Of a stretch of 33,212 bases of DNA, positions 1 to 33,212 are shown in pieces (positions within the stretch are counted from its first letter, which is position 1; the number at the start of each line of letters is the position of its first letter). This DNA comes from a virus: the IMG/VR virus record IMGVR_UViG_3300024520_000300, positions 1 to 33,212 of that record; one strand, given 5' to 3'. Made by a program: the position numbers and the translations under genes. The notes under the pieces are model-generated. The model did not search any database. It was not told where the DNA came from and saw nothing but the letters and a program-made list of their open reading frames with translations.

Positions 1-2577
1 CGCAATAACAACTTGATTCGCTGTTCCCGTAAGCGTTCTGCCTGTAAATGTATCCGCTGCCGTTTGTGTAAGTATGCCGTCAGTATTGTAGCCAGCCCAT
101 GCCGTTAGAGTCGCGTCAGAAGCTTGGAAGTCGCCTGTTGTCGGTGTAAAATCTAAGTTTTGATCGGGAACCGTCCACGTTCTTGTCGTTGCTGTTGAAA
201 TAGCAGAAACCTGAAAAGCAAGTTCTTTTGTAGTATCGCCGTCATCTAAAATACGGAAAGCCGTATCAACGAACTCGGAAGAAATTGCTGTTGATCCTCC
301 GCTAAGATTCGGGAAGAACCCTCGAAGATCAATTTCGTCAATAGAAGTCCACGTTCCTGAAGCAGCCGTTTGATGCCTTAAATTCCACTGAGCTATCAAG
401 AATCCAGTGCCTTTAAATGCTTCTGGGATATTAAAATTAGCATACTTGCTGCCATCAGAAGTAACCATCGCAGCACTATTATAATAACCACTAGGAAGGT
501 TAACCATCAGCTTGCAGTCACCTGTAACTTCTGAAACAACACCCCAAAGAACCAAAGAGAAATACTTTCCTGACATCGACCCTCCAGTTGAATCTGTCAA
601 GAGAGCATTCATGTCCGTGACTTTGTTGTATGGTGTTACATTGTCATTGACAACATACAAATCCGGTGTTCCCGCAAAAGCAGGGAACGTATGATCGTGG
701 AGTTGAAGAACGACACCGCTTGCAGTCGTGATAATTACGTTGTCGGCAGCACCACCATTCGGAGTGATCGTAAAAGTCTGTGCAACACCACTTTTCCATG
801 TAGCGTTCTGAGTTCTTATCCACGCATTAAGATGTGAGATATGACCTTGATCGTTTGAGTCTATGAGATGATCCGACCACTGGTGGACTTTGTACGCCTG
901 ATCTGTTTGAAGGCTTGCAGCACTTTGACAAAGAACGGTAGCAAGCGGGACATGTTCCGCTGAAGGAAAAGACGAGGTTGACTTTGTTATTACCGTCTTC
1001 GCTGACTGCAAAATATAAAGATAGTTCAACACTGGAGCTGTGTCAGTTCCTGCCGTTAACGCCACCGTCTGAGCAGGTGTGCAATCAAGAGTGGTGAACT
1101 CGTCGGAAAAGACAAGTGTAAGGTCACCACCACCACTTTTCTCTAAAGAAAGAGTTATTGTGGCACCGTCAGATGTTACCGTAATAGCGGGGTTTTCTAA
1201 GATAGTACCATTCCACCCATGAATCGCTGTTACGTCTACGTTTGCAGAAAGGTCATAATCGAATGTCCCCGCACCACCAGTAAACGTTAGATGGCTTCCT
1301 CCCGTTGGCGTAGCTGCAACAGGTGCAAGACCGACCTTCCCGACAAGAATTTCACCGTCAGCAAGTTCGGCTGTAGCTCCAAGATTGAAACCTGCACCAC
1401 CACCACCAAGCATAATCCCATTTGTCGTTTGCGCTCCAAGGCGAGTGTTTAGTGTACTAGGGGCGACAAATTTACTGGCCTCTGTAGCTGTGGTTACTTC
1501 CGCACCAGTTGCAATTGCTGACACACCTTTTTGTGCTGTGGTCGCATCCGCTATAGTTCCAGTAATGGTATTGGTGGCACCACTAAATGACAGCCCCTGA
1601 GCAGAAGTACCGACAACATTAGTAACACCAAGAGCATCAGGTGTTGCCGTTCCGGAGTCAGTAGGAAACGATGCACCAGAAGACTGAAACATCTTCGCCC
1701 ACGATGTAATAAAAATATATACCGTGTCAACGTCTTCGACTTCACAAAACGCTCCTTCCGTTGGTGTAAATGCAACCCATGTCGCGCTGTCAAATTGCAC
1801 GATGTCATTAAAACTTGCGCCGTCCCAATCCGCATGTACAACCCCACCACCACCATCGGTGATTATGTATCGGTTGCCATCAATTTCGCTAGGTGGCGCA
1901 TTATTTCCGTCTGCAATGCTGAGAACTGAATCCTGAGCATCGCCTAATTTGTTGTTTGAGAACTTTATCCACGTCGCAACGCCGCCTGTAATATCAGTAA
2001 GAATGTACCCGTCATTCGATGCTGTATCGACCCATATCGTTCCGATTGTCTGTGTGTTGTCTGACGTGTTTGGATGTGTTGCAGTGCTTGTCAACGCCGG
2101 CACCGGCATGACTGTGGATATCTCAACCCATAACGTTGTGTACAAATACATCAAGCCTGTATCTGTAAGCCATATTAGCAGACCGGCCTCCGGACTGCGA
2201 ACATCCCATGTCGATCCGTTGTATACTACATAGTCGGCGTTTGTTGCCCCTAATGCCGTCCATGCCGCATCAATTGCTTGCACGCCAAGAATGTATGAGT
2301 CGCCTGTTGATGGCGCTCCCGGAGGAACTACCGACGCGTCGAATACCGACTTCGCATCGTTGCCGTAAGACCACTCAGAAGAAACGCCGAGCTGTGTCCA
2401 CACAGCCGCGCCGGACGTGTTGTCGGCAAGAATGAATGTGGTGTTTAATCCAGTATTAGTCCATATCGTCGGCACTGAATATTCATAGTCGCTTGGTGTT
2501 GGCGAAGCGGCCTTGTTAATGGTCTTGATACCAACGCGCTGTAAGTACGTTACATACTCGTTAATGATACTTGGCAT
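1..2577 (-). CDS. Large tail-fibre-like structural protein (C-terminus beyond the left edge)
   Basis: An open frame of 859 codons starts at the ATG at 2577 and runs off the window without a stop, so the C-terminus is missing. Residues about 38-62 and 179-205 hold the same short module (IW..T....YIL.D...G.A.W), which also occurs in the fibre gene at 3735-6533. Residues about 85-150 and 220-297 look like DUF2793-type repeats (GDSYILG, then a short segment ending in a Trp-rich strand). Further on are a typical phage fibre segment (TTAQKGVSAIATGAEV) and Gly/Thr/Ser-rich beta sequence. Likely role: receptor-binding fibre or tail appendage. It lies 9 bp downstream of the 180-residue gene and may share its transcript. 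Fibre identity rests on composition and modules; the exact role is inferred. Confidence 0.75.
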   Translation of the reverse strand, partial: MPSIINEYVTYLQRVGIKTINKAASPTPSDYEYSVPTIWTNTGLNTTFILADNTSGAAVWTQLGVSSEWSYGNDAKSVFDASVVPPGAPSTGDSYILGVQAIDAAWTALGATNADYVVYNGSTWDVRSPEAGLLIWLTDTGLMYLYTTLWVEISTVMPVPALTSTATHPNTSDNTQTIGTIWVDTASNDGYILTDITGGVATWIKFSNNKLGDAQDSVLSIADGNNAPPSEIDGNRYIITDGGGGVVHADWDGASFNDIVQFDSATWVAFTPTEGAFCEVEDVDTVYIFITSWAKMFQSSGASFPTDSGTATPDALGVTNVVGTSAQGLSFSGATNTITGTIADATTAQKGVSAIATGAEVTTATEASKFVAPSTLNTRLGAQTTNGIMLGGGGAGFNLGATAELADGEILVGKVGLAPVAATPTGGSHLTFTGGAGTFDYDLSANVDVTAIHGWNGTILENPAITVTSDGATITLSLEKSGGGDLTLVFSDEFTTLDCTPAQTVALTAGTDTAPVLNYLYILQSAKTVITKSTSSFPSAEHVPLATVLCQSAASLQTDQAYKVHQWSDHLIDSNDQGHISHLNAWIRTQNATWKSGVAQTFTITPNGGAADNVIITTASGVVLQLHDHTFPAFAGTPDLYVVNDNVTPYNKVTDMNALLTDSTGGSMSGKYFSLVLWGVVSEVTGDCKLMVNLPSGYYNSAAMVTSDGSKYANFNIPEAFKGTGFLIAQWNLRHQTAASGTWTSIDEIDLRGFFPNLSGGSTAISSEFVDTAFRILDDGDTTKELAFQVSAISTATTRTWTVPDQNLDFTPTTGDFQASDATLTAWAGYNTDGILTQTAADTFTGRTLTGTANQVVIA

Positions 2578-2586
2578 GGCGACCTC

Positions 2587-3129
2587 TTAAGAGTATGTGT
2601 AATTTAGATAATCTCTTTTATAGGCACTACCTGATGTTCCAACACCAACATAACCACTTGAATTCACGCCTAAAGTGAACTTTGTAGCGTCCACCTTTGT
2701 GATTGTAAAAACAAGAGAACCATAACCATTACCGTTGACCTCTGTCATGTCCGAGCCTGTAATCTCGATAACATCATTTGTGCTGTAGCCATGAGCAGCC
2801 GAAGTTGTAACCTCTGCGTCTGCCGCTTTTGTGATAGCTGTAATCGTAAATGCCGCAGAATCATCCCACACATGCACGAAATCATTCGTCGCCACAGCGC
2901 TTGCGTTCTGCGCAAACTGTGTCATAACAATATCATTTCCAGAGTCATACGTGTTCTTAACGATGCGCCAACCGGCAGACGCATTTAACGTCCCCGGTCG
3001 GGCGTAAGCTACATAAACAAGATTTGATCCACCATTCTTAGAAGACCGCAAAGCGGCTTGGTCGACAGAGAACGGTATCACCGCTCCTTGCGCGTCACGC
3101 CATTGAACTGGTCGTGTCTTTCTAGTCAT
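2587..3129 (-). CDS. Small structural protein with an E1-FCCH-like beta domain
   Basis: 180 residues. The ATG at 3129 is chosen because it follows a strong GGGGAGGG site; the longer upstream reading has no such site. Residues about 100-160 (TTSAAHGYSTNDVIEITG and the following FTITKVDATKFTL) resemble the 'FCCH-like' beta domain found in many phage structural proteins. The same pattern occurs in the gene after the capsid at 17016-17648. It sits between a terminator and the partial fibre gene, so it may be a fibre-associated or virion surface protein. The function is not known. Confidence 0.7.
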   Translation of the reverse strand: MTRKTRPVQWRDAQGAVIPFSVDQAALRSSKNGGSNLVYVAYARPGTLNASAGWRIVKNTYDSGNDIVMTQFAQNASAVATNDFVHVWDDSAAFTITAITKAADAEVTTSAAHGYSTNDVIEITGSDMTEVNGNGYGSLVFTITKVDATKFTLGVNSSGYVGVGTSGSAYKRDYLNYTYS

Positions 3130-3191
3130 AATTTCCCTCCCCAGTGAAATCATGACGCTCATCCATGTTGGATGGCTTGCGTCTAAATCAA

Positions 3192-3220
3192 ATTATAATT
3201 TTAATTTGACAATACCGCAA
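3192..3220 (-). promoter_or_regulatory. Candidate sigma70-type promoter for the 180-residue gene and downstream fibre
   Basis: On the minus strand TTGCGG (3215-3220) and a perfect TATAAT (3192-3197) are separated by 17 bp. It lies just after the intrinsic terminator of the preceding gene and about 60 bp before the ATG at 3129. The -35 matches only at TTG, so this is a moderate call. Confidence 0.5.
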
Positions 3221-3221
3221 C

Positions 3222-3248
3222 AAAAAAAAACCGGAGACGAATCCCCGG
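3222..3248 (-). terminator. Intrinsic terminator after the 98-residue gene
   Basis: Read on the minus strand, CCGGGGA and TCTCCGG form a 7-bp stem (one G.U) closed by a TTCG tetraloop, followed directly by nine T. This is a textbook rho-independent terminator. Confidence 0.88.
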
Positions 3249-3332
3249 CAATCACAAAAAGTAGATATACACGAATATTAAATGGAGTATAAACGCCAAT
3301 AAGCTTACATAACTAAAGCGAAAAACACCACA

Positions 3333-3629
3333 TTATTCTGTGGTTTCTTCAGGTTGCGGAAGCTCTTCAATCTTGTCTTCCACTTCGTAATGCTCTGCAA
3401 CAACTTCAACAAGCTCTTTTTCAGCCCTCTTTTGCACTTCGAGTTGATTAAGAATCGTCATTTCTGCATTCTTCTTTATCAACAATTCGTGGATCACTCC
3501 GGCAGCGGCGATGGCTGTTTTAAATGGTACACCAATCGGTGCTGTGAACTCAAAAAAATGATCACCTTCAAGATGCGAAATGCAAAATTTCGTCGACTCT
3601 ATTGTTTTAACTTGAACCTCTTCTTCCAT
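3333..3629 (-). CDS. Hypothetical acidic protein, 98 residues
   Basis: The start is the ATG at 3629, preceded by GGAGAG; an upstream TTG in frame is less likely. The protein begins and ends with Glu-rich stretches, and the middle (residues about 20-70) is a mixed segment followed by a helical, Lys/Glu-rich part that could form a coiled coil. It is flanked by its own candidate promoter and a strong terminator, so it may be transcribed alone. No family is recognised. Its place between two fibre genes suggests a small virion or fibre-assembly factor, but that is inference. Confidence 0.6.
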   Translation of the reverse strand: MEEEVQVKTIESTKFCISHLEGDHFFEFTAPIGVPFKTAIAAAGVIHELLIKKNAEMTILNQLEVQKRAEKELVEVVAEHYEVEDKIEELPQPEETTE

Positions 3630-3656
3630 GACACTCTCCAATGTTGGTCAATCTGG

Positions 3657-3685
3657 ATAATGAAACTATTAAATATTTTTTGCAA
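3657..3685 (-). promoter_or_regulatory. Candidate promoter for the 98-residue gene
   Basis: On the minus strand TTGCAA (3680-3685) and CATTAT (3657-3662) have 17-bp spacing, right after the terminator of the 932-residue gene. Both hexamers are imperfect. Confidence 0.35.
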
Positions 3686-3687
3686 AT

Positions 3688-3717
3688 AAAAAAGGGGGCA
3701 TCGAAACACCCCCTTAA
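3688..3717 (-). terminator. Intrinsic terminator after the 932-residue fibre gene
   Basis: On the minus strand AAGGGGG and CCCCCTT form a 7-bp stem around a 10-nt loop, followed by six T. It is located 18 bp after the stop of the fibre gene. Confidence 0.85.
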
Positions 3718-3734
3718 ACTACAACAAGTAAAAC

Positions 3735-6533
3735 TTAACTTAGCACCCACATGGTAATGACAACGTTGCCGTTAAGCGCGGCTGCCCCTTGGTTTTTCAA
3801 GAGTACTGTACATGATCCGGCAGCACATGTATGTCTCATGATTTGCATCTGAGCATCGTTTGCGCCTTCGTTATGTACGCTGATAAGAATACCAGATGTT
3901 ACAGCGATCTTACTGTTTGTCAACGTAAACGTTTGCGTTGCCGCCGCCGCTGTTGTAAAGCCGGTGAAGGTATGGACTGCAACATTGGCGTTAATGGTGC
4001 TTGCCGATGTCGCACTCGCCTGAGTGTCAGTTACGGGAACAACATCAACAATACCCGCCGCATTAAGCGTAAGACCCCCACTACCCGCCAAGATGTCGGT
4101 TGTACCCGCACCAGTTGTTGTGCCGATGGTAATTACGTCGGCAGTTGCCGCCGCACCGATGTTGATGGTTTTTATACCAGTACCACCACCGCCGATTTCA
4201 ACGGTTCTTGCACCCGTACCACTAGCGAACTTACATGTTCCAGTGTTTGCACCCGTAGACGAAATCTCGTATGTAGCAGTTACGGCACCTTCTAATGTAA
4301 AGTTGCCAGTACCGGTCTTCAGAGACATGGAAGACGCGCCGGTATTACTACCGATGATTATAGTATTTGCAACCGCTCCGATACCGATATTTACAAACTT
4401 GCCACTCGTTGCTCCACCGGCAATGTTAACAGTAGTCGCGCCTTCGCCAGCACCAATTTGAACACTTTGTGTTGCTGAAGAATCACCGAACGTCATCGAT
4501 CCTGTTCCGGCAGTTCCACCAAGTGTGATGGTTCCGGAAGTTGTTGTGGCAAACAGATCATATTGGCTTGTAGCGGCACCATCTAATGTAAAGTTGCCAG
4601 TACCGACTTTCAAGTCAAGAGAAGATGCACCAGTAACGGAACCGATTAGTATCACATTATCAATCGCGCCTGAACCGACATTCACGGCGTTGGCTCCCGT
4701 TGCGCCAGTGGCAACGTTAACAGTGGTCGCTCCTGCTCCGACACCGAGATCAAGTTGCATCGTTGCAGAGCTTGTACCGATAACAAGATTACCAGTTTGT
4801 GCTGTACCACCAATGGTTATGATACCAGATGTCGTTGACGCGCCGATATCATAATTTGATGTCGCCGCACCGTCAAGGTTGAAATGGCCAGTACCAACTT
4901 TCAATGCCATTGAAGCCGCACCGCTAGCAGTACCAATTCGAACGACGTTAGCAACCGCACCGATAGCTATATCAACAGCCTTTGCCGATGTTGCTCCACC
5001 GGCTATTGCCACCGTGGTTGCGCCTTCGCCAGCACCAATTTGAACAATATTTGTGGCTGAAGAATCTCCAAGCGTCATTGTTCCGGTAGCTGCCGTTCCA
5101 CCAATGGTGATAACACCAGATGTTGTGGACGCTCCAACGATGTAGTCGGAAGTTGCCGCACCATCAAGGCTAAAGTTACCAGTGCCGACTTTCAAGTCAA
5201 GCTGTGCCGCACCAGAAACAGAACCGATGGTAATTACATGGGCAGCCGCTCCCGTTCCGATGTTTGCTACACCGGCGCGTGTGCCGTTTAAGACGTTCAG
5301 TGTTTGTGTTCCCGCAGAACCGTTACCTGACAAGACGTTTACTGTTGAATTAGCAGCACTGGCACCGTTAGCCACGTTAATTGTTTGAGCCGCTGTGTTT
5401 GCGCCATTACCAAGAGAAACAGTGTTCCCACCAACACCTTTGGCGATATTCACCGTAGATGCACCGGCACCAGCCGCAAGTTCAAGAGTGCTTGTTGTTG
5501 AACTTGAACCGATGGTAATGGTTCCAGTTTGTGCAGCATTACCCATTGTATAAGTCGTCGCCGCAACACCATCAAATGACATGTTACCAGTTCCGGCTTT
5601 GAGAGCCAAAGAAGCCGCACCAACGGAAGAACCAACTCCAATAACGTGAGCAGCGGCAGAGTTACCAATCGAAATCACACGAGCTGTTGTTCCAAGACCC
5701 ATGTTGATCGCATCAGCCGCATTGTCAGTAGCAAAATCCATCTGCCCGGCTTGCAATGATGTCGCACCACCTGAAGTCAGCGTCGTGAACGTTGCCGCCG
5801 CCGGTGTCGTCGAACCAATAGCAGGGGGCTTCGCAAAAATGAAACCAATATTTACGGCAGTTACAATTCGTGTGGCATCCGTTACCGCTTCGGCTTCCGC
5901 TTGTGTCGCAAGCTCGGCGATACCTTTCGTCGATTCCGACGCGTCGGCTGTAACACTGAGGTTGTCAGCAAAGCCTTTCGGTGTAATATATCGCGCATCG
6001 TCTGTACCAGCAATGATTTCCGCGTTTGTTGCACGCTCAACGATACCCGCAACTGTTGTTGATGCCGCCGGCGCTGTTGGAAATGTCGCCCACGCCGCCG
6101 CGTTGTAATAAAGATACACGTTTGTATCCTCGTCAAACACCATCATACCGTCTGTCGGAATGGTCTCATCCCATGCACCAGATTGATACTCATAAATGTA
6201 TGTATCAGTCCACCCACCACCTGTCGAGTTACAAAGATATCTGTTGCCTTGAGTGGCTGAAGCCGCACCGACAGCCGCTTGCGCCAAGACGGAATTTTGG
6301 AAATCACTTGTACCACTAGTGCCGGAATTAAGCTTCTTCCACGTTGCCGCTGTTCCGTTGTTCGCCAACAGCATGTACGCTTCGTCTTCTGATGTGTCGA
6401 TTATAATATCACCAAGCGCATAGTTAACGTATGCAGACGTTGGTGGTGTTGTTGTAAACTTTATACCGGGCGATGGCAATGTTTTGCCAAGATACGCCAA
6501 AGGCGATCCCCCATTTCTCTTTCTACCAGCCAT
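3735..6533 (-). CDS. Tail fibre / beta-repeat structural protein, 932 residues
   Basis: The ATG at 6533 follows the GGGGAGGG leader. The N-terminus (residues about 41-68) carries the IIIDT....Y.L..N.G.A.W module shared with the partial fibre at 1-2577. Residues 80-150 resemble DUF2793. Residues about 157-230 hold two phage fibre repeats (TTVAGIVERATNAEIIAGTD and STKGIAELATQAEAEAVTD). From about residue 240 to 830 the chain is Gly/Ala/Thr/Ser-rich beta sequence in imperfect repeats of about 97 residues, with recurring motifs GAGEGATTV, LKVGTGNF.LDGAAT and SGTITIGGTA. This predicts a long beta-solenoid or fibrous shaft ending in a distinct C-terminal domain (about 840-932). Expected role: host-binding fibre. 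A terminator follows. Confidence 0.82.
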   Translation of the reverse strand: MAGRKRNGGSPLAYLGKTLPSPGIKFTTTPPTSAYVNYALGDIIIDTSEDEAYMLLANNGTAATWKKLNSGTSGTSDFQNSVLAQAAVGAASATQGNRYLCNSTGGGWTDTYIYEYQSGAWDETIPTDGMMVFDEDTNVYLYYNAAAWATFPTAPAASTTVAGIVERATNAEIIAGTDDARYITPKGFADNLSVTADASESTKGIAELATQAEAEAVTDATRIVTAVNIGFIFAKPPAIGSTTPAAATFTTLTSGGATSLQAGQMDFATDNAADAINMGLGTTARVISIGNSAAAHVIGVGSSVGAASLALKAGTGNMSFDGVAATTYTMGNAAQTGTITIGSSSTTSTLELAAGAGASTVNIAKGVGGNTVSLGNGANTAAQTINVANGASAANSTVNVLSGNGSAGTQTLNVLNGTRAGVANIGTGAAAHVITIGSVSGAAQLDLKVGTGNFSLDGAATSDYIVGASTTSGVITIGGTAATGTMTLGDSSATNIVQIGAGEGATTVAIAGGATSAKAVDIAIGAVANVVRIGTASGAASMALKVGTGHFNLDGAATSNYDIGASTTSGIITIGGTAQTGNLVIGTSSATMQLDLGVGAGATTVNVATGATGANAVNVGSGAIDNVILIGSVTGASSLDLKVGTGNFTLDGAATSQYDLFATTTSGTITLGGTAGTGSMTFGDSSATQSVQIGAGEGATTVNIAGGATSGKFVNIGIGAVANTIIIGSNTGASSMSLKTGTGNFTLEGAVTATYEISSTGANTGTCKFASGTGARTVEIGGGGTGIKTINIGAAATADVITIGTTTGAGTTDILAGSGGLTLNAAGIVDVVPVTDTQASATSASTINANVAVHTFTGFTTAAAATQTFTLTNSKIAVTSGILISVHNEGANDAQMQIMRHTCAAGSCTVLLKNQGAAALNGNVVITMWVLS
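4230..5240 (-). repeat. Internal repeats of about 291 bp in the fibre gene
   Basis: Near-identical tracts recur at about 4440, 4731 and 5022 on the plus strand (for example TTCGCCAGCACCAATTTGAA at both 4442 and 5024), spaced 290-291 bp, which is 97 codons. Related shorter copies extend to about 5700. They are in frame and encode the repeat blocks of the fibre shaft, so they are a plausible site of recombination and length variation. Confidence 0.75.
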
Positions 6534-6671
6534 AATCCCTCCCCAGAGATTTAATGTTATATCTAAATTGTAGTAGAAATTATTTTAATTGAAAAGAATA
6601 TAATTACCGCTTTACCGCAAAAGAGGTGTTAGTGTATGTTAACTGTTTACTTTAATATACACGGGGGCATA
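6534..6671. promoter_or_regulatory. Divergent intergenic region with candidate promoters
   Basis: This AT-rich spacer separates the leftward fibre gene from the rightward seven-gene operon. A TATAAT lies at 6599-6604 (plus) and a TATAAC at 6556-6561 (minus). Neither has a good -35 at 16-18 bp, so only -10-like elements are visible. Confidence 0.4.
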
Positions 6672-7436
6672 ATGAGCGATAATTTTTCAAACACCTTAAA
6701 AACAACAGATTACGACATGTTTTCTTTTAACGAAGCAAACAGACCGCTAATAAAACAGCACGTCGATAAGCTGAAAAAAGCAATACAAGAGCGGAGTCTG
6801 CTGGAAATCAACCCAATAATAGTAAACAAACAGTTGCAAGTTATGGATGGTCAACACCGTCTTGAAGCTGCAAAACAACTAGGTGTCGAAGTCTTCTATA
6901 TTATCACGGAAGAAGACGATGTAATGCAGACGCTTAATATCAATTCGCGGAAATGGTCGACAAAAGATTTTCTAAGATACCATGCCACAAAAAAGACAAA
7001 TAATGACTATGTTTTTTTGTGGGAAGTCTGCCAACGATATGAAGACATGGAAAGCTTTATCATGTATCTCTTAATGAGAGGTGGATTCGGATGGGATAAG
7101 TTTAAAGATGGGCGCTTCACATTGTCGATTGAACGCGACGACATACTCCCGTTGATAGATTTCGCATCTAAGATCTCTGGCATGTTAGAGCAACATCCTG
7201 AAAAAGGTGTAAAACTTGGAGCGAAGACGGTGCGTTGCGCTATCGGCGTAAAACGCCTTTTCTATTTAATACGTAAAAATAATAAAACTACTGAGGAGTT
7301 CTTAAAGCGAATCGAAACAAGAATTTTCTTCATGCCGCAATGCCATAAAGAGCGAGAATACGTGGAAGCGTTTCTGTTTCTTTACAACAGTAATCTTGCC
7401 GGAAAAAATAAAATAGTAACACACAAAGAGGTTTAA
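6672..7436 (+). CDS. ParB/DGQHR-fold protein, 254 residues
   Basis: The start is the ATG at 6672, just after GGGGG; an in-frame upstream ATG at 6636 has no site. Residues about 20-90 form a ParB N-terminal-like domain: a helix, the strand INPIIV (46-51), then the box DGQHRLEAAKQLGV (59-72). In ParB and sulfiredoxin-fold proteins this box lies at the nucleotide-binding site. The rest is helical and has no recognised DNA-binding domain. It heads a run of seven genes that overlap by 1-4 bases. Its role could be transcription control, DNA binding or a nucleotide-dependent switch. It is not a recognised partition ParB, since no ParA gene is nearby. Confidence 0.75.
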   Translation: MSDNFSNTLKTTDYDMFSFNEANRPLIKQHVDKLKKAIQERSLLEINPIIVNKQLQVMDGQHRLEAAKQLGVEVFYIITEEDDVMQTLNINSRKWSTKDFLRYHATKKTNNDYVFLWEVCQRYEDMESFIMYLLMRGGFGWDKFKDGRFTLSIERDDILPLIDFASKISGMLEQHPEKGVKLGAKTVRCAIGVKRLFYLIRKNNKTTEEFLKRIETRIFFMPQCHKEREYVEAFLFLYNSNLAGKNKIVTHKEV

Positions 7437-7588
7437 TGGACGATAATACAAAAAAAATAACCTTCGAGGTCAACAAAGAAGATCACTCAAGAATAAAAGT
7501 CGAGGCCGGCAGACTTAGTGTTTCTTTAAGGCACTTCATAATGATGTGCGTAAAAGGGTATTTTGAATCACAAAAGGTATCAAAATGA
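7436..7588 (+). CDS. Ribbon-helix-helix DNA-binding protein, 50 residues
   Basis: A short gene overlapping the ParB-like stop (TAATG) and the next start (ATGA), with an AGAGG site before its ATG. The pattern is that of Arc/CopG-type ribbon-helix-helix proteins: a beta strand KKITFEVNKEDHSRI (6-20), helix A (KVEAGRLS), the turn SVSLRHF (28-34), then helix B ending CVKGYFES. Such proteins bind operators as dimers through the strand. It probably autoregulates this operon or another phage promoter; the inverted CATAAC/GTTATG boxes elsewhere are possible targets, but no link is shown. Confidence 0.75.
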   Translation: MDDNTKKITFEVNKEDHSRIKVEAGRLSVSLRHFIMMCVKGYFESQKVSK

Positions 7589-7893
7589 CGACAAACGTTA
7601 ATAACAAGCGTGCGTTTATACCGATAACGATTGAAACGGTCGAAGAAGTCGACGAAACCAAAGAGCAAGACAAAAAAATCACTGATAAATCGCGCAACGT
7701 GTTCGACGAGGCTGCTCAAGAAAAGATGATGTGTGAGTTGCCAAAAGAGGAACGTTTACACCGAAGACGCAGAGAGTCGTATTTGATCATGCAAGCGCGG
7801 AAAGAAGAGATAATGCGTGCTGAAATAGCGCAAGAAAATGCTGTTATGCGCGCGTATTTTAAAAAAGTCAGAGCTAACAAGGAGCCGGAATGA
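7585..7893 (+). CDS. Hypothetical highly charged helical protein, 102 residues
   Basis: The ATG at 7585 overlaps the stop of the ribbon-helix-helix gene and is preceded by AAAGG. The protein is rich in Glu, Lys and Arg; residues about 42-100 form a long predicted helix with an RRRRES patch. There is no signal peptide or membrane segment. It may be a cytosolic partner of its two upstream neighbours. No family is recognised. Confidence 0.65.
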   Translation: MTTNVNNKRAFIPITIETVEEVDETKEQDKKITDKSRNVFDEAAQEKMMCELPKEERLHRRRRESYLIMQARKEEIMRAEIAQENAVMRAYFKKVRANKEPE

Positions 7894-8066
7894 CGCACCT
7901 TATAAGATGGCTGCCGGCGTTGGTGATTTGGACTTTTGCAATGCCGTACCTCGGTTTTAAAACTGAAACATTTCCGAAACGGCTTCTATACGGGTTTTTG
8001 TTTTCCGTAAGTATACACACCTTCTGTTATTGCATGGATGTCTTACTAAGCATGGTGGGATTATGA
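7890..8066 (+). CDS. Small membrane protein with two hydrophobic segments, 58 residues
   Basis: The ATG at 7890 overlaps the previous stop (ATGA) and has an AAGGAG site 5 nt upstream. Hydrophobic stretches at residues about 4-21 and 32-57 are joined by a short basic/polar loop (GFKTETFPKR). Size and topology fit a holin-like or other small phage membrane protein, but no family is recognised. The following three genes encode apparently exported proteins, so a role at the envelope (lysis control, exclusion) is plausible. Confidence 0.65.
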   Translation: MTHLIRWLPALVIWTFAMPYLGFKTETFPKRLLYGFLFSVSIHTFCYCMDVLLSMVGL

Positions 8067-8494
8067 AAAAGATAATTCCGCTTTTGATCATGGCGTTAAC
8101 ATGCTCAACGGCTTGCATTAATGCAGGGACACCGCACAAGCATCCTCAAACGGCACGACTGACACAGCAAGAACGTGATAAGATTTGGCACGAAATTCAC
8201 GCATGTGTGCATTTTTCAGAAAACCATCTCCGGAAAGCTCATGCCGCCGCTAATCGCATCACGGATTGCGAAATTCGCGAGATGATAAAAAACGCCATTC
8301 AAGGGGCGCTGTTTGGCTTTGCAACCAGTGGCAATGGCTATTTTGCGCTTATGACAGGCGCATCGTTGGTCGTTGAAGAGATTGTTCGAAGTAGAGTTAA
8401 ATACGCGGACAGAGTATTAAAAGAGATAAAAATCGCGCAAAGGTTCGCTACTAAAGCAGACCGCTTGCAAGAAAAATTATGGAGAGATCAATGA
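8063..8494 (+). CDS. Exported or membrane-anchored hypothetical protein, 143 residues
   Basis: The start at 8063 overlaps the preceding stop (ATGA) and follows GGTGGG. Residues 1-22 (MKKIIPLLIMALTCSTACIN) are a signal peptide; STAC resembles a lipobox only partly, so lipoprotein status is uncertain. The mature part is helical with two Cys (in HACVHF and TDCEIREM), a Gly/Ala-rich hydrophobic segment around residues 85-105, and a basic amphipathic C-terminus. No family is recognised. It is compatible with a periplasmic or inner-membrane effector. Confidence 0.65.
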   Translation: MKKIIPLLIMALTCSTACINAGTPHKHPQTARLTQQERDKIWHEIHACVHFSENHLRKAHAAANRITDCEIREMIKNAIQGALFGFATSGNGYFALMTGASLVVEEIVRSRVKYADRVLKEIKIAQRFATKADRLQEKLWRDQ

Positions 8495-8676
8495 TAAAGT
8501 TACTGTTGATGATGATGTCTTTAACGGCAGTCGTTACAGCGTGGGATTTTGATACGCCTGACGATTGGGATACTCACCCCAATAATATGGTCGCCGAAGA
8601 CCCCGACAGTATACACGCGCAGATATTGCGTGGTGATAACGAAATGATTGATGAAAATTTTAACCCAAGAGACTGA
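8491..8676 (+). CDS. Small secreted acidic protein, 61 residues
   Basis: The ATG at 8491 overlaps the upstream stop and follows GGAGAG. A 17-residue hydrophobic leader (MIKLLLMMMSLTAVVTA) is followed by an Asp-rich mature segment (WDFDTPDDWDTHPNN). It has no cysteines. Function unknown; the third exported product of the operon counting the membrane protein. Confidence 0.6.
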   Translation: MIKLLLMMMSLTAVVTAWDFDTPDDWDTHPNNMVAEDPDSIHAQILRGDNEMIDENFNPRD

Positions 8677-8678
8677 CA

Positions 8679-8834
8679 ATGCGTAAACTATTATTTTTAA
8701 TCATGGTGTGTTCATGCTTTCACGGCTTTGCTGACGAAGACGACGACAAAATGGCTAATGTTACCGCTGATGTTGTAGAGACACCGAGCGGCTTTACCGT
8801 GACTTATAAAGAGAACATGGAAAACTCTTTTTAG
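8679..8834 (+). CDS. Small secreted acidic protein, 51 residues
   Basis: The last gene of the operon, starting 2 bp after the previous stop with AAGAG upstream. The leader MRKLLFLIMVCSCFHGFA is followed by a mature part beginning DEDDDK and a short beta-like tail. Its stop overlaps the 3' end of the opposing ejection-protein gene by 4 bp, with no terminator between them, so transcripts converge. Function unknown. Confidence 0.55.
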   Translation: MRKLLFLIMVCSCFHGFADEDDDKMANVTADVVETPSGFTVTYKENMENSF

Positions 8835-11026
8835 TTCGAACGCTTGTCTGGTTCCTGAACATTCATACCGTCCAACACCTGTTGTATAATAATTCCCATG
8901 CGCGAAATTGCCTCAACGTAACCACGACGTGAGCCGGAATTCTTAGCCGCGTCCAATGTCGCCTCAATAAGGCTGTCGTTAAACAATAAATTAGCGGCAG
9001 CTTTAGGTGCCATGTGTTCCAAACCGGCAACAATAAGGTGTGATGGATCAGCCGTTGTAAGAAACTTTCCAATGCTGTAGATTTTAGCACCCTGAACGGT
9101 TGCATCTAAAGCAACGACACCTGATCCAGAAGCATTTAAAAACTTCCCACCTTTGTCAAATGCATTGGCAACTTTTTGAAGTTTTTGTAACTCACTCCAA
9201 CGATTCTCGCCAACAGCGTTTTTAATAACTGAAGCCGTGTTACTGTCACGTAATACGCTTGATACTCCACGGAAACTTTGACCGCCATCTCGCAACTGTG
9301 ATATTTTGTTTCCAATAACGCTTTCAACGACGGCACCACGCAATTGATTCGCCTTTTCAATCCCACCGGGGACTTTTTCCAATAACGACGTGACTTCATT
9401 TAACCGCGACGGAGTTTTCAACAAGTTCGCGGCACTTTCCGGTGCCATGTCTAATATCTTTGCCGCCGTTGTCTTTCCCGCAAACATTTCACCGTGTTCT
9501 TTAATCGCTCGCTCTGCGCTGTGCCACGCATCGGTAAAACCACTGCTTCGCAATGTCGGATTAAGATTTGCCATGTCGGAAATCTCACCAGACATGTAAC
9601 CGGCGGCATTTTCAATGTATTTTTCAACACCAAGAACCTCCGGCGTGCCGAGAAGGTTGTTTAAACTACGCCTCTGAGCAACCAATTCTTCAACGGTCGC
9701 ACCATTTCTTCTAAATTCTTGTGCAATCGCGTTTAATCTACCGGCAACAAAACGTTCCCGTGCTGACGGCACCGGTGCCTTCGATACCTTACGCGCACCC
9801 TCCGTTAGATTGTCAATAATACCCCTAGTGTTACTTTGAATATTACCAACACCCGGAGACTCCAAAATAGACTCCGCTGTGTTATATAACCCCTTATATG
9901 CGTCTTCAGAAACGGATTTTATTGTACTTAATGTGTCTTTAGCCAAAACACCAGTTTCTGTTGCCGTCTTTGGCGCATTTTTAGATATTGAACCCATTAT
10001 GGACTCATACGAATCAACGAAAGAATTGACGATTTTCGTTTTCGCAAGCTCTGGAGCTTCGCCGGCTAAAGCCGACTGACCAAGACGAGCCTCAAGACCT
10101 TGAATAAAAGAAGAGCCGCTTTTCAAGCCAACCGGAGCGTAAATGTTACGGTCTTTTAATGCCTGAGCAACATCTTTTGGCAACTCTCGTGCAGATGATG
10201 CAAGAGCGTTTGTAAACACGCGTTGAACCATCGGCAAGTTTTTATTAACCTGAGTTACATCATACAATTTACGTGCGGCAATGCCAGACCCAACGGTTGC
10301 CGCCATTGTAAACCACGGTGGCATGTCTGCATATTCCGAAGCAGCCGCAACACCAGCCTCCGCTAAAGTTCCCGCTGTTCTGCTACCGCTAGAAAAGCCA
10401 CCGAAAGCCCCTGCCGAGCTAAGGAGTCCTGTTAACGCCTCGGTTGCTGATTCGGCACCAGCGAGCGTTGCAACATCCTCTTCATCAGCAATACCCAATG
10501 ATACGGCAAGTCTGTTAACGCCCTCTTTTATATCTTGTGTTCTTAACGGTCTTGAAAATTCAGGGTCATTCTCTTCGGCTGTTTTGTAAACATCTTCCAT
10601 AGTTTCTAAGCCTTGGTCAGCACCGGGAAGATTGGAAACACCAGAGCTAATACCTCGGTAGAGTAAATCTTGCAGATCGCCAATAGCACCAATTGGACGT
10701 GAAATAACCTCTCTAGCCGCAACACCCGCCAAACGCTTAAAAGACGTGTCTGTGCGAGGCTCAAATTGTGATGCATCTAGTGGTTTAAATCCGAGCTGTT
10801 GAGATACCGTTTTTGGTGGCTCGTCTTCACCAGATTGTTCCGCACGCATCTCTTCACGAACTTGATCTTCCTGTTTGTACCCGGAACGAACGATTTCTTC
10901 CGACTGCCGTTTCTTAACGTCATGGTCTTCTATTGGAACAAAGCCAATCTTTCTCAATTCCGACACGCGGTCGTCTTGTGATTGCTCATCCCTCTGTGGT
11001 TGCGTACCAAATGGCTGAAAACCCAT
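8831..11026 (-). CDS. Internal virion / DNA ejection protein, 731 residues
   Basis: The start chosen is the ATG at 11026, with GGAG 6 nt upstream; an ATG at 11038 overlaps the previous stop and is the alternative. The N-terminal region repeats a short GF.P motif (GFQPFG, GFVPIED, GFKPLDA) within a polar, probably disordered segment, then a long helical chain with an Ala/Gly-rich hydrophobic stretch (about residues 195-255). This composition and the position after the tail hub fit podoviral proteins carried in the capsid and ejected with DNA. No lytic transglycosylase motif is visible. The assignment is by context and composition. Confidence 0.65.
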   Translation of the reverse strand: MGFQPFGTQPQRDEQSQDDRVSELRKIGFVPIEDHDVKKRQSEEIVRSGYKQEDQVREEMRAEQSGEDEPPKTVSQQLGFKPLDASQFEPRTDTSFKRLAGVAAREVISRPIGAIGDLQDLLYRGISSGVSNLPGADQGLETMEDVYKTAEENDPEFSRPLRTQDIKEGVNRLAVSLGIADEEDVATLAGAESATEALTGLLSSAGAFGGFSSGSRTAGTLAEAGVAAASEYADMPPWFTMAATVGSGIAARKLYDVTQVNKNLPMVQRVFTNALASSARELPKDVAQALKDRNIYAPVGLKSGSSFIQGLEARLGQSALAGEAPELAKTKIVNSFVDSYESIMGSISKNAPKTATETGVLAKDTLSTIKSVSEDAYKGLYNTAESILESPGVGNIQSNTRGIIDNLTEGARKVSKAPVPSARERFVAGRLNAIAQEFRRNGATVEELVAQRRSLNNLLGTPEVLGVEKYIENAAGYMSGEISDMANLNPTLRSSGFTDAWHSAERAIKEHGEMFAGKTTAAKILDMAPESAANLLKTPSRLNEVTSLLEKVPGGIEKANQLRGAVVESVIGNKISQLRDGGQSFRGVSSVLRDSNTASVIKNAVGENRWSELQKLQKVANAFDKGGKFLNASGSGVVALDATVQGAKIYSIGKFLTTADPSHLIVAGLEHMAPKAAANLLFNDSLIEATLDAAKNSGSRRGYVEAISRMGIIIQQVLDGMNVQEPDKRSN

Positions 11027-11037
11027 ATTCAACTCCA

Positions 11038-12141
11038 TCACTGTTTAATTGTAAACATCTCTTCGTTTTCCTTGTAGACATCGATTGGGATTTGACCAAT
11101 CTGTCCTGTCTGGTTATCTTCAACCAGAATATTGCCGGGGCTTATCTCGTAGTTACCTTTCTTCACAAAATCAGATTCACGTTGGTCTGAGGCAATATCA
11201 CCTAAAATATTCGACTTTATTTTGTCAGTCCACTCTTGGCTCTTACCCTCTAACTTTTCATTGACCTCAGACCTTATTCTCGGATCAGATGTGTTACCGT
11301 ATTTTTTAAACGCTTCGTCAATTAGGCGCTTCTTCTCAGCCTGAATGTCGGCTGTCGCCTCTTGCATCAACAAAATACCCTCGTTGGCTTTGTTGGACTT
11401 TCCAATACCCGGCATCCACGTTTTGTTTATATAATCGAACTCCCGCTCGGTTAAACGTGGGAACAAACTTGCATATTGACCCATCAACTGTGATGTCGCC
11501 TGATCTAATTGTATCTGCTCATCAGACTTAAAACCTTCTATACCTGTTGATGATGCCAGTAAACTGCGGAGATATTTTCCCGATAACAAGCCTGTTTCTG
11601 TCTTTGATAACACGGCACGCGCCGATGCAATACCACGTAAAGCTTTTTGAGCTTTCTCGCCTTCATCCCATCCCTCTTTGATGTAATCTTCCGTCAACCT
11701 TACAGCCGACTTTTGAGCCTCTTTATCACGCAGTGCCTCCGCTTCTTTGTTTGACTTCCACGTGTTAATAAGAGAGTTCGCTTCCGCTGTCGTCCTCCCA
11801 ACAAATTGATTTGCCGAAATTCCTGTTTGAGCTTCATAAGATTTCGCAAAGTCTTGGCCGATAATACCTTTGTTCAAAGACGCGTTAATTTTACGAATCT
11901 CTACATCATGTGCCGCAACCTTTTGTAACTGATCCGGAGTAACACCCTCTAGCGAAGCCAAGAACTCCTCGTCGTTAGCACGATCCGGAAACAACTGCTT
12001 CGCCAACGCACGCGTTTGTGCAGACTGCGTTTTCTTAAGCTTCTGCTCAGCAAGCCCCGATTCTAAACCGGAAGCCATGCCCTCCATTGCTATACGAAGA
12101 CCAGACCTTGCCTCCGGTGGCGCATCAAATATCTGTACCAT
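11038..12141 (-). CDS. Probable internal virion (ejection) protein, 367 residues
   Basis: The ATG at 12141 follows TTGGAGG. The sequence is almost entirely helical and charged, with coiled-coil-like stretches (residues about 25-60 and 120-200), and ends in a small beta segment (GQIGQIPIDVY). The gene lies between two other putative ejection proteins and overlaps or abuts the next one. Its size and location match the second of the three capsid-internal proteins typical of short-tailed phages. No catalytic motif is seen. Confidence 0.6.
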   Translation of the reverse strand: MVQIFDAPPEARSGLRIAMEGMASGLESGLAEQKLKKTQSAQTRALAKQLFPDRANDEEFLASLEGVTPDQLQKVAAHDVEIRKINASLNKGIIGQDFAKSYEAQTGISANQFVGRTTAEANSLINTWKSNKEAEALRDKEAQKSAVRLTEDYIKEGWDEGEKAQKALRGIASARAVLSKTETGLLSGKYLRSLLASSTGIEGFKSDEQIQLDQATSQLMGQYASLFPRLTEREFDYINKTWMPGIGKSNKANEGILLMQEATADIQAEKKRLIDEAFKKYGNTSDPRIRSEVNEKLEGKSQEWTDKIKSNILGDIASDQRESDFVKKGNYEISPGNILVEDNQTGQIGQIPIDVYKENEEMFTIKQ

Positions 12142-12143
12142 TA

Positions 12144-12869
12144 CTAACCTCCAAATAATTTACCAACAAGACTCGGAATGGCCGCAGATAATCCCTCGCC
12201 TGCCGACTTGCCAAGAGCGCCTGCCATCGGTGCCAAAGGCGACTCTTGACCTGGGGTTCTCTGCAACGCGAACGTGTCTTTGCCAAGACCAAGACCAAGG
12301 GCTTTTAACAACGATTCTATATCCGCACGCTTTTCACCACCTAAAGACCCTGCAATGCCGAGACCTTGTTGCGCACCAGAAAGCTGATTTTGTACGCCCG
12401 TTTGCTCTCCAAGCCGTAACATCTCCGCAAGTTGACCTGACAGACCCGTTTGCACATTCCCCGCTTCTCGTGCCAACGACTGATTCAACGCACTACTTTG
12501 ACCACCACCAGCCGCACCAAAACGCTCCTGTATTGCCGGCAACATCTGCTCGGTAAAGTTGCGCATCGCAGGATCGGCAACGTTCTGTTGAAACGATTGT
12601 GTTGTTCGTGTCGGATCAAAACCACCTAAAGCCGGTTGCATCGCTTGTTGTAATTGTGCAAACAATGGACTTTCTGTCAACCCCGTGCCAGAGCGATTGA
12701 ACGTCTCACCAATCTGAGGCGTTACAGCACCAAACAACGAGCTAATTGCCTTTTGTTGTTCCGGTGACATTGTCGGAACCTGTTCTGTCTTCGCTTTCTT
12801 CTTACCTATACCACCAAGTAATGATGATGCCGCACCGCTTATCAATGGCGCTGCTAATGCCCCAAACAT
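12144..12869 (-). CDS. Gly/Ala/Gln-rich internal virion protein, 241 residues
   Basis: The ATG at 12869 follows a GGGGGT site. The N-terminus is a hydrophobic, Ala/Gly-rich helix (LAAPLISGAASSLLGGIGKK), typical of phage pilot proteins that enter or cross membranes during ejection. The rest is rich in Gln, Ala and Gly and ends with a second amphipathic segment (IPSLVGKLFGG). It is the first of three consecutive putative ejection proteins, directly downstream of tail genes. Confidence 0.6.
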   Translation of the reverse strand: MFGALAAPLISGAASSLLGGIGKKKAKTEQVPTMSPEQQKAISSLFGAVTPQIGETFNRSGTGLTESPLFAQLQQAMQPALGGFDPTRTTQSFQQNVADPAMRNFTEQMLPAIQERFGAAGGGQSSALNQSLAREAGNVQTGLSGQLAEMLRLGEQTGVQNQLSGAQQGLGIAGSLGGEKRADIESLLKALGLGLGKDTFALQRTPGQESPLAPMAGALGKSAGEGLSAAIPSLVGKLFGG

Positions 12870-12878
12870 AATGACCCC

Positions 12879-13379
12879 CTATTGTATGGACTGACCGAGA
12901 TATCGGATATGCCCAAATATTGCGCCTGTCGCCTGTACGGGTATCCACCCGCGAGCGATACCACTGCCACTCGAAACGAACTCGGCATATATTGTATTAT
13001 TATTCACTATCGGCACGACGTGAGTATGGTTTACGTGCTGATATGTTAAGTTCTCATCGCTACATGTTCCAACGTAAAACGGCGATCCGGAATCAAACGA
13101 TGTGTATGGCAATTGCAACCGAAGATTGCCCGCGCCACCACCACCGAATGCCGACCATGAAACCGTGAACCACACATCTACCATCAACCCCTGACGGAAA
13201 TACCATCCAGTTTGTGCCGTGTATGTTGGCGTTCCCGCCGTTCCCGATCCATATACCGTCGGAGTAAACTGCTCAAAGCGACCATTTACTGTCGATGCAA
13301 TATCACGAAACGATGTTATAAGCTCTGTTGTGCGCTGTTCTTCATTGTCGCTTAAGAAGAAGTCCGTGTTTAATGTCAT
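12879..13379 (-). CDS. Beta-rich virion protein, 166 residues
   Basis: Its ATG overlaps the stop of the tail hub gene (ATGA). After a helical N-terminus (about 1-35), the chain is beta-rich: FTPTVYGSGTAGTPTYTAQT, then a GGGGAGNLRLQLPY turn and a Trp-containing end. This pattern (T.T.GSGTAG..TYT.Q.G.Y.R.G) is common in phage tail or head-decorating beta-sandwich proteins. It is likely a tail accessory or fibre protein. The family is recalled from general pattern, not searched. Confidence 0.62.
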   Translation of the reverse strand: MTLNTDFFLSDNEEQRTTELITSFRDIASTVNGRFEQFTPTVYGSGTAGTPTYTAQTGWYFRQGLMVDVWFTVSWSAFGGGGAGNLRLQLPYTSFDSGSPFYVGTCSDENLTYQHVNHTHVVPIVNNNTIYAEFVSSGSGIARGWIPVQATGAIFGHIRYLGQSIQ

Positions 13380-14992
13380 GACAACCTTCCCGCCGGTTTC
13401 GCATATATGTTGACGGCGTGGATTCTTACGTTCGCTTTGCTGATAGATGCGTCCGCTAACTGTGCATCCGAAAGTTTAATACGTAGTTGAATTACATCCG
13501 CAGTCAATCCGACATACGCACGCACCCACTCTTTCTGTCCGAAGTCCGCTGTTGAACCAACGGTTTGTGTCAACGTCGGAACATCTCCGGAATCAAAATC
13601 AGCGTAGAACTCCACAGTGAACTCAAGGTCGTCCTCACGGGTAATCAAGAAGTCAATGTAACCAATTGTAACACCTCTGCCTTGATCGGCGAACGGATTG
13701 AACCGTGGAAACGGAACGTCGAAATTGATGGCATCGCCAAGATCTGTGGACGCTTCTTCATTAAGAATGTTGTACACAAATCCGTTCGTTGATGCTGTCA
13801 TCGTCAACGGGTAACCGCTTTGAAGCGCTTGATCCCCCCATAACACACCGGAAAGATCATCGAACGTTTCTGTCACGTAATCACCGAACGTCTTGTCAAC
13901 GGCAGTAACCCAATCGCTGAAGCACGTCATTGTTAACGTTCCATCGGAACCGTCTTTAAAGGCGTACTTAAACCACGCGTCGTCTTCGTAATTTAAGCCA
14001 AGAATCTTGTTGTTAGCTGTCGAAACAGGTTGCGTTGGATACGCAAGCCACGACTGATCAAGACGATCCACGCGCTTCGCATAGCAACCAGAGATATAAT
14101 CCAAGTCAATGTCGTATGTAAAATCAGGGATCTTATCGTCTAATGTTGCCACATCAAGACCGTCGCAAGTAAGCAAACGCGCGTCACCGACAGCCGTTAC
14201 CACCTTGTCATAAACCGTAGTACCAAACGTCGACTTGCACTTTCGCGAGTAGTTGATCTGTTGCCATGAAAATGGTAATGCCGGATCGCCAGTATATCGC
14301 AACTGCCATACAGAATTTTCAAACCACACCACAAGCGTGTTCTTGACGAATGCCGCCGAAACAATCTCATCGTTGGTCGGCGCATCGTTGAAACCACCCT
14401 TTCCCGGTATCAATGAATCCCATACCGTTACGTCTCCATTCTGGCTCCAACGCACGCGTTGTGCATGGCGTGTCGTTCCGTCTTCGTATGTGTTCAATAG
14501 CAACATTCTGCCTTTGAACATGAACATCATCAGAGCTGTTTGGACGTTGTTTGACGTATCACCGTTTGTATCAAGCGTGACGTTCGCCAGTGTCGTTCCA
14601 TCCCAACTCATTATGCGACCTGATGTGTTGTTATCGCAAAAATACATCTTTTTATTGTATTGCAGACCCCATATCAAGTTCGTGCTTGAAGTGATATTTC
14701 CAACATCAGTCCACGATGTGCCAGTGGTGTACTTGTACAAATCCGTTGCCGTGAACGCCAGAAGCTGATCGGCAGTTCCGCTTGATCTATTGAAATGAAA
14801 AAGACCGCGTATTGCGGCCGCTCCACCACTCGGCTGACCGAAAGATGTTACACCTGATCGTTTCGTTAAAACACCACGGCGAACATACATGTTCTCCATA
14901 CCGGCAAACGCTTCATTCGGCAAAAGCCAAGGATCTACCGCTTGAACTAGACCCTCTCGGAAGTTCGATATAAGAAAGTTTTGATACGGCAT
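13376..14992 (-). CDS. Tail hub / packaged-DNA stabilisation protein (P22 gp10-like), 538 residues
   Basis: The ATG at 14992 follows the GGGGAGGG leader, which lies inside the upstream cysteine-rich gene. The N-terminus (MPYQNFLISNFREGLVQAVD, then an ENMYVRRGVLTKRSG segment) and the series of beta blades that follow match the beta-propeller proteins that close the portal and join the tail in podoviruses. In P22 that role is filled by gp10. The C-terminal 100 residues look like a beta-sandwich. The call rests on the start pattern, blade-like repeats and gene order. Confidence 0.7.
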   Translation of the reverse strand: MPYQNFLISNFREGLVQAVDPWLLPNEAFAGMENMYVRRGVLTKRSGVTSFGQPSGGAAAIRGLFHFNRSSGTADQLLAFTATDLYKYTTGTSWTDVGNITSSTNLIWGLQYNKKMYFCDNNTSGRIMSWDGTTLANVTLDTNGDTSNNVQTALMMFMFKGRMLLLNTYEDGTTRHAQRVRWSQNGDVTVWDSLIPGKGGFNDAPTNDEIVSAAFVKNTLVVWFENSVWQLRYTGDPALPFSWQQINYSRKCKSTFGTTVYDKVVTAVGDARLLTCDGLDVATLDDKIPDFTYDIDLDYISGCYAKRVDRLDQSWLAYPTQPVSTANNKILGLNYEDDAWFKYAFKDGSDGTLTMTCFSDWVTAVDKTFGDYVTETFDDLSGVLWGDQALQSGYPLTMTASTNGFVYNILNEEASTDLGDAINFDVPFPRFNPFADQGRGVTIGYIDFLITREDDLEFTVEFYADFDSGDVPTLTQTVGSTADFGQKEWVRAYVGLTADVIQLRIKLSDAQLADASISKANVRIHAVNIYAKPAGRLS

Positions 14993-15278
14993 CTTCCCTC
15001 CCCAGAGATTCTTCCATTCTCAATATGCTAGTAAGCTCAAGTAGCTGCTCGCCAACCTTGTCACTACTGTTACGCGCCTGTTCTGAGGCTTTCTGCGCTC
15101 CAAGTAGGCAATTATGAAACTCCATCATCATGATGACAGACCGCTTCGGTGCGCAATCACTAATTAACTTCGTTTGATTGTTGCCGTCCTCTTGCCATGT
15201 CGTCTCTAGGTAGTTCGGACACTTCGTTTTATACTGTTTCCAGTACGGACATTTCTTATCACATGTATCGTTGACCAT
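14913..15278 (-). CDS. Cysteine-rich phage protein, 121 residues, overlapping the tail hub gene
   Basis: The ATG at 15278 follows AAGGAG by 5 nt; two upstream codons (GTG) extend the frame but lack a site. Cysteines at 6, 10, 20, 42 and 57 with CPYW, CPNY and DCAPKR motifs suggest metal binding or a small redox fold. The middle is helical. Similar Cys-Pro proteins are frequent near tail hub genes of short-tailed phages, with no known function. The last 80 nt overlap the hub gene in another frame, and that region includes the hub's ribosome binding site, so translation of the two genes is likely coupled. Confidence 0.7.
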   Translation of the reverse strand: MVNDTCDKKCPYWKQYKTKCPNYLETTWQEDGNNQTKLISDCAPKRSVIMMMEFHNCLLGAQKASEQARNSSDKVGEQLLELTSILRMEESLGREDAVSKLSYIELPRGSSSSGRSLAFAE

Positions 15279-15287
15279 AACCACTCC

Positions 15288-15794
15288 TTAATCGGCGCTG
15301 CAAATTATTCCGACTCTCGCCTTCGGTCTGTATGTTGTACCGTGACTGTGAGCTGTTCCACCGCCTGTTGATCCCGTAACTTGTGCCGATCCAGTGCCGC
15401 TAGTAGAAAAATATGTCCTAGATCCACCACCAGCACCATCGGTATAACTTCCCGTTGCGTGAGTATGCGCCGGTGTTTCTGCCGTCGTCAACGTATGATC
15501 CGGTTGCGTCCATGTTCCGGCAGTCGCCGCTCCTGTTGTGTATGTCGAACCACCTTTAATTGCCAAAAGCTCGTCGCTTGGTGTTGCATCAATCGTCCAT
15601 CCGGAAGGTGCAACATCGGCGTAAATCCAAATCTTGAATGTGTTCCCGCCCGGTATTGGATCAACTATTGCCGTCCCCGCTGCTAATCGAGCGGCACCAA
15701 TGCACGCCTCAATAGCTGCGTTGTTATCTCTTATGTATGCTCCACCAGCCTTTATCGTTGTCGCGTCTGCCGGCTGCGTTTTTGCCCATGCCAA
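15288..15794 (-). CDS. Collar-type tail fibre protein with a His-rich tip, 168 residues
   Basis: The N-terminus (MAWAKTQPADATTIKAGGAY) is a short attachment helix. Then comes a phage tail-collar-like segment (APSGWTIDATPSDELLAIKG), followed by a Gly/Thr-rich beta tail with paired histidines (PAHTHATGSY and GTAHSHGTTYRPKA). HxH pairs of this sort bind metal in the needle tips of phage fibres. Likely role: a short tail fibre or collar protein at the virion vertex. It is 9 bp upstream of the Cys-rich gene. Confidence 0.75.
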   Translation of the reverse strand: MAWAKTQPADATTIKAGGAYIRDNNAAIEACIGAARLAAGTAIVDPIPGGNTFKIWIYADVAPSGWTIDATPSDELLAIKGGSTYTTGAATAGTWTQPDHTLTTAETPAHTHATGSYTDGAGGGSRTYFSTSGTGSAQVTGSTGGGTAHSHGTTYRPKARVGIICSAD

Positions 15795-15805
15795 AATATA
15801 CCCCC

Positions 15806-16474
15806 CTACCAGTTCGGCAGCGGACGTTGTTCCGTCAGCGCCAAATGTTGATATCTTCCAATCTCCGCAATACGTTTCATGTATAACGGATATATACCTG
15901 CAACACGCTCATCGTCGCTAAGGTCTTCGACAATCTCAAGAGCTGTGCCGTAAGCAATAACATATCCCCACTCCTCGCGCCTTGGATAATCACCATCGGA
16001 TGAGAACGCGCCCGGTCGCCTGTATGAAGCGAACTTCACAGTATACGCATCGTCAGGTGTCGGACGGAATAACAACTTCTCTTGATACCACAATACAGCC
16101 GTCGGCTGCGTTTCGTCATACGTCGTTGATTCCGGAAACTTGGAATAAAACAATGCCGGATCAAGATATAAGTCTATCGGATCGCCGGCAATCGTCCACG
16201 GAGCTTCTAGCGTGATGTAATAATCTTCGAAAATCAATGCCGTAGTTGCATCGACTTGTGTTGTTAAATCATACTCTTCTGTAGAAGCTACCGTGTCGAA
16301 TGAAAAAAACGTGCTAAGCTCTAGCGGTTGCACTTCGACGGGAAAGCGGAGCTGATAATACCTGTTTATGTACGACAGCAAATCCGCGTCCGACAGTTGA
16401 TTCGTACTCTTAAGACCCGTCAAAGCACGAACTTTCGTTTTAATATCAGCTAATGTCCACAATCCCAATGCCAT
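15806..16474 (-). CDS. Head-tail adaptor-like protein, 222 residues
   Basis: The start is the ATG at 16474 (MALGLWTLADIKTKVRALTG), overlapping the previous stop as TAATG and following AGGGTAG; a longer reading to 16531 lies inside the upstream gene. The N-terminal helical part (ADIKTKVRALTG, then a SDADLLSYINRYYQ stretch) is typical of phage proteins that bind DNA gates at the portal. A mixed beta core follows, ending in a helical tail. Position between capsid and tail hub genes supports a connector role. Exact homology to P22 gp4 is not established. Confidence 0.65.
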   Translation of the reverse strand: MALGLWTLADIKTKVRALTGLKSTNQLSDADLLSYINRYYQLRFPVEVQPLELSTFFSFDTVASTEEYDLTTQVDATTALIFEDYYITLEAPWTIAGDPIDLYLDPALFYSKFPESTTYDETQPTAVLWYQEKLLFRPTPDDAYTVKFASYRRPGAFSSDGDYPRREEWGYVIAYGTALEIVEDLSDDERVAGIYPLYMKRIAEIGRYQHLALTEQRPLPNW

Positions 16475-16968
16475 TATGCTACCCTTACTTTTACTTCTTC
16501 TTCTTTCTCGAATTCGCCAATGATAACGCAACTGTACCGTGGTGTTTCTTCATAGACCTTTTCAAGCGATCCTTTTGAACCCTCGGACTTGAGAAACCGT
16601 GAATCACGTATTACAATGCTCTCAAGATGGTCAACAATTTCTTTCTTCAACTCAATCTCTTGACCGTCTTTAATGCGTACCGGCTCACCGTTGTATGTGA
16701 ACGACGCTCCCAACTTCGGCTCGAAGATGTTTCGAAACTTGATCTTGCAATACTTAACCATCTTCTTTTCTTTCTTGAAAATCGGAACTTGCTTTGTTTT
16801 AACCACTTGCTCAACAAGAACGCGCTTGTTTTCTGAACCCGCACGCATCATCTCGTTCGCTTCCGCAAGCATCTCGTCTAACTTTTTGATCTTGTTCTTG
16901 TATTCAACCTCGATGTTTCCATCTGGTTTCTCAAAACGTTCAACGTCGATTTCTTCTTTTTTAACCAT
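16474..16968 (-). CDS. Hypothetical structural-operon protein, 164 residues
   Basis: The ATG at 16968 follows GGGGGAGA. Residues 1-60 are charged and helical (probable coiled coil: EYKNKIKKLDEMLAEANEMM), then Lys-rich, followed by a small alpha/beta domain (residues about 75-130: CKIKFRNIFEPKLGASFTYN, then a GEPVRIKDGQEIEL strand pair) and an acidic end. It overlaps the adaptor gene start by 1 nt. No family recognised; a minor capsid or assembly factor is possible. Confidence 0.6.
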   Translation of the reverse strand: MVKKEEIDVERFEKPDGNIEVEYKNKIKKLDEMLAEANEMMRAGSENKRVLVEQVVKTKQVPIFKKEKKMVKYCKIKFRNIFEPKLGASFTYNGEPVRIKDGQEIELKKEIVDHLESIVIRDSRFLKSEGSKGSLEKVYEETPRYSCVIIGEFEKEEEVKVRVA

Positions 16969-16987
16969 TATATTCTCCCCCAAAGAG

Positions 16988-17009
16988 GGAGCCGGCATTA
17001 CCCGGCTCC
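16988..17009 (-). terminator. Strong hairpin between the decoration gene and the 164-residue gene
   Basis: A perfect 8-bp stem (GGAGCCGG / CCGGCTCC) with a 6-nt loop, followed on the minus strand by CTCTTT. The weak T-run makes it a partial terminator or mRNA-end stabiliser, which could lower expression of genes after the capsid set. Confidence 0.55.
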
Positions 17010-17015
17010 GTTTAC

Positions 17016-17648
17016 TTACGCTACATCACCAATATTGGTATATTGATCCGCTTGACGCGCCTCTACAAACAAGATGTCATCATTGGCACCCATGATTGTT
17101 GTTCCCAACGTAACACGGTAACTACCTGATGCGGTTACAACCTTTGAAACGTCTTCCACGGAGTTCAATGCTGAACCGGCCGCGAAAGTTGTATATCCAG
17201 TTGTATCCAAATCGATAGTGAATGTTGTTGTCGCAGGAACTGTCAGAATCTTCACAAGTTGATCGTTCAATTCGACCATGCCCCCGATATCTCTGAGGCG
17301 TATTTTATCCCCAACGCTGAAGCCGTGAGCAGCGGCAGTTGTTCCCTGCCCATTTACTGCCTGAGTGAAAGCGTTAAGTGTCGCTTTGTTAGAGGCAATC
17401 GAAACGGTTTCTAGTGGTGTGAAACCATTAGATGTCTCAATAGCTCTGTTTGTTCCTGTGTCGTCGCAGATTTCTGACAACGCATAACCCGCTGTCATAT
17501 CACGATGCCAGTAGAACTTAACCTTTGTTCCGTCAGTCTCAAACTTAGTGTAGTTCCAAACTTCAACGGTATCCGGAACGAAACCGACCTCAAGCGTGTA
17601 TGCTGTAGCACCCGCAGATTGGATTCGGTATTTTTCCATTCTAGCCAT
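17016..17648 (-). CDS. Probable capsid decoration or head protein, 210 residues
   Basis: The ATG at 17648 has an excellent AAGGAGGA site, and the gene starts 12 bp after the capsid stop, implying high co-expression. It is beta-rich. Residues about 98-155 (TTAAAHGFSVGDKIRLRDIG then a TFTIDLDTTGY strand) resemble the E1-FCCH-like domain also seen at 2587-3129. Its position directly after the major capsid gene fits a decoration or cementing protein, but function is inferred from position only. Confidence 0.65.
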   Translation of the reverse strand: MARMEKYRIQSAGATAYTLEVGFVPDTVEVWNYTKFETDGTKVKFYWHRDMTAGYALSEICDDTGTNRAIETSNGFTPLETVSIASNKATLNAFTQAVNGQGTTAAAHGFSVGDKIRLRDIGGMVELNDQLVKILTVPATTTFTIDLDTTGYTTFAAGSALNSVEDVSKVVTASGSYRVTLGTTIMGANDDILFVEARQADQYTNIGDVA

Positions 17649-17660
17649 AATTACTCCTCC

Positions 17661-18326
17661 TTAGCTGTGTGTCGCTTTTAGATTGACCATGAAATTGTCA
17701 TTCAAAATTCGACTAGCGTGCATGATTTTCCATCCCATCGTGGAACGTTGCTCAAGAGGATCGTCACCATGTCCTAAAGGCTTATAGATCGATGTTGACA
17801 TCGCCTGATTGAGCTTGACAGTACCGTATGCATCTTTACCAACAACGAAGTTGCTGTATGTTGAACCAGACAGATAAGCAAGTGGTGATAGTACCCAACG
17901 TGTATTACCAACAGAACCCCATTCAGCATCAATAACGCCTTGTTGACCGGGATATCGATTCACTGGAATGAACTCATCGATGTTATCAAGATCATCAAGT
18001 AAATCTGTATGTGCAAGAACCCAGTATGAGCTTCTGACCGGCGCTGTACCAAACTTATTGGCACCGTCGATCATCGGCATAAAGCGCTTCGCACTTTGAC
18101 CCTCAAGCGTTTTAACAACTGTTTGTATGTCAGCGTATGTCAACTCAGTAGGAGTTGAACCGTTCACACCGTTGCTACAGTTGTCTACGGACGCAGTACT
18201 CGCAAGCATGTCTCTAACAAGCTCGTCGATTGTTTCACCCATTTGTTGGCCTAAAATATCTGTCGTCTCGTTCAAGACGTTGTCTTCAACGATGTAATCC
18301 ACTTTGTCTGTGAGAGTTACATAATC
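17661..18326 (-). CDS. Major capsid protein, exon 2 (N4-gp56 family)
   Basis: Exon 2 encodes 221 residues and begins GAT TAT GTA ACT (DYVT). Joined to exon 1 it reads QLQQYG-DYVTLTDKVDYIVE, the expected run of N4-gp56-type capsid proteins, and then continues (DILGQQMGETIDELVRDML and so on) to the stop, giving a 309-residue protein. This is the HK97-fold shell subunit. A GTG inside the exon (18302) can open a frame, but it has no good site and would lose the N-terminal arm, so splicing is the better explanation. Confidence 0.88.
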   Translation of the reverse strand, partial: DYVTLTDKVDYIVEDNVLNETTDILGQQMGETIDELVRDMLASTASVDNCSNGVNGSTPTELTYADIQTVVKTLEGQSAKRFMPMIDGANKFGTAPVRSSYWVLAHTDLLDDLDNIDEFIPVNRYPGQQGVIDAEWGSVGNTRWVLSPLAYLSGSTYSNFVVGKDAYGTVKLNQAMSTSIYKPLGHGDDPLEQRSTMGWKIMHASRILNDNFMVNLKATHS

Positions 18327-19023
18327 CGTTCTGTTACTTTCGGCTCTCTCATGCCTATTGACCGTTACCGGCGGGGGAAACTCTTCGGATTCCCCTCTCT
18401 ATGTTTCCATAGAGTTCAGACTGTCGCTTCCACCTCTCGGCAGTTGGAATACTCAGTCGTTGCAGCTGCTCCTGTCGCATTAAGCTTCTTTATCTTTTGA
18501 TAAAGCTCCTCACGGCGAAGTAGTTCGTTTTCAGACAATCCAAGCTTTCTATTATGTGGAGTCTCCATTTTATCGAAGAATTCCAATATAATTTCAGCGT
18601 GTTGCTTTTTCACAATCAAATACGGCATCACATTATTAATAAAGTCAGGCAAATTATTGCTCCCACTTAATGCCCAACGCCATATTGATCGTCTGTTACG
18701 AACGCGTTCTTCTCTTACATTGCTATATCCAGTTGTTTCACATAAAAGATCAGGTATCCTTCTATCAACCATACCAATAGAAAACATCGGCATGTATTTC
18801 GGATTTTTATAATTTCCACCTTTAAGGCATTTAGCCTTCGGTGAAATCCTTCTCATCATAAAACAACCTTCTCCATCAATAATACCAGCGATGTAAGACC
18901 AAAGAACCGCTTGCTGAGGGTTATCATGCATATCACACTCCTTATGTAAATCTCTTAAGTATAACATGTTTAGACTTTCCCCATTAATCAATTCCAATTT
19001 TATTACGGCAATTATGCGGCTTT
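18327..19023 (-). ncRNA. Group I intron in the major capsid gene
   Basis: A 697-nt insertion splits the capsid gene. The 5' exon end UACGGU pairs with an internal guide GCCGUA at 19004-19009 (P1), placing the required U.G pair exactly at the splice site (19024/19023). The intron ends in G (18327), as group I introns do. The first six bases of exon 2 (GAUUAU) pair with AUAAUU at 19010-19015, adjacent to the guide (P10). After the ORF a hairpin with a GAAA tetraloop (CTCTATG / CATAGAG) and a GGGGAA / TTCCCC hairpin are seen. The full core (P3, P7) was not resolved, so the subgroup is open. Confidence 0.88.
18416..18931 (-). CDS. LAGLIDADG homing endonuclease inside the intron, 171 residues
   Basis: The start chosen is the ATG at 18931 (MHDNPQQ), 6 nt after AAGGAG; a longer frame to 18997 has no such site. 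The LAGLIDADG helix is residues 13-22 (YIAGIIDGEG), with the acidic residue of the active site at the end. Only one such motif is evident, so the enzyme would act as a dimer. The C-terminal half (ending near the LPDFINNVMPYLIVKKQHAE segment) is typical of phage and organellar intron-encoded members. It cuts intronless alleles to spread the intron, with the target presumably the joined capsid exon sequence. The stop lies 88 nt before the 3' splice site, so the ORF sits in a loop of the ribozyme. Confidence 0.85.
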   Translation of the reverse strand: MHDNPQQAVLWSYIAGIIDGEGCFMMRRISPKAKCLKGGNYKNPKYMPMFSIGMVDRRIPDLLCETTGYSNVREERVRNRRSIWRWALSGSNNLPDFINNVMPYLIVKKQHAEIILEFFDKMETPHNRKLGLSENELLRREELYQKIKKLNATGAAATTEYSNCREVEATV

Positions 19024-19287
19024 ACCGTACTGTTGTAGCTGAACTGTAAGATCAGTCACATCAAGCGAACTGCCCGCAGGTGTAACGCCCTCAGACAATG
19101 GTGTGGTGGCTGTCGAAATGGCTGAATAACGACGATATTTCACAGTATCGCTGTTCTTAGCCGGAAGTGTCTTTTGTTGTGCAAAAAGATTAAAAATTTG
19201 ATTTCCGCGAGCGCGAGCAAGCAGCAACTTATCGTAATAAGTATCAACTGCCGGCGCGACTTCGGATGTAGTCGTCATATTAGCCAT
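19024..19287 (-). CDS. Major capsid protein, exon 1 (N4-gp56 family)
   Basis: Exon 1 encodes residues 1-88 from the ATG at 19287, which follows the GGGGAGGG leader. The segment (KLLLARARGNQIFNLFAQQK, then RRYSAISTATTPLSEGVTP) is the N-terminal arm of N4-gp56 capsid proteins. Read on without splicing, the frame ends after three intron codons (KAA, stop). It must therefore be spliced to exon 2 at 18326 for a full shell protein. Confidence 0.88.
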
Positions 19288-19332
19288 GAACCCTCCCCAG
19301 AATGAATGGCTTACCGGATGTTATTTTATGAG

Positions 19333-19983
19333 TTATTCTCCGTTTATGATCTTGTTGCTTTTCGCAAGGATCTCGTCGAAGCTCATATTGTCATAAAGTT
19401 TTGCTTGATTTAACGCTCCGGGCGTTCCGACCGAACTGGCACTGCCAGCCTTTCCAAGATTTGATTCGACGCGCTTTGCGTCCTTGTGTTTGGTCGTACT
19501 TGCCAACGTATCTTTGTAATACGCCTTAGAGTCTAAACAAGCTTCATAAGCGGTTAAGTATGGATTCTCCGACTTCAACACAGCTTTCTTAACACTTTCT
19601 GGCAATGTCTTGCCGTACTTGTCTATGACCTGTGACATATCTGGACGTTCCACTCTAGCTTCTAATTCGGAAATCTTTGAAAGTAATTGGTTGATCTTCG
19701 GATCGAAAGCATCCGACGCTTCCCCATAAGTCAGAATAGACCCTCTGTCTATCTCCGGCTCAGGTGGCTTCGTCAACTGTTCCAATCTTGCATTCAACGA
19801 CGTGATCTGAGAACTTTGATTTCTCATTGTCTCATTAGCACGCTTCCAATTGATCTCCTGATCACTTAACTGCTTATCCTCAGTGTCGACCTGAGTGCTT
19901 ACGACCTCAGAAGATTCTTGTTCCCCGCCGACTGGAACATTGGATTCATCATCCGTAACGACTTCGCCATCAATACGTGGCAT
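19333..19983 (-). CDS. Capsid scaffolding protein, 216 residues
   Basis: The ATG at 19983 follows GGGGGAGAT. The sequence is acidic, lacks cysteine-rich or membrane segments apart from one Cys, and contains long coiled-coil helices (residues about 35-75 and 90-120) with disordered ends. This is typical of the scaffold that guides procapsid assembly, and it stands directly upstream of the capsid gene as usual. No protease domain is visible. Confidence 0.75.
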   Translation of the reverse strand: MPRIDGEVVTDDESNVPVGGEQESSEVVSTQVDTEDKQLSDQEINWKRANETMRNQSSQITSLNARLEQLTKPPEPEIDRGSILTYGEASDAFDPKINQLLSKISELEARVERPDMSQVIDKYGKTLPESVKKAVLKSENPYLTAYEACLDSKAYYKDTLASTTKHKDAKRVESNLGKAGSASSVGTPGALNQAKLYDNMSFDEILAKSNKIINGE

Positions 19984-20009
19984 ATCTCCCCCTTACCTTA
20001 AAATAATTA

Positions 20010-20113
20010 TTACAACATAACGTTATGTTGTAAAGACTTTTTTTTACTCAGTTCATAACATGTTTATAACTTTGTTGTGGTTCATAACTCGGCAGTTATG
20101 CACTGCCTATAAC
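20010..20113. promoter_or_regulatory. Cluster of inverted CATAAC/GTTATG boxes (candidate operator array)
   Basis: A perfect 24-bp palindrome with 12-bp arms occupies 20010-20033 and contains CATAAC directly followed by GTTATG. More boxes follow: CATAAC at 20054-20059, TATAAC at 20065-20070, CATAAC at 20083-20088 with GTTATG at 20095-20100, and TATAAC at 20108-20113. The 227-bp gap lies upstream of the scaffold and capsid genes, so the cluster may control late expression. On the plus strand a T-run follows the palindrome, but no plus-strand gene needs it. Confidence 0.6.
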
Positions 20114-20210
20114 CAAACAATAAACATATCTTTTTAACCGTAAAACAACGGCTTACGAACATCCCCACAACGCCTTAAGAAGAAGAATAGTATATCTTTA
20201 ATAATAGTAT

Positions 20211-20573
20211 TCATCTTAACAGTGTTGGTATGTCCGCACAATCCCTCGTTATCAACGAAGAATTGCCTTCATTTCCAAAACACCCTGTCGTGTCAACGCC
20301 AAGATCCATCGGAAGTATCCACTCCGGTTCAATCAACCCACGATCCCATATAACATGCCAACACATCGCACCGATTAACTTCGGTGGCTTTCTGCTTGTG
20401 ACGACGATGCCTTCGCGGATGACATTCCATAGCAACTTATCCGGCTTATGGGATATCGTGATCCAGAAGTTGTTTAACCCCTTCTCTTTGTTCGCTTCTT
20501 TAGCAACACGATATAACGTCTGTGACAACGTGACGGAACGCATCGCCTCGCGCGTTTCACCTATCTGTTGCAT
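20211..20573 (-). CDS. Hypothetical protein, 120 residues
   Basis: The ATG at 20573 follows AGAGG and overlaps the upstream gene by 13 bp. The N-terminal half is helical and basic (residues 13-32, TLSQTLYRVAKEANKEKGLN); the rest has several Trp and an acidic C-terminal end (MDLGVDTTGCFGNEGNSS). No family is recognised. It is expressed with the portal-scaffold block and may be a virion or assembly protein. It is followed by 227 bp of spacer with the CATAAC boxes. Confidence 0.6.
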   Translation of the reverse strand: MQQIGETREAMRSVTLSQTLYRVAKEANKEKGLNNFWITISHKPDKLLWNVIREGIVVTSRKPPKLIGAMCWHVIWDRGLIEPEWILPMDLGVDTTGCFGNEGNSSLITRDCADIPTLLR

Positions 20574-20914
20574 AAAACCTCTTGAGTTAGCCTCTCACTT
20601 AAGCCGTTCAACAGTTGCTTTCTCATATATGGTCTAATCCAAGAAAATTCTTTTCCAGACATACGTTCTTCAATAAATCTATCAATCGTTGAATCAATAG
20701 TACGTTCCAGTGTATTAACAGAACTTTTCAAATAATCGCCAATCGAGCCATTAACATTTGGTATAACGAGCGTTGCTTTTGGCTCGTCTCTTTCGATAAG
20801 ATACTCAGCAATTTCCTCCACCAACATAAAATGATTATGCTCGTATTCATCCGGTGTTGATGTCGAACTCAAGACCGTTCTTTCATAACCTTCTATAAGC
20901 TGTTCTATACCCAT
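20561..20914 (-). CDS. Hypothetical helical protein, 117 residues
   Basis: The start is the ATG at 20914, 10 nt after GGAGGG; an upstream TTG overlaps that site and is unlikely. The protein is mostly helical, with an acidic N-terminal half and a central segment (LERTIDSTIDRFIEERM) that could be a coiled coil. No family is recognised. It overlaps the next gene by 13 bp and is part of the portal-to-scaffold operon segment. Confidence 0.6.
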   Translation of the reverse strand: MGIEQLIEGYERTVLSSTSTPDEYEHNHFMLVEEIAEYLIERDEPKATLVIPNVNGSIGDYLKSSVNTLERTIDSTIDRFIEERMSGKEFSWIRPYMRKQLLNGLSERLTQEVLCNR

Positions 20915-20915
20915 T

Positions 20916-21122
20916 TTAAGACTTCCCTCCAATAAGATGCGCTATACCCATGACAACAAGACATGCTGCCAATACAGCTAAACAAACACCTACCGGTATC
21001 AACACCGGTGACCACACCCACCACCATGACCAATTAATATATCCTGTCAGTTGAAGCGCAATAAACAACAACGTCAACCACCAACAAAAACCCATACTTG
21101 AATTAACACATTGATTTTCCAT
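20916..21122 (-). CDS. Small membrane protein, Fragile-X-F-like phage type, 68 residues
   Basis: The start is the ATG at 21122 (MENQC), after AGGGGG. Two membrane segments span residues about 10-28 and 38-60, separated by INWSWWWVWSP. The Trp-rich SWWWV.SP motif is that of small phage and bacterial proteins annotated as 'transmembrane Fragile-X-F'. Their job is unknown; a holin-like role is possible. It overlaps neither neighbour and follows the portal gene after a hairpin. Confidence 0.65.
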   Translation of the reverse strand: MENQCVNSSMGFCWWLTLLFIALQLTGYINWSWWWVWSPVLIPVGVCLAVLAACLVVMGIAHLIGGKS

Positions 21123-21140
21123 AATATCCCCCTTTAAAAC

Positions 21141-21161
21141 GTGGCGTTTAGGGTACGCCAC
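21141..21161 (-). other. Hairpin between the portal gene and the small membrane gene
   Basis: GTGGCG and CGCCAC form a 6-bp stem with a 9-nt loop, followed on the minus strand by GTTTT. It could be a weak terminator or an mRNA processing or stability site. Its short T-run argues against full termination. Confidence 0.35.
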
Positions 21162-21187
21162 AAACCCGGCGGAGAATACCAACTCGC

Positions 21188-23245
21188 CTAAATTGGTTGT
21201 ACGACATCGGCTCCCTGTTGATCCGCACTAAGACCGATGCTTTCATAAGTATTTTCAATAGATGCCGACGCTTCGTCTCCGGCCTGTTCAACTTGCGTTT
21301 CTTGAGACGTTGCTTTTGCAGCCTGTTGCAACGAGAACAAAAAGTTCACGCTTTTCATAAGCTGCTCTTGTTCCATGCCCTGAATCTCAGCGGCAGCCTT
21401 AACCATGTCAAGAACGGCTTGAGATCTATTCTGAACACTTTCACTAATGCGTTCCCTAGCAAGTCCCTCGTTCGCAACAGCACGTTTCTCTTCTTCTTTC
21501 GCAAGCGCAAGCCTGTGAATTGTTTCCGCGTTTGCCAATCTTGCCGCGATTTCTTCTTGCTCGGCTTGCTTGGCTTGCATTTCTTCCATACGCTGTTTCT
21601 CTTCATCGTATGCCGCATTAAGCTCCTCACGGTTCGCAACGGGCATTGTATCGATTATAAACGACTCAGGTATGTTTATTCCCACAGACTTCGCTTGAAT
21701 CGCTTGTGCGTACGCTAAACGGCGTTGTGTGTCCGTTAGCATTGTTTCTTTGATGACGCAGTCGTACTTTCCGAACTCTTGATCGAAAAACTCCGGTGTC
21801 GGCTCTTTCTCGGTAATACGCTGTATCTTCTCGGCATTGTAATTTGCCTGTGCAAGCTTGATGATTTTCTGACCCAACAGCTTCTGAGAGTACGCCAAAT
21901 TGTCGAACATATCCTGAAGAGTTGTAAGCCCGTTATCAGCGCGAGACTTCGCTAGTGTGCCGCTAACTTCGGTATTGCCAGTGTCAGCAACGCCTAGTAG
22001 CTCTTCATTAGCACCGGATATCTCTATTAACTCTTTGTTGAGCATCTGTATCAATTGGAAGTCAGAAGCCGAAGCCTCGCTCGGTTGTATCTTGGTAACA
22101 TCAGTGGGCTGTGAATCAATCGTTCTTTCGATAACGATACCTTGACCCGTCTTGTACAAGTCTTTCTTATTCTTTACAGAACCCTCTTTAACAATCCATC
22201 CGCTGTTAACTTGCCGATCCAGTATGTCTACGATTTTTGATCTGCGCTTGTTATATTCCTCCTGCGGATCTCGCAACGCTCTCACAACGCCTTGAATCTT
22301 ATAGGCATAGTCGTCATACTCGGAATTGAAGAAGCATACCACCGGAATAAACGGATAATCATCGATGCCGTCGGGATTAACGTCGCTGCGCATAACCTCG
22401 CCTTGCAAGATGATGTGACGCTCTATCGCCGGAACAAACACCGTTTTGACATTCACCCACGGAAATTGATCTCGATACGCGCTTAACTCTTCGGCCGTTC
22501 CATCCCATATTTTCGTTTCACCAGTAATGCTGTCGATCAACAACTTCTTTTTCAACGATGTGCGCTTCCAAAACTCGTCATAAGCCAATAAGTTCGCACC
22601 GTTATCATTACGCGCGTAAGGAAGATAGCTGAACTTCGAATCTATCTGACCCTCACGGATCATATCGATATCTTTAGACTGCCCCGGAAGCAACGCCCTC
22701 GCTTCTTCGCGCGTTACATACCGACGACGGATGACATACCGGCAATCGGAAAGATCGAGATTCGTAAAGTACGGATCGAAAATAAACGAATTGAAAGGCT
22801 CTCTTGAGATGCGTATGTCGCCGTTAACAAAGTCCTTTGTGTAATCCATCCACACAGTAAGCATGTTGAAGCCCGTTATCAACGCGCCTTGAAATGCATC
22901 AGACAAAATGTTGTAACCACGCTTACGTTGCATCTCCCATAACAGCACATCAGATAACAATTGCGCCGTCGCTTGATCACTGCCCTCTACAGGCTCACAT
23001 ACTGATGATAAACGATTTCTACGCTGATAACCCGTTATCATCTTGATGATGACTCGTAACCTGTTGAATACGTATGCGTTACGTCCTTCACGTTTCAGCT
23101 TAGCTTTTGATTTGGCATCCCACTGGTCACCAACAAAAAACTTGAGGTCGGTATACGCCTCTGCAATGAACGAATTCAATGACATCATTGACTGTTCGTA
23201 AGATTCTGTGAACTCATCAAGAATCATTTTGTTTTTGTTTGACAT
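21188..23245 (-). CDS. Portal protein (P22-like), 685 residues
   Basis: The ATG at 23245 follows the GGGGAGGG leader. The N-terminal sequence (FVGDQWDAKSKAKLKREGR at about 37-55, then NRLRVIIKMITGYQRRNR) and the rest of the core are characteristic of P22-type portals, which form the dodecameric DNA channel at one capsid vertex. The C-terminal 150 residues are Gln/Glu/Ala-rich coiled coil, the barrel or crown region. It lies 29 bp after the terminase large subunit, the standard order. Confidence 0.88.
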   Translation of the reverse strand: MSNKNKMILDEFTESYEQSMMSLNSFIAEAYTDLKFFVGDQWDAKSKAKLKREGRNAYVFNRLRVIIKMITGYQRRNRLSSVCEPVEGSDQATAQLLSDVLLWEMQRKRGYNILSDAFQGALITGFNMLTVWMDYTKDFVNGDIRISREPFNSFIFDPYFTNLDLSDCRYVIRRRYVTREEARALLPGQSKDIDMIREGQIDSKFSYLPYARNDNGANLLAYDEFWKRTSLKKKLLIDSITGETKIWDGTAEELSAYRDQFPWVNVKTVFVPAIERHIILQGEVMRSDVNPDGIDDYPFIPVVCFFNSEYDDYAYKIQGVVRALRDPQEEYNKRRSKIVDILDRQVNSGWIVKEGSVKNKKDLYKTGQGIVIERTIDSQPTDVTKIQPSEASASDFQLIQMLNKELIEISGANEELLGVADTGNTEVSGTLAKSRADNGLTTLQDMFDNLAYSQKLLGQKIIKLAQANYNAEKIQRITEKEPTPEFFDQEFGKYDCVIKETMLTDTQRRLAYAQAIQAKSVGINIPESFIIDTMPVANREELNAAYDEEKQRMEEMQAKQAEQEEIAARLANAETIHRLALAKEEEKRAVANEGLARERISESVQNRSQAVLDMVKAAAEIQGMEQEQLMKSVNFLFSLQQAAKATSQETQVEQAGDEASASIENTYESIGLSADQQGADVVQPI

Positions 23246-23274
23246 GTATTACCCTCCCCAGAATAATCGTGTCT

Positions 23275-24576
23275 TTAATCAATCGTCCTTAATATACGGT
23301 TGTACTCTTCAAAGTCGCTGTGTTCTGAAGATTCCGGACGCGTTGTCGCAATTGCCAGATATCTGAACGCATCACTTCCATGCGACCATTTGTCGTGTAC
23401 CGGACGATTCGCGTAACATTCGGTCTTTTCGTTGTACTCTTTGTGATATTGCTCTAAACACTCAACACCCTTTTTAGTACGCTTCTCGTGAAACCAACAC
23501 TTTGCAAGAACCCGTCTGGCAACATCAATCCCCTCCATCAATCCGATACTTGGAACTATACGCGCCTTTATGCCAAGCTTGTATAAAACCTCTAAGCGGC
23601 TCACACCAGTACCTAACTCGCGAATCTTCGCATCATGCGGAAGCCAGAAGTCGCCGTAAATATACGATTTCTTGTTAAGCCATGTAACATAATGACTTAA
23701 CGGCTCACCACTGCTTTCATAGTAGTCAATGACATGGATCTCATTGCCACAGACCTGCCACAGCCATAAACACGTCGAATCGTTCATTCCCAAATCGAAA
23801 GCAACATGTACTTTTGCAAACTGTTCGTATGGAACATTGCAGATGCGGCCTTCAATGCGCGCCATATCCATGAGGCGACCATAATAAGTACCCTCTATGC
23901 CCCTGTTGAAGGAGCAGTAATATTCTTGTTGTATCAACTCCTCGGACATACCCTCGCGGCGTTCCGCATCCATATCCTCTTCGTCAAGCACGTGCGTATC
24001 ATCAATGTTCAATGACGAGACATACCAATCCGGGTTGCCAGAAGCCATCTTACAAAGATCATAAGCCCAATTCTTGCCTCGTGGTGTGAAATTGAATAAC
24101 GCCCACCCTCCGTTAACACGCAAAATCGGGCGTATATAATCCCACCCGATCGGATCTTGAAGTGAAAATTCCGAGAAAATAACACCGACAGGGTTGATCC
24201 CAACGTTGTCAATGTTATCAATACCGACGACTTGCAAAATAGAACCGTTGATTAATTCGACCAACAGCTCCGAATTACTGCGCTTCGCAATCAAACATTC
24301 CGGTATGCGCTTCATGAACTTGATGCCTTCATTATCCATGCCATACCACAATGCACGCTTTCCCAACTTCGTCGTCGGGTACGTATACAAATAATAACCA
24401 ACACGATCCAACATCGCGGGAACCATCACCGAAGCAAACGCCGTCAAGTCTTTACCGGCTCGGCGATGCCACACTTGGATCATTCGCCGATAACCCGCTT
24501 CATACGCTTGAACTAAAGGTACTTGGTATCCCCGTGGTTGAAATTCATGCGGTATTTTGATCCTCTTTTCCGCCAT
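23275..24576 (-). CDS. Terminase large subunit, 433 residues
   Basis: The start is the ATG at 24576 (MAEKRIKIPHEF), 4 nt after GAGGGG; the longer upstream reading lies inside the small subunit gene. The Walker A-like box is WHRRAGKD (36-43), a conserved form in large terminases, and a Walker B-like strand (VGVIFSEFS) follows. The C-terminal nuclease has AFDLGMNDST and SHGSDAFRY (about 398-406). It cuts and pumps DNA into procapsids through the portal. Its first 32 nt overlap the small subunit gene, indicating coupled translation. Confidence 0.9.
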   Translation of the reverse strand: MAEKRIKIPHEFQPRGYQVPLVQAYEAGYRRMIQVWHRRAGKDLTAFASVMVPAMLDRVGYYLYTYPTTKLGKRALWYGMDNEGIKFMKRIPECLIAKRSNSELLVELINGSILQVVGIDNIDNVGINPVGVIFSEFSLQDPIGWDYIRPILRVNGGWALFNFTPRGKNWAYDLCKMASGNPDWYVSSLNIDDTHVLDEEDMDAERREGMSEELIQQEYYCSFNRGIEGTYYGRLMDMARIEGRICNVPYEQFAKVHVAFDLGMNDSTCLWLWQVCGNEIHVIDYYESSGEPLSHYVTWLNKKSYIYGDFWLPHDAKIRELGTGVSRLEVLYKLGIKARIVPSIGLMEGIDVARRVLAKCWFHEKRTKKGVECLEQYHKEYNEKTECYANRPVHDKWSHGSDAFRYLAIATTRPESSEHSDFEEYNRILRTID

Positions 24577-25033
24577 CATTCCCCTCATTGACGTTAACAG
24601 GAACAATTTTACTGGATGTACCAGCGACCTTGTTCTTCTTAACGACGCTCCCCTTTTCACTGAAACAAACACGCTCGATTACCAACTCACTGCCGGCATT
24701 CTTATCCACGTTGTCACGCTGATTAAGCATATTTTTCCCCAAAAATATCGCCATAGCAACGTTCTTTTCTGCTAATTTGAACTGCATTCTCCGTAAACTC
24801 ATGCGACCGGAGTCAGAGAATTTTTTGTATGTTGAAGAAAAGTCCTCGCCATAATATTCTTTTGAACGGCGATATAAAGTGTCCGTTGAAACACCAAAAA
24901 CATTGGCAATTTCTCCGTGTGTGGCGTTCAATGTGCAGAAACCCTCTAAAGAACGTCGATCCTTCTCATTGTAGAAGTCGATGTCCTTACGCGGCGCACC
25001 CATTTTCTTGGCACCAACTGATTTTGTTACCAT
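24545..25033 (-). CDS. Terminase small subunit, 162 residues
   Basis: The ATG at 25033 follows GGGGAGGTGAT, the best ribosome site in the operon. Residues about 30-65 form a helix-turn-helix-like region (THGEIANVFGVSTDTLYRRS) that would recognise the packaging site. The C-terminal part is Lys- and Asn-rich with acidic end, suited to oligomer contacts with the large subunit. The start lies inside the methyltransferase gene (overlap 47 nt), and the end overlaps the large subunit gene. Confidence 0.82.
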   Translation of the reverse strand: MVTKSVGAKKMGAPRKDIDFYNEKDRRSLEGFCTLNATHGEIANVFGVSTDTLYRRSKEYYGEDFSSTYKKFSDSGRMSLRRMQFKLAEKNVAMAIFLGKNMLNQRDNVDKNAGSELVIERVCFSEKGSVVKKNKVAGTSSKIVPVNVNEGNDGGKEDQNTA

Positions 25034-26252
25034 TAAGTATCACCTCCCCAGATGAACCATTACGTAAACAATGCGATAAATACCGATCAACGATAACATC
25101 GCAATACCCCGGATCGATTTCGACACCGAAACAGCGTCTACCGTTCAAATCCGCGGCAATTAATGTCGTTCCAGACCCCAAAAATGGGTCGTAAACGATT
25201 TCCCCTTTTTTCAAGTGATTGCATATCGGCTTCGCCATGCATTCTACCGGCTTCTGAGTTGAATGTTCTGTTCGTTCGTCGGAAAAGTCGCTGCTTTTCC
25301 CAAAACAATTCAAGTTCGCAATTTCCCATACCGTTGATTGCTTTCTGCCACCACGCCATTGATGCTTCGCGCCGTTGCGGACGGCATACCAACACGGCTC
25401 GTGCTTCCAGTGATAGTCGCTTCGTGAAAGCGCAAAATGTTGCTTCACCCAAATAATGTGGGAAACAAGCTCAAAATCGCATTTTTTTACGGATACTGCA
25501 ACGATGTCTGTGAACCACGAAGCGTGCCACACATACATTATATCACCCGGAAACAACGAATACGCCTCCGACCAATCAATTCTCATGTCGTTTTGAACTT
25601 TGCCAACAGCGCGCGTTCCCTTGCCGGCAACTTCTCGCCATTCGGGATCGTATTCAACACCATACGGTGGATCAGTAACCATCAGCATCGGCTTCTCATC
25701 ACCAATCAGCCGAGCAACGGTATCAGCATCTGTAGCGTCTCCACATATAAGGCGATGACCACCAAGCTCGTACAAGTCACCAAGACGGCTTCGGGGGCTG
25801 TCATTTTTGACAACCGCATCATCAACTGCTTCCGATTCGTCTCCGATCTCTCCAATCGCATCAAAATCGAGTAACTCATTCTCAACAAACCCAAGATCAA
25901 GCAAGTCGTCAACATCAAAACAATTAGCCAAGACATCATAATCAAACTCCCCACCAACTTTGTTTAAAACAATATTAAGCTTCTTTACTTCGTCGTCAGA
26001 CAAAGTTCTGTTCGGCACCCATACATCCAGTTCAGTAATGCCCATATCTCGGAACACGCGCGTTCTCTGATGCCCACCGATCAAAACACCGTCAACATTG
26101 ACACACGGTCTGTCGATAACGCCGTACTTTTCAATGTTTTCTTTCAATTTGGCATACATGTCTTTGTTGATACGTCGCGGATTCAACTCATAATCCCGCA
26201 ATTCCGAAACAAGACGCGTTTCCAATTTCCATTCGATACCAAAACTAATCAT
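24987..26252 (-). CDS. ParB-domain / DNA adenine-or-cytosine-N4 methyltransferase fusion, 421 residues
   Basis: The ATG at 26252 overlaps the preceding stop (TAATG). Residues about 8-110 are a ParB-like domain (LNPRRI at 23-28, GGHQRTRVFRDMG at 59-71). A Glu/Asp-rich linker leads to the methylase: motif IV DPPY at 194-197 and the SAM-binding FLGSG at 357-361, so motif IV precedes motif I (beta-class order). The product is m6A or m4C; the site cannot be read from sequence. No cognate restriction enzyme is present, so it is an orphan methylase, perhaps protecting phage DNA or marking packaging substrates. Its gene overlaps the small terminase gene by 47 nt. Confidence 0.88.
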   Translation of the reverse strand: MISFGIEWKLETRLVSELRDYELNPRRINKDMYAKLKENIEKYGVIDRPCVNVDGVLIGGHQRTRVFRDMGITELDVWVPNRTLSDDEVKKLNIVLNKVGGEFDYDVLANCFDVDDLLDLGFVENELLDFDAIGEIGDESEAVDDAVVKNDSPRSRLGDLYELGGHRLICGDATDADTVARLIGDEKPMLMVTDPPYGVEYDPEWREVAGKGTRAVGKVQNDMRIDWSEAYSLFPGDIMYVWHASWFTDIVAVSVKKCDFELVSHIIWVKQHFALSRSDYHWKHEPCWYAVRNGAKHQWRGGRKQSTVWEIANLNCFGKSSDFSDERTEHSTQKPVECMAKPICNHLKKGEIVYDPFLGSGTTLIAADLNGRRCFGVEIDPGYCDVIVDRYLSHCLRNGSSGEVILNGNKISWCQENGCAA

Positions 26253-26530
26253 TAATCAACCTCTTCATAAGTTTGCTTAAAGATATCTTCTTTGACCGGA
26301 TAGATCTCACCACGGATGCCTTTGATGATGTAATCGCCTTGCTCGGCAGTCATAACGCCTTCAAGCGTCGGAATCGAAAGCCCAACACGAAGACCGGAAA
26401 GCATCTCACCACACGGCTTGCCAGAAGAAAGCGCACCGACATCGATAAAATCACACATATCACACCACGTATCCCAACGGAGTTGCAGTGCTTCAACAAC
26501 AACAGGAAGTTTCTTGTAACGTTTAATCAT
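26252..26530 (-). CDS. Conserved phage hypothetical protein, 92 residues
   Basis: The start is the ATG at 26530. The chain ends with a segment (AEQGDYIIKGIRGEIYPVKE, then DIFKQTYEEV) that is very common in small phage proteins of unknown function, where the pattern is [21 protein letters not shown]..TY. The N-terminus is a short basic strand-helix (KKLPVVVEALQL). It is the last gene before the ParB-methylase gene, overlapping it by 1 nt. Confidence 0.75.
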   Translation of the reverse strand: MIKRYKKLPVVVEALQLRWDTWCDMCDFIDVGALSSGKPCGEMLSGLRVGLSIPTLEGVMTAEQGDYIIKGIRGEIYPVKEDIFKQTYEEVD

Positions 26531-26603
26531 TTACGACCCCCAAAACCATTTTGTTGACGTCAACAAATTGGTCGAGAACACGTACACGAACCAACTCACT
26601 CAT
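26523..26603 (-). CDS. Tiny coupled ORF, 26 residues
   Basis: It runs from the ATG at 26603, which overlaps the stop of the 44-residue gene (ATGA), to a stop that overlaps the start of the 92-residue gene. The product (MSELVRVRVLDQFVDVNKMV and six more residues) has no recognised domain. Overlaps at both ends support translation, but such a small reading frame could be accidental. It contains the 28-bp inverted repeat. Confidence 0.35.
   Translation of the reverse strand: MSELVRVRVLDQFVDVNKMVLGVVND
26545..26572. repeat. 28-bp near-perfect inverted repeat
   Basis: Fourteen-base arms with 13 matching positions centred on TTGTTGACGTCAACAA, with no loop. It sits within a translated stretch upstream of the 92-residue gene, so it may be a protein-binding operator rather than a hairpin. 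TTGAC and GTCAA half-sites also occur at 27079-27092 in the divergent region. Confidence 0.6.
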
Positions 26604-26734
26604 TTACGACCCCACCACGCCAACGAACCAATAAATAAAATAATAAAGCCCACATATATAACCACATTAGCCACGTCAACTCCCAACTCCGGTAGCGCCG
26701 TATCAGTAGAAACCCAATCAGAATTTTGCATCAT
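26600..26734 (-). CDS. Small single-pass membrane protein, 44 residues
   Basis: The ATG pair at 26734-26729 is preceded by GGGTG. A polar N-terminus (MMQNSDWVSTDTALPELG) leads into one membrane helix (residues about 22-40) and a WWGRK tail. The frame could extend upstream to a GTG at 26785, which is less likely. It overlaps its neighbours by 4 bp (downstream) and 17 bp (upstream 24-residue ORF). Confidence 0.45.
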   Translation of the reverse strand: MMQNSDWVSTDTALPELGVDVANVVIYVGFIILFIGSLAWWGRK

Positions 26735-26792
26735 GAAACACCCATATTGAATAAATAGCCAAAGCAAGAAGCCACCAACAATCACCGCTCAT
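26718..26792 (-). CDS. Tiny membrane peptide ORF, 24 residues
   Basis: The ATG at 26792 follows AAGGTGG. The peptide (MSGDCWWLLALAIYSIWVFH plus four residues) is a single hydrophobic helix. It overlaps the next ORF, as in a coupled series. Not a recognised family; it could be translated only by chance. Confidence 0.3.
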   Translation of the reverse strand: MSGDCWWLLALAIYSIWVFHDAKF

Positions 26793-26837
26793 ATAACCAC
26801 CTTCATGTAACAATCCACAAATGACGGAACACACACA

Positions 26838-26915
26838 TTAACCCAACTCCGTAAAGCAAGAAAAAAAATAGAAATCCAAAAAAAATTAATAATCCACAGA
26901 CAAGATCTTCATTCA
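26838..26915 (-). CDS. Tiny membrane peptide ORF, 25 residues
   Basis: It starts at the ATG at 26915, overlapping the previous ORF's stop (ATGA), with GGTGG 6 nt upstream. The product (MNEDLVCGLLIFLDFYFFSC plus five residues) is mostly hydrophobic. Its stop overlaps another ATG (TAATG). Support is limited to overlap and hydrophobicity. Confidence 0.3.
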
Positions 26916-26995
26916 TTCGTAACCACCATAACCAAAGTAAAAAACCAATATGACGACCGTGATAGGTTGGAAGACATGTCCTCGTTGATTGTCAT
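26912..26995 (-). CDS. Tiny ORF at the head of the leftward operon, 27 residues
   Basis: It starts at ATG 26995 (or 26977), shortly after a GGGGTAATACCCC inverted repeat, and ends in an ATGA overlap with the next tiny ORF. The product is Ser/Tyr/Phe/Gly-rich. No clear ribosome site is present, so this is the weakest member of the series. Confidence 0.2.
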
Positions 26996-27252
26996 TGTAT
27001 ATGGGGTATTACCCCCCCTTTGGATTGTCTTCTAAATTGTACCTTATCAATTTAAAATTTTAATTGCTATTATTTTATTGACGTTGGTCAAGAAGAGAAC
27101 ATAATACGCGTTATGTATGCGTAAACGGTATACAATATATTTCAATCCACCGGCGTGGCCGCGTTCAATAACGTTTGTTCGTATTCTATCGTAATAACTT
27201 CTTTAAAAACCCCGCAAGTTGATAGTCTTTTCTTTATTCGGGGAGCGTATAA

Positions 27253-27312
27253 TCTTTATTTGATGGATGTGAAGTCTTTATTTGATGGCTGTGAAGTCTT
27301 TATTTGATGGCT
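27253..27312. repeat. Three 22-bp tandem direct repeats
   Basis: The unit TCTTTATTTGATGG(A/C)TGTGAAG begins at 27253, 27275 and 27297; the third copy is incomplete. A unit of 22 bp is not a multiple of three, so it is noncoding. Two helical turns of spacing would suit protein binding on one DNA face. Confidence 0.8.
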
Positions 27313-27373
27313 GTTCCAACAGCTTTGGCTGTTTTTCTTTGCCACCGATTCCGGTCAACGTAAAGCAAAAGCC

Positions 27374-27481
27374 ATTGAATTAAGCCAATGTAAGGCAATT
27401 GAATTAAGCCAATGTAAAGCAAAGAAGCCATTGAATTAAGCCAATGTAAAGCAAAGAAGCAATTGAATTAAGCCAATGTAA
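27374..27481. repeat. Four iteron-like direct repeats
   Basis: ATTGAATTAAGCCAATGTAA occurs exactly at 27374, 27398, 27430 and 27462, with spacings of 24, 32 and 32 bp; the last spacings include an AAGCAAAGAAGC linker. Short GGCAATCAAGGCAA repeats follow. Each unit has CATTG and CAATG arms on copies with C. Direct repeats of 20-32 bp are typical of initiator- or partition-protein binding arrays. Confidence 0.8.
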
Positions 27482-27621
27482 AGCAAGGCAATCAAGGCAA
27501 GCAATCAAGGCAACGCAAGCGGTTGAAGTAAAGCTGGTGGTCTGTAAATTGTTGGTGGCTATGAATTGACGTACCGGTTTGAAGAAGTTGTTGGCGATTC
27601 CCTTAAGTTGTCGCCGCAATA

Positions 27622-27689
27622 CCCGTTCTTGACGGGGCGCTAAGCCAATTGAACGCGCGTTACTCGCGTTCCTTGGCGCGCATTGCGCC
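27622..27689. repeat. Three adjacent GC-rich hairpins
   Basis: CCCGT/ACGGG (27622-27636), AACGCG/CGCGTT (27652-27670) and GGCGC/GCGCC (27675-27689) stand in a row in otherwise AT-rich DNA. They lack T-runs, so they are not ordinary terminators, and may be single-strand initiation or protein-binding structures. Confidence 0.55.
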
Positions 27690-27962
27690 TACCGGCTTTA
27701 ATGCTTTTACTTATTATATGCGATATTTGGATCTTGTCAAGTATTATTTTTAATACGTTTTGTAAGTTGCTGTATATATTAACGTTGGAACGTAAACTTT
27801 TTTATTGTTGCCCTCAATTATTCAACCTCTTGTTTTGGGCGTTAAAATAAAACCTTTACACGTAACTAGTTGATATAACCGTAGTTATGTTGCGGTTCAC
27901 ACGCTATTGTGAGGGCACTTTCGTTGTAAGCCATTATTATTTAATCTTTTATGAAATAAACC

Positions 27963-27991
27963 TTGTTAGAAATTACGTTATCGGGTATAAT
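27963..27991 (+). promoter_or_regulatory. Sigma70-type promoter for the rightward operon
   Basis: TTGTTA (27963-27968) and a perfect TATAAT (27986-27991) are exactly 17 bp apart, about 40 bp upstream of the first rightward gene (28033). It is the clearest promoter in the window. Confidence 0.75.
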
Positions 27992-28032
27992 TGTGTTCAA
28001 TAACACGAATAACAATAACGAAAGGTAATAGC

Positions 28033-28242
28033 ATGAAAAGAACACTAGATGTAGAGCAAGAGGATGAATTGTTTGATATACTACTAAATACAATGAACTT
28101 TTGTGGAAATACTATTGAAGCTGTAAAGGCGTTTTGCCAAGAAAACAACATTGATTATTCAAGTAGTCACGTAAAAGAGCAGACTGAAAATGTCCGTTGC
28201 GACGCAAGTTTTTCTTTTTATGTAAACAACAAAGGGCAATAA
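28033..28242 (+). CDS. Hypothetical protein, 69 residues
   Basis: The ATG at 28033 follows GAAAGG; an upstream ATG in frame is inside the promoter transcript start area. The N-terminal two thirds are helical and acidic (LDVEQEDELFDILLNTM), with two Cys. It is the first gene behind the strong promoter. No family is recognised. Confidence 0.6.
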   Translation: MKRTLDVEQEDELFDILLNTMNFCGNTIEAVKAFCQENNIDYSSSHVKEQTENVRCDASFSFYVNNKGQ

Positions 28243-28243
28243 C

Positions 28244-28645
28244 ATGAACGATATACTTAAAGATAACAATTGGGAAAGCTACCCGGAAGTTTATAGCAAG
28301 TTGCGCGCGCTTGAACAAGCCGGCGTTAAAATACACAAATTAATTTTTAAAAATTGTTCAACTAAGCAAGTTTTTGACTTTTGGGTGGACGCAATTGAAA
28401 GTTACGTTGACGCGCATTTTGATAATAATACAATTGAAAGTAACTTTGGAATAACCATTAACGCCGTTGAAGCAATAAGAGGCCAATACCATTATGACGA
28501 CGACGATGCTCGGGAATACATTTTAACCCCTTTTCTTGACATGATAGTTGAGGGAGGACACTATATAGAGCTTGCAAACGAGGGGTTCCGTTGGTTTGTT
28601 GAACTTGACGAACTTGAAGACGCGTTAAACAATTTATTCGATTAA
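28244..28645 (+). CDS. Hypothetical acidic protein, 133 residues (paralogue A)
   Basis: It starts 1 bp after the previous stop, behind the AACAACAAAGGGCAATAAC leader. The N-terminal MNDILKDNNWESYPEVYSKL pattern and the C-terminal acidic Leu-rich segment (LDELEDALNNLFD) are shared with the 128-residue gene at 29092-29478, so these two genes are paralogues. The centre contains a DDDD run. No known family. The stop codon lies inside the stem of an RNA element at 28642-28691. Confidence 0.65.
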   Translation: MNDILKDNNWESYPEVYSKLRALEQAGVKIHKLIFKNCSTKQVFDFWVDAIESYVDAHFDNNTIESNFGITINAVEAIRGQYHYDDDDAREYILTPFLDMIVEGGHYIELANEGFRWFVELDELEDALNNLFD

Positions 28646-28691
28646 GTCTCCAGCCGGCGCGTAAAACTTGCGCGCCGTTATGTTTACTTAA
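28642..28691 (+). ncRNA. Two-tier RNA stem-loop overlapping the stop of paralogue A
   Basis: An outer stem TTAAGT/ACTTAA (28642-28647 with 28686-28691) encloses an inner 7-bp hairpin CGGCGCG/CGCGCCG (28655-28677) with loop TAAAACTTG. The ACTTAA arm lies directly before the AAAAGG ribosome site of the next gene. The equivalent element after paralogue B has a different inner stem but keeps the loop and outer stem. Confidence 0.5.
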
Positions 28692-28708
28692 CAACAAAAG
28701 GCAATAAC

Positions 28709-29074
28709 ATGAATAAATTATGGCATGATAAATACTTTAATTTCCGAGATTATCTTGAGCTGTCGCAAGACGATTATCGTAAAAAGATAAAATCATTACT
28801 ACTTAAGCATACCTCTAATTTTGCAAGACAGCAATCGAAAGAATCGCAAGCAACATTTTTTGGATGCATTAAACAGCTTAACAACATAGCGCGAAACAAT
28901 AATTGGACTTATACTCTTTTTCCGGATTCTTGCCCGTATTCTATGGATTTTGCTTTTTACAATAAAGACGGTGATTTTATGTTTCATGGCGGATTAATCT
29001 TGCATGGTCTATGTGAGACCTTTAGCGTACAACTAGAAACAAAACCATTTATTAATTGGTCACTTCATACTTAA
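28709..29074 (+). CDS. Hypothetical phage protein with a conserved C-terminal motif, 121 residues
   Basis: It begins behind the ACAACAAAAGGCAATAAC leader. The C-terminal third (FMFHGGLILHG, then TFSVQLETKPFINWSLHT to the end) matches a motif frequent in phage and plasmid proteins of unknown function (family DUF4120 is the nearest recall, not verified). The N-terminal two thirds are basic and helical (residues 20-55). The gene lies between the two paralogues. Confidence 0.65.
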   Translation: MNKLWHDKYFNFRDYLELSQDDYRKKIKSLLLKHTSNFARQQSKESQATFFGCIKQLNNIARNNNWTYTLFPDSCPYSMDFAFYNKDGDFMFHGGLILHGLCETFSVQLETKPFINWSLHT

Positions 29075-29091
29075 CAACAAAAGGCAATAAC

Positions 29092-29478
29092 ATGAAAGAT
29101 ATACTTAAAGACAATAATTTTGAGCAGTACCCCATAGTTTATAATCGCTTGAGTGAATTAAAAAGAATTGGGGTTAACTTAAACGATTTTCTTGCAAAGA
29201 GCGTACCTCTTTTACATGACAGAGACTTTTGGCAAGAGGCCGTTGATGATTTTGTTGAAGCAAACTTTGAAAACAACAGCTCAATTGAAGTTGATATCGT
29301 TGAAGCGGTACAAAGACAGTACCCACTTTCACACAAACTAACGAAAAGCCTTATGATCGATCCATACGTTGAAGAGCTTGTTATAAGGGGCGTTTTAGTA
29401 GAACTTGAATTCAAAGGGGACTTATTCCACATCTATTTAGATAGATTAGAACTATTCTTAGATAATATGTTTGCTTAA
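29092..29478 (+). CDS. Hypothetical acidic protein, 128 residues (paralogue B)
   Basis: The start is the ATG at 29092, with the AACAACAAAAGGCAATAAC leader directly upstream. MKDILKDNNFEQYPIVYNRL corresponds closely to the start of the gene at 28244, and DRLELFLDNMFA to its end, so a duplication is clear despite divergence in the middle. No function is known. Its stop also lies in a stem-loop element. Confidence 0.65.
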   Translation: MKDILKDNNFEQYPIVYNRLSELKRIGVNLNDFLAKSVPLLHDRDFWQEAVDDFVEANFENNSSIEVDIVEAVQRQYPLSHKLTKSLMIDPYVEELVIRGVLVELEFKGDLFHIYLDRLELFLDNMFA

Positions 29479-29525
29479 GTTCCCATGCGGTACGTAATAA
29501 CTTGCGTATCGCAATGATTACTTAA
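29475..29525 (+). ncRNA. Two-tier RNA stem-loop overlapping the stop of paralogue B
   Basis: Outer stem TTAAGT/ACTTAA (29475-29480 with 29520-29525) and inner 9-bp stem TGCGGTACG/CGTATCGCA (29486-29513, one G.U) with loop TAATAACTTG. The inner stem differs from the copy at 28642-28691 while pairing is kept, which is compensatory change. Confidence 0.5.
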
Positions 29526-29539
29526 CAAAAGGAAATAAC

Positions 29540-29707
29540 ATGAAAAACAAATTAGTCACACACTTTCAAAAACTTGGAAATAGCAACTGCATTGTTATAC
29601 CAAAACCAATAATAAAGCTCCTCGGAATTGACCTTTCGCAAGATATACTGGTACAAACTGACGGGGAGAAATTAATCATAACACCAAACTTTAAAACTAA
29701 CCAATAA
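29540..29707 (+). CDS. AbrB/MazE-type DNA-binding protein, 55 residues
   Basis: The ATG at 29540 follows AAAAGGAAATAAC. The sequence (KLGNSNCIVIPKPIIKLLGI, then DILVQTDGEKLIITP) is the swapped-hairpin AbrB/SpoVT fold as in MazE antitoxins: L-G-N-S, then I-P-K-P-I, then a two-strand end. It could be a phage transcription regulator or an antitoxin. The next gene (71 residues) does not look like a MazF toxin, so regulator is preferred. Confidence 0.78.
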   Translation: MKNKLVTHFQKLGNSNCIVIPKPIIKLLGIDLSQDILVQTDGEKLIITPNFKTNQ

Positions 29708-29717
29708 GGAGTTAAAA

Positions 29718-29933
29718 ATGGATAAAAACAAGATAACCGTATACATCGAAAACAGTAAATTCGATGGTAATGAAGCAGAGGTAATAAAGCTTTTAGAAAA
29801 GGCAAGCTTACACGATTGCAACTTTAGTAACCGAGACTTTTCCGTTGAAAAGAACGATTTTACATACGTTGAGTGTGAAGACGAGATGCTCGGAAAGATT
29901 ATATTAAACGATGTCAACGACATAATTATGTAA
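29718..29933 (+). CDS. Hypothetical protein, 71 residues
   Basis: It starts 10 bp after the AbrB-like gene, behind AAGGAG. An alpha/beta pattern (KITVYIENSKFDGNEAEVIK, then a beta hairpin with SVEKNDFTYVE) is seen, with two Cys. A pair with the AbrB-like gene is possible but no known toxin is recognised. Confidence 0.6.
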   Translation: MDKNKITVYIENSKFDGNEAEVIKLLEKASLHDCNFSNRDFSVEKNDFTYVECEDEMLGKIILNDVNDIIM

Positions 29934-29977
29934 CAAGCAATTTACTGCCGCACAGGTAGAAAACAAAAGGCAATAAC

Positions 29978-30598
29978 ATGAAAGAAAAAACATACAAAAC
30001 ATACATCTTCTCTGAACTGGAGGAGAAGGTACAAGAAGACCTTATTCAAGAGTTCCGAAACGTAAACGTTGAGTGCGATTTTTGGTATGAGTACGTAGTT
30101 GAAGGCTTTATTGAAGATATGAAAGATTATGGTTTTGACATTGAAAGTAAGGATATACAATTTTCCGGCTTTGGACATCAAAGCGACGGCGCAAGCTTTG
30201 AATGCTCGTATATTAATTTGCGAAAGTACATTGACGATATGAACGCAACATCTCGCGACGATTATTTGCAAATACTTGAAGATAAAAACGTTCACGATGT
30301 TTATTTTACAATCGGACGTTCAACGTCGAATTATTGTCACAGTAATACAATGCATTGCAATAGTGACTGGTTTGTTGACCTTCCGTATCAAACGAAAGAA
30401 GAAAACATTAAGTATGATTATGTACAAACGGTTTTAAACGAACTTGAAGAGCATATCCAAGAATTCGCACGTGACAGGGCGCAAGACTTATATATTGCAC
30501 TACGCGACGAGCATGACAACATGACAAGCGACGAAATGGTTATTGAATTCCTTGTAGCCAATGAATACGGGTTCTTTGAAGACGGGAGGATGGCATAA
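29978..30598 (+). CDS. Conserved phage hypothetical protein, 206 residues
   Basis: It starts behind the AAACAAAAGGCAATAAC leader. The N-terminal sequence (YIFSELEEKVQEDLIQEFRN, then a FWYEYVVEGFIEDMKDYGFD) and the IQFSGFGHQSDGASFE box are typical of a widespread family of phage proteins with unknown function, sometimes labelled as antitoxin-like. The C-terminal half is helical and acidic. No catalytic motif is identified. Next gene overlaps at TAATG. Confidence 0.72.
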   Translation: MKEKTYKTYIFSELEEKVQEDLIQEFRNVNVECDFWYEYVVEGFIEDMKDYGFDIESKDIQFSGFGHQSDGASFECSYINLRKYIDDMNATSRDDYLQILEDKNVHDVYFTIGRSTSNYCHSNTMHCNSDWFVDLPYQTKEENIKYDYVQTVLNELEEHIQEFARDRAQDLYIALRDEHDNMTSDEMVIEFLVANEYGFFEDGRMA

Positions 30599-30849
30599 TG
30601 CTTAATACAAATACACTTTCTATGGAGGCGTACTGCGCGATAAGAGAGCTTGACGATTCTTTCGTTGGAACGCACAAATATATCGGTATTGCATGGTTTT
30701 GGAATTATGAATACAGGAATTCATTAAGAGGCGCAAGTTATTATCGCCGGCGCTTAGTGCATAAAGCTTTATTAGCCGACGGATTAAACCTTGGTGGCAA
30801 GTCAGAGGAGCATAGATGTATAATCGAAAGAATAGCAGGTTTTAACTAG
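30598..30849 (+). CDS. Hypothetical basic protein, 83 residues
   Basis: The ATG at 30598 overlaps the previous stop (TAATG). It carries a Trp/Tyr-rich centre (AWFWNYEYRNSLRGASYYRR) and a basic helix near the C-terminus, suggesting nucleic-acid or protein binding. No family is recognised. Confidence 0.6.
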   Translation: MLNTNTLSMEAYCAIRELDDSFVGTHKYIGIAWFWNYEYRNSLRGASYYRRRLVHKALLADGLNLGGKSEEHRCIIERIAGFN

Positions 30850-30865
30850 AAACAAAGGAGGCACC

Positions 30866-30925
30866 ATGTATATACCATCAGTTGTATTAATTATACTATT
30901 TTTAATGTGGTCAAGTAAAGACTGA
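30866..30925 (+). CDS. Nineteen-residue membrane peptide
   Basis: An ORF of 19 residues (MYIPSVVLIILFLMWSSKD) with an ideal AAAGGAGG site 5-6 nt upstream, in the spacer between two genes. The product is one short hydrophobic helix with a charged end. The ribosome site is as strong as any in the region, which argues for translation despite the length. Function unknown. Confidence 0.55.
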   Translation: MYIPSVVLIILFLMWSSKD

Positions 30926-30953
30926 CAATAAACGATAACAATAAGGAGCGTTA

Positions 30954-31208
30954 ATGGATACAGAAATAATCGCGGCGTTAGACCTGTTTATACAAGGGTT
31001 ACGCGATATGAACAAAGCAATGGTGTTAATTAAAAAAAGCAATAAAAGCATAGATCCTTTTGTAAAAACTATCGGTAAATTTCTTTGTCATATGGCTATA
31101 GAATCCGCAGAAACACGAGAGGGCGCAAAAAAAATGCTTGAGGATCTATTGGTAGATTCGTTTGTGGATTCGTGGGAACATATTAGATCTGAGAAGGAGA
31201 CAAAATGA
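30954..31208 (+). CDS. Hypothetical helical protein, 84 residues
   Basis: ATG at 30954 behind AAGGAG. Predicted all-helical with basic N-terminal half and an acidic C-terminal half (AKKMLEDLLVDSFVDSWEHI). No family. Its stop overlaps the next start (ATGA). Confidence 0.6.
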   Translation: MDTEIIAALDLFIQGLRDMNKAMVLIKKSNKSIDPFVKTIGKFLCHMAIESAETREGAKKMLEDLLVDSFVDSWEHIRSEKETK

Positions 31209-31537
31209 GCGCTGAAGATTCTATTGAAAAAATGAAGATGCGAGTTGAGTGGTCTGTTGAAGACCTAAAAAAACAGTTTCCAATGCTGCCTCTTTCCGGT
31301 ATTGAAACACTTGTCAGGTATCGTGATAATGGATGTCCTGCCGGTTCCTTTACCGAGGCGCTGTTAACCAACGACCTCATGGGAGCGTTTGGTAAAGCAG
31401 ATTGCCACAATAAACGCGTTATTTGTGACTATTGCGTTCTGATTTACAACTATATGCCCGCCGGATGTCATGGCAACGTTGAAATATACGAACAGTGGAT
31501 TAAAAACGGCGGGGCTAAAGGGCTTTATGGAGAATAA
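31205..31537 (+). CDS. Conserved phage hypothetical protein, 110 residues
   Basis: ATG at 31205 overlaps the previous stop; AAGGAG upstream. The C-terminal two thirds (RDNGCPAGSFTEALLTNDLM, then GAFGKADCHN and an ICDYCVLIYNYMP stretch) match a pattern common in small phage proteins (G.P.GSF...L.NDL..A..RAD). The family has no known function. Contains four Cys. Overlaps the next gene by 11 bp. Confidence 0.68.
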   Translation: MSAEDSIEKMKMRVEWSVEDLKKQFPMLPLSGIETLVRYRDNGCPAGSFTEALLTNDLMGAFGKADCHNKRVICDYCVLIYNYMPAGCHGNVEIYEQWIKNGGAKGLYGE

Positions 31538-31865
31538 TCATTATGAAGAAGAGATAAACAAGGCTATTACGGAAGAAAAGAAGTTCTTAAGAAGTTGCTT
31601 TTGTCATTGTTGCCTCTACATTGGATTGTTCCTTCTTTTCTTTTATCGTGACGCTTACGGAAGTGAACTGTGGTTGTTTTCCAGATTGACATGGCTATTA
31701 AATGCGGTTGCTTTTGGAGGGAGTTGCTTCTTTGCCTATGATTCGTCGCGGAGATTAAAGTTTTACAAGACAATACTGGAAGAAATTAGAGCTTTAAGTG
31801 ACCTTAAAAAAACTACTGATAAACTAATAGAAAAAATAGAGTGGAGAGCATGGACACCAAAATAA
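31527..31865 (+). CDS. Two-pass membrane protein, 112 residues
   Basis: The start is the ATG at 31527 (MENNHYEEEI), 4 nt after AAAGGG and inside the previous gene; a longer reading from 31470 is less likely. Hydrophobic segments at residues about 21-38 and 45-63 are joined by a short loop (YRDAYGSEL). A C-terminal coiled coil (residues about 75-105) stays in the cytoplasm if both ends are inside. A holin- or exclusion-type role is possible; no family is recognised. Confidence 0.65.
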   Translation: MENNHYEEEINKAITEEKKFLRSCFCHCCLYIGLFLLFFYRDAYGSELWLFSRLTWLLNAVAFGGSCFFAYDSSRRLKFYKTILEEIRALSDLKKTTDKLIEKIEWRAWTPK

Positions 31866-32071
31866 ACCTTAAGTTACGATGCCAGCGCTATAGCCACCAT
31901 CTGCTATACTTCCCACCTCCGGTGCTTGTAAATGACACTGGCATTGTGGAAAAATCTGCGCATTCGTTGGACGCAATACTTGCGTATGTTGACAAGAATC
32001 GGTTCCGGTACAGCGCTCGGAACTCGCAAGTTCTTGACAGTGAGCAACTAATAAAACATTATAAGAGGTAA
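31850..32071 (+). CDS. Hypothetical protein, 73 residues
   Basis: The start is the ATG at 31850 behind GGAG; a GTG at 31841 is the alternative. It overlaps the membrane protein gene by 16 bp. The chain has a basic N-terminus (INLKLRCQRYSHHLLYFPPP), a short helix and a basic end. No family is recognised. Confidence 0.6.
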   Translation: MDTKINLKLRCQRYSHHLLYFPPPVLVNDTGIVEKSAHSLDAILAYVDKNRFRYSARNSQVLDSEQLIKHYKR

Positions 32072-32075
32072 AGAC

Positions 32076-32357
32076 ATGAAAAAAATAGACAATGAAAAAA
32101 TACTCGATGAAATGAGTAAATCAATTTTTAATGCGTTTTACAGTTACATCAATAAAAAAGAAAACCTGCTGCCGTTAGCTGACGTATTAATGAATTATAT
32201 CTGGCAAGCTGCCGCACGCGTTACCGAGTCTAAAGCTGACGCAAAAGCAATCGTTATCCATTTGTTAAAGGCTACTATGGAGGAGAGCGAGGGGCGATGT
32301 ACTGGATGTGGGAAATTAATGGAAGAAGAAGAGGAAAATAAAGAAGGTAAAAAATGA
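32076..32357 (+). CDS. Hypothetical helical protein with a CxxC pair, 93 residues
   Basis: ATG at 32076 behind AGAGG. The N-terminal 70 residues are helical; residues CTGCGK form a CxxC pair that could bind metal with a partner. The C-terminus is a long Glu run. Its stop overlaps the recombinase start (ATGA). Confidence 0.62.
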   Translation: MKKIDNEKILDEMSKSIFNAFYSYINKKENLLPLADVLMNYIWQAAARVTESKADAKAIVIHLLKATMEESEGRCTGCGKLMEEEEENKEGKK

Positions 32358-33212
32358 AAAATCAACTTGAGAACTTTAAAAACACGGCAATGGTTGAGGG
32401 ATCACTCTCTAATTGCACGCTGCAAGCTTACGAGACCGACATTGTGAAGTTTATAAACTTCTTGCCGGAAGAGAAGGCATGGAACGCCGTCACACAAAAA
32501 AACGTCATTGACTTTCTTGGGGTTATGCACAGTCACGGTTATGCAAATGCGACGATAACACGGACGTTTCACTCTCTTAAAAGCTTCTTTAAGTATCTAC
32601 TTAAGAACGATCTTGTAGACAAAGATCCAACACAATTTATTCAACGAAAAAACAACTGTACAAAGATTCCTGACGTGCTGACGATACCGGAAGTGCAAGC
32701 CATGATGTTTCACGCTTCTATAGATAACAGCGCGGCGCGCGACGTTGCGTTGTTGGAGTTGCTATATTCTAACGGCCTCCGAGTTTCGGAGTTATGCGCA
32801 ATCAAACTGAGCGACATACAGGGCGATTCTATACGTATACACGGCAAGGGCAACAAAGAGCGTATCGTCCCGCTGACGGTTAAAACAAAACTGGCAATCC
32901 AGAAATACATTGATAGCATAGAGAACCGTCCCTCTGACTTGCTGTTCTTGAACCGTGTTGGCAAGCCACTGGATCGTGTCGCTGCGTATCGAATCGTTAA
33001 AAAGCATTCTTTTAATGCCGGCATTATGAAGAGCGTGTCACCACACACGTTACGGCACTCTCTTGCTACGCACTTGCTTGATCGTGGTGCCGATATACGC
33101 GTTATACAATCGATTCTCGGTCACTCCGACATACGAAGCACTGCTCACTACTCGCAAGTGAGTACGCATCTTATTAAACAGGCGTTTAACGAATATCACC
33201 CAAACATCGAGG
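32354..33212 (+). CDS. Tyrosine recombinase / integrase (3' end beyond the right edge)
   Basis: The ATG at 32354 overlaps the preceding stop. Residues 1-85 form the SAM-like core-binding domain (YETDIVKFINFLPEE, then a YANATITRTFHSLKSFFKYL stretch). The catalytic domain has all six expected residues: R143 (NGLRVSEL), K165 (HGKGNKE), H231 and R234 (SPHTLRHSLATHLL), H257 (LGHSD) and Y266 (AHYSQV). At least 286 residues, close to full length for XerC/D-type enzymes. It would integrate phage DNA into the host chromosome or resolve multimers. No attachment site was identified. Confidence 0.9.
   Translation, partial: MKNQLENFKNTAMVEGSLSNCTLQAYETDIVKFINFLPEEKAWNAVTQKNVIDFLGVMHSHGYANATITRTFHSLKSFFKYLLKNDLVDKDPTQFIQRKNNCTKIPDVLTIPEVQAMMFHASIDNSAARDVALLELLYSNGLRVSELCAIKLSDIQGDSIRIHGKGNKERIVPLTVKTKLAIQKYIDSIENRPSDLLFLNRVGKPLDRVAAYRIVKKHSFNAGIMKSVSPHTLRHSLATHLLDRGADIRVIQSILGHSDIRSTAHYSQVSTHLIKQAFNEYHPNIE

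What the first reader, a model, noticed from the sequence alone, without database searches (positions are those of the whole stretch)
18327..19023. Group I intron with LAGLIDADG endonuclease in the major capsid gene
Splicing rather than frameshift explains the split capsid gene. The sequence shows the P1 pairing UACGGU with GCCGUA with U.G at the cut, the P10 pairing of GAUUAU with AUAAUU, a terminal G, and a restored capsid reading QYG-DYVTLTD. Group I introns in phage capsid genes are uncommon, more often lying in replication or packaging genes. The endonuclease would target intronless capsid alleles, so it could act in competition between related phages.
Basis: partly seen in the sequence, partly recalled or inferred. 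Interest (0 to 1): 0.85.

Follow-up and report, generated by a model that had tools for sequence, protein, structure and literature searches.

The report
Self-splicing intron in phage capsid gene
A phage's major coat-protein gene is cut in two by a self-removing RNA (group I) intron carrying its own DNA-cutting enzyme, which is a known kind of element, but related phages carry at the same spot 28-56-base inserts that look like introns without their catalytic core and may be removed by a neighbouring intron's ribozyme.

Summary
Confirmed. The split gene on the minus strand is an N4-gp56-family major capsid protein (MCP). Bases 19023-18327 (697 nt) are a group I intron. Removing it restores QYG-DYVTLTD, as in 80/80 closest uninterrupted homologues. 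Rfam's general model scores it weakly (19.2 bits), but a covariance model built only from related introns, without the window, hits it once at 72.4 bits (E 5e-17). P7, P8 and P9 show compensatory changes in 13 of 18 pairs. The ORF inside is an I-CreI/I-MsoI-type LAGLIDADG homing endonuclease, presumably mobilising the intron into intronless MCP alleles.

This is a new member of a known kind: mycobacteriophage LittleE has an experimentally spliced MCP intron with a LAGLIDADG-type ORF. In this capsid family at least 17 full introns sit at the same codon boundary, and others elsewhere.

The real surprise is outside the window. At the same boundary, 53 distinct 28-56-nt inserts keep P1, P10 (covarying through a silent codon position, all four pair types) and the terminal G, but have no catalytic core. 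In 51/53 a group I core lies downstream on the same strand; in 53 intact-MCP loci, none. They may be core-less introns spliced by the neighbouring ribozyme.

The parts
19024..19287 (-). MCP exon 1 (88 codons, ends QQYG)
   Evidence: TIGR04387 positions 1-86, 84.8 bits; sequence
18327..19023 (-). group I intron, 697 nt, ends in G
   Evidence: covariance model hit inside it; frame restored by its removal; helices
17661..18326 (-). MCP exon 2 (starts GATTATGTA = DYV)
   Evidence: TIGR04387 positions 97-321, 135.6 bits for the part from 18302 on; QYGDYVTLTD in homologues
19024..19029 (-). P1, 5' exon strand UACGGU
   Evidence: 6 bp with GCCGUA, U.G at the splice site; same in 17 site-A introns
19004..19009 (-). 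P1, internal guide sequence GCCGUA
   Evidence: coordinates
19010..19015 (-). P10 intron strand AUAAUU (pairs with exon 2 GAUUAU, 18326-18321; 8 bp if extended)
   Evidence: covaries in L096 (AAAUU/GAUUU), L378 (10 bp) and L385 (AUGU/ACAU)
18991..18997 (-). P3 5' strand UUGGAAU
   Evidence: 7 bp with AUUCCAA; swap control 0 of 2000 permutations
18444..18450 (-). P3 3' strand AUUCCAA
   Evidence: position read from the sequence
18915..18983 (-). P4-P5 domain: P4 UGGGG/CCUCA and a long P5 hairpin that pairs over the endonuclease ribosome-binding site and start codon
   Evidence: minimum-energy fold (z -1.8, modest); P4 covariation only read by eye
18454..18460 (-). P7 5' strand A[C]GACUG with bulge
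   Evidence: three of six P7 pairs show compensatory changes
18418..18423 (-). P7 3' strand CAGUCU
18430..18443 (-). P8 hairpin with GAGA loop
18397..18414 (-). P9 hairpin CUCUAUG-GAAA-CAUAGAG
   Evidence: Rfam RF00028 aligns here
18374..18395 (-). P9.1 hairpin; P9-P9.1 about 90% identical to an intron of Nitratidesulfovibrio phage SRB7757
18416..18931 (-). LAGLIDADG homing endonuclease ORF (171 aa, motif AGIIDGEG), C-terminus overlaps P7-P3-P8
   Evidence: PDB profile search I-MsoI/I-CreI E 7e-16; Foldseek I-CreI; Pfam LAGLIDADG_1 22.3 bits, cut-off 23.1
18938..18943 (-). Shine-Dalgarno AAGGAG of the endonuclease
   Evidence: sequence

Best explanation
A mobile group I intron interrupts the N4-gp56-family major capsid gene after the invariant QYG codons. 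In the transcript, exon 1 UACGGU pairs with the internal guide sequence (P1), guanosine attacks after the U, and P10 aligns exon 2 (GAUUAU) for ligation behind the terminal G. That yields the uninterrupted capsid mRNA (inferred from anatomy; splicing was not observed). The intron's I-CreI-type LAGLIDADG endonuclease would cut intronless capsid alleles at this conserved sequence, so that repair copies the intron in (inferred). A P5 hairpin covering the endonuclease ribosome-binding site probably keeps its translation low on the pre-mRNA (weak inference).
For: Spliced MCP matches TIGR04387 full length at 244.5 bits. 80/80 closest IMG/VR MCPs are uninterrupted, most reading QYGDYVTLTD or close variants; the nearest, L016, is 66% identical. 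At least 16 other full introns sit at the same boundary with the same P1, a matching P3, P7 of several compensating types and, in most, a matching P10. 100% of cells paired, 13/18 pairs with double changes, 0/500 shuffles. A model from relatives only hits the window at E 4.8e-17 and also finds annotated Intron_gpI of Staphylococcus phage 110. 0 hits in 391 kb around intact MCP genes of a related lineage. Endonuclease is I-CreI/I-MsoI type. Rfam RF00028 E 0.024 in the same place and strand.
Against: RF00028 stays below its gathering score (19.2 vs 50 bits), probably because the ORF splits the core. P4 and P6 are short and were not tested formally. Pfam LAGLIDADG_1 is just below cut-off, and the AlphaFold model is low confidence (pLDDT 59). 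No transcript or cleavage data.
Confidence: 0.96

Rival explanations
1. The capsid gene is really two genes (or is joined by frameshifting), and the middle ORF is a freestanding endonuclease gene inserted between them.
For: Freestanding relatives exist: in Stenotrophomonas phage StenR_269 a 30%-identical endonuclease lies between scaffold gene and MCP.
Against: 697 nt with many stops cannot be crossed by frameshifting. The halves are N- and C-terminal parts of one fold, and the junction is exact in 80 homologues. Covarying P1, P10, P3, P7-P9 would have no purpose.
Confidence: 0.02
2. It is a group I intron by descent that no longer splices (decayed copy, capsid gene dead).
For: No transcript data; P8 of the window keeps two of its five pairs only as G.U wobbles.
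Against: All core helices tested are intact, the endonuclease ORF is open, and two further contigs (L001, L002) carry the same exon 1 and endonuclease as far as they reach.
Confidence: 0.02
3. The intron is real, but its ORF acts mainly as a splicing helper (maturase) rather than as an endonuclease.
For: Some LAGLIDADG proteins help splicing, e.g. in Thermotoga (PMC3984707). The ORF C-terminus overlaps the core in most close relatives.
Against: The AGIIDGEG motif keeps an acidic residue at the catalytic position, and relatives sit at several sites on either strand of the host gene, as mobile endonucleases do.
Confidence: 0.1

Closest known systems
Mycobacteriophage LittleE major capsid gene intron (Pope et al. 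2013, PMC3706429)
   Same: Intron of about 820 bp in a phage MCP gene, ends in G after a U, carries a LAGLIDADG-type (I-CreI-related) ORF; splicing shown by RT-PCR and N-terminal sequencing
   Different: HK97-type capsid of a siphovirus, ORF on the opposite strand; here N4-gp56 capsid, ORF on the same strand, different site
Full introns at the same QYG|D boundary in uncultured phages (L096-L098, L101, L375-L385, L387, L390-L392)
   Same: Same site, P1, core type and I-CreI-type endonuclease (about 30-48% identical)
   Different: Different phages; P3, P8, P9 and P10 sequences differ in compensating ways
Group I intron of Nitratidesulfovibrio phage SRB7757 (L011)
   Same: P7-P9 found by the same model (57.6 bits); P9-P9.1 about 90% identical DNA
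   Different: Sits in a different, non-capsid gene and has no LAGLIDADG ORF in the matched part
I-CreI / I-MsoI homing endonucleases (intron-encoded, algal chloroplast)
   Same: Single-motif LAGLIDADG fold, profile E 7e-16, Foldseek probability 1.00
   Different: About 20% identity; other target
Lactococcal phage Tuc2009 capsid-gene intron (cited in PMC3706429)
   Same: Intron in a phage capsid subunit gene
   Different: Not compared by sequence here
Engineered spliceozymes (PMC4094466, PMC4509937)
   Same: A group I ribozyme removes a short core-less intron in trans; the only analogue found for the mini-inserts in related phages
   Different: Laboratory construct from Tetrahymena; the phage case is natural, inferred only, and not in the window

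Membership tests
Group I intron (Rfam RF00028 type) | P1 with U.G at the 5' splice site | tested here: met
   UACGGU/GCCGUA in window and relatives
Group I intron (Rfam RF00028 type) | P3 and P7 core helices | tested here: met
   P3 7 bp, swap test 0/2000; P7 with compensatory changes; model hit E 4.8e-17
Group I intron (Rfam RF00028 type) | P4 and P6 | tested here: inconclusive
   UGGGG/CCUCA in the minimum-energy fold; P6 only 3-4 bp, read by eye
Group I intron (Rfam RF00028 type) | Terminal G and P10 | tested here: met
   ends in G; AUAAUU/GAUUAU, covarying in relatives
Group I intron (Rfam RF00028 type) | Reaches the Rfam gathering score of 50 bits | tested here: not met
   19.2 bits, E 0.024; a curation threshold rather than a structural feature. 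Two ORF-bearing introns of L003 also score only 31 and 29 bits
Group I intron (Rfam RF00028 type) | Guanosine-initiated self-splicing | not testable with these tools
   needs in vitro transcription
LAGLIDADG homing endonuclease, I-CreI/I-MsoI type | LAGLIDADG motif and fold | tested here: met
   AGIIDGEG; profile E 7e-16; Foldseek I-CreI; Pfam 0.8 bit below cut-off
LAGLIDADG homing endonuclease, I-CreI/I-MsoI type | Cuts the intronless allele | not testable with these tools
   needs a cleavage assay
N4-gp56 family major capsid protein | TIGR04387 above cut-off over full length | tested here: met
   244.5 bits, cut-off 60, positions 1-321 of 324
Intein | Insert open in frame with the host gene | tested here: not met
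   stop codons in the exon frame from codon 4 of the insert

The most novel reading that the evidence does not exclude
At the same codon boundary as the window's intron, related phages carry core-less mini-introns (28-56 nt) that keep only the group I substrate signals: P1, P10 and the terminal G. These would be removed by the catalytic core of a complete group I intron a short way downstream in the same gene, that is, a natural ribozyme acting as a splicing machine on a second intron. Full introns at this site in the same capsid lineage (L385, L387, L391, L392), built like the window's, would be the type from which the mini-introns arose by loss of the core. Evidence: 53/53 end in G; P1 of 6-8 bp; the guide partner of the silent third base of the exon-2 threonine codon is Watson-Crick in 53/53 with all four pair types; group I core downstream on the same strand in 51/53 and in none of 53 intact-gene loci.
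Probability: 0.65. Interest if true: 0.92.

Novelty: new member of a known kind. Interest (0 to 1): 0.62.

Why it matters
For the window itself: it corrects the annotation of a broken-looking capsid gene, adds a well-supported site to the few known phage capsid introns, and shows that the N4-gp56 capsid gene, expected to be one of the most expressed phage genes, is repeatedly invaded by homing introns. For the family: the mini-inserts at the same site would be the first natural case known to me of one group I ribozyme removing a second intron that has no catalytic core. That bears directly on the old proposal that a trans-acting splicing machine can evolve from self-splicing introns whose substrates lose their own core.

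Tried and rejected
Rfam at gathering score over the whole window gave nothing, and RF00028 over the genome and 50 related records missed most of these introns; a dedicated model was needed. A first search for MCP relatives with the C-terminal half alone found none; an alignment of the spliced protein was needed. MT837590/MT836218, which looked interrupted in tblastn, only have an in-frame protein insertion. Intein and frameshift were rejected because of stops in the exon frame and the length of the insert. For the mini-inserts, T4 gene 60-like translational bypassing was considered: the codon before resumption (ATG, TTG, CTG, AAG, TAG...) does not match the take-off codon GGT, while the terminal G, P10 and the neighbouring core fit splicing; not excluded by experiment. 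No isolate in the phage collection carries the mini-intron capsid lineage, and bacterial or archaeal genome hits are MAG contigs, so no host could be named. Literature searches found no paper on introns in N4-gp56 capsid genes or on core-less group I introns in phages; most subscription papers are not in that library.

Full report
Observation. On the minus strand the MCP gene is split. Exon 1 (19287-19024) ends QQYG and then runs into KAA-stop. The second coding part resumes at 18326 with GAT TAT GTA (DYV). The 697 nt between (19023-18327) start after a U and end in G. The spliced 309-aa protein matches the N4-gp56 family MCP model TIGR04387 at 244.5 bits over positions 1-321 of 324; the halves alone score 84.8 and 135.6. 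PHROG 1357 (major head protein) and Pfam Phage_capsid_4 agree.

Intronless relatives. With an alignment of the spliced protein and phage homologues, 80 close MCPs were fetched from IMG/VR. All 80 align to the spliced protein in one piece across the site, mostly reading QYGDYVTLTD or close variants; the nearest is 66% identical (L016). These 80 are the best-scoring hits, so they favour uninterrupted genes and do not estimate the frequency of interruption. The residues Q86, Y87 and G88 at the site are invariant in the alignment.

RNA. Rfam's group I model aligns to the right place and strand but weakly (19.2 bits, E 0.024), below the gathering score, probably because the endonuclease ORF separates the two halves of the core. 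Relatives of the endonuclease led to at least 16 further introns at exactly the same boundary. Across these 17, P1 is UACGGU/GCCGUA with the U.G pair. P10 follows the exon-2 sequence in most (AUAAUU/GAUUAU in the window, AAAUU/GAUUU in L096, ten pairs in L378, AUGU/ACAU in L385 and L387); it fails in L380, and L392 was scored with a misplaced 3' end. P3 is 7 bp in 16 of 17 with many different sequences; exchanging partners between introns never reached the observed pairing in 2000 permutations. On a gap-free alignment of the 3' core from 12 introns (A6), P7, P8 and P9 are paired in 100% of cells, 13 of 18 pairs carry changes on both sides, and none of 500 shuffles reaches the observed covariation. 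A covariance model built from 11 relatives without the window (R1) finds one place in the window, 18465-18396 minus, at 72.4 bits, E 4.8e-17. The same model finds group I introns already annotated in a Staphylococcus phage (L014) and introns in Nitratidesulfovibrio, Alicyclobacillus and Vibrio phages.

Endonuclease. The ORF (most likely ATG 18931 behind AAGGAG, to 18416) has the motif AGIIDGEG. A profile of it and three relatives matches I-MsoI and I-CreI (E 7e-16), and a low-confidence AlphaFold model matches I-CreI best. Its last codons overlap P7-P3'-P8, and its start lies in the P4-P5 domain, whose minimum-energy fold pairs over the ribosome-binding site (z -1.8, so only suggestive).

Mechanism. 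Shown by sequence: splice signals, core helices, exact frame restoration, an endonuclease of the right family, and intronless alleles in related phages. Inferred: guanosine-initiated splicing, homing into intronless capsid genes, low translation of the endonuclease on pre-mRNA, and any effect on competition between phages. The last has an experimental parallel in the intron endonuclease of phage PhiPA3 (PMC11620839, abstract seen), not tested here.

Comparison. Capsid-gene introns in phages are known: LittleE (spliced, LAGLIDADG-type ORF antisense to the capsid gene; PMC3706429) and lactococcal phage Tuc2009 (cited there). The window is therefore a new member of a known kind. What differs is the capsid family, the site and how common such introns are: of 77 further loci fetched by the endonuclease profile, 37 show the endonuclease within or beside an N4-gp56 MCP split into two or more matched pieces (my count). 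The query consisted of capsid-associated endonucleases, so this is not an unbiased rate. In many, the insertion is about 15 codons further on and the endonuclease is antisense to the capsid gene; where Rfam or R1 finds a core there, it lies on the capsid strand.

Mini-inserts at the same boundary. In a related capsid lineage reading FYG-TYV at this position, the frame is broken there by only 28-56 nt. After removing duplicates there are 53 different inserts. All 53 end in G, although this was not a search criterion. All have 6-8 bp of P1 with U.G at the cut. The base of the guide that faces the silent third position of the first exon-2 codon (Thr, ACN) is Watson-Crick in all 53: C-G 37, U-A 8, G-C 4, A-U 4. 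The pattern scan that found most of them fixed GUGCCGUA, so P1 and the first two P10 pairs are partly selected; that third base was not. A further helix between the rest of the insert and exon 2 averages 8.0 bp, against 5.0 with exchanged partners, 0 of 1000 permutations (shared ancestry inflates such tests). There is no room for a catalytic core. In 51 of 53 the model R1 finds a group I core downstream on the same strand, 101 to 1163 nt from exon 2; the other two contigs hold only 436 and 1109 nt downstream. In 53 loci of the same lineage with an intact MCP gene R1 finds nothing in 391 kb. Full-length introns with the same P1 also exist in capsid genes of this FYG type (L385, L387, L391, L392). 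The simplest reading is that the mini-inserts are group I introns that lost their core and are spliced by the neighbour's, as engineered spliceozymes do with short introns (PMC4094466). Translational bypassing is the main rival; the missing match between take-off and landing codons and the terminal G speak against it. Nothing here shows splicing directly.

Verdict. The element itself is of moderate interest; the neighbourhood it led to may be of high interest and is easy to test.

Noticed in passing
L182 2734-2763, L190 2703-2739, L206 3660-3698, L222 973-1003, L254, L260, L284 and others (53 distinct): 28-56-nt inserts at the same MCP boundary with P1, P10 and terminal G but no group I core; a core lies downstream on the same strand in 51/53.
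   Followed up: yes
L129 about 4640-4560 and L137 about 4645-4590 (minus strand): Two similar core-less inserts at a different MCP position (VDVD|CRVRVY), with 8-bp P1 (AUGUGGAU/GUCCACAU, AUGUCGAU/GUCGACAU), P10 and terminal G (read by eye).
   Followed up: partly
L112, L136, L148, L150, L160, L168, L171 and others: Group I-type inserts at a second MCP site whose LAGLIDADG ORF lies antisense to the capsid gene, as in mycobacteriophage LittleE.
   Followed up: partly
L188 2082-4633, L137 4873-2292, L099 1560-4318, L003 2680-5312: Single MCP genes interrupted two to four times, including ORF-less inserts of about 176-240 nt that look like minimal group I introns.
   Followed up: partly
L010 (Stenotrophomonas phage StenR_269) 3940-4460: A related endonuclease sits just before the MCP, and the MCP start is present twice with different codons (MSFSGMHFS-stop before it, MSFSGMQYGD after it), as if insertion had displaced and replaced the gene start.
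   Followed up: no
window 18427-18370; L011 2501-2558: P9-P9.1 of the window intron is about 90% identical in DNA to an intron in another gene of Nitratidesulfovibrio phage SRB7757, suggesting recent exchange of intron parts between distant phages.
   Followed up: partly
window 18416-18470: The endonuclease C-terminus (GAAATTE...REVEATV) is encoded by P6-P7-P3-P8-P7 of the ribozyme and is conserved in close relatives: one sequence serves protein and ribozyme core.
   Followed up: partly
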